In this document: piece after piece, positions 1 through 64,000 of the stretch
Position numbering within the stretch: the stretch's first letter is position 1
Layout of the letters: every line of letters starts with the position of its first letter
Assembly: GCF_001547755.1 (NCBI RefSeq)
Contig: NZ_AP013042.1
Span: forward strand, 1,116,001 to 1,180,000
Source of the DNA: an endosymbiont of Bathymodiolus septemdierum str. Myojin knoll
GTDB taxonomy: Bacteria; Pseudomonadota; Gammaproteobacteria; PS1; Pseudothioglobaceae
Length of the DNA stretch: 64,000 nucleotides
Direction of reading: 5' to 3'
The notes under the pieces: generated by a model
The model's input: only the letters and a program-made list of their open reading frames with translations
What the model was told of the DNA's origin: nothing
The model's database searches: none
Translations under genes and position numbers: made by a program

Positions 1-1754
1 CCAACATCAGTACCAGCAATCTCATAATTTAATACTTGACCTTCTGCCACCGAATCTGCATCAGATGCCGTGATAGTCAAAACCTGAATAGTGCCTTCGT
101 CTATCGTTACATCAGTATTGCTAATTTTAGGTGGATGAGCGTTAGCAGTTACTTTAATCGTTATTGTTGCTGTGGTCGGGTTGGCATCTTCGCCATCAGC
201 TTGCACAGTAATACTATGTGTAGTAACGCTGTCTGCTAACTTTGCTGCTACGCTGATTACTCCATTATTGTCTATTTGATAATAACTACTATCCGTTCCA
301 TTAACAATACTCCAAGCATTTACCGTGCCACTGCTAAGTACTACCGTTCCTACAACAACACCTATATCAGAGGCTTTGAGAACTTCCATCTGCTGATCAT
401 TAATAACAATTATATTTTCAGAAATGTTATCAATATTAATCGTTATTGTTGCCGTTTTATCATCCGCATCATCGCCCGAAACCTTAACTCCTATGGAATA
501 AGTTTGTGTATCTTCATAGTCCAGTTTACTATTATCATTGATTATAATTTGTCCACTAGTATCAATAGAAAAAATGCCATCATCATTACCGCTCTCAATA
601 CTATAACCCGTGATTGTTGTATCGCCAGTAGTGGTAATCACCGCCCCAACGCTCGCCCCTATGTCTGCATTTTCAGCAACCGACCTAACTTGGTCGGCAA
701 TGTTAATTGTTTTTTCATTAACATTTACAACCTGGTAGTTGAATCTTTTGCTAATCAATAACCCAAGGCTAAGGTCATTATGATAAATATTTATAGTCTC
801 ATAATTCGTTGTTTTAGATTCATAATCAAGGCTTTTAGAAACCCAAAATTTATTACCTGTTTTTAAAGAATAATTAACGCCGCCAACATCCTGATACTGG
901 AAACCGTAAGACTCAGGCAACGGATCAGCATTAACAACTGTGACTGACCCAATTATGGTGTTTACCGGTATATTTTCTTTAATGTAATATATCCCATCTG
1001 CACGCTTCTCTATATAACTTGTGTCAGGGACAGTAAAAGTAATATCACTTGGGTCAGTATCAGCAATATTTTTTAGATTAATAGTAATATCTTCAATAAC
1101 CTCAGTCCGACTGGGTTTGGTCATTTTTATCTTTAGTTGATAAGTCTTTTGTGCGATGGTTTCATAATCTGGTACATTTCTAAATTTGATTTGATTATCG
1201 TTCACAATCTCAAACAAATGACTATTACCTTCACTAACAATTGCAAAGGTTACATCAAATTGGTTAGGATCTAAAACTGCATATTTTCCTGCGCCCTCTT
1301 CAATATCAAACGCTGTATTCAATAATGCGATAGGGCGATCGTAATCAAGACTTATAGTATTAGTGGAAAGAGTAGTAAAATTACCTCCACTATCAGAATA
1401 ATAAGCATCTGCAGAAACTGTAATGGTGGCACTTCTTACTTTGTCTTTATCCATCTCCGCCAAGGCTGGCTCAGTCCAACTAATATTACCATTGCCTTGG
1501 TTTTCAGGCCATGTAGCATTGCGTTGCACCCATTCAGTGGCAGATCCAGCATAATACTTGCCGTTACTACCAATAATTCTGACTTTTTGAGGGCTGTTAA
1601 TATGTTGTACAATTAGCCAATCATAATAATTAATTGTTAAGGTGGTTTTGTTAACACGAGTAAGGAGTGCAGAATTCTCTGCCAACGCTTGTGCGGAGAG
1701 CAGTAGAGAAAAAGCGATGATAATAAACTGAGAGAGTTTGCTGATAGTATTCAT
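1..1754 (-). CDS. Secreted cadherin-repeat surface protein, 5' part (runs off the window)
   Basis: The frame is open from an ATG at 1754 down to base 1, so about 584 residues are visible and the C terminus lies outside the window. Residues 1 to about 25 form a signal peptide: a short polar start, a hydrophobic run, then a cleavage site ending in AQALA. The rest is beta-rich, with recurring cadherin-like signatures such as LDYE, DxDxxD-type calcium sites, and IDxxSGQI/IDNNGVI segments about 95 to 110 residues apart. The last visible repeat begins with ASDADSVAEG. Such proteins are typically exported calcium-binding adhesins or matrix proteins. There is no clear Shine-Dalgarno site before the ATG. 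The frame was read by hand at several points along its length. Function is inferred from the repeat type only; the ligand is unknown. Confidence 0.8.
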   Translation of the reverse strand, partial: MNTISKLSQFIIIAFSLLLSAQALAENSALLTRVNKTTLTINYYDWLIVQHINSPQKVRIIGSNGKYYAGSATEWVQRNATWPENQGNGNISWTEPALAEMDKDKVRSATITVSADAYYSDSGGNFTTLSTNTISLDYDRPIALLNTAFDIEEGAGKYAVLDPNQFDVTFAIVSEGNSHLFEIVNDNQIKFRNVPDYETIAQKTYQLKIKMTKPSRTEVIEDITINLKNIADTDPSDITFTVPDTSYIEKRADGIYYIKENIPVNTIIGSVTVVNADPLPESYGFQYQDVGGVNYSLKTGNKFWVSKSLDYESKTTNYETINIYHNDLSLGLLISKRFNYQVVNVNEKTINIADQVRSVAENADIGASVGAVITTTGDTTITGYSIESGNDDGIFSIDTSGQIIINDNSKLDYEDTQTYSIGVKVSGDDADDKTATITINIDNISENIIVINDQQMEVLKASDIGVVVGTVVLSSGTVNAWSIVNGTDSSYYQIDNNGVISVAAKLADSVTTHSITVQADGEDANPTTATITIKVTANAHPPKISNTDVTIDEGTIQVLTITASDADSVAEGQVLNYEIAGTDV

Positions 1755-2406
1755 AATATGCTTTAGTTAGAATAAATTATAAAGTGATTTTGTTGTTGTT
1801 GAATTTTGAGGAATTATACCTTATATTTTTGTGAGCGTGTCGGGGGCTAGGTGATGGCAAAGGAAAGACTAACGCCAAAGGCACCGAGGGCGCCGTAGAG
1901 GTTGAATTTGTCAAGTTGTGCACCGCCCCGCCCGAGTTCGGTTTATTTCTCGGGAGTGATATAAATATAGGTGTCCATTATTTGTAATTGGTTGTTAAAT
2001 TCTGTGTAAATTTTGCTTTCCATGGGGTTTCTCCGTTGATTTAAAAAAGGTAAATGCTTTAGCAGTAAGGGTTGTGGACTTGGTGGGTAAAAATATGGCG
2101 TGCGGTGCGAGGTCTGAGGTGCTTGGCAAAACTTTTGCGGTGTGAAGATAGGGTGCTAAGGATAACCGGAGAATGCTGAATAATTGCTGATATAGGTTGA
2201 GAACAATGATAAAAAAACCACAAATAAGCGTGGCTGGGGATTTACTAAGGGGGGTTAGAGGGCTTTTACGGTCTAAATAAACCGAATGCAACGGCGACTT
2301 ATGCGGTGCGGTATTATAATTTAAATTCATAAGTTGGATTATCCACAAGTTTTTGGCTATGTCAAGGATTAGATTTTCTTGCTAGATTTTGGCGACTAAA
2401 CATTGC
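1755..2406. other. Intergenic region of 652 bp
   Basis: This stretch between the cadherin-type gene and cytochrome b561 holds one decayed small gene (1847-2023, listed separately). The rest, about 2024-2406, shows no convincing gene. A 117-codon open frame exists on the minus strand but has low-complexity composition, and its middle is a purine-rich tract (around 2248-2270) of the kind found in dispersed intergenic repeats. No tRNA or clear terminator was seen. Confidence 0.5.
1847..2023 (-). pseudogene. Small gene interrupted by an in-frame stop
   Basis: An ATG at 2023 is preceded by a good Shine-Dalgarno-like GGAG eight bases upstream. It opens a frame of 26 codons (starting MESKIYTEF, ending TPEK) closed by TAA at about 1943-1945. 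The same frame then continues without interruption for 31 more codons containing LGRGGAQL and YGALGAFGVSLSFAIT, to a TAG at 1847. The second half looks like a small glycine-rich hydrophobic segment. A single CAA-to-TAA change would explain the structure. The family was not recognised. It could also be a genuine 26-residue peptide, or spurious. Confidence 0.35.
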
Positions 2407-2958
2407 CTAATTTTTGCCTAGCATTCTTCTCAAAGTGTTGTCTTTGTCAATGAAATGATGTTTAATAGCGCCTGTAATATGTAGAACAATGGCAACAATT
2501 ATCGTCCAGCCTGCTATTTCGTGGGTTTGTGCCATAAATCCAGCGAGTTGTGCATTGTGGGGGATGGCTTCTTTGGCGATGGGGTCAAATTGTGCTGCGA
2601 TGATTTCTAAACCAAATACTGAGACACCGTAGCCGCCTGCACCAGACATGATAAAACCTGAGATTGGCATGACAACTGTGGCGATGATTAACACCCAGTG
2701 GATTGTTTTTGCCAAATTGTGTTCGATGGCTTTGTATTGGGTAACGGGTTGTAGCCAGCCATTGACAAAACGCCAATAAACTCTAATGATGATGAGAGCG
2801 AAAATTAAAACGCCGATTGATTTGTGAATGGGGTAGAGTTCAAATGCTTCATTTTCACTCATATAAACACCGATGACTGCTAGTGTGATGATGGTTAAGC
2901 CTGTTGTCCAGTGTAGAAATATTGTTAAGTTGGATAATTTTTGTTTTGTGTCTTTCAT
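2407..2958 (-). CDS. Cytochrome b561 family protein
   Basis: This 183-residue integral membrane protein fits the prokaryotic di-haem cytochrome b561 (CybB) family, which passes electrons from the quinone pool to acceptors such as superoxide or periplasmic proteins. Four hydrophobic helices are visible (about 12-30, 45-63, 86-106 and 145-165). Candidate haem-ligand histidines lie in LHWTTG near the N terminus, IHKSIG in helix 2, IHWVLI at helix 3, and THEIAGW/VLHITGAIKHH in the last segment. The length is normal for the family. It is followed, 44 bases further upstream on the same strand, by the deacetylase gene, so cotranscription is possible. The electron partner cannot be read from the sequence. 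Confidence 0.88.
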   Translation of the reverse strand: MKDTKQKLSNLTIFLHWTTGLTIITLAVIGVYMSENEAFELYPIHKSIGVLIFALIIIRVYWRFVNGWLQPVTQYKAIEHNLAKTIHWVLIIATVVMPISGFIMSGAGGYGVSVFGLEIIAAQFDPIAKEAIPHNAQLAGFMAQTHEIAGWTIIVAIVLHITGAIKHHFIDKDNTLRRMLGKN

Positions 2959-3002
2959 ATTCTTTGTCTTGTTTGCAATGATGAAATTTTGATTATACGC
3001 AA

Positions 3003-4037
3003 TTACTCTTTGACTTTTGGATTAATCCATTGGATGCTGTGCCAATAATAGCGGTTTTTTTGGTTGCTGGGCATGGTGCAGTTGTATTTGCTACGACGGG
3101 CGGTTAAGGGGGTTTTGGCGGTTATTTTAACGCTTTTGTTGCTGTTCCAAGTCATTTCTACGCCGCCGTTGGCGAAGCAGTTTAGGTTGGCTTTTTGGTG
3201 TTTGTTTAAGGGGGTGAGGAATGTTAGTGTTAGTGTGGGTGGGTTTTGGGTGAAGATTGGATTTTTGTGGTTGGGTTTGATGGGCATGGGTAAGGTGTTG
3301 ACTTTGGTTTTAAAGCTGGGCATTTTGGCGTAATGTGCTGCCATGGGGAAACGCGGGAGGTTTTGGCGATTACTCATCTTTGATACGACGCCAGATTGTT
3401 GTCCGAAGGCGGTGAAACCTAGGTCGCGGACTTGTTGCATAATGGCGGGGCTGGCTTCGCCGTAGGGGTAGGCGAAGATGAGGGGGGTGGTGTCGTTGCC
3501 GTAGGGGAGACAGGAAAACCAGTTGTCGCACTTTGCTAATTCTTGGTTAAGGCGTTTTTGTGCTTGTTGGATTTGTGTGGAAATCTCACGCTTGTTTAGG
3601 CTTAAAAAGTGGGTGTGGTCGGTGCTGTGATTGTAAAACTGGATGGTGTTGCCTTGTATTTGGCGCATTTGTTGCCATGACATCATGGCGTTGTATTTTT
3701 TGTCTACTGGATTGGTGGAGACGAATACGCTCATTGGCATTAGGTATTTTTTGAGCAAGGGATAGGCGTTGTCAGCAATGGATTGGTAGGCATCATCGGC
3801 GGTTAGCACTACGCATTTGTTTGGTAATTTATCGCTGTCTAATAAGTCTAGCATTGTGTTGAGTTTTAATACTTTGAAATTATGTTGTTTTAGATATTGC
3901 AAATGCTGCTCGAATAAGGCGGGGCTGATGCTGGTGGATTTGGGGGTGGTGTCGGAGAAGTGGTGGTATAGCAAGACGACGCAACTGTTGGCACTGACCA
4001 CGGATGAAAGTAGCATTAGGGCGATGAATTTATACAT
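3003..4037 (-). CDS. Exported polysaccharide deacetylase (NodB fold)
   Basis: The 344-residue product has a signal peptide (residues 1-16, ending VVSAN) and a NodB-type carbohydrate esterase 4 domain at about 18-235. The metal-binding and catalytic positions are present: aspartates 81 and 82 in TADDAY (the family norm is TFDDGY) and the HSxxH pair at His137 and His141. FAYPYGE near residue 210 matches the later conserved motif. The C-terminal 100 residues are a separate, probably beta-rich domain without a recognised family. It probably removes acetyl groups from a cell-wall or exported polysaccharide in the periplasm. The start codon overlaps the end of trmL by 8 bases, indicating translational coupling. 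The F-to-A and G-to-A changes in the first motif are unusual, but the two aspartates are kept. Confidence 0.8.
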
Positions 4038-4491
4038 TTTTTGCGCCTTGAAAGTTGATTTGTCGCCATGCTTCGTAGGCGACGATGGAGACGCAATTGG
4101 AAAGATTTAAACTGCGAGAATTTGCCTGCATTGGTAGAGTGATGCCTTTGTATTGGTTTAATATCTCCTGTGGCAAACCCCGTGTTTCTGGGCCGAATAG
4201 GAAGGAGTCGCCCTCTTGGTATTTTACTTCGGCGTAATTTTGTTTAACTTTGGAACTCACGGCAAAGATGCGTTCCGGGTTGGCTTTTTCTAAATAATAT
4301 TGAAAATTCTCATATTCAGTAACATTTGCCAATTCTTTATAGTCTAAGCCCGCCCTTCTTAATCGCTTGTCGGTAATTTCAAATCCAAAGGGTTTAATCA
4401 GGTGTAAACTCACCCCCATATTGGCACTCAGGCGAATAAGGCTACCGGTGTTGTTGGGGATTTCTGGCTCGAACAGGACTAAATTTAACAT
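4030..4491 (-). CDS. trmL: tRNA (cytidine/uridine-34-2'-O)-methyltransferase TrmL
   Basis: At 153 residues this is the size of a single-domain SPOUT methyltransferase of the TrmL (YibK) group, which uses S-adenosylmethionine to 2'-O-methylate the wobble base of certain leucine tRNAs. The first motif [16 protein letters not shown], the middle FGPETRGLP and the C-terminal knot motif with [14 protein letters not shown] are all intact. LNLSNxV is characteristic of this subfamily. It is divergent from clpB, with 77 bases between their start codons, and overlaps the deacetylase gene downstream by 8 bases. Confidence 0.92.
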
Positions 4492-4508
4492 AATATCTTA
4501 GTGATTGG

Positions 4509-4533
4509 CTTGAATATCGCAATATCATCCCAT
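4509..4533 (+). promoter_or_regulatory. Heat-shock (sigma-32-type) promoter for clpB
   Basis: CTTGAAT at 4509-4515 matches the sigma-32 -35 element, and TCCCAT followed by AAAT at 4528-4533 matches the CCCCATnT -10 element. Thirteen bases separate CTTGAA from the -10 box, within the usual 13-17 range. The site ends 35 bases before the clpB start, where a heat-shock promoter for this chaperone is expected. No transcript data are available here. Confidence 0.65.
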
Positions 4534-4568
4534 AAATAGAAGATAACTTAGAAAAAACTTAAACAATT

Positions 4569-7127
4569 ATGGACATTAACAAACTAACTTCACAATTTCA
4601 ACAAGACCTTGCTTCAGCACAGTCAATTGCGATTGGCAAAAATAATACAGCGATTGAAGCCGTGCATTTATTAAGTGCAATGCTAAATGATAGCGCCTCA
4701 AGTGTGAGTAATGTACTGAAATCTATCAATGTTGATACGGGTCTTTTGAAAAAAAATACAGACAAAGAAATTCATAATTTGGCTGTGATAAACACACCGA
4801 ATGGCGATATTGGTATTTCTCAGAATTTATTACGGTTGATTAATTTGACGGAAAAATTAGCCACGGAAAAAGGCGATACTTATTTATCCACCGAGTTATT
4901 TTTGCTTGCTATTATTGATGGCAACGACACCACAACCCAATTATTAAAAACCGCAGGGGTTAATAAAAAATCTCTAGCAGATGCCATTAACAAACTAAGA
5001 GGAGGAAAAACCGTGAATGACCAGAATGCAGAAACACAAAGAGATGCTCTCAATAAATACACATTGGATTTAACCAAGCAAGCAAAGGATGGAAAATTGG
5101 ACCCTGTTATTGGGCGAGACAGTGAGATTCGTCGTGCAATTCAGGTTCTGCAACGACGCACAAAAAACAACCCTGTGTTAATTGGCGAACCGGGTGTGGG
5201 CAAAACAGCAATTGCAGAAGGTTTAGCACAACGCATCATTAATAACGAAGTACCTGAAGGTGTGAAAGGCAAACGCTTGTTGTCGCTAGATATGGCAGCG
5301 TTAGTGGCGGGTGCAAAGTATAAAGGCGAATTTGAAGAAAGAATGAAAGCCGTACTCAAAGATCTTGAAAGCGAACAAGGACAAGTGATTTTATTTATTG
5401 ACGAATTACATACAATGATGGGTGCGGGCAAAGGCGAGGGTTCAATGGATGCTGGCAATATGCTCAAACCTGCACTAGCACGAGGAGATTTGCACTGTAT
5501 GGGAGCGACGACGCTGGATGAATATCGTCAATATATTGAAAAAGATTCGGCGATGGAACGCCGTTTTCAGAAAGTTCTAGTAGATGAACCAACCGAGGAA
5601 GATACCATTGCAATTTTACGGGGTCTAAAGGAAAAATACGAAGTGCACCATGGTGTGGAGATTACTGACCCTGCGATTATTGCTGCAGTTACCTATTCTC
5701 AGCGTTATATTACCGATAGGCAATTACCTGATAAAGCGATTGATTTGATTGATGAAGCTGCCTCACAAATCCGCATGGAAATTGATTCAAAACCCGAAGC
5801 AATGGACAAGCTTGATCGCAAGTTGGTGCAACTTAAAATTGAAAGAATGGCATTAAAAAAAGAGAAAGATAAAGCATCAAAAGAGCGATTTAAAGAATTG
5901 GAAAAACACATCTCAACACTCGAAAAAGAATACGCCGATTTTGAAGAAGTTTGGAAGAAAGAAAAATCTGTGGTGCAAGGCGCACAACATCTCAAAGAAG
6001 AATTAGAGCAAGCAAAAACCGACCTTGAAGCGGCACACCGTGATAATGATTTGGCAAAAATGAGTGAATTACAATACGGAAAAATCCCTGAATTAGAAGC
6101 CAAAATTACCGAAGCTGAGTCTGCCGATACAGAAGAAATGACACTATTGCGTAATAAGGTAACCGAAGATGAAATTGCTCACATTGTCGCAAGATGGACG
6201 GGGATTCCCGTCGATAAGATGATGGCAGGCGAAAAAGATAAACTTTTGCAAATGGAGTCCATTATCCACAAGCGCTTGGTCGGTCAAGATAAGGCGGTCG
6301 AGGTCATTGCCGATGCTGTTCGTCGATCTCGTGCGGGCTTATCTGACCCTAATCGCCCTGATGGTTCGTTTCTATTTATGGGACCGACGGGTGTGGGTAA
6401 AACTGAGCTAACTAAGGCACTTGCGGACTTTTTGTTTGATACTGAGCAGGCAATTGTGCGCGTGGATATGAGTGAATTTATGGAAAAACATTCGGTCGCG
6501 CGATTAATTGGTGCACCGCCAGGCTATGTGGGTTACGAACAAGGTGGCGTGCTAACCGAGGCTGTGCGTCGTAAACCTTATTCTATCATCTTATTAGATG
6601 AAGTTGAAAAAGCACATCCAGATGTATTTAATATTCTTTTGCAAGTCCTTGATGACGGGCGTTTGACCGATGGACAAGGTCGCACTGTTGACTTTAAAAA
6701 TACGGTGATTGTAATGACTTCAAATCTCGGTTCACATTTAATACAAGACAATCCAGGCAAGGATATGCGCAACGAATTAATGCAAATTGTCAGCGAACAT
6801 TTCCGCCCAGAATTTGTTAATCGTATTGATGAAATCGTGGTTTTCAATAGCCTTGAAAAAGAACAAATCAAAGGCATTGCCAAAATACAAGTGGAAATTC
6901 TACAATCGCGTTTGGCAGATTTAGACCTTAAACTTGAATTGAGCGATGAGGCGATGACCCTGATTGTCGATAAAGGCTACGACCCAGTATTCGGCGCCCG
7001 ACCACTGAAACGCACCATTCAACAACTGTTAGAAAATCCACTGTCACAAAAGATATTGTCAGGTGAATTTTTGCCTGGATCCACCATTTACGGCGGTTTA
7101 TCTAATGACGAAATTGTATTTTCGTAG
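4569..7127 (+). CDS. clpB: ATP-dependent disaggregase ClpB
   Basis: The 852-residue protein has the full ClpB layout: an N-terminal Clp repeat domain (about 1-145), a first AAA+ domain with Walker [10 protein letters not shown] near 206-214 and Walker [11 protein letters not shown], the long middle coiled coil (about 400-525, rich in Lys and Glu), and a second AAA+ domain with [19 protein letters not shown] and the GYVGYEQGG pore loop. It forms a hexamer that works with DnaK to pull proteins out of aggregates. There is no ClpP-binding tripeptide loop of the ClpA type, as expected. The start is the first ATG in frame, 35 bases after a sigma-32-like promoter. Confidence 0.97.
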
Positions 7128-7151
7128 GCGTTCATTGATATAATCAGCCCT

Positions 7152-7787
7152 ATGGAAGATTACATCAAAATTGCCAAAAATGGCTTATGGAATAATAATC
7201 AAGCCTTAGTTGCTTTATTGGGGCTATGTCCGTTATTGGCAGTAACGAATAATATTGTTAATGCAATTGGTCTTGGGCTGGCGACAACTTTTGTATTGGT
7301 GGCGTCAAATACAACGATTTCAATTTTTCGTCATCATATTCGCAAGGAAATCCGTATTCCCGTATTTATTTTACTGATTGCATCATTTGTGACCATTGTT
7401 GAGCTGGCAATGCAGTCGTATTTTTATGATTTGTATTTGATACTTGGTATTTTCGTGCCACTCATTGTTACTAATTGTGCGATTTTAGGCAGGGCCGAAG
7501 CCTTTGCCAGTAAAAATACCTGGGGCAAATCAGCGTTGGATGGATTAATGATGGGCATTGGTTTTTCAATCGTGTTGATTATCCTTGGAGCAATGCGTGA
7601 ACTCATCGGCTCTGGCACGCTATTTGACCAGTCTTCGTTACTGTTAGGTAGCCTTGGTGATACGCTCAGTGTAACGGTATTTGAGGGCTATCAAGGCACT
7701 CTATTGGCTGTGTTACCACCAGGTGCATTTATTGGTTTGGGTTTGATTGTTGCCCTTAAAAATTGGATTGATGCAAAAACTTCGTAG
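7152..7787 (+). CDS. rsxE: Electron transport complex subunit RsxE/RnfE
   Basis: This 211-residue protein with six predicted membrane helices matches the RnfE/RsxE family, a membrane subunit of the Rnf complex (ferredoxin:NAD+ oxidoreductase coupled to ion transport, or the SoxR-reducing complex in E. coli). Family signatures seen are [21 protein letters not shown] at the N terminus (an ALLGLCP core), [15 protein letters not shown] in the middle, DGLMMGIGF and the C-terminal [13 protein letters not shown]. No other rnf gene lies in the window; its neighbours are clpB and prmC. The other subunits must therefore be elsewhere, or the complex is incomplete. The 3' end overlaps prmC. Confidence 0.93.
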
Positions 7788-8586
7788 TATCAATGATTAT
7801 TTAAAAAGCCCATTTACCGACATCACGCCGTTATTGGAACTGGCACTGCAAAAAAGTCATGCGTGGTTGATAACACATACAAACAGCATGCTAAGTAATA
7901 CGGAAAAAACAACTTTGGATGCACTCATTAAACAACGACAAAATGGTACGCCTTTTGCTTATTTAAGTGGTAAAAAAGGCTTTTATCATTTAGATTTCAA
8001 AGTCACGCCCGACACTTTAATTCCCCGCCCTGAAACCGAACTCTTAATTGATATTGCTTTGGATTTATTCAAAAACAAGCCTTGTACTTTATTAGATTTA
8101 GGCACAGGTAGCGGGGTTATTGCTGTAACTTTAGCAGACAAAAATCCACATTGGCAAGTCACTGCCACCGATTTTTCCATTGACGCTCTTAGAGTAGCAA
8201 AGAAAAATGCCACTACGACAATCAACTTTCAACAAGGTAGTTGGTTTGAAGCCGTGCCAAATCAAACCTTTGACTTTATTATTTCTAATCCACCTTACAT
8301 TAAAGAAGAAGATGAACATTTAATTAATTTACGCTATGAACCTATTAGTGCGCTAACCTCTGGGAAAGACGGCTTAAAAGATATTAAAATAATTATTAAT
8401 CAAGCGCCTACTTATTTAAATACGCAGGGTTTTTTACTGTTAGAACATGGGTACAATCAGCAAGAAGCAATTATCGACTTATTAAAGAAAAATTTTACAG
8501 ATATTCAAACTTTTAAAGATTATAATTCTAACAATCGTGCTATTATGGCGCAACTTAAAATAAACACACGAGGAGAAGAAAAATGA
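7771..8586 (+). CDS. prmC: Release factor glutamine methyltransferase PrmC
   Basis: PrmC methylates the glutamine of the GGQ motif in peptide-chain release factors 1 and 2 with S-adenosylmethionine. The N-terminal helical domain (about 1-70) includes [14 protein letters not shown] and TLIPRPETE; the Rossmann domain has DLGTGSGV (cofactor site) and the catalytic NPPY in [13 protein letters not shown] prefer the ATG at 7771 ([11 protein letters not shown], 271 residues), although an in-frame ATG at 7747 would add eight residues, because the shorter form fits the family's length. It overlaps rsxE by 17 bases at its start and shares an ATGA with the TRAP gene at its end. Confidence 0.93.
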
Positions 8587-9689
8587 AAAAATTAATTCAA
8601 TTATTTATAACGACTATATTAATGGTTACAACTGCTAACGCAGGTTGGTTTAACAATGATAAAAAACAGAGTGACAGTCACAGCCACAACGACAAAGTTT
8701 ATACTTTAAAATTAGCGGAAACTTGGCCGAGTAACTTCCCGATTTTTGGCGATGCAACTAAGAAATTTAAAAAATTAGCAGAGGCAATGTCAAATGGTCG
8801 CTTAAAAATCCGTATTGATTCTAAAAACAAACACAAATCAGCCTTAGGTATTTTTGACTTTGTCAAATCAGGTCAATATGACTTAGGTCACTCAGGCTCT
8901 TACTATTGGAAAGGTAAAGACATTAATACTTTATTTTTCACCTCAATGCCTTTTGGCATGACAACTGATGAACAGCATGCTTGGTTTGAATATGGTGGTG
9001 GCAATGAATTAATGGACGAAGTTTATAGCAAACACGGATTAAAATCAGTCATTGGTGGTAGCACAGGAAATCAAATGGGTGGCTGGTTTAAAAAAGAAAT
9101 CAATTCAGTTAATGATCTTAAGGGCTTAAAAATGCGCATCCCAGGTTTTGCTGGTGAGATTATGTCAGAAGTTGGTGCGAAGCCTACCAATATTCCAGCG
9201 GGCGAACTCTACACAGCACTTGATCGTGGCACAATTGATGCATTAGAATGGGTAGGCCCTTCATTGGATTTTCGTATGGGTTTTCATAAAATTGCCCCTT
9301 ACTACTACACAGGTTGGCATGAGCCTGGCACAGAATTACAATTTCTAATTAATCTAAAAAAATACAACTCGCTGCCAAAAGATTTACAAACAATCTTGAT
9401 TACAGCGATGAAACTTTCAGCTTATCAAATGTATGATCAATCTGAACACGAAAGCGCTAAAAACTGGGCAAGCATGAAAAAAGATTTTCCAAATATCAAA
9501 GTTAAAACCTTTCCTAAGCCTGTATTTGATGCACTTAGAGCTGCAAATGACAAATTACTTAAAAAGTTAGCTGCAAATAACCCGCTTTCGAAAAAAATCA
9601 TTGAATCTCAGGCTAATTATTTGAAGAAAATACGCGCTTGGACCGCAATCTCCGATCAAGCTTACTTAAACTCTCAATCTAAGCAATAA
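8583..9689 (+). CDS. dctP: TRAP transporter substrate-binding protein (DctP/TakP type)
   Basis: This is the periplasmic receptor of a TRAP (tripartite, ion-driven) carboxylate transporter, 368 residues. A signal peptide (1-20, ending TANA) is followed by a histidine-rich linker (SDSHSHND) and the DctP fold. The stretch MRIPGFAGEIMSEVGA carries the conserved arginine that clamps the substrate carboxylate; PAGELYTALDRGTIDALEWV and YYYTGWHEPGTELQFL resemble the TakP branch, which binds 2-oxo acids and related short carboxylates. The Shine-Dalgarno site GAGGAGAA stands just before the ATG, and the start shares ATGA with the prmC stop. It forms an operon with the two permease genes. The exact substrate is not known; the nearby glycolate oxidase genes make a 2-hydroxy or 2-oxo acid plausible. 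Confidence 0.92.
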   Translation: MKKLIQLFITTILMVTTANAGWFNNDKKQSDSHSHNDKVYTLKLAETWPSNFPIFGDATKKFKKLAEAMSNGRLKIRIDSKNKHKSALGIFDFVKSGQYDLGHSGSYYWKGKDINTLFFTSMPFGMTTDEQHAWFEYGGGNELMDEVYSKHGLKSVIGGSTGNQMGGWFKKEINSVNDLKGLKMRIPGFAGEIMSEVGAKPTNIPAGELYTALDRGTIDALEWVGPSLDFRMGFHKIAPYYYTGWHEPGTELQFLINLKKYNSLPKDLQTILITAMKLSAYQMYDQSEHESAKNWASMKKDFPNIKVKTFPKPVFDALRAANDKLLKKLAANNPLSKKIIESQANYLKKIRAWTAISDQAYLNSQSKQ

Positions 9690-9695
9690 AGGTCT

Positions 9696-10172
9696 TTGCG
9701 TAAAATATATACCCAATGGTTAGAAAGGCTGACTGTTGGGCTGTTGTTATTGACAATTGCCAATGTCTTTATTGATGTTTGGCTTCGTTACGGTTTTAAT
9801 AACTCGTCCATTGCCCTGCAAGAAATGGAATGGCATGTATTTTCATCTATGTTCTTATTGGGTATTGCCTACACCTTGCAGACGGATGCACATGTTAGGG
9901 TAGATATTTTCTATGCAAAATTTACCGCGAAAAAGCAGGCAATCATCAATCTAATCGGCTTTGTAATTTTCATCTTGCCAATCAGTTTGCTAATCAGCTA
10001 TTATGGTATTGACTTCGCTTATTCGGCATACGCAATTAATGAGCAAAGTGGCGACCCTGGCGGCTTAACCCATCGATTTGTCATTAAAAGTGTCATTCCA
10101 CTCAGTTTTATTTTGGTCATTATTTCTGGCGGATTATTTGCTAAAGATAATGTTGAGGTGCTAAAACAATGA
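9696..10172 (+). CDS. dctQ: TRAP transporter small permease (DctQ)
   Basis: This 158-residue protein has four predicted membrane helices (about 9-28, 45-62, 84-106 and 130-150), the pattern of the small TRAP permease DctQ. LQEMEWHVFSSMFLLGIAY is the hallmark region between helices 1 and 2, and DAHVRVDIFY follows it. The frame begins at a TTG at 9696 because no suitable ATG exists before the first helix; an AAAGG lies only three bases upstream, so initiation may be weak or coupled to dctP, which ends six bases earlier. It shares ATGA with dctM. Confidence 0.9.
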   Translation: MRKIYTQWLERLTVGLLLLTIANVFIDVWLRYGFNNSSIALQEMEWHVFSSMFLLGIAYTLQTDAHVRVDIFYAKFTAKKQAIINLIGFVIFILPISLLISYYGIDFAYSAYAINEQSGDPGGLTHRFVIKSVIPLSFILVIISGGLFAKDNVEVLKQ

Positions 10173-11455
10173 TTGGCTTGATTATGTTTGCCGTCACCTT
10201 GCTATTATTAATGGTCGGCTTCCCCGTCGCTTTTACTTTTGCAGGTGTTGCTGTTATTTTTGGCACGCTTAGCGAGGGTATTGATTTATTCGGCTTTATG
10301 CCGTATCGTATTATGAGCGTCATGGAAAATACTATTTTAATGGCAGTTCCATTATTCATTTTCATGGGCATCGTACTACAAAAAACCCGACTGGCAGAGC
10401 AACTGCTTGAGGCGATGGGCGATTTATTCGGCAACATTCGCGGTGGTTTAGCCGTTTCCACTATTCTAGTCGGCTCGCTACTCGCCGCTTCCACAGGCGT
10501 CGTTGGTGCTAGCGTCATTGCCATGGGTGTGATTTCCCTGCCTGTAATGCTCAAACACAACTACAAAAAGACACTTTCCACGGGGGTTATCTGCGCTTCA
10601 GGTACCTTGGGGCAAATCATTCCACCCTCCATTGTTCTTATTATCTTAGCCGATGTACTTGGCGTACCCGTCGGCGATTTATTCCGCAGTGCTGTGATGC
10701 CATCCTTGGTCTTAGTCGGTAGTTATATCGTCTATGTACTGGCAATTGCCTATTGGGATAAAGACGCTGCACCTGCCACCCTAAGCCGTAACCCAAGTGC
10801 AGGTAAGTATTGGCGGGTTGCCAAAGCTATTGTGCCGCCCATCAGTCTCATTATTGCGGTACTCGGCTCAATTTTCTCAGGCATTGCCACCCCAACAGAA
10901 TCTGCTTCAATTGGTGCTGTCGGTGCCTTATTATTGGCACTAATCTACCGCCGATTAAATTGGGATATCGTCTATCAATCCAGTCTTGAAACTGTTAAAA
11001 TCACCTCTATGGTATTTGCCATTTTAGTCGGTGCCACCGCCTTTTCAATGGTATTCACTTACAGCGGTGGCGATATCTTGGTAGAGGAATTTATTCACGG
11101 TCTACCCGCCAAAGAAATGAGTTTTATTCTTATCTCAATGGCTGTCATTCTTATCCTTGGCTTCTTCATTGACTTCGTAGAAATCTCCCTTATCATCGTC
11201 CCAATATTCTATCCAATCGCCCTCTCCCTCGGCATCGATATGCAATGGTTCGCCATCCTTATCGCTATGAATCTACAAGCTTCATTCTTAACGCCGCCCT
11301 TTGGATTTAGCCTTTTTTACCTTAAAGGTGTCGCCCCAAAATCCATCCAAACCACTGATATTTACAAAGGTGTTATGCCCTTTATTATCATTCAAGTTAC
11401 CGTGTTATTGAGTTTAATACTATTTCCGCAATGGTATGGGTTTAGTGGGTTTTAG
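10169..11455 (+). CDS. dctM: TRAP transporter large permease (DctM)
   Basis: This 428-residue protein with about twelve hydrophobic segments is the large, transport-conducting TRAP subunit. The conserved elements are visible: VPLFIFMGIVLQKT, the glycine-rich GGLAVSTILVGSLLAASTGVVGASV region, IIPPSIVLIIL, and near the end FLTPPFGFSLFYLKGVAP. The start overlaps the dctQ stop by an ATGA. Length is typical for the family. It ends 145 bases before the convergent glcF, with a nested inverted repeat between them. Confidence 0.94.
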   Translation: MIGLIMFAVTLLLLMVGFPVAFTFAGVAVIFGTLSEGIDLFGFMPYRIMSVMENTILMAVPLFIFMGIVLQKTRLAEQLLEAMGDLFGNIRGGLAVSTILVGSLLAASTGVVGASVIAMGVISLPVMLKHNYKKTLSTGVICASGTLGQIIPPSIVLIILADVLGVPVGDLFRSAVMPSLVLVGSYIVYVLAIAYWDKDAAPATLSRNPSAGKYWRVAKAIVPPISLIIAVLGSIFSGIATPTESASIGAVGALLLALIYRRLNWDIVYQSSLETVKITSMVFAILVGATAFSMVFTYSGGDILVEEFIHGLPAKEMSFILISMAVILILGFFIDFVEISLIIVPIFYPIALSLGIDMQWFAILIAMNLQASFLTPPFGFSLFYLKGVAPKSIQTTDIYKGVMPFIIIQVTVLLSLILFPQWYGFSGF

Positions 11456-11459
11456 GCTC

Positions 11460-11623
11460 AGGAGACCACTGCATTAACCCACCACAACTTATGAAACACA
11501 TAAAACAGCACCTTTTTCACCCAAAAACTCGTCAAATAACTGGCTATTCTCCTCATTTTTGGGTGAAAAATGCACTATTTTCTGCACCCCCTAAGTCGCA
11601 CTAGGTTAATGCAGTGGTCTCCT
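11460..11623. repeat. Nested inverted repeats between dctM and glcF
   Basis: A 20-bp sequence at 11460-11479 is repeated perfectly in inverted orientation at 11604-11623. The right arm encodes the last residues of GlcF (EETTALT), so the left arm is an inverted copy of the glcF 3' end placed just after dctM. Inside lies a second perfect 15-bp inverted repeat, TTTTTCACCCAAAAA at 11513-11527 and its complement at 11556-11570, with a 28-base loop. The inner stem could act as a two-way terminator for the convergent genes. The whole structure resembles a small foldback element. Confidence 0.75.
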
Positions 11624-12755
11624 CAGAGAGATTTGCATCTAATAATTCAACCCAGTGTTTCACAGGGATTTTTGTGCCCTTTTGCAAATGCATCAAGCAA
11701 CCGATGTTTGCGGTAACAATAAGGTCTGGATTGTTGGCTTGTAGATTTTTGAGCTTATTGGCTTTTAGTTGATTCGCAAGTTTAGGCTGAAATATTGAGT
11801 AGGTGCCAGCAGATCCACAACACAGGTGTGCGTCTTTGACAGGGGTGGCGTGATAGCCTAATTTTTTGAGTAGTGCGCTGACCAAACCGCCCAATTGTTG
11901 CCCGTGTTGTAGCGTACAAGGTTCATGGTATGAAAGGTTAGCGGATTGCAAGTTAAGTTGAGACAGGTCTTTGTCAATTAAAAATTCAGCAATGTCTTGG
12001 GTTTTGTTGGCAATTTGTTGCGCTTTTTGCTGATATGGGTCTGAGGCGTCGAATAAAGTTGGATAGTCTTTAACCATTAAACCACAACCACTGGCACTGG
12101 AAATGATGGTTTCTGCGTCTGACAATAACCAAGTATCAATATTGATTTTTATTTTTTTGAGGGCTTTCTCATGTGCATTTAGGTGTTGGTCAATAGCACC
12201 ACAGCATTCTTTTTGCGGGGTTTCTGTTATTTCATAACCTAATTTTGTTAGGATATTTTTAATACTATGATTGATATTTGGTGCCAAAGTGGGCTGCACG
12301 CAACCACCTAATAATAAAACTTTATTTTTAGAAGTTTTCGGCTCAATAACGGGCGTTTGAATTTTAGAATGGCGCAACAAAAATCCAACGCTATTAAACA
12401 ACGCTGGCGTGGTTAAAAACTGTCGCACAGTAGAGCGATATACCTTTTGCCATAGTGGTCGTTTTTCCTCAACAAGCGCCCTGCCAATATCTATCAACTG
12501 CCCATATTCCACCCCCGATGGGCAAGTGGTTTCACACGAACGACAAGTTAAACATCGGTCTAAATGTTGCAGGCTGTTGACAGAAGTATCATTATTCTCT
12601 AAAGCCGATTTAATCAAATAAATGCGCCCACGCGGTGAGTCTAGCTCATTACCCAACAGTTGATAAGTTGGGCAAGTCGCCAAACAAAATCCACAATGCA
12701 CGCATTTGCGAATGATGTCGTTGGCTTTTAGGTTTTTAATGTCAATAGTTTGCAT
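11601..12755 (-). CDS. glcF: Glycolate oxidase iron-sulfur subunit GlcF
   Basis: GlcF carries electrons from the flavin subunits of glycolate oxidase towards the quinone pool. The 384-residue protein starts with two 4Fe-4S clusters: CVHCGFCLATCPTY (about 17-30) and CLTCRSCETTCPSG (about 68-81). Two CCG domains follow, with GGCVQPTL and ECCGAIDQ in the first and HEPCTLQHG and HLCCGSAGTY in the second, which would hold a further cluster. Length is slightly below the E. coli form (407). In the usual operon glcF follows glcE directly; here about 4.7 kb of defence genes and remnants separate them. Its last 7 codons lie in the right arm of an inverted repeat. Confidence 0.93.
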   Translation of the reverse strand: MQTIDIKNLKANDIIRKCVHCGFCLATCPTYQLLGNELDSPRGRIYLIKSALENNDTSVNSLQHLDRCLTCRSCETTCPSGVEYGQLIDIGRALVEEKRPLWQKVYRSTVRQFLTTPALFNSVGFLLRHSKIQTPVIEPKTSKNKVLLLGGCVQPTLAPNINHSIKNILTKLGYEITETPQKECCGAIDQHLNAHEKALKKIKINIDTWLLSDAETIISSASGCGLMVKDYPTLFDASDPYQQKAQQIANKTQDIAEFLIDKDLSQLNLQSANLSYHEPCTLQHGQQLGGLVSALLKKLGYHATPVKDAHLCCGSAGTYSIFQPKLANQLKANKLKNLQANNPDLIVTANIGCLMHLQKGTKIPVKHWVELLDANLSEETTALT

Positions 12756-12773
12756 TTTCTTTGGTAAGCCTTA

Positions 12774-13751
12774 TTACTTCAAGTCTTTAACTTTTCCCTC
12801 AAGTTGTTTAATAAAATCTTTTTCAACTTGTGTGATTCTATTGTTTGTTTTCTCTTTGTAAATTCCATATTCACGATGTGCTTTTTCAATGGCTTGTTGA
12901 TGACTAATAGTCCCAGAATGTTGCAAAATATCCTTATTGGTCATTTTCAAAAAAGCATCCAACTGCTTAATCCAATCAGCCATATACATTGGTGTGCGGT
13001 CTAAGGCTTGTATTTCTGCAATTTCCAAAAATGCCGTTACCATTCGGTTCAAAATATCTAACTCGTCTTTTGCAAGATAATTTTTAGCAATTTCAGCCTC
13101 CCTCTTTGACGGTATTTCGCCTTTGAAATTGGTTAATCCTATATTTTTTTTTGACGAATCTACTCGTTTATAGACCGTTTCAGCCGCTGTTTCCCCGTGA
13201 CTTGCCCAGTGCATTTTATTTTGTATGGTTTTAAACACCTTGATAGATTGTTCTGTTTTGGAATCGTAATCAATACTTGTGGCATAAACATCTAAAACCT
13301 TACGCCAAAATACCTTTTCCGACGAACGAATATCACGAATACGAGCCAATAATTCATCAAAATAGTTTCCACCGCCAACTTCTTTTAACAGGTCATCGTT
13401 GATTGCAAAGCCCTTTATCAAATACTCTTTGATAAGTGCCGTCGCCCATTTTCTAAAATGCACTCCTTGACGAGATTTGACTCTATAACCCACTGAAATA
13501 ATCACATCAAGATTGTAAAACTTAACAGATTTATCCGAATTTGCAATGTGCAAATTTTGCACATTGCTTTTTTGTCCCAACTCTCCATCACTAAAAATAT
13601 TGCCAATATGCTTGGTGATAACACTCCTATCTTTATCGAAAAGCACTGCTATTTGTTGCTGAGTAAGCCAAACGCTTTCATTTTCAAAATGCGTTTCGAT
13701 TTTGACTTTTCCATCTTCGGTTTGGTAGATGATGAGTGGGGTAGTCTTCAT
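12774..13751 (-). CDS. RhuM family protein (Hachiman-associated)
   Basis: This 325-residue protein belongs to the RhuM (virulence protein RhuM) family. An N-terminal winged-helix-like region contains ESVWLTQQQIAVLFDKDRS, VITKHIGNIF and FYNLDVIISVGYRV, followed by HFRKWATALIKEYLIKGFA and RDIRSSEKVFWRKVLDVYAT, all family hallmarks. The C-terminal part is helical. The molecular role is not established; members are common in restriction and defence islands. It lies 3 bases downstream of hamB on the same strand, so it is probably in the same transcript as the Hachiman genes. A second intact family member (46090-47112) sits inside the type I restriction locus and a broken third at 17005-17286. Confidence 0.88.
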   Translation of the reverse strand: MKTTPLIIYQTEDGKVKIETHFENESVWLTQQQIAVLFDKDRSVITKHIGNIFSDGELGQKSNVQNLHIANSDKSVKFYNLDVIISVGYRVKSRQGVHFRKWATALIKEYLIKGFAINDDLLKEVGGGNYFDELLARIRDIRSSEKVFWRKVLDVYATSIDYDSKTEQSIKVFKTIQNKMHWASHGETAAETVYKRVDSSKKNIGLTNFKGEIPSKREAEIAKNYLAKDELDILNRMVTAFLEIAEIQALDRTPMYMADWIKQLDAFLKMTNKDILQHSGTISHQQAIEKAHREYGIYKEKTNNRITQVEKDFIKQLEGKVKDLK

Positions 13752-13754
13752 ATC

Positions 13755-15827
13755 TTACCTTTTGATGCCATTAAAAAAATATTTTAGAATATATTTGTCA
13801 AAATCATCCAAACTTTCAACCTGTTGAATAATTTTTTCACAAGTTACTTCGTTAAAATTATCGATAATAGAATGTAAATTTCTATCGTTATTTTCTAAGT
13901 TTATCAATCCAGATAAATGTATTTTTTTAGAAATCATTCTAGGTAAGCCGTATTCTTCAAGTAAATATACATTTTTTGGTAAGAATGCATAAGAAAGTTT
14001 TGTAGTAAATGGAGATATATCTGTATTTAAATTTGGTAATATTTCTTTCTGTAAAATATTGACACAATTAAATATATTTGAAACACTGAAGCTGACTTTT
14101 TTTTCTAATTCAAAAAATTTATTAACTGAAATATCAAGTTTGTTAATCAAATTTGGAATACTCTTATCCCAGCCTAAAGGAGATATTTTAATAAATTTTA
14201 CTAACTCACCAGATGGCCCTCTTTTTGCTATTTTTAATACTTTGTACAAATGCCTTTCCCAGTGTCCCGTATTGACAGTATTCAAATAGTTAAGCCCATT
14301 CCATTCGCCAGGTTTTTCTATCATATCATCTGCTAACGCTTCTATTAAAGTCCAGTTATTTTCTTCAAAAAAAGACTGTCTACGCAATTTTTTATAAACC
14401 AACCCTCCTAATTTATTGTTCATTTTTCCATAAAAATCAATAGCCTCTTTTTGAAAATTATTATTAGTAAAGTTTTCTATATTATTTTCATCAATTAATT
14501 CTTTTGGCACTTCTAAAGACAATTGCACCCCCTCTTCTTCTGGTGGCTTTTCAAGTAAATATATTTCACCAATAAAATGCTTAAACATTCGTCCGCCACG
14601 ACCAATTAAATTTTTATAGTCAAAATATTTTAAATTTGAATTTCCGTTTTTTCTACCAAAAAAAATTATATTTTTTGCTGATGTATTAACTCCTTCAATA
14701 ATGGAAGATGTTGAAATTATATTTTTAAGTCCATCATCCTTATCAAATAATTTAATTTGAATCTGGCTTAATGAGCGATGCAATCTACCGTTGTGTACCC
14801 CCGTTCCTTTTTTAATTAAATTAACCAGCTCCCAATCTTGAGAGTAGTTTGTAGCAACCCATTGTGAAAAATTATTAAGTAAATCACTATCTAAATCAGG
14901 AAAATCATCTCTTACTATTTCTGATAGCTTGGCTATTTGAGTGAATGTTCCAGCATAAATTAAAGTTTTGTCTCTTGTATTGTTTAGTATTTTTAATAAT
15001 TCCGATTTTTTGTCATTGTTTTTAATGGTTTTATAGGTGTCATGAATATTCAAGAAAACAGTATTGAAATCAATACGCTCTATTTCCATACCTTCTGTAA
15101 AAGGATTTGATTGAATCTCTGAAATATTTGGTGCTAAAAAATACTTTTGCTTGGACTTTTCCCCAAGTTTTAAAATAGCATTCAACAGCGAAGTAGATCT
15201 TTGTTTATCAAAATCAGCACTAGCCTTGTAAAACTCATCAATTACAAGCATATCTAACTCTGCTATTTTATCTACATAATGCAGGGCTCTTTCTTGCGGA
15301 AATATGAAAATATTTTTTTCACCTAACTCTATTTCCGAAGTGGTAATAATTTTATATCGATCTGAAAATTTCTTTTGTAGCCTTCTTCTTGTTTCATCTG
15401 TTAATGCGATTGTTGGAACAATAATTACAATATTTTTAGGCTGTTTTAACGCTATAAAAGCATCAATAATAAAACTTTTCCCAAAACTAGTGGGGGCAAT
15501 AATTGCCAAATTTTTACCATCTATCAAATCTTTTAGCACTGATGATTGCTCTCTATGTAGTGTTATTGGTTTGTCGTCACCAACATCTGTTTTGAAAGCC
15601 TCGTAAATAAAATTTTCTTGCCAAGAAGATGTTGATATATTCAAATACGGATAAAGTCCAAGTTGTCTAATAAGGTTATTAATAATATGACTGTATTCAA
15701 TTGCGTCATCATCTTGGCTTATATCCCAATTACAAGAATCTAATAATTTAATCAATTTTTCTCTTGCCTCTTCTTCATTAGAAGAAATTAGACTATTAAT
15801 ATTTTGGCAATTTTTGAAAATATCCAT
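13755..15827 (-). CDS. hamB: Hachiman defence helicase HamB
   Basis: This 690-residue superfamily 2 helicase is the partner of HamA in Hachiman anti-phage systems. Motif I is APTSFGKS (about 111-118) in a run beginning LAIIAP; motif II is VIDEFYK with the DEFY box at 197-200; motif III-like SER/Thr positions follow; STSSIIEGVN (about 372-381) fits motif V and IGRGGRMF (about 408-415) motif VI. The C-terminal third is helical with no recognised domain. In characterised systems HamB is held inactive with the HamA nuclease until it senses damaged or unusual DNA; that role is taken from the family. It lies 2 bases downstream of hamA. It is as AT-rich as HamA, and visibly more so than the core genes around it, which suggests transfer. 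Confidence 0.88.
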   Translation of the reverse strand: MDIFKNCQNINSLISSNEEEAREKLIKLLDSCNWDISQDDDAIEYSHIINNLIRQLGLYPYLNISTSSWQENFIYEAFKTDVGDDKPITLHREQSSVLKDLIDGKNLAIIAPTSFGKSFIIDAFIALKQPKNIVIIVPTIALTDETRRRLQKKFSDRYKIITTSEIELGEKNIFIFPQERALHYVDKIAELDMLVIDEFYKASADFDKQRSTSLLNAILKLGEKSKQKYFLAPNISEIQSNPFTEGMEIERIDFNTVFLNIHDTYKTIKNNDKKSELLKILNNTRDKTLIYAGTFTQIAKLSEIVRDDFPDLDSDLLNNFSQWVATNYSQDWELVNLIKKGTGVHNGRLHRSLSQIQIKLFDKDDGLKNIISTSSIIEGVNTSAKNIIFFGRKNGNSNLKYFDYKNLIGRGGRMFKHFIGEIYLLEKPPEEEGVQLSLEVPKELIDENNIENFTNNNFQKEAIDFYGKMNNKLGGLVYKKLRRQSFFEENNWTLIEALADDMIEKPGEWNGLNYLNTVNTGHWERHLYKVLKIAKRGPSGELVKFIKISPLGWDKSIPNLINKLDISVNKFFELEKKVSFSVSNIFNCVNILQKEILPNLNTDISPFTTKLSYAFLPKNVYLLEEYGLPRMISKKIHLSGLINLENNDRNLHSIIDNFNEVTCEKIIQQVESLDDFDKYILKYFFNGIKR

Positions 15828-15829
15828 TT

Positions 15830-16750
15830 TTATGGTGCCCGATAATACTCTGCATTACTAATAAATCTATCGACAATATCTCTTTTATTAGGAATTGGAA
15901 ATAATATTAAATGAAACTTAATATTTGAATATTTAAAAATATTAGACATTACCTTAACTTGTTTTTTAAAATATTTATTGGCTTTTTTCTTATGAGAAGA
16001 AATCATTTTATTTTTATACTCTTCTGTAAGTTCGTTTTCTTTCTTTGTAATATCACACTCATGCAATAATAAAATTGGAATATTGATTTTTGGCTTTATG
16101 TTGTCAAGTGAATTTTCACCACTTAAAGTAGATTTTATTTTCTCCACTAACTCACTAGATAAACCCATATTATCAATATCAGAAACCGATGTAATAATAC
16201 TATTTTCTTTTTTTATTTGATTGTCGTTTCTAAGAAAATTATCAACAGATCCTATTGCGCTATCAATAGCGCCATCAATATTTTTATAAAATTTAGCCTC
16301 ACCAAACCACAAAGAAAAGTCATTACCCTTATCTTCAATAACTATATGAACACTATCCGCACCTTTTGCGTTGTCTTGAGAGTTTTGTTTGTAAAAAATT
16401 TTAGGAACGATAGGCAGGGCAGAGTAATAGTCTTTCATAATGCCATAAAGCAATATTTCACATAACTCACTACCCTTGCCAATAGTGTCATTACTGGTTA
16501 TGCGTAACTTCTTCGCAGACTCTATTAATGCGGAGTTGGGCTTTTCTATGAGCTTATCTCTTTCATTTTTAGATAAGGCTGTTTCCGCAATGTTGTCCCA
16601 AATATAATTCTGGAATTTGTCGTACCTCCATTTTCCACTTTCAAAATCATTGATCAAACTAAGAACATGTTTTTTATCAATAGATAGCAATGCTGGATTT
16701 ATACTTATATCAACAAAGGAAGTATCTATTAGTTTTTCAAAATTCACCAC
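15830..16750 (-). CDS. hamA: Hachiman defence nuclease HamA (DUF1837)
   Basis: The 306-residue protein fits the HamA/DUF1837 family, a PD-(D/E)xK-type DNA nuclease. The core motif is visible as Asp132 in GADSVHIV followed by Glu151 and Lys153 in LWFGEAKFYK, and Glu95 in KGSELCEILLYG precedes it. Phenylalanine- and lysine-rich segments fill the C-terminal half. The start is GTG at 16750 (a second GTG follows directly), with GGAG about eight bases upstream. hamB follows 2 bases downstream, the standard Hachiman order. The gene is very AT-rich relative to the glycolate genes on either side. The family assignment rests on the motif plus the paired helicase; no search was run. Confidence 0.85.
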   Translation of the reverse strand: MVNFEKLIDTSFVDISINPALLSIDKKHVLSLINDFESGKWRYDKFQNYIWDNIAETALSKNERDKLIEKPNSALIESAKKLRITSNDTIGKGSELCEILLYGIMKDYYSALPIVPKIFYKQNSQDNAKGADSVHIVIEDKGNDFSLWFGEAKFYKNIDGAIDSAIGSVDNFLRNDNQIKKENSIITSVSDIDNMGLSSELVEKIKSTLSGENSLDNIKPKINIPILLLHECDITKKENELTEEYKNKMISSHKKKANKYFKKQVKVMSNIFKYSNIKFHLILFPIPNKRDIVDRFISNAEYYRAP

Positions 16751-16885
16751 AAAACACTCCTATAAATTTCATATTCCAACTCATCCAACGCTTTTAAATA
16801 CCCCATTTTACTACCAAAAAAAACCCAACAATTTTAACAGTAAGCCGAATGTATTTAGTGCTTTTCGAGCTTATTCGCCATTGTG

Positions 16886-16960
16886 TCATTTAAAAACATC
16901 CCCAGGGTCAAATACTTGCTTTAATTTCTGTTCAATCTCAGTTCTTAACACTGATTCATT
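16886..16960 (-). pseudogene. Second copy of the glcE 3' end (fragment)
   Basis: The last 24 codons of a GlcE-like protein are readable here: TEIEQKLKQVFDPGDVFK and a TGA, then the same ATGACACAATGG that follows the intact glcE. The intact gene ends IEQKLKFVFDPRGIFK. The DNA is clearly alignable over about 75 bases but not identical, so this is a diverged copy and not a fresh duplication. It lies on the far side of the hsdS and rhuM remnants and probably marks one edge of an earlier insertion or recombination. Confidence 0.75.
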
Positions 16961-17004
16961 CTATAAATTGTTTTTTAGTAGTCATATTTTATTAAACCGT
17001 TGAT

Positions 17005-17286
17005 TTAATTTGTAGCATTTTCTTTATCCAAATTATAAAACTCTACCTCTCTTTTAACCTCTCTATCACCTTATTTTTGAACTATTGCAAAAAATGCAAC
17101 TGTTGGATTTTTATCCAATTCATTTTCTTGATAAATATTTTTAATGTGTCTAGATATACCAGATTTATCCACATTAAATAAGGCTGAAATTTCATTAAGA
17201 TTTGCCCAAATAGTCTCAGCATTTGAGTCGGTTTTTAACTCAATCGCACCGTTTTCATTTTGGTATATCGCTAGGTTTTTAGTCAT
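17005..17286 (-). pseudogene. Truncated RhuM family pseudogene
   Basis: The ATG at 17286 opens a RhuM-like N terminus: NLAIYQNENGAIELKTDS, AETIWANLNEISALFNVDKS, GISRHIKNIYQENEL. A TAA stops it after 71 codons, yet the same frame continues with GDREVKREVEFYNLDKE, which is family sequence (the region before the VGYRV motif), until a second stop at 17005. The remaining two thirds are missing. It lies 7 bases downstream of an hsdS remnant, the same rhuM-hsd pairing seen in the intact restriction locus. Confidence 0.8.
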
Positions 17287-17293
17287 ATTTTTT

Positions 17294-17490
17294 TTAAGTC
17301 GTTAATTTAATCGGTTGCACTGCTTGCATTAGTTGCTCGGTATAAGTTTGATTAGTAGTAATTTTAGCTTGTAGTTTATCGCAAATTTCAAGCAATTTTT
17401 CAACTTTGGTTACAATGGCTTTTTTGTTCATCCAAACCACATTTCAAGATTAAACAAATCGCCAATTTTAACTTTTTGCCATTGTGTCAT
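17294..17490 (-). pseudogene. Type I restriction specificity gene (hsdS) remnant
   Basis: Two short overlapping frames carry the ends of an HsdS protein with the middle deleted. The first starts at the ATG at 17490, which overlaps the glcE stop as ATGA, and reads MTQWQKVKIGDLFNLE, the typical opening of a target-recognition domain. After 20 codons it meets a TGA that overlaps an ATG at 17431. The second frame (45 residues) reads AIVTKVEKLLEICDKLQAKI and TYTEQLMQAV, the conserved C-terminal helix of HsdS. An internal deletion with a frameshift explains both. It indicates a former type I restriction locus at the glcE end. Confidence 0.75.
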
Positions 17491-18041
17491 TTAAAAATCC
17501 CCCTAGGATCAAACACAAATTTTAACTTTTGTTCAATCTCATTGTGTAATGTTGAACTGGATTTGTTTTTAATGGGCGGGGACAATTTGCCAACATAAGT
17601 GCTTGGTAGGACTTTGAAACTGATTTGGGTGATGATTGCCAAACGCCCTTTTGAGCCAACCAACAAACGCGCGACATCATAGCCAGCGACATTTTTTATC
17701 ACTTGACCGCCAAAATTTAAGAGCTCGCCGTTGCCGTCAATAATTTGCACGCCTAACACGCTATCTGACAAGTCTTGCCCGCCATTGGCATACACGGCGC
17801 CAATGCTCGTGTTGTCGTTATCGGTGTAAAAAGGCAAAACTTGGTTATTGCTTTCAAGTTGTTTTTTAATCTGTGCAATGGGTGTGCCTGCTCGCACGGT
17901 CATAACCAGCTCTTCGGGGTAATATTCCACCACGCCTGAATAATCTAACAATGCACTGTTAATATGTAAATTGCTAGACGCCTTAACCAAAGTTTGTAAT
18001 TGTTGAATGCGTGCGTGCGTTGGGTTTTTTATTGCATTCAT
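17487..18041 (-). CDS. glcE: Glycolate oxidase subunit GlcE, short form
   Basis: GlcE is the second FAD-binding subunit of glycolate oxidase. Only 184 residues are encoded, against about 350 in E. coli. The FAD-binding (PCMH) part is present: VEYYPEELVMTVRAGTP, NTSIGAVYANGGQD, GGQVIKNVAGYDVARLLVGS and LAIITQISFKVLP. After about residue 150 the sequence jumps to the family's extreme C terminus (IEQKLKFVFDPRGIFK). Most of the second domain is therefore missing, apparently by internal deletion. The start overlaps the glcD stop by one base (TAATG). The protein might still bind FAD, but activity is uncertain. Confidence 0.82.
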   Translation of the reverse strand: MNAIKNPTHARIQQLQTLVKASSNLHINSALLDYSGVVEYYPEELVMTVRAGTPIAQIKKQLESNNQVLPFYTDNDNTSIGAVYANGGQDLSDSVLGVQIIDGNGELLNFGGQVIKNVAGYDVARLLVGSKGRLAIITQISFKVLPSTYVGKLSPPIKNKSSSTLHNEIEQKLKFVFDPRGIFK

Positions 18042-19471
18042 TAAAAACGCTCCAATTCTGGGTGGGGTAATTTGCCGTGATGCACATGCATAGCACCCAA
18101 CTCCGCACAGCGATGTAATTCGGGTACGGCTTTGCCAGGGTTTAACAATAACTTGGGGTCGAATGCCGCCTTAATCTTATGAAAAATTTCTAATTCTTTG
18201 TTGTTAAATTGATGACACATGGCGTTTAATTTTTCCACACCCACACCATGTTCACCAGTAATGCTGCCACCCATATCAACGCTAAGTTTTAAGATTTCTG
18301 TGCCAAATTCTTCGGTTTTTTCTAATTCCCCTGCAACATTGGCATCGTACAAAATAAGTGGGTGCAGGTTACCATCCCCTGCGTGAAAAACATTCGCTAC
18401 TCTGAGTTGATATTTCTTACTTAGTTCGTTAATTTTCTCCAACATATCTGCCAAATGACGACGGGGGATAGTGCCATCCATACAATAATAATCAGGCGAC
18501 AATCTACCTACTGCAGGGAATGCCGATTTGCGCCCTTTCCATAAATTAAGTCGCTCTTCTTCGTTTTCGGAAACCTTTAACGATGATGCGTTTGATAACA
18601 CTTTTAGCACGGTATCTAATTCTGCTTGTACTTGTTCGGTCGTGCCGTCTAATTCGCACAGCAGCAACGCCTTTGCGTCAAGTGGGTAACCAACATTGGC
18701 AAAGCCTTCGGCGGCTTCAATGGCAAAACTGTCCATCATTTCCAACCCAGCAGGAATAATCCCTGCCTTGATAATATCAGCCACTGCATTGGCACAATCA
18801 CGCACAGAATCAAAGCCTGCCATTACCACGCGTGCTAATTCAGGCGTTGGCGTGAGTTTGACACTAACCTCAGTCACGATACCCAGCAAGCCTTCTGAGC
18901 CATTCATTAATGCCAACAAACCCAAACCTTCGTCTTCACGACTTAAACTCAATTCCTCGCCATTAATCGTGAGCACCTTGAGTGCTTCAATATTATGCAC
19001 CGTCAAGCCATATTTCAAACAATGCACCCCGCCCGAATTCTCCGCAACATTGCCCCCAATCGTACAAGCAATCTGACTGGATGGATCGGGGGCATAATAC
19101 AATCCAAACTCTGCCACCGCCTCACTAATTGCGATATTTCTAACGCCTGGCTCAACCACCGCCAGTCGTTTTTCTACATCAATAGATTTAACTTTATTCA
19201 GTTTTGAAAGCCCCAACACCACCGATTCTGAGAGCGGCATCGCACCCCCTGCCAATCCAGTGCCTGCCCCGCGTGTTACAATTGGTGTTTTATGCTCACG
19301 ACAAATATCAATGGTTTGTTTAATTTGCTCAACACTCTCAGGAAGCACTACTGCTAAAGGTTTTTGACGATATACACTCAAGCCATCACACTCAAATGGG
19401 CGTGTGCTCTCCTCGCCAGTGATGACAATACCCTTAGGCAGTGTGTGTTGTAATTGTTGAATAATATCCAC
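18041..19471 (-). CDS. glcD: Glycolate oxidase subunit GlcD
   Basis: GlcD is the catalytic FAD subunit that oxidises glycolate (or D-lactate) to glyoxylate. At 476 residues it is close to the usual 499. The FAD-binding region shows TPIVTRGAGTGLAGGAMP, VEPGVRN and DPSSQIACTIGGNVAENSGG; the C-terminal FAD-oxidase domain has FHAGDGNLHPLIL and MGGSITGEHGVGVEK with the histidines expected at the active site. It starts with GTG at 19471, overlapping the stop of the ParE-like toxin gene by one base. The start region shares a 23-bp exact repeat with 20313-20335, suggesting the toxin module was inserted at the original glcD start. Confidence 0.94.
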   Translation of the reverse strand: MDIIQQLQHTLPKGIVITGEESTRPFECDGLSVYRQKPLAVVLPESVEQIKQTIDICREHKTPIVTRGAGTGLAGGAMPLSESVVLGLSKLNKVKSIDVEKRLAVVEPGVRNIAISEAVAEFGLYYAPDPSSQIACTIGGNVAENSGGVHCLKYGLTVHNIEALKVLTINGEELSLSREDEGLGLLALMNGSEGLLGIVTEVSVKLTPTPELARVVMAGFDSVRDCANAVADIIKAGIIPAGLEMMDSFAIEAAEGFANVGYPLDAKALLLCELDGTTEQVQAELDTVLKVLSNASSLKVSENEEERLNLWKGRKSAFPAVGRLSPDYYCMDGTIPRRHLADMLEKINELSKKYQLRVANVFHAGDGNLHPLILYDANVAGELEKTEEFGTEILKLSVDMGGSITGEHGVGVEKLNAMCHQFNNKELEIFHKIKAAFDPKLLLNPGKAVPELHRCAELGAMHVHHGKLPHPELERF

Positions 19472-19764
19472 TATTCAAATCTACTTTTTATCCAAGCAGG
19501 CTGCTTTCGACAATCAAATACGCCGTAGATAATAATTACTTTGTTCTCAATCGTATAGTAAACAGCGAAAGGAAATCGCTTTGAAAGTAAACGATGGTAT
19601 TTTTCAAACAGAACTAAATGCACACCATGATAGACAAGTAACGAATCAATATCTGAGAATAAACTATTAAGAAAATAACCCCCTAGACCTTGCTGCTGTT
19701 GTTCATAAAATTGATAGCCATTGAGTAAATCATCATTGGCACTCGGCAATATTTTTATGTTCAT
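19471..19764 (-). CDS. ParE/RelE-family toxin
   Basis: This 97-residue protein has the ParE toxin fold signature: ILPSANDDLLNGYQFYEQQ at the N terminus, GLGGYFLNSLFSDIDSL in the middle helix, then RLLSKRFPFAVYYTIENKVIIIYGVFDCRKQPAW, with the conserved RFPFAVYY strand and the terminal cysteine/arginine region. ParE toxins generally block gyrase; RelE relatives cut mRNA on the ribosome, and the sequence alone does not decide. It overlaps the antitoxin gene by 4 bases (ATGA) and glcD by 1. Confidence 0.85.
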   Translation of the reverse strand: MNIKILPSANDDLLNGYQFYEQQQQGLGGYFLNSLFSDIDSLLVYHGVHLVLFEKYHRLLSKRFPFAVYYTIENKVIIIYGVFDCRKQPAWIKSRFE

Positions 19765-19973
19765 TGAACCTTATTGCGTATTTGTTGTTTTGCTTTTTCC
19801 CAATTCATAGGGGGTTGACTACCCTCTGCACGCTGTTGTTCACGCAAACTCAAAACAGTCTTATGCCAATCAGGCGATTCAAACGAACTATGCTGACATA
19901 AATCATTCCAAATTACCTCCATAGCAGATAATTTCTCTGCCACTGTCATATTTTCAGGTGATATTGTAATCAT
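19761..19973 (-). CDS. Antitoxin, addiction-module component family
   Basis: This 70-residue protein resembles the addiction-module component family (TIGR02574) that pairs with ParE-like toxins. The hallmark is NMTVAEKLSAMEVIWNDL near the N terminus, then SPDWHKTVLSLREQQRAEG and a charged tail. It would bind and neutralise the toxin encoded directly downstream and probably repress their shared promoter. An AGGAG Shine-Dalgarno site precedes the ATG at 19973. No partner outside the pair is implied. Confidence 0.83.
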   Translation of the reverse strand: MITISPENMTVAEKLSAMEVIWNDLCQHSSFESPDWHKTVLSLREQQRAEGSQPPMNWEKAKQQIRNKVQ

Positions 19974-20409
19974 ATCAATTCTCCTAGTTAATTGTAAAAC
20001 CTATTACTGACTATATTTTGACATATCATTATCCATTGTTTCTGATTATTAATCATTTTAAAATCAAAATAACTTAAAACATTCGATTTACTACTATTTT
20101 CTCAGGATTAGAGTGATTTTCAGTGTATTTTTCTATTGAGTCTTTTGGCGTATAACTTCTACAAAAAATAATTCATAAGTCAACATTTTCACACATGCTG
20201 TTAGATGAAATTTTATAGAATAAATTACTAAAGAAAACCTTAGGTTTAGATCTATCGTCTGATTTTTTAAAGGTGATTGATAATGTTTGCATAATAACTA
20301 CAAAAACTACTCACAATACCCTTAGGCAGTGTGTGAGATAATTCGTAAACAATTGACATACTAAGACATTATAATGATTTCTTTGAATTTATTAACCCTA
20401 TAAAACATT
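19974..20409. other. Intergenic region with a glcD 5' remnant
   Basis: This 436-bp AT-rich gap separates the toxin/antitoxin module from the divergent aminotransferase gene. It holds the old glcD start fragment at 20312-20359 and a TATAAT at 20370-20375 that could serve the aminotransferase. Between about 20000 and 20310 I see no gene, repeat or hairpin that I can support. Confidence 0.5.
20312..20359 (-). pseudogene. Duplicate 5' end of glcD
   Basis: Reading from an ATG at 20359, sixteen codons give MSIVYELSHTLPKGIV, matching the GlcD start MDIIQQLQHTLPKGIV. Bases 20313-20335 are identical to 19425-19447 inside glcD. Homology then stops. The fragment lies next to the aminotransferase promoter region, where glcD would have started before the toxin/antitoxin genes came in between. 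Confidence 0.7.
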
Positions 20410-21525
20410 ATGAAATCATTTAACCCCCCTGTAAGAACCTTAATGGGCCCTGGCCCAAGTGATGTGCATCCACGCATTTTGTCGGCGATGGCACGACCAA
20501 CAATTGGTCATCTTGACCCTGCTTTTGTGGGAATGATGGACGAGACTAAGGAGGCGTTGAAGTATGCGTTTCAGACTGAAAACGAATTGACGATGCCAGT
20601 ATCAGCGCCGGGTTCTGCGGGAATGGAGACTTGTTTTGCGAATTTGGTTGAGCCAGGTGATAAGGTTGTGATTTGTATCAATGGCGTGTTCGGAATGCGT
20701 ATGCAGGAGAATGTTACGCGTTTTGGTGGTGAAGCAATTATTGTTAATGATGACTGGGGAACGGCAGTTTCTGTGGATAAAGTTGAGCAAGCATTGAAGG
20801 ACAATGCCGATGCAAAAATCTTGGCATTTGTACATGCGGAAACTTCAACGGGTGCCAGTTCTGATGCACAAGCACTTTGCAAAATTGCACACGAGAATGA
20901 TTGCATTACTATTGTTGACGCAGTAACTTCGTTAGGCGGCTCTGAATTACGAGTAGACGAATGGGAAATTGATGCGATTTATTCAGGCACACAAAAATGC
21001 TTGTCGGCGATGCCAGGTATCTCACCAGTCAGTTTTAACGAGCGCGCCTTAACCAAAGTCCGTAATCGTAAAACGCCGGTAACTTCTTGGTTCTTAGACC
21101 TTAATTTAGTGATGGGCTATTGGGGTGAAGGTGCAAAACGAACTTACCACCATACTGCACCTGTTAACACTTTATACGGTTTGCATGAGTCGCTGGTAAT
21201 GTTGACAGATGAAGGTTTGGAAAATGCTTGGGCGCGTCATCAGAGCAATCACGAAATATTGCGTGACGGCTTGGAAGCGATGGGTATTAATTTCTTGGTT
21301 GACAAAGCAGACCGCTTGCCTCAATTAAATGCTGTGTTTATTCCAGAAGGTGTCGATGATGCACAAGTGCGCGCAACTTTGTTAAATGATTACAATTTGG
21401 AAATCGGTGCGGGACTGGGCGCTTATGCAGGCAAAGTATGGCGTATTGGCTTGATGGGTCATTCCTCAAGAAAAGAAAATATTACTTTATGTTTGGCGGC
21501 ACTTAAAGAGACGCTTGGTAAGTAA
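20410..21525 (+). CDS. Serine-glyoxylate / alanine-glyoxylate aminotransferase
   Basis: This 371-residue class V PLP-dependent aminotransferase converts glyoxylate to glycine, using serine or alanine as amino donor. Visible signatures: the N-terminal MGPGPSDVHPRIL, PTIGHLDPAF, SAPGSAGMETCFANL, FVHAETSTGA, VDAVTSLGG and the PLP lysine in YSGTQKCLSAMPGISPVSF. The C-terminal domain ends AGKVWRIGLMGHSS. It stands divergent from the glycolate oxidase operon, whose product is its substrate, so the two probably form one glycolate salvage route, with GcvP (34823-37627) able to use the glycine. Whether serine or alanine is preferred cannot be told. Confidence 0.9.
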   Translation: MKSFNPPVRTLMGPGPSDVHPRILSAMARPTIGHLDPAFVGMMDETKEALKYAFQTENELTMPVSAPGSAGMETCFANLVEPGDKVVICINGVFGMRMQENVTRFGGEAIIVNDDWGTAVSVDKVEQALKDNADAKILAFVHAETSTGASSDAQALCKIAHENDCITIVDAVTSLGGSELRVDEWEIDAIYSGTQKCLSAMPGISPVSFNERALTKVRNRKTPVTSWFLDLNLVMGYWGEGAKRTYHHTAPVNTLYGLHESLVMLTDEGLENAWARHQSNHEILRDGLEAMGINFLVDKADRLPQLNAVFIPEGVDDAQVRATLLNDYNLEIGAGLGAYAGKVWRIGLMGHSSRKENITLCLAALKETLGK

Positions 21526-21543
21526 GTTTGTTAAAGCAACAAT

Positions 21544-21573
21544 AAAAAAGGCAGTCAATTGACTGCCTTTTTT
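21544..21573. terminator. Bidirectional rho-independent terminator
   Basis: A perfect 30-bp palindrome consists of six A, the stem half GGCAGTCAA, its complement, and six T. It lies between the convergent aminotransferase (+) and ferredoxin (-) genes, so it can terminate both transcripts. Confidence 0.92.
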
Positions 21574-21581
21574 ATCGCTTA

Positions 21582-21833
<252 letters not shown>

Positions 21834-21918
21834 TTATTTACTCTTTGGATGCATATTTTAACTGATTAAAGGATGTATTTTTGGTAACATAATAACTTTA
21901 TTTATATGGCTTTAATCA

Positions 21919-22890
21919 ATGAAAATTATCCGCACTTTATTTCTGTTTTTTATCTTATTCATCTCTGTTCAAGCGTCTGCAAAACTAAGCGATGGACTGT
22001 ATGCAAACTTGCATACCAATCAAGGTGATATCCTTATCAAACTTGCCTATGAAAAAGCCCCATTAACAGTAATTAATTTTGTCGGCTTGGCAGAAGGCAC
22101 AAAACACTCTAATAAGCAATTAGGCAAACCTTTTTATAACGGTTTAAAATTTCACCGTGTTATTCAAGGCTTTATGATTCAAGGCGGTGACCCACTTGGC
22201 AATGGCAGGGGTGGCCCAGGTTATCAGTTTGCCGATGAATTTACAGATTTAAAACATGATGGACCAGGGATTTTATCAATGGCTAATTCTGGTCCAAATA
22301 CTAACGGTTCTCAATTCTTTATCACCCATACAACCACAGCACATTTAGACGGTAAGCACACTGTATTTGGTCGAGTAACCAAGGGTATTGGTGTGGTAAA
22401 TAGCATTAAACAAGATGACTTCATTCGTAAAGTGGAGATTATTCGTATTGGCGAAAAAGCCAAGAATTTCCAAACAGATGAAAACGCATTTCAAAAGCAA
22501 TTACAAAAAAATTTAGCAAAAGAAAAAATAAAATTAGCAAAAAAATATGAAAAATTAATCAACTTTGTTAAAGCCAATTACAAAAATGCAAAAGATTCGG
22601 GCAAAGGTTGGTTTATACAAATCAATCAGTCTGGCTCTGGAAAAACAGTCAAAAAAGGTGACAAGATTAAAATTAGTTTATCAATTGATTTAGAAAATGG
22701 CACGCAAATGCGTAAAAAACAATCCTTAGAATTTAAGACTGGCACAGGTTCTCTTGTTGACCAAATTGTAACTGGAATGAAAGTAGGTGAAACACGCACT
22801 GTCATTTTGCGTTATTCGCAAATCAAAGGCAAAGAAATTAAAAATAACCCTTTGTTAATTTTCAACTTAGAACTTAATTCTATTAAATAG
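21919..22890 (+). CDS. Exported cyclophilin-FKBP fusion peptidyl-prolyl isomerase
   Basis: The 323-residue product has a signal peptide (1 to about 21, ending VQASA) and then a cyclophilin domain (about 25-185) with [35 protein letters not shown] and [12 protein letters not shown], all catalytic motifs intact. A lysine-rich helical linker (about 190-235) leads to a C-terminal FKBP-like domain: [17 protein letters not shown], then [20 protein letters not shown]. Both families catalyse proline cis-trans isomerisation, so this would be a two-module folding factor in the periplasm. The C-terminal domain lacks some of the aromatic FKBP active-site residues and may only bind substrate. It is followed by mraY 19 bases later. 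Confidence 0.82.
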
Positions 22891-22909
22891 AGACCTTTAC
22901 ATAAATAAT

Positions 22910-23995
22910 ATGTTTTTAGAAATCTTGAATTTTCTAGCGCAATTGGACTCGGGTTTCAATGTCTTACAATACTTGAGCATGCGTGCAATTTTAGCGATGT
23001 TAATGGCATTGTCTATCAGTTTGGTTTTTGGTCGTTTCTTTATCAGGCGCTTACAACAATATCAAATCGGACAAGTGGTGCGTGATGATGGCCCTGAAAC
23101 GCACTTAGTTAAAGCGGGTACGCCAACCATGGGCGGTATACTGATTTTATTTTCTTTTATTAGTAGCGTGTTAATCTGGGGCAATTTAGACAATGCCTAC
23201 CTTTGGATTGTTATTTCCACTGCCTTGATTTTTGGTGGTATTGGTTTTGCTGATGACTACCTAAAAATTAAGAAAAAATCTTCCAACGGACTGACCGCTA
23301 AGCAAAAATATTTGGCACAATCTTTGGGTGCCATTGGCATCGGCATTTGGCTAGTAAACAACCCACAACATCCGATTGATACCAATTTACTCATTCCTTT
23401 CTTTAAAGATTTGGCAATACCCTTAGGCACAATTGGTTTGATAGCCTTTTCTTATTTCGTCATTGTTGGTAGCTCTAATGCCGTCAACCTAACGGATGGC
23501 TTGGATGGTTTGGCCATTATGCCTGTCGTTCTCATTCTCGGCGCATTGGCTATTTTTGCTTACATCAGTAGTAACTATCATTTTGCCGAATATCTAAATA
23601 TGCCTTTTATGCCAGCCGTCAGTGAGATGTTTGTCATTTGTGCTGCGCTGATTGGCGCTGGTTTAGGCTTCTTGTGGTTTAACACCTACCCTGCCGAAGT
23701 CTTTATGGGTGATGTTGGCTCGTTAGCCTTGGGTGCAATTTTAGCGGTCATTGCCATTATCGTTCGCCAAGAAATCTTACTGTTCATTATGGGTGGTATC
23801 TTTGTTGCCGAAACCCTATCCGTCATCATTCAAGTCTTTTGGTATAAACGCACCAAAACCCGCATTTTCTTAATGGCACCGTTACACCACCATTACGAGA
23901 AAAAAGGTGTTTCTGAACCAAAAATCATCGTCCATTTTTGGATGATTACCTTAATTTTAGTTTTGGTTGCCTTGGCTTCCATTAAGATTCGATAA
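22910..23995 (+). CDS. mraY: Phospho-N-acetylmuramoyl-pentapeptide transferase MraY
   Basis: MraY makes lipid I, the first membrane step of peptidoglycan synthesis, by moving phospho-MurNAc-pentapeptide to undecaprenyl phosphate. At 361 residues it matches the E. coli length of 360. Ten membrane helices are predicted; conserved motifs seen are [16 protein letters not shown] with the paired aspartates, [27 protein letters not shown], and the [13 protein letters not shown] histidine cluster. It usually lies in the division/cell-wall cluster between murF and murD, but here its neighbours are a folding factor and a nucleotide deaminase. Confidence 0.97.
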
Positions 23996-24006
23996 GAGAG
24001 CAATCA

Positions 24007-24453
24007 ATGAATCATATAACAAAATGGGATGCGCGTTATTTGAGCCTCGCCAAGGAAATTTCCACTTGGTCAAAAGACCCATCGACACAAGTTGGTGCTG
24101 TTACTGTTGGTAGTAAAAAAGAAGTACTTTCTCAAGGTTTTAATGGCTTTCCTCGTGGTATTGATGATACCGAAGCGCGTTACAATGACCGTGATACTAA
24201 ATACAAATTCGTTGTTCATGCCGAAATGAATGCAATTTACAATGCCACTTACTCAGGCACCTCGCTAGATGGCGCTACTTTATATGTATATGGATTACCA
24301 ATTTGCTCAGAATGCGCCAAAGGCATCATTCAAGTCGGCATCAAAAAAGTTATCATCCAAAAATCCAAAGAATTGGATAACTGGAATGACAGTGTCAAAC
24401 TTTCAAAACAAATGTTTGATGAAGCAGGCGTAGCGCTTATTATCAAAGAATAG
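24007..24453 (+). CDS. dCMP/cytidylate deaminase family protein
   Basis: This 148-residue zinc-dependent deaminase matches the dCMP deaminase (ComEB-like) family, which forms dUMP from dCMP for thymidylate synthesis. The zinc site is complete: HAEMNAI (His and catalytic Glu) and [10 protein letters not shown] (the two cysteines). [11 protein letters not shown] and [11 protein letters not shown] are family-specific substrate-binding segments. It starts 11 bases after mraY and ends one base before prfC, so the three genes are probably cotranscribed. Confidence 0.88.
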
Positions 24454-24454
24454 C

Positions 24455-26023
24455 ATGAACGAAGTTTCAAAAAGACGCACTTTTGCGATTATTTCCCACC
24501 CTGATGCAGGTAAGACGACGGTAACAGAAAAACTGTTGTTATACGCAGGTGCTATTAAAACGGCAGGGAGTGTTAAGGCGAGAAAGGCAAGTACGCACGC
24601 GACTTCTGACTGGATGGAAATGGAGAAAGAAAGAGGTATTTCTATTACTTCATCAATTATGCAGTTTGATTATGACAATCATATTATTAATTTACTAGAC
24701 ACACCAGGGCATGAGGATTTTTCGGAGGATACTTATCGCACATTGACGGCGGTAGATTCGGCATTAATGGTGATTGATGTTGCCAAAGGTGTGGAGATGC
24801 GAACGATTAAATTGATGGAAGTTTGTCGCTTGCGTGATACGCCGATTTTAACTTTTATTAATAAATTAGACCGTGAGGGTAAAGAGCCGATTGAATTATT
24901 GGACGAAGTGGAAACGGTTTTAAATATTGAGTGTGCGCCGATTACTTGGCCAATTGGCATGGGTAAAGCATTTAAAGGGGTGGTGCATTTATTGGATGAT
25001 AAAATTTATCTGTACGAAACAGGAAAGAATTCTGAGATTGGTGAAGAGGTTATTGTTGACGGGGTTGACAATCCTGAATTAGATAAAATTTTAGGGATAG
25101 ATGTTGTTACTGAAATGCGTGAAGAGGTGGAATTAATTCGTGAAACGACGACACCTTTTGATATTAATGAATTTTTAGCAGGAAAACAAACGCCTGTATT
25201 TTTTGGATCTGCGATTTCAAACTTTGGCATTCAAAATCTTTTAGATGGGTTTCTTAAATATGCACCAACGCCACAAAATCGTGAATCAGATGTGCGAGAA
25301 GTCAAGCCTGAGGAAGATAAACTCACGGGGTTTGTGTTTAAAATCCAAGCCAATATGGACCCGAAACATCATGACCGACTTGCCTTTATGCGACTCGTTA
25401 GCGGTAAATATACAAAAGGTATGAAAGTTTTACAAGTTGCCACGGGCAAACAAATCAAGATTGCCAATGCGGTAACTTTTATGTCGCGTGAGCGCTCGTC
25501 TACCGAGGTTGCGTATGCAGGTGATGTAATCGGCATCCACAATCACGGTGGTATTAGCATTGGCGATACTTTTACCCAAGGGGAAAAACTCAGTTTTAAG
25601 GGGATTCCTAACTTTGCACCAGAGTTATTCCGTCGTGCGGTTTTAAAAGACCCTCTGAAAGCCAAAGCCCTGCAAAAAGGTTTAAATCAATTGTCAGAGG
25701 AAGGGGCAACACAAGTATTCCGTCCACTGATTAATAACTCTCAAATTTTGGGTGCAGTGGGTATTTTGCAGTTTGATGTCGTCGCCCATCGTTTGAAATA
25801 TGAATACGGGGTGGACTGCCAATTTGAAACCATTGCCGTTGCGACAGCGCGCTGGATAACGGGCGATGAAAAAGACATTGAGCAACTCAAAATAAAAGCG
25901 GGTAATAATGTTGCAGTAGATTCTGCAGGGGTTTTAACTTACCTTGCACCATCGATGGTCAACCTGCAATTGACCGAGGAGCGACATCCAAACATCACCT
26001 TTAGTGCAACGCGTGAACACTAA
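24455..26023 (+). CDS. prfC: Peptide chain release factor 3
   Basis: RF3 is a GTPase that removes RF1 and RF2 from the ribosome after termination. The 522-residue length is typical. The G motifs are intact: SHPDAGKTT (G1), ITSS after the effector region (G2), LDTPGHEDF (G3) and FINKLDRE (G4, NKxD). The sequence [20 protein letters not shown] and SVKARKAS region separate it from EF-G. The Shine-Dalgarno site lies in the end of the preceding deaminase gene. Confidence 0.96.
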
Positions 26024-26038
26024 TCAGGAAGAAAAGTT

Positions 26039-26971
26039 GTGTTATTAGAAATCGTTTTTGGGGCGGGATGCTTTTGGGGCGTGGAAAAGAATTTTAAACA
26101 AATACCCGGCGTACTTGAAGTAATCTCTGGCTATGCGGGTGGCGATTATGATGATCCAACTTATCAACAAGTGTTAACTAATAAAGACAATTCAAATATC
26201 ACCAATCACACCGAAGTGGTTAAAGTTACTTATGACACAAAACTGGTTTCTAGCGAATATTTGATTAAAGATTTTTGGGCGCTTCACGACCCAACACAAA
26301 TCGATGGACAGGGTAATGACAAAGGCAATAATTATCGCTCTGCATTATACTGGACAACCGATGAACAGCGACAAATTGCACTAAAAACCAAAGACGAATA
26401 CCAAGTATTATTAAATCAGAATGGTTTTGGCAGGATTATTACTGAAATAAAAGTGCTGGATAAATTCTGGCCAGCAGAAGCGTATCATCAAAATTACCTT
26501 ACTAATAATCCAAACGGCTATTGCCCTAGTCACAAAACGGGTGTGGCATTTATCATACCAGCCGATGGTGAACTGAAACAGCAAGAATTTTATAAAGCCT
26601 TGGGTAAATTAAAACTGGATAGTGTGGCCTTTGACATTGCTTTTAATCAAGGTACAGAAAGACAATTCTGCCAAAAGTACGATATTTTTAAAGAGACTCC
26701 TAAAGGCGTTTTTGTGGATAAATTATCAGGTGCGCCATTATTTGATACCCGTGACCGTTTTAACTCACATAGCGGATGGTTAAGTTTTACCAAAGCCATT
26801 GATGGTGCTATTGTAGAAAAATCTGATAACAATCATGGTATGGTGCGCACTGAAGTACTTGCAAAACACACAGGAATTCATTTAGGGCATGTATTTAATG
26901 ATGGTCCAAATGGACAACGCCGTTTTTGCATTAATGCAACTGTTTTAGATTTTGTTGCTGATAAAAAATAA
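26039..26971 (+). CDS. msrAB: Fused methionine sulfoxide reductase MsrA-MsrB
   Basis: The 310-residue protein joins MsrA (about 1-165) and MsrB (about 175-305), which reduce the S and R forms of methionine sulfoxide. MsrA shows the catalytic GAGCFWGVE, GYAGGDYDDPTYQQV and HDPTQIDGQGND. MsrB shows GVFVDKLSGAPLF, RFNSHSGWLSF, HLGHVFNDGP and the catalytic cysteine in RRFCINA. The zinc-binding CxxC pairs of many MsrB proteins are absent, as in other fusions. The start is GTG at 26039 after an AGGAAGAA. No signal peptide is visible, so it is probably cytoplasmic. Confidence 0.93.
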   Translation: MLLEIVFGAGCFWGVEKNFKQIPGVLEVISGYAGGDYDDPTYQQVLTNKDNSNITNHTEVVKVTYDTKLVSSEYLIKDFWALHDPTQIDGQGNDKGNNYRSALYWTTDEQRQIALKTKDEYQVLLNQNGFGRIITEIKVLDKFWPAEAYHQNYLTNNPNGYCPSHKTGVAFIIPADGELKQQEFYKALGKLKLDSVAFDIAFNQGTERQFCQKYDIFKETPKGVFVDKLSGAPLFDTRDRFNSHSGWLSFTKAIDGAIVEKSDNNHGMVRTEVLAKHTGIHLGHVFNDGPNGQRRFCINATVLDFVADKK

Positions 26972-26973
26972 TA

Positions 26974-27240
26974 TTAACGATTATAAACTTCTTTACGGCT
27001 TGCAACTCTAACGACCAATACAATCAAATCTTGATCTTGTATCTCACAAACAAGTCGATAATCACCAACACGATAACGCCACAAACCTTTGAATCGACTT
27101 TTTAGCGGCTTTCCAAGCTTTCTAGGATTGTCGAGTGCTTTGACCTTTTCAAGATAAGCTTTTATTTTTAATAATTGTTGAGCACCTATCCTTCTAAAGT
27201 CTTTTTTTAACCTTGCACTAAATTTAATCTTCCAAGCCAA
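26974..27240 (-). CDS. RelE-family toxin
   Basis: The 88-residue frame matches the RelE/ParE toxin superfamily: WKIKFSARLKKDFRRIGAQ at the N terminus, LDNPRKLGKPLKSRFKGLWRYRVGDYRLVCEI with the basic core typical of mRNA-cleaving RelE, and VLVVRVASRKEVYN at the end. I choose the TTG at 27240 because it gives the family's normal start and overlaps the antitoxin gene by 17 bases; a longer in-frame start at 27315 would add 25 residues that overlap antitoxin coding sequence. It is convergent with msrAB, only 2 bases away. Confidence 0.87.
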   Translation of the reverse strand: MAWKIKFSARLKKDFRRIGAQQLLKIKAYLEKVKALDNPRKLGKPLKSRFKGLWRYRVGDYRLVCEIQDQDLIVLVVRVASRKEVYNR

Positions 27241-27448
27241 ATTCGCTCCACATCTCTTCAGATGAAATAACAGATACCTTTCCTGACCTAATATCTTCCA
27301 ACTCTTTTTCAGCAAGGTAAACTTCTTCTAAATCCTCAATTTTGTCGATAATCGCTTCACGCGCATAATAAGTTTTAGTTCTGCCTGTTAAGGTAGCCAA
27401 ATTTTCTAACCGCTGTTCTATCGTTTCAGGTAATCGTATTGCAAGCAT
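27224..27448 (-). CDS. RelB-type ribbon-helix-helix antitoxin
   Basis: This 74-residue protein begins MLAIRLPETIEQRLENLA and continues TGRTKTYYAREAIIDKIEDL, a ribbon-helix-helix DNA-binding domain of the RelB/DUF6290 kind, followed by an acidic tail (EDLEEVYLAEKELE, then EEMWSEFGLED) that would wrap the toxin. The gene overlaps the RelE-like toxin gene downstream. TATAC-rich sequence around 27470-27495 precedes it, where a self-repressed promoter would be expected, though no clear operator was identified. Confidence 0.87.
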   Translation of the reverse strand: MLAIRLPETIEQRLENLATLTGRTKTYYAREAIIDKIEDLEEVYLAEKELEDIRSGKVSVISSEEMWSEFGLED

Positions 27449-27542
27449 AATTATTATGTGTTTTGATATATTTGTATAACAAGTATATCATAAACCACTA
27501 TAAGGTGTTTAATTTAAAAAAGGACCTTAACTAATTAAATCT

Positions 27543-30122
27543 TTATTGTTCATCTCTTTCTTCAAGTGCTTCATCGTCGCCTTCAGTTTCGGCAATCTTA
27601 GCCACAGATACCAGTTTCTCATTTTTAGCGATATTAATTAGTGTTACGCCTTGTGTATTGCGACCAATGATAGAGACATCTGCAGCGCGTGTTCTCACCA
27701 AGGTGCCTTTGTTAGAAATCAACATCATTTCATCTTCATCAGTCACTTGGATAGCACCAACAACTTTACCGTTACGATCAGAAGTCTTGATAGAAATCAC
27801 CCCTGATCCGCCTCGCGCTTGGGCGCGGTATTCGTCAAGATTGGTGCGCTTACCATAGCCTTTTTCGGTGGCAGTCAAGATTGGGCTATCGCTATCGGTA
27901 ACAATGGCTGAGACGATTTCATCATCTTTCAACTTCATGCCACGCACACCAATGGCAGTCCTACCCACAGCGCGCACATCGGCCTCTTTGAAGCGGATAG
28001 ATTTACCATTTGCTGAGAACAGCATAATGTCATTTTCACCCGAGGTAATTTCAACACCCACTAATTTATCGCCATCTCTGAGTTCAATGGCAATAATACC
28101 GCCGCGTCGAGGACGAGAGAAATTAGTTAGCGATGTCTTCTTACAAGTACCACTACTGGTCACCATAAACACAAATTGGTCGTTGGTAAATTCAGACACT
28201 GGCAAGATAGCATTAATAACTTCTTCTTTTTCCAATGGTAATAAATTAACAATCGGCTTGCCTCGTGCGGTGCGAGATGCCATTGGCAATTCATATACTT
28301 TGAGCCAATGCACCTTGCCCGTTGATGAAAAACACAGTACGGTGTCGTGAGAATTGGCAACGAACAATTGATCAACAAAATCTTCGTCCTTCATCTTTGT
28401 TGCCGCTTTACCTTTGCCACCGCGTCGTTGTGCTTGATAGTCGCTGAGCGATTGTGCTTTCACATAACCGCCGTGTGACAAAGTAACCACGCGTTCTTCT
28501 TGTGCAATTAAGTCTTCCAAAGTCAGATCAATCTTATTTTCTAAGATTTCAGTCATTCTGTCATTAGCAAAATTATCACGCACTTCAATTAACTCTTCAC
28601 GAATCACTTGCATTAACTTTTCAGGGGTTTGTAAAATGTCCAATAAATATTTGATTACTTCTAATAATTCGTTAAATTCATCAAAAATTTTGTCTTTTTC
28701 TAACCCAGTTAAACGATGCAATTTTAAATCAAGAATCGCTTGCGCTTGTTTTAATGACAATTGATATTCGCCACTGGTCTGCAAACCCAAATCCGCTGGC
28801 AATTCTTCTGGCTTAAATAATGCCATATCGCGATCGCCAATTAAATCCTTAATAACGCTGCCTTCCCAAGTTTTTGCCATTAATTGCTCTCTTGCATCGG
28901 TTGGGCTTGGTGCAGCTTTGACTAAATTGATAATCTCATCAATATTGCTGAGTGCAACGGATAAACCTTCTAAGATATGCGCACGATTTCTGGCTTTATT
29001 CAACTCAAAAATAGAACGACGGGTAACCACATCACGACGATGGGCAATAAAGGCATCTAAAACCCCTTTGAGGGTCATTAACTTCGGCATACCCTTGTCA
29101 ATTGCAACCATATTAATACCAAAAACCGTTTGCATTTCGGTCAATTTATAAAGATTATTAAGCATCACTTCAGGCACTTCGCCACGACGCAATTCAATCA
29201 CCATACGCATACCGTCTTTATCAGATTCATCTCTCAAACCGGTAATACCATCAATCCTCTTCTCTTTAACCAATTCTGCAATCTTACCAATCAACTTGGC
29301 TTTATTCACTTGATAAGGGAGTTCGGTAACAACAATACTTTGCTTATCTTCGCCTTCAACATGAGAAACCGAACGCAAATAAATCTTGCCCTTGCCTGTC
29401 TCATACGCTTGACGAATACCTGATGCACCATTGATAATACCTGCCGTCGGAAAATCTGGCCCTGGCATAACTTCTAACAATTCATCAAGGGTAACATTTT
29501 CATTGTCAATGACTTTCAAACAGGCGTTAATTGACTCGCCTAAATTGTGTGGCGGGATATTGGTCGCCATACCTACCGCAATACCCGATGAACCATTCAC
29601 CAATAAAGTTGGAATACGGGTTGGGAGTACACTTGGCTCTGATTCTGAACCATCATAGTTGTCAATAAAATCAACAGTTTTCTTATCTAAATCGCGTAAT
29701 AATTCGTGTGAAAGTTTGGACATTCGAATTTCTGTATAACGCATTGCCGCCGCACGGTCGCCGTCAACAGAACCAAAGTTACCCTGACCATCAATCAAAA
29801 TACTGCGCATTGAGAACGGTTGTGCCATACGGACAATCGTGTCATACACGGCCGTGTCACCATGTGGATGGTATTTACCAATCACATCACCGACAATACG
29901 GGCTGATTTCTTGTAAGCTTTGTTATAGTCGTTGCCAAGTACGCTCATCGCATACAAAACACGACGATGCACGGGTTTAAGCCCATCTCGAACATCTGGC
30001 AAGGCGCGACCAACGATGACACTCATTGCGTATTCCAAATAGGAATCACGCATCTCATTTTCAATAGTAACTATAGGGAAATTAGGTTCAAAAATTTCAG
30101 GATTTTCAGTGTTCTCAGACAT
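27543..30122 (-). CDS. gyrA: DNA gyrase subunit A
   Basis: GyrA cuts and rejoins DNA during negative supercoiling. At 859 residues it has the N-terminal winged-helix/tower domains and the six-bladed C-terminal domain. The catalytic tyrosine is Tyr129 in [10 protein letters not shown]. The GyrA box QRRGGKG is present, which separates it from ParC. In the quinolone-determining loop [10 protein letters not shown], Thr90 stands where E. coli has Ser83, while the Asp94 equivalent of Asp87 is kept. It precedes no gyrB here. The window thus holds both type II A subunits (parC at 32549-34786). Confidence 0.97.
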
Positions 30123-30229
30123 ACAAAAATAGCGTGATTAAATTGGTATTTATTGTACCCTAAATAGGTTAATTTTACAAATAAAATAGTCTGATTTGCA
30201 CCACAAAAAAGTTATTGAAAATCAATGAT

Positions 30230-31297
30230 TTATCTATTTCTTTTCTGGACTGCGTTCGACAGTGTTCTGAGTAATTTTTCAGTGTCATTCCAATCAATAC
30301 AAGCATCGGTAATACTGACGCCATATTTGAGTGATTTTAAAGGTCCAACTGACTGATTGCCTTCATTTAAGTGGGATTCAATCATCACCCCTGAAATCTG
30401 CTTAGAGCCTTCACTAATTTGCTTGGCAATGTCGTCGCCAACTTTGATTTGATTTTTAAATTTCTTTTCGCTATTTGCATGTGAAAAATCAACCATCAAT
30501 TGCTGTGGTAAATTTGCGACTGCCAATTGTTGAGCTGCCACTTTGACACTCTTACTGTCAAAGTTTGTGGCGCTCTTACCGCCACGCAAAATAACATGAC
30601 AATTCGGATTACCAGAAGTGGTATAACGATTAATCAAACCTTTTTTATTAATCGACCAAAACATATGCGAACTACTGGCAGAAGTCACTGCATCAATAGC
30701 CACCTGAACGCCACCATCTGTGCCATTTTTAAAACCAACAGGACAAGATAAGCCCGATGCCAATTCACGGTGTGTTTGGCTTTCTGTGGTGCGTGCACCA
30801 ATGGCACCCCAAGAAATCAAATCAGAGATGTATTGAGGGGTAATCAAGTCTAAATACTCAGTCGCTGTTGGTAGGCGTAATTTTGCTAAATCTAGTAACA
30901 ATTTACGCGCCAAATCAAAGCCTTTTTCCATGTGATTGCTGTTATCTAGGTCAGGGTCATAAATCAACCCTTTCCAGCCAACCGTGGTGCGTGGCTTTTC
31001 AAAATACACGCGCATTACAATAAATAAATCGTCTTTGAGTTCATTTCTGAGTTTCGCCAATTTCTCAGCGTATTCTATCGCTGCTGTGGTATCGTGAATA
31101 GAACAAGGTCCAACAACAACAAGCAGGCGCTTATCTTTGCCTTTCATAATATCGGCAATCGTTTGTCGCGCTTCAACAATAAAATCAGATTCAGGCTTTT
31201 TTACTTCATGTCGCTTAATATACACCATTGGCGGGGTAATTGATTCCGCCTTAGTGATGCGAATATTGCTGATTTTTTTTAATATTTTTTTTAGCAT
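30230..31297 (-). CDS. aroG: 3-deoxy-7-phosphoheptulonate synthase (DAHP synthase, class I)
   Basis: This enzyme condenses phosphoenolpyruvate with erythrose 4-phosphate, the first step of aromatic amino-acid synthesis. The 355-residue length and sequence fit the AroG/AroF/AroH class. Signatures: LLVVVGPCSIHD, MRVYFEKPRTTVGWKGLIYDP, GLSCPVGFKNGTDG, CHVILRGGKS and VDFSHANSEKK. Which feedback isoform it is cannot be decided, so the symbol stands for the class. The start overlaps the folE2 stop by 7 bases, so translation may be coupled. The N-terminal 20 residues are unusually basic. Confidence 0.92.
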   Translation of the reverse strand: MLKKILKKISNIRITKAESITPPMVYIKRHEVKKPESDFIVEARQTIADIMKGKDKRLLVVVGPCSIHDTTAAIEYAEKLAKLRNELKDDLFIVMRVYFEKPRTTVGWKGLIYDPDLDNSNHMEKGFDLARKLLLDLAKLRLPTATEYLDLITPQYISDLISWGAIGARTTESQTHRELASGLSCPVGFKNGTDGGVQVAIDAVTSASSSHMFWSINKKGLINRYTTSGNPNCHVILRGGKSATNFDSKSVKVAAQQLAVANLPQQLMVDFSHANSEKKFKNQIKVGDDIAKQISEGSKQISGVMIESHLNEGNQSVGPLKSLKYGVSITDACIDWNDTEKLLRTLSNAVQKRNR

Positions 31298-32088
31298 TTC
31301 TCGTTTTCGATAACTGCGTAGGCCGAATGATTGTGAATTGATTCAAAATTTTCCGACTCTAAGCGGTAATAATCAATATTGTCATTTACATTCAAACCCA
31401 CTGCAATATCACGCACCAAGTCTTCAACAAATGCAGGATTATCGTAGGCTCTTTCAGTGACAACCTTCTCATCTTCTCGTTTTAAGATTGCATACAATTC
31501 ACACGATGCTTTTTCTTCTGCCAAGTCGATTAAATCCTCAATATGCAAAGATTTTCCTTCTGCAATTCTCGCCTTAATAGTAATATGCGAGCGTTGATTA
31601 TGCGCACCATACTTAGAAATACTTTTTGAACACGGACAAAGACTGGTCACTGGCACCACTACTTTCACCATTACTTCGGTCTTGCCTTCGCTCAAAACAC
31701 CGTACAAAGTCACCTGATAATCCATCAACGATTCCACACCTGAAGAGGGCGCTTTCTTATTGCGGAAAAATGGAAAATCAACCGCCACATGGACCCTATC
31801 TGTATCTAATTTTGCATGTACTTTATCAATAATCCGACCAAAATTACCGACATTAAATTCACAAGGACCGGCATTTAAAATCTCAATAAAGCGCGACATA
31901 TGCGTGCCTTTTACCTGCTTCGGTAAAGTCACTGTCATAGTAAAATTACCCACCGTCGGATTTTTATTACCATCACGGTCGATGTAAATAATTGGGTGTG
32001 AAATATCTTTGATACCGACTTTATCAATAACAATTTGTCGTGTGTCTGCGTTATTTTGCGTATCAGGTAAATTACAAGTAGTAGTCAT
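31291..32088 (-). CDS. folE2: GTP cyclohydrolase IB (FolE2)
   Basis: FolE2 opens GTP to dihydroneopterin triphosphate, the entry point for folate and queuosine. The 265-residue length is typical. Key motifs are GTHMSRFIEIL, PFFRNKKAPSSG, PVTSLCPCSKSISKYGAHNQRS with the metal-binding cysteine, and RAYDNPAFVEDLVRD. FolE2 can replace zinc-dependent FolE and work with other metals. The gene lies 8 bases after queD, which uses its product, so this is a pterin/queuosine unit with the DAHP synthase gene attached. Confidence 0.95.
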   Translation of the reverse strand: MTTTCNLPDTQNNADTRQIVIDKVGIKDISHPIIYIDRDGNKNPTVGNFTMTVTLPKQVKGTHMSRFIEILNAGPCEFNVGNFGRIIDKVHAKLDTDRVHVAVDFPFFRNKKAPSSGVESLMDYQVTLYGVLSEGKTEVMVKVVVPVTSLCPCSKSISKYGAHNQRSHITIKARIAEGKSLHIEDLIDLAEEKASCELYAILKREDEKVVTERAYDNPAFVEDLVRDIAVGLNVNDNIDYYRLESENFESIHNHSAYAVIENEKC

Positions 32089-32096
32089 AGGGGTCC

Positions 32097-32468
32097 TTAT
32101 TGTTCTGAATAAGCAACAGATGCTCTCGGTGTTTCCCAGATAATCACTTCAGAAACACGCACGGCTTGATTGTTAATTAATTTTCCCACTTCATGATACA
32201 TATATTTTGCAATATTTTCAGCGGTTGGATTGAGTTTATCAAAAGGTGAAATCTCATTCAAATATTGATGATCCAGCCTTTTAACCACCTCTTTGGTTTG
32301 TTTTTTAATCACGCGAAAGTCAATCGCAATGCCATTCGCATCAAGTTCTTGTGCTTCAACAGACATCTCAACCCCCCAATTATGCCCGTGCAAGCGCGCA
32401 CAATCACCAGGATAGTCTCGTAAGGAATGGGCTGCACCAAAATCGGTAACAATTTTTAAGACGAACAT
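32097..32468 (-). CDS. queD: 6-carboxytetrahydropterin synthase QueD
   Basis: QueD turns dihydroneopterin triphosphate into 6-carboxy-tetrahydropterin for queuosine synthesis. The 123-residue protein has the zinc histidines in FGAAHSLRDYPGDCARLHGHNW (His of AAHSL and HGHNW; Cys in GDC as the catalytic residue), VVKRLDHQYLN and IWETPRASVAY. It heads a run with folE2 and the DAHP synthase gene, and is separated by 80 bases from parC upstream. Confidence 0.93.
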   Translation of the reverse strand: MFVLKIVTDFGAAHSLRDYPGDCARLHGHNWGVEMSVEAQELDANGIAIDFRVIKKQTKEVVKRLDHQYLNEISPFDKLNPTAENIAKYMYHEVGKLINNQAVRVSEVIIWETPRASVAYSEQ

Positions 32469-32548
32469 CGTATTCGGAAAAATTGGAAAAACAATTATTA
32501 TACCTGCTACTTAGGCGTTATTACACCTTGAATTACTAAGTTGATTGC

Positions 32549-34786
32549 TTAATCAACCGCTTCAATTTTAGATAAGTTTTGATAGCCTTTTGGTAATAAG
32601 TTGCCACGCCTTGCACGAGTACCAATGTAATTGGTCAAATCTTGAAACTTAATGGTTAAATGGCGCTTACCGGCGGTTACTTTTAAGTTTTGAGTTTCTA
32701 ATAAAACACAGATGCTGATGACAAATTCTGTACCATCTTTCATTTCTTTTGATGGGATTTGAATGAGTTTATTGCCTTTGCCTTTTGATAGGATTGGCAA
32801 TTCTGAGATTGGGAATACCAACAAGCGCCCACGATTAGTGGTAACGGCAACGAATTGGTTTTCTAAATCATCAATCTTAATGATGGGCATTACTTTAGAA
32901 ACACCCGGCAATGACAAAGAGGCTTTTCCTGCTTTTTTCTTTGACAATAAATCACCAATAGTGGCAATAAAACCATATCCAGCGTTTGAGGCTAACAAGA
33001 TGTGTTGCTCGTCATTGCCCATAATAACATCAACAAACTCGGCATCTGTTGGTGGTGTAAGTCGCCCTGTCAGTGGCTCGCCTTGTCCTCTGGCACTTGG
33101 CAAGGAATTGGCGCTGAGTGAATAAGAACGCCCTGTTGAATCCAAAAAAATTGCATTTTTATTGCTGCGCCCTTTGGCACTGGTCAAGTAACTGTCGCCC
33201 GATTTGTAATTTAAAGCACCAGAATCAATATCGTGTCCTTTGGCACTACGCACCCAACCTTTATCACTGAGTACCACGGTAACATTTTCAGCAGGTAGCA
33301 TATCATCTTCGCTAAAAGCTTGTGATTGCGTGGTGCTTGGTTTTATGCTTGAGCGCCTGTCATCGCCAAATTCTTTAACGATGGCTTTGAGTTCGTTTTT
33401 AATGTAGGTTTTTAAGCGGGTTTCACTTGATAACAGAAGTTCTAATTTTTCTTTTTCATCGGCTAATTCTTTTTGCTCGCCTTGGATTTTTATTTCTTCC
33501 AACTTGGCAAGATGACGGAGTTTTAATTCTAAAATTGCCTCCGCTTGTATCTCGCTGAGCTTAAAGTGCGCTATTAATACTGGCTTTGGTTTGTCTTCAG
33601 AGCGAATAATGGCAATGACTTCATCAATATTTAAGAACGCAATCAATAACCCTTCTAAAATGTGTAATCTGGCAAGAATTTTATCCAAACGATGGGTTAA
33701 ACGATTGGTAACGACTTGCGTGCGATAAGTAAGCCACTCTCTCAACATTGGCAATAATGGCTTAACCTGTGGCCTGCCATCCAAACCAATGACATTCATA
33801 TTCACACGGTAGTTCTTTTCCAAATCCGTGGTGGCAAATAAATGCGACATCAATGCATCAGCATCAACACGATTTGAACGCGGAACAATAACAATACGGG
33901 TTGGATTTTCGTGGTCTGATTCGTCACGGATATCCTCCACTAATGGTAATTTTTTCTTACGCATTTGATCGGCGATTTGAGTGATAACCTTAGAGCCAGA
34001 AGTTTGATACGGCAAATTTTCAACCACAATCTCACCTTTTTCCTTCTGATAAGTCGCACGCATTTTAATACTGCCGTGACCGGTTTCATAAACCTGCCTA
34101 ATGTCAGCTACAGAAGAGACAATATCTGCACTGGTCGGATAATCTGGCGCTGGTATGATGCGCATAATTTCATCTAAATCGGATGATGGTTTGTCCAGTA
34201 ATTGAATACAAGCATTGACCACTTCGGTCAAATTATGTGGTGGCACATCGGTTGCCATACCTACGGCAATACCCGATGTGCCATTAAGCAATAAGTTAGG
34301 CACTTGCGCAGGAAGTTGCTTGGGTTCTTGCAGTGAACCATCAAAATTATCTGCCCACTCAACGGTGCCTTGATTGATTTCAGACAATAATAAATCCGCA
34401 TAACGAGAAAGTTTACTTTCGGTGTAACGCATTGCTGCAAAGGACTTCGGGTCATCTGGTGCACCCCAATTCCCCTGTCCATCAATGAATGGATAACGAT
34501 AAGAAAATGGCTGTGCCATTAGCACCATCGCCTCGTAGCACGCACTGTCGCCATGCGGGTGGAATTTACCTAAAACATCACCGACGGTTCTGGCAGATTT
34601 TTTGAATTTTGCTGTTGATTTAAGTCCTAATTCGCTCATCGCATACACAATGCGTCGTTGCACAGGTTTTAACCCATCGCCCACAAACGGCAACGCACGA
34701 TCAAGAATGACATACATTGAATAATCAAGATAAGCGCGCTCACTAAATTCTGCGACGCTTTGTTGTTCAAGACCGATTTGGCTCAT
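32549..34786 (-). CDS. parC: DNA topoisomerase IV subunit A
   Basis: ParC cuts DNA in topoisomerase IV, which unlinks daughter chromosomes. The 745-residue protein starts [25 protein letters not shown], typical of ParC. The catalytic tyrosine is Tyr121 in [11 protein letters not shown]. The quinolone loop reads [12 protein letters not shown], the sensitive wild-type pattern. The GyrA box is absent and the C-terminal domain is shorter, as expected. No parE adjoins it. Confidence 0.96.
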
Positions 34787-34822
34787 TTTTTCCTAAAGAA
34801 ATATACAAAAGTTCGGATTATT

Positions 34823-37627
34823 TTAACTTAAATTTTCAAACGCTTCGGTAGTAATACACGAACAAAATAAATTTCTGTCGCCGTACACATTGTCAATTCG
34901 CTTCACTGGTGGGAAATACTTATTGGCCAATAGCGACTCAACTGGGTATAAAGCATCTGTTCTTGTATATGGGTAATGCCACTCTCCTGCCATTTCTACG
35001 GCGGTGTGCGGTGCATTTTTCAGTGGATTATTGTCCTTATCCCACTCGCCAGAAATCACCTTTTGAATTTCACTATGAATACTGACCATTGCGGTAATAA
35101 ACCTATCTATTTCGCGTTTTGATTCGCTCTCTGTTGGCTCAATCATCAGCGTGCCTGCGACGGGAAATGACATGGTCGGCGAATGAAAACCATAGTCCAT
35201 TAAGCGTTTGGCAATGTCTTCTTCGCTGATACCACTTTGTTCTTTTAACGGGCGAATATCAATAATGCACTCGTGTGCTACCATACCTTGATTGCCACGA
35301 TAGAGGATTGGAAAATAGTCTTTTAATTCATCGGCAATATAGTTAGCGCTAACAATCGCAATCTCAGTCGAGCGTTGCATACCTTGCTTACCCAGCAACT
35401 TAATATACGACCAAGAAATTGGCAAAATTGACGCTGAACCATACATCGCTGCTGACACAGCATTTGAATCTTTAATCAATGGGTCACCTGGCAAAAACTC
35501 CGCCAAATGTGCTTTAACACCGATAGGACCCATACCAGGACCGCCACCACCATGTGGAATGGCAAAAGTTTTGTGTAGATTGATATGCGACACATCCGCA
35601 CCAAACTCGCCCATACGGGTAATGCCGACCATCGCGTTCAAATTCGCACCATCCAAATACACTTGTCCGCCTTTAGCGTGAATAATATCGCAAATATTTT
35701 TAATCTCTACTTCGAAAACGCCGTGAGTTGATGGATAAGTTACCATAATCGCTGACAAATTATCCGCATGCTTTTCTGCTTTTTGCTGTAAATCGTCAAT
35801 GTCAATATTGCCAGACTTATCACATTTCACAATCACCACCTTCATTCCTGCCATTACCGCACTAGCAGGGTTTGTACCGTGTGCCGAGGAAGGAATTAGG
35901 CAAATATTACGCTGTGAATCGCCACGAGAATCATGATAGGCGTGAATAGCAAGTAGCCCTGCGAATTCGCCCTGCGAGCCTGCATTTGGCTGTAATGACA
36001 CAGCATCGTAACCCGTCACTTGTGCTAATGCGCGTGCCAAATCTTTAAATAATTGTTGATAGCCCTGCGTCTGTTCTACAGGTGCATACGGGTGTAATTG
36101 CGAAAATCCTGGTAGTGAAATTGGATACATTTGTGTCGCTGCATTGAGCTTCATCGTGCAAGAGCCGAGTGCAATCATTGAATGATTAAGGGCAATATCT
36201 TTATTTTCCAAGCGCTTCAAATAACGCATCATTTCCGTTTCCGAGTGATACAAGCTGAATACAGGATGTGTTAAATACTCAGAATCTCTGGACATAGTCG
36301 CATCAAGATTTACTGAACCATAAGCCACATCAGTAATTGAAAATACCAATAACAACGCCGATAACTCCTCATCTGTCGTAGTTTCATCCACTGCAATTGT
36401 CAATTGATTATCACCCAACAAGCGTAAATTAATGCCTTTTTCTTGTGCTCGTGTAAACAGCGTTTGTGCTTTATCTGTATTAATCGTAATCGTATCAAAA
36501 AACGCATCGCTTACCAAATCAAAACCTACACTTGTCAAACTTTTTGCCAGCGTTGTGGCTTTCAAATGCACCTTGGTCGCAATGTTTTTCAGCCCTTTTG
36601 CACCATGATAAATGCCATACGCCGCCGCCAACACTGCCAACAAAACTTGTGCTGTACAGATATTACTGGTCGCCTTGTCACGACGAATGTGTTGCTCTCG
36701 CGTTTGCAACGACATACGCATTGCAGGATTACCCAGTACATCTTGCGATACGCCAATAAGTCGCCCTGGCACCATTCGTTTAAATGCATCACGGGTCGCC
36801 AAAAATGCAGCGTGTGGACCACCAAAACCCATCGGCACACCAAATCGTTGTGAATTGCCAATGGCAATATCCGCGCCCATTTCCGCTGGCGTTTTAATCA
36901 AAGTTAGTGCCAAAAGATCGCAGGCTACAATTGTCAAAGCCCCTTGCGCTTTTGCCTTGGCAATATCATCGCTTAAATCACGCACTTCGCCATTCGTCCC
37001 TGGTGATTGCATCAATACCGCAAAACAATCGGCAAAATCATTACCCTTAATATCTTCTACCAGCAACTCAATTCCCAACGGCTTCGCACGCGTTTGCAAA
37101 ATTGTAATCGTCTGCGGATTGGTATTACTGTCAACTAAAAAATTATTCGATTTATTCTTACGATTGGCGCGTTTCGCCATCATCATCGCTTCCGCAGCAG
37201 CTGTTGGCTCATCCAACAACGAGGCATTGGAAATATCCATCCCCGTTAAATCCATAATCATTTGCTGGAAATTGAGCAACATTTCCAAACGCCCCTGAGA
37301 AATCTCCGCCTGATATGGCGTATAAGCCGTATACCAACCTGGATTTTCCAAAATATTCCGTTGAATAACGCTCGGCATCAAAGTCCCATAATATCCCTGC
37401 CCGATAAAGTTCGTTGCAATGGTATTCTGCCCCGCCAATTCAGTTGCTAATGCCAGCGTATCTCGTTCACTCATACCCTCATCCATGTCCATCCGATTGC
37501 CAAACAAAATCGACTTAGGTACCGTTTTAGATATCACAGCATCAACTGATTCCTGCCCAATAGCAGATAACATTGAAGCAATATCTGCCTCACTTGGCCC
37601 AATGTGCCTGTCTAAAAAATCACTCAT
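34823..37627 (-). CDS. gcvP: Glycine dehydrogenase (decarboxylating), P protein
   Basis: GcvP decarboxylates glycine and loads the aminomethyl group on the H protein of the glycine cleavage system. At 934 residues it is the fused, homodimeric form. Signatures: DRHIGPSEADIASML at the N terminus, YTPYQAEISQGRLE, LDEPTAAAEAM, SLQPNAGSQGEF, and the PLP lysine in HINLHKTFAIPHGGGGPGMG. gcvT and gcvH are not in the window. No glycine riboswitch elements were found in the 131 bases upstream. With the glycolate genes it could finish salvage of glyoxylate via glycine. Confidence 0.97.
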   Translation of the reverse strand: MSDFLDRHIGPSEADIASMLSAIGQESVDAVISKTVPKSILFGNRMDMDEGMSERDTLALATELAGQNTIATNFIGQGYYGTLMPSVIQRNILENPGWYTAYTPYQAEISQGRLEMLLNFQQMIMDLTGMDISNASLLDEPTAAAEAMMMAKRANRKNKSNNFLVDSNTNPQTITILQTRAKPLGIELLVEDIKGNDFADCFAVLMQSPGTNGEVRDLSDDIAKAKAQGALTIVACDLLALTLIKTPAEMGADIAIGNSQRFGVPMGFGGPHAAFLATRDAFKRMVPGRLIGVSQDVLGNPAMRMSLQTREQHIRRDKATSNICTAQVLLAVLAAAYGIYHGAKGLKNIATKVHLKATTLAKSLTSVGFDLVSDAFFDTITINTDKAQTLFTRAQEKGINLRLLGDNQLTIAVDETTTDEELSALLLVFSITDVAYGSVNLDATMSRDSEYLTHPVFSLYHSETEMMRYLKRLENKDIALNHSMIALGSCTMKLNAATQMYPISLPGFSQLHPYAPVEQTQGYQQLFKDLARALAQVTGYDAVSLQPNAGSQGEFAGLLAIHAYHDSRGDSQRNICLIPSSAHGTNPASAVMAGMKVVIVKCDKSGNIDIDDLQQKAEKHADNLSAIMVTYPSTHGVFEVEIKNICDIIHAKGGQVYLDGANLNAMVGITRMGEFGADVSHINLHKTFAIPHGGGGPGMGPIGVKAHLAEFLPGDPLIKDSNAVSAAMYGSASILPISWSYIKLLGKQGMQRSTEIAIVSANYIADELKDYFPILYRGNQGMVAHECIIDIRPLKEQSGISEEDIAKRLMDYGFHSPTMSFPVAGTLMIEPTESESKREIDRFITAMVSIHSEIQKVISGEWDKDNNPLKNAPHTAVEMAGEWHYPYTRTDALYPVESLLANKYFPPVKRIDNVYGDRNLFCSCITTEAFENLS

Positions 37628-37675
37628 AAAATAAGGGGATTTGTAAAATTCAAAGCGTAAATTTTAACCTTTTTT

Positions 37676-37706
37676 AGATAAAAAATACCCATTAAAAATT
37701 AACGGG
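37676..37706 (-). terminator. Rho-independent terminator after the HIT gene
   Basis: On the minus strand CCCGTTAA and TTAATGGG can pair (one G-U) around a three-base loop at 37688-37706, followed by TATTTTTTATC. It lies between the HIT gene and gcvP, so it would separate their transcripts. Confidence 0.65.
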
Positions 37707-37758
37707 CACTATTAGCAAAAAAATATTCTACAAGGAAAATGCAAAAGACGCTGTTAAA

Positions 37759-38097
37759 TTAGCCTGGCGGCCAGTTTAACTGACGCCCACCTAAACAATG
37801 CAAGTGAATATGGTAAACCGTCTGACCGCCTTGTTCGTTGCAATTCATCACCACACGATAGCCATCTTCTGCAAAACCCAAATCTTTGGCAATTTTGCTA
37901 GCAGTTAAAGTTAATTTACCAACTAAGGTCGCATTATCTGCATCATTTAATGTGGCAATGTGTTTTTTAGGGATGACTAAAAAATGATGAGGCGCCTGAG
38001 CGCCGATGTCATGAAAGGCAAAGACATCGTCGTCCTCGTATATTTTTTTGGCGGGAATATCGCCTTTAATAATTTTACAAAATAAACAATCTGACAT
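37759..38097 (-). CDS. HIT family protein (HinT-like)
   Basis: This 112-residue histidine-triad protein matches the HinT group, which hydrolyses phosphoramidates of AMP and GMP. It starts [19 protein letters not shown], with two zinc-type cysteines, and ends with the triad [31 protein letters not shown]-like sequence ([19 protein letters not shown]) lies between. The in vivo substrate is unknown. It is 11 bases downstream of the SQR-like gene on the same strand, so they may be cotranscribed. Confidence 0.92.
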
Positions 38098-38108
38098 ATT
38101 CTATCCTT

Positions 38109-39236
38109 TTACCTGTATTGGCGTAGGTACCACCAGCCAAATAGTTTTTTAGCAATGTGCATTAGGCGACAGTTTGGTAGCATTAAACCGCCTTTTTCTG
38201 TGCGGGAGATATACATACCTTTGTTGTTTGAATCAACGATACACATTAATTCAATTGCAAAAGTGTGGCTTGCCACTTCACCATTTAAAACATTAATAAC
38301 ATTTTTAGCAGCGGTAGCGGCTTGTAAATCTGCCATATGGGCTTGTTTTGGCATCCATTCTGGACCTGGAAAGGAACCTGAATCACCTGCGACGAAGACA
38401 TTTTTTAGAGAAGTTTGACAGAATTTATCGGCCTTAACTAAACCACCTTCGCTACGACCTAATTCAGTATTATCAAACCATTTATTACCTGTCATTCCTG
38501 GCATAAATAAGATTAAATCGGCAGCAAATTCACCGCCCTCGGTCACGACTTTATCTACTGTAAATTGTTTCATCTTATGACCAAGATGCGTGTTAATATT
38601 ACGATTTTTCATCTCTGACAATAAACCTGCAACCGCTTTTTCACCCAATCTTGCACCTGGTTTTTTTGTGGGCGTGAAAAAAGTCAGGTTAAACTTATCA
38701 CGCCTGCCTTGTTGGCGAAGTTGCGTGTCCAAGCCAAACAAAAATTCAAACATCGGCCCGCCACGCATCGCACTTGGCTCTTTTGGATTACCTGCAAAAC
38801 CAATGGCAATATTACCACCATCCATCGCTTTCACTTTATCACGGATTTGCTCCGCAGCACTCAAACCTTCACAAGGGGTGATGGCGTTTTCAATCCCAGG
38901 TAATTTTTTAATAAAACGACCGCCTGATGCAATAATCAAAGCATCGTCATCCACTCTAGCGCCATTTTTTAGTAAGACCATTCTGCCATCATTTTCTAAG
39001 CCGACAACCTCATTTTCCACATGACGAACATTCATGCGTCTAAAGAAATTATCCAATGGCACAATAATATCTTTTTTAGTCGCCGCGCCCGATGGCACCC
39101 AAATCAAACTCGGCATATAAACCAATTCTGCTTTTGGAGAAATTAAGGTAATTTCTGCTTGTTTGTCAGATTTTCTTAGTGTTCTAACGGCAGTTAAACC
39201 CGCAAAACCTGCGCCAATAATAGTAATTTTTTTCAT
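38109..39236 (-). CDS. Sulfide:quinone oxidoreductase-like FAD flavoprotein
   Basis: The 375-residue protein is in the NDH-2/SQR family of two-dinucleotide flavoproteins. It has the FAD motif IIGAGFAGLTA at the N terminus, ALIIASGG around 99-105, and VFVAGDSGSFPGPEWMPKQAHMADLQA in the second FAD site. The C terminus (KLFGWWYLRQYR) is basic and amphipathic, suggesting membrane contact. Cysteines are at 122, 272, 332 and 356. The usual SQR cysteine near 160 is missing (that region reads NPKEPSAMRGGPMFEF), so the sulfide chemistry would differ from classical SQR if it occurs at all. It could reduce quinone with sulfide or persulfide. A protein of unknown function is encoded 2 bases upstream. Confidence 0.75.
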   Translation of the reverse strand: MKKITIIGAGFAGLTAVRTLRKSDKQAEITLISPKAELVYMPSLIWVPSGAATKKDIIVPLDNFFRRMNVRHVENEVVGLENDGRMVLLKNGARVDDDALIIASGGRFIKKLPGIENAITPCEGLSAAEQIRDKVKAMDGGNIAIGFAGNPKEPSAMRGGPMFEFLFGLDTQLRQQGRRDKFNLTFFTPTKKPGARLGEKAVAGLLSEMKNRNINTHLGHKMKQFTVDKVVTEGGEFAADLILFMPGMTGNKWFDNTELGRSEGGLVKADKFCQTSLKNVFVAGDSGSFPGPEWMPKQAHMADLQAATAAKNVINVLNGEVASHTFAIELMCIVDSNNKGMYISRTEKGGLMLPNCRLMHIAKKLFGWWYLRQYR

Positions 39237-39238
39237 CT

Positions 39239-39667
39239 TTAATCCTTTTCCACATTATGGCAAAAATGCCCCGCATCTGGTTCCTCTACACTGCGTGCAA
39301 TATTATCAACGAACGCTTGTAATTCATCAAATTCTAACACCGTTAAAATCTTTGTAACAATTGATGGCTCAACCCGCAGTGTGCACATACTACCGTCCTT
39401 CAATTGCGTCTGCATACCTGCTGCATCCATCAATAAACCATCGCCTTCTTGCTCAAGTATGTCTTCCATTTTTTCTTGCAACTCATCATAAAGTATTTGT
39501 AATTCATCCAACACTTTGTCACTAGTATCGTCGGCAATGGAAATAATTTCACCTTGAATAGAGCCAAAACCATCATCACTTTCGGCTTGAAATCTTATAT
39601 CAATTTTTGTTAAATGGTCTTTAAATTCTCCCGCAAGTACTGTGTCAAAAAATATATAATCTAACAT
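39239..39667 (-). CDS. Hypothetical acidic protein paired with the SQR-like gene
   Basis: I do not recognise this 142-residue protein. It is strongly acidic (about 27 Asp plus Glu against few basic residues), with alternating beta and helical stretches, for example AGEFKDHLTKIDIRFQAESDD, then a helix DKVLDELQILYDELQEKMEDILEQEGDGLL, and ends HFCHNVEKD. There is no signal peptide or membrane segment. The stop lies 2 bases before the start of the SQR-like gene, so they are an operon and the protein may be a partner or chaperone of the flavoprotein. It is divergent from the nitroreductase gene. Confidence 0.7.
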   Translation of the reverse strand: MLDYIFFDTVLAGEFKDHLTKIDIRFQAESDDGFGSIQGEIISIADDTSDKVLDELQILYDELQEKMEDILEQEGDGLLMDAAGMQTQLKDGSMCTLRVEPSIVTKILTVLEFDELQAFVDNIARSVEEPDAGHFCHNVEKD

Positions 39668-39708
39668 ATGCTAATTTCTAATTTTAAAAAAATATTAAGG
39701 ATATTATA

Positions 39709-40290
39709 ATGATAGACAAGAGTACGATGGAAACTTTATTTACCAAAGCGCGCAGTCATAACGGTTGGCTGGACAAAGATATTTCTGAAGAACAAATCCA
39801 CCAAATTTACGACTTGATGAAATTTGGACCAACCGCCGCCAACACTTGCCCTGCCCGCATCACTTTCGTGCGTTCAGACGAGGCAAAAGCCAAACTCAGC
39901 CCACACCTTGATGAAGCCAATGTAGAAAAAGCAATGAGCGCACCTGCAGTTGCGATTATCGGTTATGACACAGAATTCTACGAAAAATTAGACTACCTAT
40001 TCCCACATACCGATGCCAAAAGTTGGTACCAAGGCAAACCTGAAAAGATCACTGAAGTTGGCTTAATGAATGCCACTTTGCAAGGTGCCTACTTTATGCT
40101 TGCAGCTCGCGCTGTCGGATTGGATTGTGGTCCAATGGGTGGTTTCAACGCTCGCACCTTGGATGTCGCCTTCTTCCCAGATGGTAAAACCAAATCTATT
40201 TTCATCTGCGGCATTGGCTACGGCGACAGCACTAAAATCTTCCCGCGTTCCCCGCGTTTAAGTTTTGACGAGAGCTGTGAGATACTTTAG
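39709..40290 (+). CDS. Nitroreductase family NADPH oxidoreductase (RutE/HadB type)
   Basis: This 193-residue FMN-dependent protein matches the RutE/malonic semialdehyde reductase branch of the nitroreductase family. Signatures: LMKFGPTAANTCPARITFV, then the mid region TLQGAYFMLAARAVGLDCGPMGGF and the C-terminal ICGIGYGDSTKIFPRSPRL with the KIFPRxPRL tail typical of RutE. It probably reduces an aldehyde or quinone with NAD(P)H; no pyrimidine-degradation (rut) genes are nearby, so the physiological substrate is open. It is the last core gene before the restriction island. Confidence 0.85.
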   Translation: MIDKSTMETLFTKARSHNGWLDKDISEEQIHQIYDLMKFGPTAANTCPARITFVRSDEAKAKLSPHLDEANVEKAMSAPAVAIIGYDTEFYEKLDYLFPHTDAKSWYQGKPEKITEVGLMNATLQGAYFMLAARAVGLDCGPMGGFNARTLDVAFFPDGKTKSIFICGIGYGDSTKIFPRSPRLSFDESCEIL

Positions 40291-40312
40291 CATAAAGCAA
40301 AATCAAGGAGAA

Positions 40313-40333
40313 ATGAAAAAATTAAAGCATTAA
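40313..40333 (+). other. Truncated gene start with a good ribosome-binding site
   Basis: AAGGAG at 40305-40310 stands just before an ATG, but the frame ends after six codons (MKKLKH). This looks like the 5' stub of a gene cut off near the left end of the restriction island. Between here and 40508 I see no other supportable feature. Confidence 0.3.
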
Positions 40334-40508
40334 AATCTAGATAAATCAAAGTTTTTATGAGAAAAATACAGTAGATTCTAGAAAATATTTTTGAAAAACA
40401 GACAAACTGAAATTAAGGCAATAAATTATAAATTACGCAAAGGTCTCCTTTGTTGTTTTTCATCTAAAAAATCTTGTGCCGTTGGTACAAAAAGGATGAC
40501 GGAAAAAG

Positions 40509-40531
40509 AAGAAATAATTAACACTGACCCC
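40509..40531. repeat. Left boundary repeat of the restriction island
   Basis: AAGAAATAATT at 40509-40519 recurs directly at 48829-48839, and ACACTGACCCC at 40521-40531 recurs inverted at 48840-48850. The two sites flank the whole hsdR-to-hsdM block. They may be the edges of a mobile segment or two copies of a small palindromic element; no transposase is present. Confidence 0.5.
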
Positions 40532-40555
40532 TTTATATACTGACCCCTTTATATA
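40524..40555. repeat. Two 16-bp tandem repeats before hsdR
   Basis: CTGACCCCTTTATATA occurs twice in direct succession (40524-40539 and 40540-40555), ending 14 bases before the hsdR start. The TATATA parts could act as a -10 element and the pair could bind a regulator, but this is a guess. Confidence 0.6.
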
Positions 40556-40569
40556 ATTAAGAGTAAACA

Positions 40570-43500
40570 ATGACAATAAGAGAGCAACAGATCGAAGATG
40601 CTTTAATTACCAAGCTAAAAGATCTCAAATACACCTATCGCGAAGATATCCGTGACCGCACTGCACTTGAGCAAAACTTCCGTGAGAAGTTTGAGGCGCT
40701 TAATCGCGTTAACCTAACCGATGCAGAATTTGCTCGCCTGCGTGATGAAATCGTCAATCCTGATGTCTTTACCGCCGCTAAAACACTGCGTGAACGCAAC
40801 ACATTCCAGCGTGAGGACGGAACCCCGCTACAATACACACTGGTCAATATCAAAGACTGGTGCAAAAACGAATTTGAAGTTATCAACCAGCTACGCATCA
40901 ACACCGATAACAGCAATCATCGTTACGATGTTATTTTGCTTATCAACGGTGTACCCGTGGTGCAAATAGAGCTAAAAACCTTAGATGTCAGCCCACGCCG
41001 TGCGATGGAACAAATCGTTGAGTACAAAAACGAGTCAGGCAATGGCTACACCAACACACTGATGTGTTTTATGCAGTTATTTATTGTCAGCAATGAAAAT
41101 AAAACCCGTTACTTTGCCAATAATCACAATCAGCATTTTAGTTTTAATGCCGATGAACGATTTTTGCCTGTTTATGAACTGGCAAGTGAAGACAATAAAA
41201 AGATTAATCACTTACATGACTTTGCCGATCACTTTCTCGCTAAATGCACACTCGGCCAAATGATTAGCCGCTATATGGTCTTGGTCGCCAGCGAGCAAAA
41301 ACTGATGATTATGCGCCCATATCAAATCTATGCGGTGAAGGCGATTGTCGATTGTATCCATCAAAATCGAGGCAATGGCTATATCTGGCACACCACGGGC
41401 AGTGGTAAAACCCTCACATCGTTCAAAGCCTCCACGCTGCTGAAAGATAACCCGGACATTGATAAATGCCTGTTTGTGGTGGATCGCAAAGACCTCGATC
41501 GTCAAACCCGTGAAGAATTTAACAAGTTCCAGGATGGTTGTGTTGAAGAAAACACCAACACCGAAACGCTAGTGCGGCGCATGCTCTCAGAAGACTATGC
41601 CGATAAAGTGATTGTGACCACCATTCAAAAACTGGGGCTTGCTCTGGATGAAACCAGTAAACGAAATCAGGCGAATAAACAAAAAGGCAAACAAACTTAC
41701 AAACAACGATTAGAGCCACTACGCAATCAGCGTATGGTGTTTATTTTTGATGAATGTCATCGCTCCCAATTTGGTGATAATCACCAAGCCATTAAATCGT
41801 TCTTTCCCAATGCGCAGTTATTCGGTTTTACCGGTACGCCTATTTTTGAAGAAAATGCCACATACAAAACCATTGACGGTACACAAGCCTCTTATAAAAC
41901 CACCAAAGATATTTTTCAAAAGGAACTGCACCACTACACCATTACCAACGCCATAGAAGACCGTAATGTACTGCGCTTTCATATTGACTACTTTGGTGAA
42001 AAGCCAAAAACCATAGAATCTGAAGCAAGCGAAGATAAAAACGCCAAGACAGGCAAGAAGCCTAAGCCCCAAACTCAAAAAAACAAGCCACCTGCACCCG
42101 AAGCAGTGGTAAACGAAATTTTGGACAAACATAATGCTGCCACAAATCAGCGTCGCTTTAACGCTGTTTTAGCTACGGCATCCATTAATCACGCCATTGA
42201 ATACACCAATTTATTCAAACAAGCACAGGCACAAAAACAAGCGGAAGACGAAAGCTATCGACCGTTAAATATCGCTTGCGTATTTTCGCCACCCGCCGAA
42301 GGCAATAAAGACGTGCAGCAAATACAAGAAGATTTGCCACAGGAAAAGGCTGATAACCAAACAGAGCCAGAAAAAAAGAAAGCGGCACTTAAAGCCATCA
42401 TGGCGGATTTTAATACCCAATATGGCACCAATCACGGTATTAATGAATTTGATTTGTACTATCAGGATGTCCAGCAACGCATTAAAGATCAAAAATATAG
42501 CAACAAGGATTACCTACATAAAAACAAAATCGACATCGTAATCGTGGTGGATATGTTACTGACGGGGTTTGATTCCAAATATCTCAATACCCTGTATGTC
42601 GATAAAAACCTAAAACATCACGGCTTAATTCAAGCCTTTTCGCGTACCAATCGGGTACTGAACGATACCAAACCCCACGGCATGATTCTGGATTTTCGTT
42701 ATCAGGAACAAGCCGTTAATGAAGCGATTGCGCTGTTCTCTGGTGCGAGCAGAGACAAGGCAAAAGAAATCTGGTTGGTTGACCCTGCGCCCGAAGTGAT
42801 CAAGCAATTAGACGGTGCCGTTAGCCAACTGGAAAAATTCATGGACTCGCAAGGTCTTGCTTGCACGCCCGAAGAAGTCAACAACCTCAAGGGTGACGCT
42901 GCACGAGCAGAATTTATCAACCATTTTAAAGAGGTGCAGCGGCTAAAGACCCAGCTTGATCAATACACCGATCTAAGCGATGAACAAAAAGGCAAAGTAA
43001 AAGAGCGACTACCCGAAGAACAACTACGCGGCTTTAAAGGTATGTATCTGGAAACGGCACAACGCCTTAAAACACAACAAGGTAAGGGTGGTGGTGATCC
43101 TGATGACCCCATACAACAACTGGATTTTGAACTGGTGTTGTTCGCCTCGGCGGTTATTGATTACGACTACATCATGGGCTTAATTGCAAAAACCATCGAT
43201 GACACCCCCAGTAAACAAAAAATGACCCGCCAGCAACTTATCGATTTAATCAGTTCAAGTGCCAACTTAATGGATGAACGTGACGATATTGTGGACTATA
43301 TCAGTAGCCTGCAAGCAGGTGAAAAACTCAGTGAAAAAGCCATACGAGAGGGTTACGATAAATTTAAAGCAGAAAAATCTGCTAAGGAACTCGTCGCCAT
43401 TGCAGAAAAACACGGACTGACCAGCGAAGCTCTACAAAGCTTTGTTGATGTAATTATGGATCGCATGATCTTCGACGGCGAGCAACTTACCGATCTGATG

Positions 43501-43626
43501 GAACCTTTGGAACTGGGTTGGAAGGCTCGACGCGAAGCAGAGCTTGCGCTGATGGAAAACTTAGTGCCGTTACTGAATAAACTAGCCCAAGGGCGAGATA
43601 TTTCGGGGTTGGCGGCGTATGAGTAA
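40570..43626 (+). CDS. hsdR: Type I restriction endonuclease subunit HsdR
   Basis: HsdR is the translocating nuclease subunit of a type I restriction system. The 1018-residue protein has an N-terminal PD-(D/E)xK nuclease domain with NHRYDVILLINGVPVVQIELK-type residues (Asp in RYDV, then Glu and Lys in QIELK) at about 117-138. The SF2 motor follows with Walker A HTTGSGKTL near 276, FIFDECHRSQ as motif II, FGFTGTPIF as motif III, and QAFSRTNRVL as motif VI. A charged, repeat-poor insert (about 475-515) lies between the motor lobes. The C-terminal helical part binds the methylase core. Its stop overlaps the hsdS start by 8 bases. Gene order R-S-nuclease-RhuM-M is unusual. Confidence 0.95.
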   Translation: MTIREQQIEDALITKLKDLKYTYREDIRDRTALEQNFREKFEALNRVNLTDAEFARLRDEIVNPDVFTAAKTLRERNTFQREDGTPLQYTLVNIKDWCKNEFEVINQLRINTDNSNHRYDVILLINGVPVVQIELKTLDVSPRRAMEQIVEYKNESGNGYTNTLMCFMQLFIVSNENKTRYFANNHNQHFSFNADERFLPVYELASEDNKKINHLHDFADHFLAKCTLGQMISRYMVLVASEQKLMIMRPYQIYAVKAIVDCIHQNRGNGYIWHTTGSGKTLTSFKASTLLKDNPDIDKCLFVVDRKDLDRQTREEFNKFQDGCVEENTNTETLVRRMLSEDYADKVIVTTIQKLGLALDETSKRNQANKQKGKQTYKQRLEPLRNQRMVFIFDECHRSQFGDNHQAIKSFFPNAQLFGFTGTPIFEENATYKTIDGTQASYKTTKDIFQKELHHYTITNAIEDRNVLRFHIDYFGEKPKTIESEASEDKNAKTGKKPKPQTQKNKPPAPEAVVNEILDKHNAATNQRRFNAVLATASINHAIEYTNLFKQAQAQKQAEDESYRPLNIACVFSPPAEGNKDVQQIQEDLPQEKADNQTEPEKKKAALKAIMADFNTQYGTNHGINEFDLYYQDVQQRIKDQKYSNKDYLHKNKIDIVIVVDMLLTGFDSKYLNTLYVDKNLKHHGLIQAFSRTNRVLNDTKPHGMILDFRYQEQAVNEAIALFSGASRDKAKEIWLVDPAPEVIKQLDGAVSQLEKFMDSQGLACTPEEVNNLKGDAARAEFINHFKEVQRLKTQLDQYTDLSDEQKGKVKERLPEEQLRGFKGMYLETAQRLKTQQGKGGGDPDDPIQQLDFELVLFASAVIDYDYIMGLIAKTIDDTPSKQKMTRQQLIDLISSSANLMDERDDIVDYISSLQAGEKLSEKAIREGYDKFKAEKSAKELVAIAEKHGLTSEALQSFVDVIMDRMIFDGEQLTDLMEPLELGWKARREAELALMENLVPLLNKLAQGRDISGLAAYE

Positions 43627-44926
43627 GCTAGTAAAAAAAGAGTTAGAACCTGAGTTACGCTTCCCTGAATTTCTAGGTATGGGTAAGTGGGATAAAATAA
43701 AATTCATTGATGTTGCAGATAAAAAAATAAAGTGGAGTTTTATTGGAGGGCCATTTGGTTCAAATCTCAAATCTTCCGATTATGTAGCCGATGGTATTAG
43801 AATTATTCAGCTCCAAAATATTGGTGATGGTGAATTTAAGGGTGATTATAAAATATTCACATCAGAAGAAAAGGCAAATGAACTTTTAAGCAACAACATA
43901 TATCCGAATGAGATTATTTTATCCAAGATGGGCGACCCTGTAGGGCGAGCTTGCCTGATACCCGATACACATAAACGGTATGTAATGTGTTCTGATGGAA
44001 TACGTTTAGTTGTCGATGAGGAGTTGTTTAGCAAATATTTTATATACACACTTATTAATTCTGTTCAATTTAGAGCATTAGTAGAAAAGACGGCGACAGG
44101 TTCCACGAGAAAACGAATAGGACTTGATGATTTAAAAAAGTTACTAATGATCGTGCCTAAACGAGATGAACAACAAAAAATTGCAGATTGCCTGTCTTCC
44201 ATCGACGAGTTAATCACCTCACACACCAAAAAATACGATGCACTCAAAGCCCATAAAAAAGGCTTGATGCAGCAACTATTCCCCGCCGAAGGCGAAACCG
44301 TCCCCAAACTGCGCTTTCCTGCGTTTCGGGATGCGGGGGAGTGGGAGGAGCGAAAGCTAGGAGAAGTTGCTTCGTTTTTAAAAGGAAAAGGTATCTCTAA
44401 AGCAGATATAACAACTGATGGAAAGCAACCTTGTATAAGATACGGTGAACTTTACACGCTATACAATGAAACAATAGAAAATATAAGTTCACACACAAAT
44501 ATAACAGCTAACAATTTAGTATTGAGCAAATCAAATGACGTAATTATCCCTGCTTCAGGTGAAACTCAAGAAGATATTGCTACAGCTTCATGTGTGATGG
44601 AAAGTGGTATTGCGCTTGGCGGAGACTTGAATATCATTCGCACTAAAATGAATGGTGTCTTTTTATCATATTATTTAAACAGTGCTAAAAAGTATTTTAT
44701 CGCTCAAATGTCACAAGGTATTTCAGTCGTTCATCTGTATCCGAGCCAATTAAAAAATCTTGGCATCAATATACCTAAAATTATTGAACAACAAAAAATC
44801 GCCAATTGCCTATCCTCCATCGATAACCTAATCACCACCCAAGCCCAAAAAATCGAATCCCTCAAAGCCCATAAAAAAGGCTTGATGCAACAGCTTTTCC
44901 CTGCCACTGATGAGGTGACTGCATGA
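43619..44926 (+). CDS. hsdS: Type I restriction specificity subunit HsdS
   Basis: HsdS chooses the two-part DNA target for the type I enzyme. The 435-residue protein has two target-recognition domains, about 15-190 and 230-395, each followed by a conserved helix. The helices carry the same AHKKGLMQQLFP sequence, at about 209-223 and at the C terminus, and the coding DNA of that repeat (44243-44271 and 44861-44889) is almost identical. Such repeats allow domain exchange. The first recognition domain contains GPFGSNLKSSDYV, the second VASFLKGKGISKADIT. A third copy of the terminal repeat lies in the mini-ORF at 45998-46093. The start overlaps hsdR and the stop overlaps the next gene by ATGA. 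Confidence 0.94.
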   Translation: MSKLVKKELEPELRFPEFLGMGKWDKIKFIDVADKKIKWSFIGGPFGSNLKSSDYVADGIRIIQLQNIGDGEFKGDYKIFTSEEKANELLSNNIYPNEIILSKMGDPVGRACLIPDTHKRYVMCSDGIRLVVDEELFSKYFIYTLINSVQFRALVEKTATGSTRKRIGLDDLKKLLMIVPKRDEQQKIADCLSSIDELITSHTKKYDALKAHKKGLMQQLFPAEGETVPKLRFPAFRDAGEWEERKLGEVASFLKGKGISKADITTDGKQPCIRYGELYTLYNETIENISSHTNITANNLVLSKSNDVIIPASGETQEDIATASCVMESGIALGGDLNIIRTKMNGVFLSYYLNSAKKYFIAQMSQGISVVHLYPSQLKNLGINIPKIIEQQKIANCLSSIDNLITTQAQKIESLKAHKKGLMQQLFPATDEVTA

Positions 44927-45986
44927 CTTTAGAAACTATAGCATCTCAACTGAAAGAGTTTGATGAAAATATTATTCTTATCTTTGCTTTTAATGCTACA
45001 GGTAAGACCCGATTATCAGTAGCCTATAAAAATTTAACTAAAGATGTTGAAAGTGGTAAGCATACAGGGGTTTACTATAACGCTTTCAGTGAAGACTTGT
45101 TTGTTTGGGATAACGATGAAGAAAACGATGGTGTCAACGTGCATCTTAATATACTGCCAAGTAGCTTAAATCAGTTCCATAGTTTTTTGTATGAAGATGA
45201 GCAAGCAATTATGGACAAGTTGGCAATGTATAACCCTACATATCATTTTAGGCTTAATCCATATGATGATCTTGAAAAAGGTATCGAGTCTGTTACTTTC
45301 TTTGTTGAAGGTGATGAAGATGTCCCAATTAAAATTTCTCGTGGCGAGGAACGAATATTTGTATGGTGCTTTTACTTGGCACTGTTAGAAGTGGATGGTT
45401 GGGCAGGCGAACAAGATGCACATATCTTTATTGACGACCCTGTATCCAGCCTTGATGAACACAATATATTCATAACTGCGGATACTTTATTTCAGCAAAT
45501 CGAAAAATACTATGATAAAAAGCGAATTATTATTACCACGCATCATATCGGTTTACTTTCGAATTTGGTAATCGCCTAACAAAGGGTGAAAAAAGTGGTC
45601 GTTACAAAAACTTGACTGGGGTGCATATATTAAAGCGAGTGGATGGGAATCTAACGCTTGAGCCTTTTAAAAAGAATGTTTTTCTTTACCATTTGCACTT
45701 ATTTCAAGTTTTAGAAAAAGCAAAAAATGAGCAACTTTATACCTATCATTTTGCTTTATTAAGGCAGCTTTTAGAAAATATTGCATCATTTTTAGGAACA
45801 GGAAGAACGGGGCACACTTTAAAACTAATAGGTATTGAAAATGTAGATGGTGTAGTAAACGTGATAAACACACATTCTCATAAGAATATATATTATGATC
45901 AAACAGAAATAATGAATGAATCTGAACAAAACTATTTTAACGATGTGTTTGATAAGCTCGTTGAAAAGTATCAATTTAAATATTAG
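44923..45986 (+). pseudogene. PrrC-like anticodon nuclease with an ATPase domain, frameshifted
   Basis: The first 218 codons encode an ABC-type ATPase: FNATGKT as Walker A (23-29), a signature loop ISRGEE near 138-143, IFIDDPVSSLD as Walker B (168-178) and ITTHH as the switch histidine. The frame stops at 45579. In the frame shifted by one base, sequence continues to 45986 with NRLTKGEKSGRYKN, FALLRQLLENIASFLG and VNVINTHSHKNIYY. Arg followed by Glu four residues later and a His about 33 residues further on matches the RxxxE...H triad of PrrC nucleases, which cut tRNA when a phage disables the restriction enzyme. A one-base deletion near 45570 explains the break. Location in a type I locus fits this family. 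A recoding event or sequencing error could also explain the break. Confidence 0.75.
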
Positions 45987-45997
45987 GTGCGAGAAAC

Positions 45998-46093
45998 ATG
46001 ACCGAACACGACCAAAAAATCGAATCCCTCAAAGCCCATAAAAAAGGCTTAATGCAACAGCTTTTCCCTAATGCAGAGATGGTGGGCGCATGA
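45998..46093 (+). pseudogene. Chimeric mini-ORF: hsdM 5' end joined to hsdS 3' end
   Basis: This 31-residue frame starts MTEHDQK, nearly the start of HsdM (MTKHDQK; 20 of 21 bases match 47122-47142), and continues IESLKAHKKGLMQQLFP, the C terminus of HsdS. Bases 46012-46069 match 44845-44902 with a single difference. Homologous recombination or a deletion between hsdM and a second hsdS would produce it. It has an RBS-like GAGAAAC and overlaps the rhuM start by ATGA, so it may serve only to couple rhuM translation. Confidence 0.8.
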
Positions 46094-47112
46094 GTGAGTT
46101 AAATACACCACAATTTATTATCTACCAGAGCGAAGACGGCCAAATCAAGCTGGATGTGCGTTTTGTTGATGAAACCGTGTGGTTGACCCAGGCTTTGATG
46201 GCGGAACTGTTTGGCACCAGCAAGCAGAATATTGGTCAGCACCTGAAAAATATCTTTTTAGAGCAGGAGCTTATTGAAGATTCAGTTGTAAAGGATTTCT
46301 TTACAACTGCCGCTGATGGCAAGCAGTACCGTACCAGGCACTATCATTTAGATGCCATTATCTCCGTCGGTTATCGTGTGCAAAGCCATACCGCTACCCG
46401 TTTTCGTCAATGGGCGACACAGCAGCTACGCGAGTACATTGTAAAAGGCTTTGTGCTGGATGATGAACGCCTGAAAAACCCTGACCAGCCTTTTGATTAT
46501 TTTGAAGAGCTAACGCGCCGCATTCAGGATATTCGTACCAGCGAAAAGCGTTTTTATCAAAAAATCACCGATATTTATGCCACCAGTGTCGATTATGATC
46601 CCACCTTAGACACCAGTATTACTTTTTTTAAAACCGTGCAAAACAAAATCCACTGGGCGATTACTGGCAACACGGCGGCGGAAATTATTCATCAGCGTGC
46701 GGATAGCAATCAAGCCAATATGGGGCTAACCAACTGGCGTAGTGCCAAGGTGCGTAAGCAGGATGTGGTGAATGCAAAAAACTACCTGAATGAAGACGAG
46801 CTGCAAGCATTGAATAATTTAACAGAACAATATCTGATTTTTGCCGAAGGTCAGGCGATGCGCCGTATTCCCATGTCCATGAGCGACTGGATTGTGAAAC
46901 TGGATGGGTTTTTAAGTTTGAATGACCGCGATATTTTAAACCATGCAGGCAAAATATCGCACCAGATGGCAAAACAACTAGCCGAACAGGAATATGACAA
47001 GTTTTATCAGCAGCGTAGGCAGCTTGAAGCAAAACAAGCTGATAAGCAGTTAGAACAGCTCATACAAGCCACTGAAAAAGTGGCTATACAGAATAAACTT
47101 AAAAAGGGGTAA
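46090..47112 (+). CDS. RhuM family protein (in the type I restriction locus)
   Basis: The 340-residue protein has the same architecture as the one next to Hachiman: DETVWLTQALMAELFGTSKQ, NIGQHLKNIF, YHLDAIISVGYRVQS, TRFRQWATQQLREYIVKGFVLDD, RIQDIRTSEKRFYQKITDIYATSVDYD, and HQMAKQLAEQEYDKF. The N-terminal half looks like a DNA-binding or adaptor domain; the C-terminal 60 residues are helical and glutamine-rich. No enzymatic motif was found. It lies between the mini-ORF and hsdM and ends 9 bases before hsdM, so it is part of the restriction transcript. Its function is not established. Confidence 0.9.
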   Translation: MSELNTPQFIIYQSEDGQIKLDVRFVDETVWLTQALMAELFGTSKQNIGQHLKNIFLEQELIEDSVVKDFFTTAADGKQYRTRHYHLDAIISVGYRVQSHTATRFRQWATQQLREYIVKGFVLDDERLKNPDQPFDYFEELTRRIQDIRTSEKRFYQKITDIYATSVDYDPTLDTSITFFKTVQNKIHWAITGNTAAEIIHQRADSNQANMGLTNWRSAKVRKQDVVNAKNYLNEDELQALNNLTEQYLIFAEGQAMRRIPMSMSDWIVKLDGFLSLNDRDILNHAGKISHQMAKQLAEQEYDKFYQQRRQLEAKQADKQLEQLIQATEKVAIQNKLKKG

Positions 47113-47121
47113 GAAGCAGTT

Positions 47122-48729
47122 ATGACCAAACACGACCAAAAAGAATTAGGCAAAACCTTGTGGGCAATTGCCGACCAATTACGCGGTGCAATGAATGCCG
47201 ATGATTTCCGCGATTATATGCTGTCATTCTTGTTTTTACGCTATCTATCGGATAACTACGAAGCATCCGCTAAAAAAGAATTGGGATCAGATTATCCAAA
47301 ACTTGCAGCCGACGACAAGCGCGCACCTTTAGCGGTGTGGTATGAACAAAATGCTGAGGATGTCCCCGCATTTGAAAAGCAAATGCGCCGTAAAGTGCAT
47401 TATGTCATTGAGCCACAACACTTATGGAGCAGTATTGCAGAACTGGCAAGAACCCAGCACGATGATTTACTGCTTACCTTGCAGGCAGGTTTTAAATACA
47501 TTGAAAACAAATCGTTTGAAAATAGTTTTCAAGGCTTGTTCTCGGAAATTAATCTGGATTCTGAAAAACTCGGTAAAAAATATGCGGATCGTAATGCCAA
47601 ACTCTGCACCATTATTACTAAAATTGCTGAGGGCATTGCCGATTTTTCGAGTGATAGCGATGTATTAGGTGACGCCTATGAATATTTAATTGGCCAGTTT
47701 GCCGCAGGTTCGGGCAAAAAAGCCGGTGAGTTTTATACCCCACAACAATTGTCGTTAATACTGTCCGACATTGTCACTCTGGACAGTCAGGAACCCGCAA
47801 CAGGTAAAAAGAAAAAGCTCAATAAAGTGCTGGATTTTGCTTGTGGCTCAGGATCGTTATTGTTGAATGTGCGTAAGCAGTTAGGCTCACACGGCATTGG
47901 TAAAATATACGGGCAAGAAAAAAATATCACCACTTACAACTTGGCTCGTATGAATATGTTGTTGCATGGGGTTAAAGATTCTGAATTTGAAATTCATCAT
48001 GGAGATTCTTTGTTGAACGACTGGGATTTGCTGAATGAAATGAACCCGTCCAAAAAACTAGAATGTGATGCGGTGGTGGCGAATCCACCCTTTAGTTACC
48101 GCTGGGAACCGACGGACGCTTTAGGCGAAGATTTTCGCTTTAAAAGCTACGGACTTGCACCTAAGTCGGCTGCCGACTTTGCCTTTTTACTACACGGCTT
48201 TCATTTCTTGGGCGATGAAGGCACGATGGCAATTATCTTGCCCCATGGGGTGTTATTTCGGGGCGGTGCGGAAGCGCGTATTCGGTCAAAATTGTTAAAA
48301 GATAATCATATTGATACAGTAATCGGCTTGCCTGCAAATCTGTTTTTCTCTACAGGTATCCCCGTCTGTATTTTGGTGTTAAAAAAGTGTAAAAAGCCTG
48401 ATGATGTACTGATGATCAACGCAAGCGAACACTTTGAAAAAGGCAAGCGGCAAAATAGCTTATTGCCAGAACATATAGAAAAAATCATTGATACTTATCA
48501 ATACCGCAAAGAAGAGAAGCGTTATTCTCGTCGTGTTTCTATGGAAGAAATAGAGAAAAATGACTTCAACCTGAATATTTCCAGGTATGTCAGCACCGCC
48601 AAACCAGAAAAACAAATTAATTTGCTCGCAGTAAATACTGAGCTGAAGGAATTAGAGAAAAACATTATTTCTGCTACGGCTAAGCATAATGGGTTTCTTG
48701 AAGAACTTGGACTGCCTACAATACCATAG
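47122..48729 (+). CDS. hsdM: Type I DNA methyltransferase subunit HsdM
   Basis: HsdM methylates adenine in the target chosen by HsdS and is needed for restriction as well. The 535-residue protein has the N-terminal helical HsdM domain (about 8-140, LWAIADQLRGAMNADDFRDYML), then the methylase domain with GEFYTPQQLS, DFACGSGSLLLNV (cofactor site) and the catalytic NPPF in VVANPPFSYRW. SADFAFLLHGFHFLG and ILPHGVLFRGGAE are further N6-adenine methylase marks. It is complete, so self-methylation is possible even if other parts are damaged. It is the last gene of the island. Confidence 0.95.
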   Translation: MTKHDQKELGKTLWAIADQLRGAMNADDFRDYMLSFLFLRYLSDNYEASAKKELGSDYPKLAADDKRAPLAVWYEQNAEDVPAFEKQMRRKVHYVIEPQHLWSSIAELARTQHDDLLLTLQAGFKYIENKSFENSFQGLFSEINLDSEKLGKKYADRNAKLCTIITKIAEGIADFSSDSDVLGDAYEYLIGQFAAGSGKKAGEFYTPQQLSLILSDIVTLDSQEPATGKKKKLNKVLDFACGSGSLLLNVRKQLGSHGIGKIYGQEKNITTYNLARMNMLLHGVKDSEFEIHHGDSLLNDWDLLNEMNPSKKLECDAVVANPPFSYRWEPTDALGEDFRFKSYGLAPKSAADFAFLLHGFHFLGDEGTMAIILPHGVLFRGGAEARIRSKLLKDNHIDTVIGLPANLFFSTGIPVCILVLKKCKKPDDVLMINASEHFEKGKRQNSLLPEHIEKIIDTYQYRKEEKRYSRRVSMEEIEKNDFNLNISRYVSTAKPEKQINLLAVNTELKELEKNIISATAKHNGFLEELGLPTIP

Positions 48730-49079
48730 CCGAACCGCATTATTAAATTGCTTTATAACAAAAACATGCACTCGGACAAAATAAAGCTGCGTTCGTTCCT
48801 CACTACGCTTTATTTTGCCAGTGATGTTAAGAAATAATTGGGGTCAGTGTGCGGCTCCCCCATTCGACTGGACACTAAACTGATATTTTACGCACTATTT
48901 TTTACCTTCCAAATACTCTTTTGACCAACTAACGAGTGTTGCACTTATGATGTGAATTCAAGAAAAATAAAAATATTTTAGACTTTTTATCTTCTCACCC
49001 AAGCACCATTGGGCGCAATAAAATTGCAAAAAAATATAGCACCTGTTATCAGCAAAAAATAACTTGCGATTAAGTCGCT
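48730..49079. other. Intergenic region after hsdM with an inverted repeat and boundary repeat
   Basis: An 11-bp perfect inverted repeat, CAAAATAAAGC at 48777-48787 and its complement at 48807-48817, could form a hairpin after hsdM and may act as terminator or be part of a palindromic element. The right boundary repeat of the island is at 48829-48850. From 48851 to 49079 the sequence is AT-rich and shows no gene I can support. Confidence 0.5.
48829..48850. repeat. Right boundary repeat of the restriction island
   Basis: AAGAAATAATT at 48829-48839 repeats the left-hand 40509-40519 in the same orientation; GGGGTCAGTGT at 48840-48850 is the exact reverse complement of 40521-40531. The direct part could be a target duplication and the inverted part terminal repeats, although their order (duplication outside on the left but also to the left of the inverted part on the right) does not fit a simple transposon. 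Confidence 0.5.
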
Positions 49080-49298
49080 TTATTCCTCTTCTTTAACATC
49101 TTTATCAGCATCTTTTTTCGGCGGACAACCGTTATGCAACAGCCACTGGTCTTCATGGCCAATGGCTTTTGCAAATGCAGGAATTTCACACGCTTCTGCT
49201 GTTTTTTCCTTAACTTTGGCATTATCATCGCCAAAACCAAACAACGCCACGGCACTAATACTAAAAACTAACGCCAACAAAATAAATAATTTCTTCAT
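49080..49298 (-). CDS. Small exported two-cysteine peptide
   Basis: This 72-residue protein has a signal peptide (1 to about 19, hydrophobic LFILLALVFSISAVALF) and a mature part with two cysteines: ACEIPAFAKAIGHEDQW, then LLHNGCPPKKD. The tail is highly charged. I do not recognise the family. The residues between the cysteines (AIGHEDQWLLHNG) look conserved enough to hold a metal or contact a redox partner. It is the last gene of the cytochrome cluster, 9 bases after the preceding cytochrome gene, with AGGAGAA before the ATG. Confidence 0.75.
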   Translation of the reverse strand: MKKLFILLALVFSISAVALFGFGDDNAKVKEKTAEACEIPAFAKAIGHEDQWLLHNGCPPKKDADKDVKEEE

Positions 49299-49307
49299 AA
49301 CCTTCTC

Positions 49308-49775
49308 CTATTCTTTATCTTCTACCAATGTATAAGCACCGTGACAAGCAATACAATTTTGCATAATCACCGATACTTGCTTTAACGAATAATCCACATC
49401 TCTCTTTGTCATAGCATCTTCATAGAGTTCAGCAAATTGTGAGTGAATATTTTTCGTAATCTTTTTAAAATGCAGTGGGGTTTTGGCAATAATTGATACC
49501 TGCTTTTCACCCTTAGTATCACCTGTCAATATTTTAGCAATTGCGATGGTTTTATCTATATCTTTATCTGCTGCTGCCGTGACCAATTGTTGCATATGTC
49601 CTAACAAGCCACGCATCTCGCCCAAGACAAAGTTACGCTCATCTTTAGTCAAAACAATCGCTGTTCGCCCATCTGCCGAACGCACCGTAGAACCCATTAC
49701 CACTTGGTAGCCAACGCCAACAACAATGGTTGAAAGCACCACAATAATTACCCATAATGCTTTTATATTATTCAT
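49308..49775 (-). CDS. Exported c-type cytochrome, four-helix c'-like
   Basis: The 155-residue protein has an N-terminal membrane or signal segment (about 6-26) and a single haem-c site near the C terminus, NCIACHGAY (CxxCH). C-terminal placement of the haem and the long helical body (FVLGEMRGLLGHMQQLV, KTIAIAKIL, HFKKITKNIHSQFAELYED) match cytochrome c' and related four-helix cytochromes, which bind gases or carry electrons. The absence of the conserved c' ligand near the N terminus cannot be judged by eye. It lies 12 bases after the SoxH-like gene. Confidence 0.8.
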   Translation of the reverse strand: MNNIKALWVIIVVLSTIVVGVGYQVVMGSTVRSADGRTAIVLTKDERNFVLGEMRGLLGHMQQLVTAAADKDIDKTIAIAKILTGDTKGEKQVSIIAKTPLHFKKITKNIHSQFAELYEDAMTKRDVDYSLKQVSVIMQNCIACHGAYTLVEDKE

Positions 49776-49787
49776 ATTTTTCTCCTA

Positions 49788-50696
49788 TTAAAAATCAAAC
49801 TCCATTTGTTCAAACACCCATTGTGAATTTTTCCCAGTAAACGCTTCATAGTTTTTTAAATAACTAAATTTTGATTGGTCAATCTTACTGATATCCACCA
49901 TACTGCCATCATTTTCTAAAATTTTTCCAACTTCTTTTTTTAAAAATGCTAAATAATCATAAGTATTATGTTTAGCAGTTGCTAAATCAGATGGATTACC
50001 ATGACCTGGCACGATATGTTTTGGCTTAAAACTCGCCATTTTTTCAAATGTATGCATCCAACTTTGAAAATTCTTTGCAGGACCAATGCCCAATATCCTG
50101 TCATTGAAAACAATATCGCCAGTAAACATTGTTTTTGTACTCGGCATCCAAACCATAATATCGCCTACTGTATGTGCCCCGCCAAAATAATATAACTCTA
50201 AATGTATACCGCCAAAATCTAGTGTTTTATTCGCATCAAAAGTATCTGTTGAATAAAAAGGATGCGTGCCATCAAGGGCTTTTCCAATCAAGCGTTTAAG
50301 TTTACTCATATGAAAATCAGCCCTAGCAATCTGATCCTCATGTGTCTTACTTGATGAAATAATCTTAGCGCCCAGTTTGTGAAAATACTCATTGCCCAGC
50401 CAACGATGATCTTGTCCACCTGTATTAATGACAATTTTGATTGGCTTATCCGTTATTTTTTGAATCATCTGATGAATCTGCTGCGCACCCAGATAACTAC
50501 CGCCTGAATCTACCAGTATTACGCCATCCTTTGTTACAATAAAACCATGCGTTGAATTGTTACCCAAATTCTCCTGTGATCTATCAGTCATCTCGCCTAT
50601 TAACGCATACACATTGTCACTCACTTTTTGTATTTTCAACGCAGCCTGCGCAGTTGTCATACCGCCAAGCAATAGCAATAATATAATAATTCTCAT
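49788..50696 (-). CDS. Exported SoxH-like metallo-beta-lactamase-fold protein
   Basis: This 302-residue protein has a signal peptide (1-18, ending TAQA) and a metallo-beta-lactamase fold similar to SoxH and quinoprotein-relay hydrolases: GFIVTKDGVILVDSGGSYLG, HTVGDIMVWMPSTKTMFTGDIVFNDR and HIVPGHGNPSD. The first metal motif, normally NTHYHPDH, reads NTGGQDHRWLGN, so only Asp96 and His97 of HxHxDH remain; His175, Asp194 and His232 are present. It would bind one metal at most. The role of SoxH relatives in sulfur oxidation is unsettled. Its neighbours are c-type cytochromes and a DUF4395 protein. Confidence 0.82.
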   Translation of the reverse strand: MRIIILLLLLGGMTTAQAALKIQKVSDNVYALIGEMTDRSQENLGNNSTHGFIVTKDGVILVDSGGSYLGAQQIHQMIQKITDKPIKIVINTGGQDHRWLGNEYFHKLGAKIISSSKTHEDQIARADFHMSKLKRLIGKALDGTHPFYSTDTFDANKTLDFGGIHLELYYFGGAHTVGDIMVWMPSTKTMFTGDIVFNDRILGIGPAKNFQSWMHTFEKMASFKPKHIVPGHGNPSDLATAKHNTYDYLAFLKKEVGKILENDGSMVDISKIDQSKFSYLKNYEAFTGKNSQWVFEQMEFDF

Positions 50697-50699
50697 TTT

Positions 50700-51317
50700 C
50701 TACCCCTTAATTAAAAATTTAATAATGTTGCCAAACGATAAATACAACAATGCTAATATTGACAGCAAAAAAATAATTTTTTGCATTGTATCTAACTTTT
50801 GAATCGGCAATCGACTCCTTGTTAAATCACATGATTCCCCTGGGCAATGTTGCGCACCACCATGGTGATAAGCATTATAAACCTTGCACCCTACGCAAAT
50901 CCCAAACACCGATTCAAAAAACAACAACCCCAAACACAACGCACAAGTTAAAATATTGATGGGCCCACGAATATCGTTTAATACCACCAAATAAAACATA
51001 ATTAATGCCAAGAAAAACCCGAATGCCCACGCCCATCTTTTCTGCGGAGCACCCACATATTCTGGTGTTTGATTATTCACCATCCAACGCCCCACCACCA
51101 TTGATGGTGAATATTTTGGATTAATAAATACGCGAATGAAAAAATCAAACAAAAACACCGTTACCATTAACTTAGTTGGCTCATTATTACCTGTCAAAAA
51201 TCCATTCAAAAATGCCATAAATGCAAAGAAAAATACAATCCCAGCCGCAGCCCGAACCTCCCGTTCATTCAAAACAAGCACCTCGTAACCCTCTACTTTT
51301 TCACCAAATCCAAACAT
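50700..51317 (-). CDS. DUF4395-like cysteine-containing membrane protein
   Basis: The protein resembles the DUF4395 family: FGEKVEGYEVLVLNEREVRAAAGI, FIRVFINPKYSPSMVVGR, and in the second half GICVGCKVYN, which gives a CxxC after a membrane helix. About four membrane segments are predicted (25-45, 100-118, 123-143, 185-205 of the longer form). A further pair of cysteines is in HCPGESCD. The function of the family is not known; members often stand near thioredoxin-like and sulfur genes. I prefer the ATG at 51317 (MFGFGEKV); an in-frame ATG at 51329 would overlap the cytochrome stop by one base. Confidence 0.78.
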   Translation of the reverse strand: MFGFGEKVEGYEVLVLNEREVRAAAGIVFFFAFMAFLNGFLTGNNEPTKLMVTVFLFDFFIRVFINPKYSPSMVVGRWMVNNQTPEYVGAPQKRWAWAFGFFLALIMFYLVVLNDIRGPINILTCALCLGLLFFESVFGICVGCKVYNAYHHGGAQHCPGESCDLTRSRLPIQKLDTMQKIIFLLSILALLYLSFGNIIKFLIKG

Positions 51318-51328
51318 AGCACCCCTCA

Positions 51329-51769
51329 TTAATTAACCGTAAAAGCCTCATGACAAGCTAAACAATTTTTCATCAACTTTCCTGTCAATTCCGCTAAATC
51401 CTTCATATCATCTGCGTCATCCTCATCTACTTCTGCCGCATTAATAGCCAATTCCTCAAACATCATATGTGTCGGAGCGCCAATTTGTTCAAATGATACT
51501 GGGGTCTTATCTTTAACAGATTGCGGTGTTGCTCTCGCCATTCTATTACCAGAATAGCGCGCTGCTTTAATAATCATAGTTTTATTTCCCGTACCGATAC
51601 CGAACACAATCTGCTGGACGCTCATTAACATTTGTCTCATTTCACTCAGAAATTCCACCTTTTCTTCATCATCTAAACCTAAATGATAACGCTGATCCGT
51701 TGCACCTACTGAAATCTGCATCATTCCCAATGTGCCAAATAATACTAAAAATAGGACTGTCTTTTTCAT
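51329..51769 (-). CDS. Exported cytochrome c'-like protein
   Basis: This 146-residue protein has a cleavable signal peptide (1-22, ending SVGA) and a C-terminal haem site NCLACHEAF. EEKVEFLSEMRQMLMSVQQIVFGI forms the first long helix, and DMKDLAELTGKLMKNCLACH the last, as in four-helix cytochromes c'. It resembles the cytochrome at 49308-49775 in layout and probably arose by duplication. It is the first gene of the cluster, and its start codon lies within an 11-bp tandem repeat. Confidence 0.82.
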   Translation of the reverse strand: MKKTVLFLVLFGTLGMMQISVGATDQRYHLGLDDEEKVEFLSEMRQMLMSVQQIVFGIGTGNKTMIIKAARYSGNRMARATPQSVKDKTPVSFEQIGAPTHMMFEELAINAAEVDEDDADDMKDLAELTGKLMKNCLACHEAFTVN

Positions 51770-51839
51770 ATGTTTTTCATATGTTTTTCAATGTTTTTCA
51801 TATGTTTTTCATATGTTTTTCATATGTTTTTCAATGTTC
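51762..51839. repeat. Tandem 10/11-bp repeats over the cytochrome start
   Basis: Seven units follow each other: TTTTTCATATG (11 bp) five times and TTTTTCAATG (10 bp) twice, in the order 11, 11, 10, 11, 11, 11, 10. On the minus strand each 11-bp unit reads ATGAAAAACAT, so the array forms several ATGs; each opens a four-codon frame (M-K-N-I) whose TGA overlaps the next ATG. The final unit supplies the cytochrome's own start. Because 10 and 11 are not multiples of three, changes in copy number would alter the reading frames. Confidence 0.9.
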
Positions 51840-51952
51840 AATATTTTATTAAGTTAAGAGCACATTGTACCGATTTTTTACCTAACATAATATGACTGAA
51901 ATCATAACTATTAAAAAACACTTAAACAAGCTGTTTATATATAATAAGCAGC

Positions 51953-52513
51953 ATGAATACATTCAACCAAGATTTATTTCTATTTCTTAACGCATTTACT
52001 GGCAAAAATACCTACCTTGACCAAATCATTCTGGGCTTTGGAGAAGTCACACCTTACGCATTCATCGTACTCATCATTGGCCTATTTTTCTTCACCAAAC
52101 GCAAAAACGAAGCCATCTTTTCCACCTTTAGTACTGTCCTTGCCCTCTCCATCAGTAAAATCATTGGGTTGCTTTATTTCCATAACCGCCCTTTTATGGA
52201 TCACATCGGCACCACTCTTAAAGCCCACGCCCTAGATTCCTCACTTCCCTCTGACCACACTACGCTCATCTTTGCCATCCTCTCCACCTTGTTACTCTTT
52301 AAATCTACCCGAAAAATCGCACTCATCTCCCTACCTATTGGCATCATCGGTTCATTTGCTAGGGTTTTTGAAGGTATTCACTACCCATTAGACATTATCG
52401 CTGGCATCGCGGTCGGACTCCTAAGTGCAGTTATTGTCTATCAATCTAGAGAAAGATTGATAATTATTAATGACATTATTTTCAAAGTTGAGAAATTTAT
52501 ATTTAGAAAATAA
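51953..52513 (+). CDS. PAP2 superfamily phosphatase (undecaprenyl-diphosphatase-like)
   Basis: This 186-residue membrane protein has about five helices and the three-part PAP2 acid-phosphatase motif: YFHNRPF (first), SLPSDHTT (second) and SFARVFEGIHYPLDIIAG (third, with the catalytic histidine). BcrC-type relatives recycle undecaprenyl pyrophosphate, and others dephosphorylate phosphatidic acid or lipid A. The small size and motif spacing favour the BcrC-like branch. A terminator follows at 52522-52549. Confidence 0.88.
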   Translation: MNTFNQDLFLFLNAFTGKNTYLDQIILGFGEVTPYAFIVLIIGLFFFTKRKNEAIFSTFSTVLALSISKIIGLLYFHNRPFMDHIGTTLKAHALDSSLPSDHTTLIFAILSTLLLFKSTRKIALISLPIGIIGSFARVFEGIHYPLDIIAGIAVGLLSAVIVYQSRERLIIINDIIFKVEKFIFRK

Positions 52514-52521
52514 ATACAACC

Positions 52522-52549
52522 TAAGCCCGGCTTACCTAAGCCGGGCTTA
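52522..52549 (+). terminator. Strong hairpin after the PAP2 gene
   Basis: A 12-bp perfect stem, TAAGCCCGGCTT, with a four-base ACCT loop and its complement gives a GC-rich hairpin. It is not followed by a clear T run on either strand, so it may terminate with Rho help or protect the 3' end. It lies between convergent PAP2 and ygiQ-like genes. Confidence 0.6.
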
Positions 52550-52614
52550 ACAACTTAGTAAGGGAAATATTAAAATGATTTGCTTCGCAACCCAGTCTAA
52601 TGACCATGCCTAAT

Positions 52615-54798
52615 TTAATTCTTTTTCTTGAATTTTTTCACTTTAATGCGATGATGAAAATCATCACTAACTTTAGGCTTATGGTTGAAATTAGCAGTAA
52701 AAATTTTGCCAATATTGCCACCAGCAAACGGCACTAAACACGATTCCTTACTACCAATTAAATCGCTCCTGCCCATTTTCTTTAATGCTTCGCGTAATAT
52801 TTCTTGATTTTTAGGGTCGTGATAACGCAAAAAAGCCTTGTGTAATTTTCTAGTTTGTGCCTTACGCGGCGTTGTTACCACCTCGGAGCTGTGTGTTATT
52901 TTTTTTAATGGGTTAAGTTCCGTGTGATACATAGCCGAGGCAATTGCCATAGGGGTTGGGATAAATGCTTGAACTTGGTCTGGTTTAAAATTATTTTCTT
53001 TTAACCATAATGCCAAATTCAACATATCCTCATCGCTCGTTCCTGGATGCGAGGAAATAAAATAAGGAATAAGATATTGCTCCTTGCCAGCTTGTTTAGA
53101 GTATCTTTCAAAGAGTTTTTTAAATTGATAATAAGCGCCAATTCCTGGTTTCATCATTTTTGACAAAGTACCATCTTCGGTATGCTCTGGCGCAATTTTA
53201 AGACGACCGCCAACATGATGAGTAACCAATTCTTTGATATATTCAGGGTCGCGAACAGCCAAATCATAACGCAAACCAGAGGCGATAAAAATACGCTTAA
53301 CGCCCTCTAATTTACGCGCTCGCCTGTAAAGCTTAGTAAGTGGCTTGTGGTCAGTTCCAAGGTTTGGACAAATTCCAGGATACACGCAAGACAGGCGTCG
53401 ACACGCCGCTTCTATTTTATTGTCCTTGCATTGCAACCGATACATATTCGCCGTTGGGCCGCCAAGATCAGAGATATTACCTTTAAAATCTTTATCGGTA
53501 TCACGAATAGTTTCTATTTCACGAATGACAGAATCCTCAGAGCGACTTTGAATAATTCGTCCCTCGTGTTCGGTGATTGAACAAAAAGTGCAGCCACCAA
53601 AACAACCACGCATAATATTGATTGAAAACCGAATCATATCAAAAGCAGGGATTTTTAAATCACCGTATGACGGGTGTGGCTGACGCGTATATGGCAACTC
53701 AAATACGCTATCAAACTCCTCCATCGTCAATGGAATTGGCGGGGGATTAAGCCAAACATCACGATTACCATGGCGTTGCACTAAGGCTCTGGCATTACCT
53801 GGATTGGTTTCAAGATGAAAAACTCTTGAAGTATGTGCATAAAGATATTTGTCAATTGCCACTTGCTCAAATGATGGCAGGCGAATAACGCTAGTTTCGC
53901 GCTTCAAACCCTTAGTGCGCTGGTTAAAATCAATCACCTGGGCTGCGCCTTGATTTGGGTCAATTTTGAGCGTTTTAATTGGATTATTTGAATTATTTTT
54001 ATCAGCGCAACCTTGACTATTTTTAGCAGAAGTATCGGCGTATGGGTCGGCGTATGGGTGCTTTAAACTTTTATCATCATCAATTTCACTAGAATCTAAT
54101 ACCGTCCAACCAGCAGGAATACCCTGACGCATAAACGCTGTACCACGAATATTAGTCATTTTTTTAATATTTTCACCAGCAGCGATTCGGTGTGCAACTT
54201 CTACAACGGCGCGCTCAGCATTGCCAAAAAGTAATAAATCTGCCTTGGAGTCAGGCAAAATAGAGCGACGAATAGTTTGCGACCAATGGTCATATTGAGC
54301 TATCCTCCTTAAACTTGCTTCAATACCACCGATAATAACAGGAATACCTTTAAAAGCCTCTTTGGCACGCTGAGTATAAACAGTGGTAGCACGATCTGGG
54401 CGTTTTCCAGCCATACCACCAGCAGTATAAGCATCATCAGAGCGAGGTTTTTTCTCGGCAGTATAATGATTAACCATAGAATCCATATTCCCGGACGCTA
54501 CTGCGAAAAATAAATTTGGTCTACCAAGTTTTCGAAAATCAGCAGCAGAGTGCCAATCAGGTTGAGAAATAATCCCAACACGAAAACCTTGAGACTCCAG
54601 CAAACGCCCAATAATTGCCATACCAAAACTAGGGTGATCAACATAAGCATCGCCAGTTATGATAATAATATCGCAACTATCCCACGCCAAGTCATCCATT
54701 TCTTCACGCGACATTGGCAAGAGTTGTGCTGGGACTAACCCTTTTTTAGATGGCCAAAATTTGGAATAAGAATATAAATTTTTAGGCAGTGAGTACAT
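52615..54798 (-). CDS. ygiQ: YgiQ family radical SAM protein
   Basis: The 727-residue protein matches the YgiQ family. The N-terminal UPF0313-type region (about 1-330) includes [17 protein letters not shown] and [16 protein letters not shown]. The radical SAM domain has the cluster motif [16 protein letters not shown] near 395-410. [29 protein letters not shown] and [15 protein letters not shown] are family hallmarks, and the tail is lysine-rich. The reaction is not known. It lies 2 bases downstream of a Crp/Fnr regulator gene on the same strand. Confidence 0.93.
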
Positions 54799-54800
54799 AT

Positions 54801-55367
54801 TTATCGTATTTTAATAAGGTGTTTTTTGCGACTAATTCTACCTTCTTGCTCAAGAATTTTCAAAGTGCGATAAAAAGTTTCATGTGCTAAGCCGAGTTTT
54901 TGTGCCATATCTTTGAGTGAATAGGAAAAATGGAATTCAGAATTTTCATCTACCTCGGAATCGAAAAAAGTTGTTACCCTGTTGTAGGCACTATTGATGC
55001 TTTTTATTTCGTTCAATAATCTCAAATCTCGCACTTGCTGGGTGTGGATTTTAAGCAAATCCATTGTGGCATTCGGGTGTTTTTGTAAATATTGCAAAAC
55101 TGTTGATTTATCAAAAGATAAAACAGTGCAGGGGCAATCACAAATGGCGTGACAATGGTATTTATTGGCAAAAAGAGAGGCTTCAGCAAAGGTTTCGCGC
55201 GCGTAGGCAATGTGAATAACCAAGGGTTGCCCATCTGAAGTTTCTCGCACTAATTTGATTCGTCCTTTGTCAAGAAAAAAGAGACGATTAGCCTCTGAAT
55301 TTTGTTGGAAAAGGTAGTCGCCTTTTTTAAAATTTAGGGTTTTATATTTTAGTATTTCTTTAAACAT
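54801..55367 (-). CDS. Crp/Fnr family transcription regulator
   Basis: This 188-residue protein has a cyclic-nucleotide-binding-type sensor domain (about 10-115, with [25 protein letters not shown]) and a C-terminal helix-turn-helix (about 145-185, [29 protein letters not shown]). It lacks the four-cysteine Fnr cluster motif, although CHAICDCPC gives a close group of cysteines near residues 72-80 in the sensor domain, which could respond to redox or metals. The E..R of the recognition helix resembles Crp-type sites (ETFYRTL). It overlaps the flavoprotein gene upstream by 8 bases. Confidence 0.88.
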
Positions 55368-56541
55368 ATTGCCCCGCTACCCAGCCCGAAGACCATGCCC
55401 ATTGAAAGTTGTAGCCCCCTAGCCAACCAGTAACATCAACTGTTTCACCAATGAAATAAAGGTCTTTTTGTTTATTAGACTCTAGAGTTTTTGAGGACAA
55501 CTCATTGGTATCTATGCCACCTACGCAAACCTCGGCAGTGCGCATACCTTCAGTGCCACTTGGAGTTAGCGCCCAATGATTGAGTTTTTTACCTAAAGTG
55601 ATTAAATCTGCTTTTTTAATCTGATTAAGTGCGCTATCTGATAAAGGTTTGTCTAATAATGTATCTGCCAGACGAATCGCCAAACGCTTTGGAAAATAGG
55701 CATTTAAAACAGTTTTTAACTCAGATTTGGGGTTACTATCACGCATCTCTAACAGCCAATCGCTTGCTTTCAAATCAGGTAATAAATTAAATACTACGGT
55801 ATCGCCTTTGCGCCAATAAGAAGAAATTTGTAACACCGCTGGACCACTAACACCTCTATGAGTGATTAAAATTCCCTCTCTAAAACTTTGATTATTACAC
55901 GCCACGATTGCATCAATACTAAGCCCTGACAAATCTTTAAAATAACGCTCAATATCCGCTTGATGAAAGGTGAGTGGCACTAAGGCAGGCTTAAAATTGA
56001 TGGATTTGTGTCCAAATTGTTTAGCAACTTGCAAACCAAAATCGGTAGCACCCATTTTAGGAATAGATGCACCGCCTGTGGCAACGACAAGAGAATCAGA
56101 CTGGAAAGTACCTTGGTTGGTTGTGAGTACATAGTGGGTTTGATGGTCAATATTTTCAACGCTGGTGTTAAGTTGGATAGTGGCTTTTTGGCAGTTATCC
56201 AATAGCATTGACAACACCGATTTTGATTTTTCATCGCAGAATAATTGCCCTAAAGTTTTTTCTGTCCAATGTAGATTGGAATTTTCCAATAAAGCCATAA
56301 AATCCCATTGTGTATAACGAGATAAGGCAGATTTACAGAAGTGAGGATTGTTGGAAATATAGGCTTCTGGGGTAATATGTAAGTTGGTGAAATTGCAGCG
56401 ACCACCCCCTGAAATCAAAATCTTTTTACCGGCTTTATCTGCCTTGTCAATAAGTAGCACCTTGCGCCCGCGTTGCGTAGCTTGCATGGCGCACATTAAC
56501 CCTGCTGCACCTGCACCGATGATGATAACATCGTATTTCAC
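55360..56541 (-). CDS. HI0933/YhiN family FAD-dependent oxidoreductase
   Basis: The 393-residue flavoprotein belongs to the HI0933-like (YhiN) family. It has the FAD motif IIGAGAAGLMCAM, ISGGGRCNFTNL (a family hallmark), LVVATGGASIPKMGATDFG, RGVSGPAVLQISSYW and the C-terminal LYFIGETVDVTGWLGGYNFQWAWSSG. The physiological reaction is unknown. It overlaps the hydrolase-TlpA gene upstream by 4 bases and the Crp-type gene downstream by 8 bases. Confidence 0.93.
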   Translation of the reverse strand: MKYDVIIIGAGAAGLMCAMQATQRGRKVLLIDKADKAGKKILISGGGRCNFTNLHITPEAYISNNPHFCKSALSRYTQWDFMALLENSNLHWTEKTLGQLFCDEKSKSVLSMLLDNCQKATIQLNTSVENIDHQTHYVLTTNQGTFQSDSLVVATGGASIPKMGATDFGLQVAKQFGHKSINFKPALVPLTFHQADIERYFKDLSGLSIDAIVACNNQSFREGILITHRGVSGPAVLQISSYWRKGDTVVFNLLPDLKASDWLLEMRDSNPKSELKTVLNAYFPKRLAIRLADTLLDKPLSDSALNQIKKADLITLGKKLNHWALTPSGTEGMRTAEVCVGGIDTNELSSKTLESNKQKDLYFIGETVDVTGWLGGYNFQWAWSSGWVAGQYV

Positions 56542-57788
56542 AGCAAGGTCTTAATGGTATTAATGACGCTTTGATCATCCCATTCTAACGCCCCTCGAAA
56601 GCCATAACGAATAACGCCCTCTCTATCAATCAAAAAATTAGAAGGATAGGCATACACGCCCCATTCTTTGACGGCTTTTCCATTCTCGTCTAATAAAATC
56701 GGTAGCGTGAGTTTGAGCTTTTTGATAAATTTAACGATTTTGTCACGGGGTTCACCGACATTAATAGTGATGATTTTAAAATCTTTTTCGTTAAATTTTT
56801 GCTGTAGGCGCATTAAAGAAGGGATCTCCTTAATACATGGATTACACCAACTTGCCCAAAAATTAATCAGTAACACTTGCCCTTTATAATGACCAAGGCT
56901 AGCGACTTCACCGTCCAGTGTTTTTAGATTTAACGACATCCCTTGTTTGCCTCGATATACTTGTAAAACAGGCTCAACAAAGGTAGTTTTGGTGATGGCA
57001 TTGATGTCTGCATTGGTGTGCATTATTTTTGGCACTTGTATGGTTTTCATTAATTGTATGGCTTGGTGATAAGTACTTGCCAAATGGTTTTTTGCCTTGA
57101 TACCAAATTTTGATAAATCTCTAGATTTTTTCATGTGAAAGCCGTAACCCACACCTGTTAAACGATGCATAAAGACGGCACTACCACCATTTTTTAGCTG
57201 AGTGCCAATTTCTTTACTACGCATAAACTTAGTGCCGAATTGTGGTAATAAAATATAGATAGGCAGGTTGCTGAATTTGGCAATATTAATGTATTTTGCT
57301 GTGCTACCTAAGCCAGGTTTTCCGTCAATTAGGTGCGGGGAGTGAAAAATATGCCCCTTGAGTAAGGTCGAGTTCGGATGTTTTAATTGCCATTGGTAAG
57401 CGATTTTTAGGGCTAATTGTGCACCGCGTCCTGTGGTTAAAAAATAAATGCTTTTGAAGGATTTTTCTTTAGCAATGGCAATAATATTGACTAAATCATC
57501 AATATTAAAACGATTAATACTGCTTTTATATTTTGGAATCATATAACTATCGTGCAAGTCTAATGCCCACACATCGTAGCCTTTTGTGGTTAATTCTTTA
57601 GCAGTGGTTTGATAACCTTTGCCAAAACCACGCCCTGTTGGTAAATAGACCAATAAGGTATTACCATCTGACGGGTAAGCATCAACGCTGATAGTGTTGC
57701 CTGATGTCAATTCAATATCCAAATCTTGCCCTGCAAATACCAACGAGGTGAATAAAATGAAAAGCCAGCCGTAAAAATTACGCTTCAT
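56538..57788 (-). CDS. Exported alpha/beta-hydrolase-like domain fused to a TlpA thioredoxin domain
   Basis: The 416-residue product has a signal peptide (about 1-19, ending LVFA). Residues 25-260 resemble an alpha/beta-hydrolase: LLVYLPTGRGFGKGYQTTAKEL, YDVWALDLHDSYM, YFLTTGRGAQLALKIA (nucleophile elbow GRGAQ, lacking the usual serine) and a late histidine in GYGFHMKKS. Residues 285-416 are a TlpA/ResA-like thioredoxin domain with the active site WASWCNPCIKEIPSL and AYPSNFLIDREGVI. The fusion suggests a thiol-disulfide enzyme with a binding domain in the periplasm. Whether the hydrolase part still cuts is doubtful. It overlaps the small gene upstream by 11 bases. Confidence 0.82.
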   Translation of the reverse strand: MKRNFYGWLFILFTSLVFAGQDLDIELTSGNTISVDAYPSDGNTLLVYLPTGRGFGKGYQTTAKELTTKGYDVWALDLHDSYMIPKYKSSINRFNIDDLVNIIAIAKEKSFKSIYFLTTGRGAQLALKIAYQWQLKHPNSTLLKGHIFHSPHLIDGKPGLGSTAKYINIAKFSNLPIYILLPQFGTKFMRSKEIGTQLKNGGSAVFMHRLTGVGYGFHMKKSRDLSKFGIKAKNHLASTYHQAIQLMKTIQVPKIMHTNADINAITKTTFVEPVLQVYRGKQGMSLNLKTLDGEVASLGHYKGQVLLINFWASWCNPCIKEIPSLMRLQQKFNEKDFKIITINVGEPRDKIVKFIKKLKLTLPILLDENGKAVKEWGVYAYPSNFLIDREGVIRYGFRGALEWDDQSVINTIKTLL

Positions 57789-58035
57789 AATTGTAGATTT
57801 CGACTAAATAATAAAGCATTGTACCTTCAGACGAACGGGCTGGTCCGACGACTTTGGTAGCGTAGAATTTTTTGTCAGGATTGGCTTGTGCCATTGCTGT
57901 TTCTAAATCTTCAACAATTTCCACACTTGCCGCTGGTACTCGCTCTCGTTTTACACGGGGAATACGCACTACTGCAAATTGCTCTTTGGCAAAGTTTGCC
58001 CGTGGATGTGGATCTAATGAATAACCATTAATCAT
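57778..58035 (-). CDS. Small hypothetical protein downstream of persulfide dioxygenase
   Basis: I do not recognise this family. The ATG at 58035 gives 85 residues ([19 protein letters not shown]...) and overlaps the stop of the persulfide dioxygenase gene by 8 bases; a longer in-frame start at 58083 would lie inside that gene. The protein is compact and mixed alpha/beta, with FAVVRIPRVKRERVPAASVE and KFYATKVVGPARSSEG, no cysteine and no membrane segment. Being between ETHE1 and the TlpA fusion, it may have a role in sulfur metabolism. Confidence 0.7.
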   Translation of the reverse strand: MINGYSLDPHPRANFAKEQFAVVRIPRVKRERVPAASVEIVEDLETAMAQANPDKKFYATKVVGPARSSEGTMLYYLVEIYNYEA

Positions 58036-58735
58036 CAGCAACAATCTTGGCGCCACATACTTGATTTGCAGGCACCGCAACATGAATTTTTGCAGGCAGG
58101 GATAAATTCATCGCATTTACTCGTCTTACAAATTCAGCTTTATCTACATTATTACCAATCATTTCATTAAAGGTTTTTTCTTCCCAGATGGAACTCACTG
58201 TTCTGCCACCATAATCATGTGCGGGATAAACTAAAGTCTCTTTAGGTAGGGTAAATATTTTTTTAATAGAGTCATAGAGTTTCTCCGCTGACCCACCTTG
58301 AAAATCACAACGACCACAACTCCTAATCAATAACGCATCACCGGTAAAAACCTTATCGTCAATCACAAACGACATGCAGCCGTCGGTATGACCTGGTGTT
58401 GTCATGGCAATCAATTCATAGTCGCCAAAGGCTAAACGCTCAGCATCTTTTATTAAAATATCAGCGCAGGCAACTGGATTGGCTTCACCGAGAACGATTT
58501 TGGCATTTTTAAACTTCTGTTTAAGCGGGCAAGAACTGGTAATATGGTCAGCGTGTACATGCGTTTCAACGATGTATTTCAAATCCAAACCCAATTCTTC
58601 AATAAGCCCAATATCGCGTTGCTGAGTTTCATCAACTGCATCAATAATAATCGCCTCTTTGGTTTTTGAATCGGCCAATAAGTAGGTATAGGTTGAACTT
58701 TGTTTTTCAAATAAAGGACGGAAAATTAAACTCAT
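58028..58735 (-). CDS. Persulfide dioxygenase, ETHE1-like
   Basis: This 235-residue metallo-beta-lactamase-fold protein fits the ETHE1/SdoA type that oxidises glutathione persulfide to sulfite with an iron centre. It begins [18 protein letters not shown], a family mark ([16 protein letters not shown]). The metal ligands are His59, His61, Asp63 and His64 in THVHADH, then [30 protein letters not shown] and [14 protein letters not shown], all conserved. It would act on persulfides made by SQR-type enzymes. It overlaps the YciI-like gene upstream by 4 bases. Confidence 0.93.
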
Positions 58736-59030
58736 GGTAACACCTTCTTAAATGGTTTGACAATGACACTTTTATAAGCACCCGATGCTAAATAGGGGTC
58801 AGCATCTGCCCAAGTTTGTGCATCCTCAAGGCAATCAAACTCTGCTACCACCAAAGAGCCTGTAAAACCCGCCTCACCTGGTTCATTATTGTCAATTGCA
58901 GGATGGGGGCCTGCCAAAATCAAGCGTCCTTCATTTTTTAAACGCTCTAAACGCTCAATATGCGCAGGACGCACGGACATTCTTTTTGCTAATGAATTTT
59001 CAATATCTTGCGAAATAATGGCATACAGCA

Positions 59031-59031
<1 letters not shown>
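58732..59031 (-). CDS. YciI-like protein
   Basis: The 99-residue protein has the YciI fold: [42 protein letters not shown] with the conserved His-Asp type active site, [25 protein letters not shown] and [14 protein letters not shown]. Family members may act as small dehydratases or hydrolases; the substrate is unknown. The start overlaps the dapB stop by one base. Confidence 0.9.
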
Positions 59032-59774
<743 letters not shown>

Positions 59775-59836
59775 TTACATAAATTAGTTATTGAATTATA
59801 CCGAAATTAGTTAATGAGTTAATTTTGCTTTAACTT

Positions 59837-62035
59837 TCACATTTTTTGATTAAGTTGTCTAAAAATTGACAGTTGCTTTTGAGCCTCCTCAATAGACCCT
59901 AGCTGATCAACACCCTGTAAAATCCAATCATTGATGTCTTTATCAATAGACACAGTTGCAAAAAGTTGCTGTTTTTTTGCTTCTTCAATCTCTCCTGCAT
60001 CGGCTAATTTATTGATATGACCTAATATGGTAGAAACTGCCAATTCTCGTTGCTGATAGATGTCATCAATAGACAAATCTTGCCGAATAAGCGCCAAAGT
60101 TTCTTGATAAGTGATGGATAATTTTTTATCGGGTTCGTCTTCAGAAGTAACCTCTTGCGTGGTTTTTGGCGTGATATTTTCAGCAGATTCTAAAGCAGGA
60201 TTTTTAGTCAATTCTTGGTTGTATTCCTGAGAAACACCCGCCTTCAAAGTGGATAATAAGGCTAAAAAACGCGCACCATATTTTTCAATTTTTATTTGTC
60301 CAACCCCATTAATCTGCAAGAAGCTGGCTTCATCATTGGGTAAAAAATACGCCATTTCTGTCAAAGTTTTATTATCAAAGATAACATAGGCTGGCATCCC
60401 TTCCTCTTTGGCAATTTCTGCCCTCAACGCCCTTAATTGCTCAAAAATTCCTGCATCGACTTGATATTCTTGTCTGGCAATTTTCTTGGGTTTCTCGTCT
60501 TTGTCTTGCGTTTGTAAATTACTTGCACGAATATCAACCATTTGCTCAGATTTCATTATTTCCATGGCAATATTCGTCAATTTCAAAACCTTAAAATCAC
60601 CTATGATTAGCGCATCTATTTCTAGTAAACGGTCTCCAATAATTTTCCATGTGGCTCTATTGATGTCACTACCAATACCATAAACAGATAAATCTTGATG
60701 CCCATTATTTAATACTTTTTGATTTTTTGAGCCTAACAAGATATCAATCACATACCCCTGTCCAAAATTTTGCTCAGTACGATAAATCGCTGATAAAAAC
60801 ATCTTTGCCTGTTCGCTAATATCACTGCGTTCAACATCAGGGTTAAGACAGTTGTCACATTGTGTTTTACAGGCGTTCATTTCATCGTCAAAATAATGAC
60901 TGAGTGCTTGGTGTCGGCAACCCTCAGAGAATGCATATTTTTTAACAAGGTTTAATTTATTATAGGCGGCGTCACGATAGGTTTCATCTTCAATATCGGC
61001 AATGAAATGCCCTAACAAACCTAAATCGCCTGTTGAGTACAGCAGTAAAACTTCACTCGGCAACCCGTCTCTACCTGCTCTACCCATTTCTTGATAATAG
61101 GCTTCCATGGTTTTTGGCATTGACATATGCACCACAAAACGGATGTTGCTTTTGTCAATCCCCATTCCAAAGGCAATAGTAGCAACCATAATATCAATAT
61201 CGTCATTAACAAAATCGCTAAATGCTTGACGGCGCTCTTCGGATGACAATCCTGCGTGATAGGCCTTGGCTTTTAAACCCTGTTCTCGTAAAAAAGCACT
61301 GAGTGATTCAGTATTTTTGCGTGAGAGGGTATAAATGATGCCCCGTTCATTTTGATGACTTTGCAGGAAGTCTAATAGTTGCCCATGTCCATTCTTTTTT
61401 CTAGGTTTGACATTGATAAATAAATTATCTCTAAAAATCTTGCCACGAATAATGTTGTTTCTATCTTTAAATTGCAATTGATTGACAATATCCTTTTCCA
61501 CTTGCGTGGTTGCCGTTGCGGTAAATGCAGAAACACCGATTTCGGGAAAACGATTTTTTAGCAAACCCAATTGACGATAATCTGCTCGAAACTCATGTCC
61601 CCATTCACTGACACAATGCGCCTCATCAACGGCAAAAAAAGCAATCTTTAGACGCTCTAAAAAATGCAAAAAATAATCATTTTGTAATCGCTCTGGCGCA
61701 ACAAAAATAAACTTTATCTTACCCTCTCGTAAATCATTTTCTGCCTGAGTATTTTCTTCCATACTCTGCATAGACGACATCATTACCGCTTCAATACCCT
61801 TTGCCATCAAGCCGTGAACTTGGTCCTGCATCAATGCCAACAAAGGTGAAACCACCACCACAACGCCTTCCATTAGCAAGCCTGGTAATTGATAGCATAG
61901 TGATTTACCACCACCTGTTGGCAAAATTAATAAAACATCTTCGTGGTTAAGAATTTTGTCCACCGCGGACTCTTGTAACGGACGAAAGTCATCAAACCCA
62001 AAAATATCTTGTAGGATTTGATGCTTATCAGACAT
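59837..62035 (-). CDS. recQ: ATP-dependent DNA helicase RecQ
   Basis: RecQ unwinds DNA 3'-5' in recombination repair. The 732-residue protein is longer than E. coli RecQ (609). Helicase motifs: FRPLQESAVDKIL, LPTGGGKSLCYQLP (Walker A), DEAHCVSEWGHEF (motif II), FTATATTQV and MGRAGRDGLPS (motif VI). The zinc-binding RQC part has cysteines in CRHQAL and CKTQCDNC. An HRDC domain follows at about 530-600. The extra C-terminal 110 residues contain a helix-turn-helix-like segment (SIDDIYQQRELAVSTILGHI), as in other long RecQ proteins. Confidence 0.95.
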   Translation of the reverse strand: MSDKHQILQDIFGFDDFRPLQESAVDKILNHEDVLLILPTGGGKSLCYQLPGLLMEGVVVVVSPLLALMQDQVHGLMAKGIEAVMMSSMQSMEENTQAENDLREGKIKFIFVAPERLQNDYFLHFLERLKIAFFAVDEAHCVSEWGHEFRADYRQLGLLKNRFPEIGVSAFTATATTQVEKDIVNQLQFKDRNNIIRGKIFRDNLFINVKPRKKNGHGQLLDFLQSHQNERGIIYTLSRKNTESLSAFLREQGLKAKAYHAGLSSEERRQAFSDFVNDDIDIMVATIAFGMGIDKSNIRFVVHMSMPKTMEAYYQEMGRAGRDGLPSEVLLLYSTGDLGLLGHFIADIEDETYRDAAYNKLNLVKKYAFSEGCRHQALSHYFDDEMNACKTQCDNCLNPDVERSDISEQAKMFLSAIYRTEQNFGQGYVIDILLGSKNQKVLNNGHQDLSVYGIGSDINRATWKIIGDRLLEIDALIIGDFKVLKLTNIAMEIMKSEQMVDIRASNLQTQDKDEKPKKIARQEYQVDAGIFEQLRALRAEIAKEEGMPAYVIFDNKTLTEMAYFLPNDEASFLQINGVGQIKIEKYGARFLALLSTLKAGVSQEYNQELTKNPALESAENITPKTTQEVTSEDEPDKKLSITYQETLALIRQDLSIDDIYQQRELAVSTILGHINKLADAGEIEEAKKQQLFATVSIDKDINDWILQGVDQLGSIEEAQKQLSIFRQLNQKM

Positions 62036-62055
62036 ATTTATACAAAGGTCTTTTT

Positions 62056-62889
62056 TTAAAGTTGGTCTTCTAAAAACCCATTTTTCTTAGTGATATGGTC
62101 AATGTCTTGCAATGCTTTGAGCATTTCAGACATTTTATCAATCGGAATCATATTCGGTCCATCGCTGAGTGCCTCGTTAGGATTTGGATGAGTTTCCATA
62201 AAAAACCCTGAAACCCCAACCCCTGCCGCCGCTCTGGCGACAACAGGCACCATTTCTCTTTGTCCACCTGAAGTGCCACCTTGTCCGCCTGGCTGCTGTA
62301 CAGAATGCGTGGCGTCAAAAACAATCGGCTGACCCGTTGAGCGCATACTGGATAATCCACGCATATCAGAGATGAGCGTATTGTAGCCGAATGAAGTACC
62401 ACGGTCACATAAAGTGATTTGTTGATTGCCTGTTTCAAAGGCTTTATCCACTACATTTTGCATATCCCACGGCGCTTGGAATTGACCTTTTTTAATGTTG
62501 ACAGGTATACCTTGTTTACAAACATTTTGAATAAAATTAGTTTGACGCACTAAAAAAGCAGGTGTTTGCATCATATCAACCACTGATGCCACCTCATCAA
62601 GTGGCGTATCTTCATGGACATCGGTCAACACAGGGATACCGATTTCGTCCTTGACTTTTTGCAAAATACGCAAACCTTCTTCAACACCAAGACCTCTAAA
62701 ACTACTGGTACTGGTGCGATTAGCCTTATCGTAAGACGATTTATAGATAAAATTAATGTTTAATTCATCAGTAACTTTCTTTAAATAAGCGGCAGTTTCC
62801 ATTGCCAACGCCTCAGATTCAATCACACAAGGTCCAGCGATGAGGAAAAATGGATGGTCTAGACCGACCTCAAAATTTAATAATTTCAT
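62056..62889 (-). CDS. kdsA: 3-deoxy-8-phosphooctulonate synthase KdsA
   Basis: KdsA condenses phosphoenolpyruvate with arabinose 5-phosphate to make KDO 8-phosphate for lipopolysaccharide. The 277-residue length is typical. Signatures: [76 protein letters not shown] and [15 protein letters not shown]. It indicates a Gram-negative outer membrane. Confidence 0.96.
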
Positions 62890-62967
62890 ACTTTAATGTT
62901 GGTTAAAAAACTCAGTGTTAATTATATTCGTTTAAAATAACCGATACCATATAAATTGAAAAACACT

Positions 62968-63765
62968 ATGAGCGACACGCCCGACATTTTAAAAAAAATT
63001 ATTGCCCGTAAAGAAGAAGAGATAGCCACTTGTAAAGAAAATATTTCTGTGCAAAAAATGTTAGATGCTGCTTATAAAAACCGCGATACACAAGATTTTT
63101 ATCAAGCGTTAAAAGATAAAGCCGACTTAAAGCAGAATGCAGTTATTGCAGAAATTAAAAAAGCATCCCCCTCCAAAGGTGTATTGCGTGAAAATTTTAA
63201 CCCTGTTGAAATCGCTCAAAGTTACCAACAGGCAGGGGCAGCGTGTTTGTCTGTATTGACTGACAAGGATTTTTTTCAAGGTGATAATCAATATTTGACC
63301 GATGTGCGACAAGCCGTCTCCATTCCTGTATTACGCAAAGAATTCATTATTGACCCCTATCAAATTTACGAATCCAGAGTGCTTGGCGCTGATTGTATCT
63401 TACTCATTGCCGCGTGTTTAAGCGACGAGCAGATGGAAGACCTTGCAATGCGTGCAATTGCGATTAATATGGATGTATTAGTTGAGGTGCATAACATAGA
63501 AGAGTTGCTACGCACACAGCAATTACGCCTGCCGATGATTGGCATTAATAATCGTAATTTGCGTTCGTTTGATGTGTCTTTAAATACGACGATTGAACTA
63601 ATGAAAGCAGTGCAAGAAGACACTTTAATCATCACCGAAAGTGGCATTTTGACAGGAGAAGATGTTGCCTTTATGCGTAAAAATGATATTTATAGTTTTT
63701 TAGTTGGCGAGGCCTTTATGCGTCAAGACAACCCAGGTATCGCCTTGCAGGAGATGTTCAAATGA
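62968..63765 (+). CDS. trpC: Indole-3-glycerol phosphate synthase TrpC
   Basis: TrpC closes the indole ring in tryptophan synthesis. The protein has DILKKIIARKEEEIA at the N terminus, VIAEIKKASPSKGVLRENF, AGAACLSVLTDKDFFQG, PVLRKEFIIDPYQIYESRVLGADCILLI, VEVHNIEEL, IGINNRNLRSFDVSL and ITESGILTGEDV, all conserved. I choose the ATG at 62968 (MSDTPDIL, 265 residues); an upstream in-frame TTG at 62956 is less likely. The stop overlaps the next gene by ATGA. It is monofunctional (no TrpF fusion). Confidence 0.95.
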   Translation: MSDTPDILKKIIARKEEEIATCKENISVQKMLDAAYKNRDTQDFYQALKDKADLKQNAVIAEIKKASPSKGVLRENFNPVEIAQSYQQAGAACLSVLTDKDFFQGDNQYLTDVRQAVSIPVLRKEFIIDPYQIYESRVLGADCILLIAACLSDEQMEDLAMRAIAINMDVLVEVHNIEELLRTQQLRLPMIGINNRNLRSFDVSLNTTIELMKAVQEDTLIITESGILTGEDVAFMRKNDIYSFLVGEAFMRQDNPGIALQEMFK

Positions 63766-64000
63766 ATACAGTAAAATGGATTAATGGGATGAATATGATT
63801 GGCAAATCTGCCAGTGGTCATACCATTGTTATGGACGGACCTGAAGAATTGGGCGGGCAAAATTTGGGTGTGCGTCCAATGGAAATGTTATTACTTGGCA
63901 TGGGTGGCTGCACCACGGTTGATGTAGTCTCTACACTGAAAAAAATGCGTGAATCTGTGCGAGATTGTCGCGTGGAAATCAGTGCAGAACGCGCTGATGA
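63762..64000 (+). CDS. OsmC-like protein, 5' part (runs off the window)
   Basis: About 79 residues are visible. NTVKWINGMNMIGKSASGHTIVMDG, then GVRPMEMLLLGMGGCTTVDVVSTLKK contain the catalytic-type cysteine (GGCT) of OsmC/YhfA proteins, and MRESVRDCRVEISAERAD follows. OsmC proteins reduce organic peroxides; YhfA members are less well known. The ATG overlaps the trpC stop. Confidence 0.85.
   Translation, partial: MNTVKWINGMNMIGKSASGHTIVMDGPEELGGQNLGVRPMEMLLLGMGGCTTVDVVSTLKKMRESVRDCRVEISAERAD

Follow-up and report, generated by a model that had tools for sequence, protein, structure and literature searches.

Gene content of the locus

We analyzed a 64,000-nucleotide stretch of DNA (the window) from a bacterial symbiont whose genome is assembled as one contig of 1,469,434 bases. 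ORF analysis of the minus strand between positions 49080 and 51769 identified five ORFs, all of which are real genes. In the 5′ to 3′ direction they encode an exported, c′-like c-type cytochrome with a single C-terminal CxxCH motif (cytA, 51329..51769), a membrane protein of the DUF4395 family (50700..51329), a SoxH-like protein with a metallo-β-lactamase (MBL) fold (49788..50696), a second c′-like cytochrome with an N-terminal hydrophobic segment and a C-terminal CxxCH motif (cytB, 49308..49775), and a small two-cysteine protein defined by alignment, which also begins with a hydrophobic segment (49080..49298). Consecutive genes are joined by −1, 3, 12, and 9 bases. An earlier note on this DNA had described five genes on one strand separated by 3 to 12 bases and including two CxxCH cytochromes, a description that fits except for the 1-base overlap of cytA and the DUF4395 gene. 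The family alignment places the likely start of DUF4395 at Met5 (position 51317), in which case this join would be +11 instead of −1.

Tandem Repeats Finder detected 7.2 copies of an 11-base unit, CATATGAAAAA on the gene strand, at 51762..51838. The repeat spans the start codon of cytA and the adjacent upstream leader and repeats the ATG AAA AA of cytA, and a change in copy number could alter the translation of this first gene of the operon. Upstream of the set, on the same strand, lies a gene for a Crp/Fnr-type protein (54801..55367; PF00027, 64 bits), a possible candidate for its regulator.

The DUF4395 protein is a clear member of its Pfam family (PF14340; 88.5 bits, gathering cut-off 24.5), and its branch of the family carries or pairs with a two-cysteine domain. 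It is predicted to be an integral membrane protein with five helices, which corrects the earlier note, where it was part of an exported cluster. The structure model of a relative from locus L230, in which the two-cysteine domain is fused to DUF4395, has five long helices (pLDDT 87). Positive charges are concentrated in the N-terminal part, in loop 2-3, and in loop 4-5, whereas loops 1-2 and 3-4 have almost none. This distribution places the C terminus outside, which agrees with the hydrophobic segment at the start of the small protein where that protein is separate. Six cysteines (C129, C132, C145, C148, C162, and C167; 50829..50945, minus strand) are each present in 61 of 61 aligned DUF4395 sequences. 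According to the predicted topology, helix 4 carries one pair in its outer half and a CxxC at its inner end, and the third pair is located in an inner loop.

Searches of solved structures by sequence and by fold returned only generic helical bundles for DUF4395. Relatives of DsbB, VKOR, or CcdA were not among the structure matches listed, although DUF4395 may yet be related to one of them; the profile of CcdA, SoxV, and the DsbD membrane domain (PF02683) gave no match up to an E-value of 0.1. A literature search found two papers that mention the name DUF4395 but no dedicated study. The small protein has the motif CxxPxFAxxxGHxxxWxxHNGC and matched none of the family profiles searched, nor was a thioredoxin fold found in it.

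A two-gene core with variable accessories

A scan of named genomes for DUF4395 returned 80 loci, 67 of them, by our count, outside the family of the source organism. Some names of metagenome-assembled genomes among these loci ('archaeon', 'Woesearchaeota') probably reflect binning errors. In 61 of the 67 outside loci, the two-cysteine domain forms the C terminus of DUF4395 itself and its motif is almost unchanged (CxxPxxAxxxGHxxxWKLHNxC), and within the family a two-cysteine gene stands beside DUF4395 in 19 of the 20 loci fetched (including a remnant, L051, and a fused copy, L050). Because they are fused into one protein elsewhere, DUF4395 and the two-cysteine protein very probably act together as one functional unit, the core of the set. 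The two-cysteine domain is an undescribed one, and DUF4395 is often found near a SoxH gene. Two loci encode a DUF4395 protein ending in two copies of the domain (L212:2921-3793 and L236:120-1043).

Of 83 genomes of the family, 31 carry the DUF4395 locus, intact or as a remnant. Named family members in our search included thiotrophic gill symbionts of Bathymodiolus heckerae, Candidatus Thioglobus, and Candidatus Ruthturnera; the order contains this family only, and the order-level search added nothing further. Depending on the genome, the position between or before the core pair holds nothing, the MBL gene, cytA, cytB, a gene for a two-domain rhodanese, or a version of cytA fused to an acetolactate-decarboxylase-like domain, and many loci with the core pair lack the MBL gene and the cytochromes. 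As the MBL and cytochrome genes vary around the pair, we consider the locus a core of two genes with accessories. The two unusual inserts are an exported rhodanese flanked by DUF4395 and a SoxH-like gene (L044:5646-6569) and an exported protein in which the acetolactate-decarboxylase-like domain (PF03306, 34 bits) precedes the relative of CytA (L048:4302-5384). A Crp/Fnr gene adjoins cytA and DUF4395 in relatives. In many of them, one flank carries genes for an HI0933-type flavoprotein, a C-terminal-thioredoxin-like protein, and an ETHE1-like MBL, and the other flank a gene for a sulfide:quinone-reductase-like (SQR-like) flavoprotein, where the labels HI0933, ETHE1, and SQR are our reading of sequences that Pfam assigns to superfamilies only.

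The variation in accessories could mean that the unit is limited to DUF4395 and the two-cysteine protein, while the SoxH-like enzyme and the cytochromes are products of separate genes for sulfur metabolism or respiration that gather at the same place and act independently. This is consistent with the different accessory genes found at the same spot and with three genomes (G044, G055, and G004) in which the MBL gene lies elsewhere, beside a rhodanese gene. However, the fused gene again has MBL, cytA-like, and cytB-like neighbours in distant lineages (L212, L230, and L235), and the genes in the window are tightly joined, so that we regard independent action as unlikely. At L176 and L177, in family members, a SoxH-like gene is found away from DUF4395 together with genes for a permease, an ArsR-type regulator, and a rhodanese.

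Outside the family, a SoxH-like gene is located within about 4 kb of DUF4395 in 12 of the 67 loci, or 13 with a weak match in L250. With 13 loci, one more than the firm count, the binomial probability of such proximity by chance is about 1e-17 at an assumed rate of 0.5% per locus and about 1e-9 at 2%. An MBL protein in L189 was not counted as SoxH-like, since it has a canonical HxHxDH site. Crp/Fnr genes are near DUF4395 in 13 of the 67 loci and adjoin the fused gene in nine. Related cytochromes occur near DUF4395 in three or four of the 67; a cytochrome in L213, a weak match on the opposite strand, was left out of the firm count. Direct neighbours of DUF4395 are cytA relatives in L034, L037, L040, L041, and L230, and a cytB relative adjoins the fused gene in L212. 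L230 combines Crp/Fnr, the fused protein, a relative of cytA, and an MBL whose site is a variant, and L235 contains genes for a cytochrome, an MBL, Crp/Fnr, a second cytochrome, SoxY, SoxZ, and the fused protein. The co-occurrence by which the earlier note wanted its gene set judged was thus found in other proteobacteria, where the fused DUF4395 has a SoxH-like MBL, a c′-like cytochrome, and Crp/Fnr nearby. We rejected chance co-location of the five genes because the set recurs in unrelated proteobacterial genomes.

Other neighbours of the fused gene include ABC-permease and LolA-like genes in Burkholderiales and Rhodocyclales and, in four betaproteobacterial or gammaproteobacterial loci (L203, L218, L220, and L234), a gene for a protein of about 410 to 430 residues whose N-terminal part contains the motif FWSLRCPHC.

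The SoxH-like enzyme and the cytochromes

The MBL fold of the exported hydrolase is supported by its match to PF00753 (55.7 bits) and by the nearest folds of its structure model (pLDDT 94.7), which are 8d2z (Z 33.9, 273 residues) and 6uxu (Z 32.4); CphA-type enzymes are among the nearest folds. The protein is about 35% identical over 93% of its length to Paracoccus SoxH, whose gene comes last in the sox operon (soxRSVWXYZABCDEFGH). Its metal motif is N91-T-G-G-Q-D-H97 (50406..50426, minus strand) in place of x-H-x-H-x-D-H; with the conserved Asp-His as the reference for counting, T92 and G94 replace the first-site histidines, and D96, H97, H175, D194, and H232 are retained. This pattern of loss and retention makes it likely that the enzyme holds one metal, in the second site, as in CphA-type enzymes. 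The changed metal site had been pointed out in the earlier note. It is present but not special to this locus, because alignments show that NTG(G/S)QDHRWLGN (NTGGQDHRW in the window protein) is the rule across the subfamily, and the same two histidines are absent from Paracoccus SoxH, which reads NENGQGH at the motif (full stretch, NENGQGHAMLGN). The two proteins share the MBL fold, export, the replaced first-site histidines, and an association with genomes encoding soxB. They differ in that Paracoccus SoxH has lost the motif aspartate that is kept in the window protein (NTGGQDH), and in that the window gene lies outside a sox operon and adjoins DUF4395 and c′-like cytochromes. Published work provides context: a proposed role of SoxH is the release of sulfate from SoxY (PMC10045233; PMC11237559), and Sulfurovum indicum induces its soxH1 in response to thiosulfate (PMC10045233).

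The best NCBIfam matches of the MBL protein were the quinoprotein-relay models SoxH_rel_PQQ_2 (170 bits, cut-off 280) and SoxH_rel_PQQ_1 (162 bits, cut-off 300), and Pseudomonas clusters of the quinoprotein-relay type contain SoxH-like genes (PMC12997753). The protein might therefore belong to a PQQ alcohol dehydrogenase system with the cytochromes as electron acceptors. However, it falls far below both curated cut-offs for quinoprotein relay zinc metallohydrolases 1 and 2 (TIGR04558 and TIGR04559), Paracoccus SoxH scores lower still against the same models, and the loci examined contained no quinoprotein gene, all of which makes this role very improbable.

Both cytochromes resemble cytochrome c′ (PF01322) in length and in their C-terminal CxxCH, but the profile match is weak, with 16.8 bits for CytA and 19.6 for CytB against a cut-off of 26.5, and the alignments cover only the last third of the proteins. 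CytB is 29% identical to CytA, and the closest sequence match of the cytochromes among solved structures was cytochrome b562 (E-value 0.0065). Cytochromes of the c′ type bind nitric oxide. Together with the Crp/Fnr genes near 13 of the outside loci, this could point to a response to nitric oxide or oxygen, in which the c′-like cytochromes would bind small gases and the regulator would sense the redox state. Such a function is highly unlikely, given that the cytochromes score below the c′ cut-off and are missing from most loci, and that the links we found are to sulfur genes.

Association with Sox and possible roles

None of the five proteins matched a family of the Sox core (SoxXA, SoxYZ, SoxB, SoxCD) in profile searches, and ORF analysis and profile searches found no sox gene within the cluster. 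The source genome encodes soxB elsewhere (G000:C1:258018-259850), directly followed by a second DUF4395 gene (L002:1231-1965; product 34% identical), which precedes a HupE-like gene. Comparison of coordinates placed soxB and then this DUF4395 paralog about 0.3 to 0.7 kb apart in 15 family genomes, and outside the family soxB, soxZ, and soxY lie close to the DUF4395 locus L250. Of 369 genomes sampled across the class, 59 contained the MBL subfamily, detected with a profile that also recognizes SoxH-like paralogs not adjoining DUF4395, and soxB occurred in 56 of these versus 94 of the other 310 (Fisher's exact test, P = 9e-22, uncorrected for relatedness). Of nine DUF4395-containing genomes outside the family in this sample, eight had soxB (P = 0.003, likewise uncorrected). 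Within the family, all 31 genomes with the DUF4395 locus encode soxB, and the 31 genomes without a true soxB match, most of them from one genus, all lack the locus. Gene neighbourhoods and the co-occurrence with soxB thus give good support to the association of the DUF4395/two-cysteine unit and the SoxH-like hydrolase with Sox. The earlier statement that no known pathway fits the set was too strong, as the hydrolase is a SoxH homologue from a subfamily that co-occurs with soxB, and soxB is itself followed by a DUF4395 paralog; as a candidate for an undescribed system, the gene set is real and recurrent, but it is tied to Sox.

The set recurs in many sulfur oxidizers and probably helps the oxidation of thiosulfate or sulfur by handling thiols and electrons in the envelope. 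Genes for rhodanese, ETHE1-like, and SQR-like proteins surround the locus in relatives, which we count in favour of a link to Sox-type oxidation. We tentatively prefer, with slightly less than even confidence, to view the cluster as an accessory envelope redox module of this process, serving as a relay for thiols or persulfides and for electrons. Of the periplasmic electron-transfer or thiol-oxidation module suggested previously, a membrane and periplasmic version is retained as the best reading, while the unity of the five genes gives way to the core of two.

Mechanistically, the predicted topology and the six invariant cysteines, whose pairs extend from the outer half of helix 4 to the cytoplasmic face, lead us to infer a relay across the membrane. 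DUF4395 would exchange sulfane sulfur or the reducing equivalents of thiols between the cytoplasm and the two-cysteine domain in the periplasm and would thus act in a similar way to SoxV/CcdA with SoxW or SoxS. The SoxH-like enzyme, probably with its single second-site metal, could free a thiol carrier of the periplasm, for example SoxY, of a group bound to sulfur, and the cytochromes might take up the electrons from thiol oxidation and deliver them to the respiratory chain. SoxV/CcdA with SoxW and SoxS, whose thiol transfer serves SoxYZ, likewise combine a membrane protein carrying cysteine pairs with a periplasmic two-cysteine partner and are linked to Sox genes, but DUF4395 belongs to a different family without a PF02683 match, and its partner has no detected thioredoxin fold. 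The YeeE/SoxT and TsuA-type transporters are also membrane proteins with conserved cysteines and a link to Sox (PMC11582611), from which DUF4395 differs in its smaller size and its five helices; the profile searches gave no sequence match to them. A more specific proposal, which we consider speculative and rather doubtful, is that DUF4395 and the two-cysteine domain form an undescribed transmembrane cysteine ladder that carries thiol electrons or sulfane sulfur across the membrane for Sox, with the SoxH-type enzyme clearing the carrier, as an extra route beside SoxV/CcdA and the YeeE-type SoxT. With the DUF4395/two-cysteine protein and SoxH, both the passage of sulfur and reducing power across the membrane during Sox-type oxidation and the role of SoxH become open to experiment, in bacteria that sustain vent symbioses and the cycling of sulfur.

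Alternatively, DUF4395 and the two-cysteine domain could serve general thiol/disulfide maintenance in the envelope by setting the redox state of periplasmic proteins or of the cysteines for haem attachment, and their frequency in sulfur oxidizers would then reflect many c-type cytochromes and exposure to sulfide and not a Sox step. Several gammaproteobacteria have stand-alone DUF4395 genes remote from sulfur genes, some DUF4395 copies in Campylobacterota lack the two-cysteine domain, and thioredoxin-like genes accompany DUF4395 both within the family and on a plasmid of Thiothrix, all of which favours such a general function. It is harder to reconcile with the DUF4395 paralog after soxB in 15 family genomes, with the SoxYZ neighbours, and with the lack of the locus in the 31 soxB-negative genomes of the family, which presumably also make c-type cytochromes. 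We therefore see general maintenance as a minority possibility and continue to favour the accessory role in Sox. The plasmid, from Thiothrix subterranea (L266), carries DUF4395 together with genes for a GDCCVxC protein, a thioredoxin-domain protein, two cytochrome c peroxidases, and an arsenite-oxidase-type small subunit.

Sox itself does not depend on the module, because 21 of the 52 soxB-positive family genomes lack the DUF4395 locus and two genomes (G039 and G040) retain broken remnants. The source genome also encodes a DsbD-type protein, which could be an alternative supplier of periplasmic reductant. The remnants, both in reduced symbiont genomes, consist of a broken DUF4395 gene with a two-cysteine gene or a fragment of it (L051:5457-6230 in G040 and L100:6434-7051 in G039).
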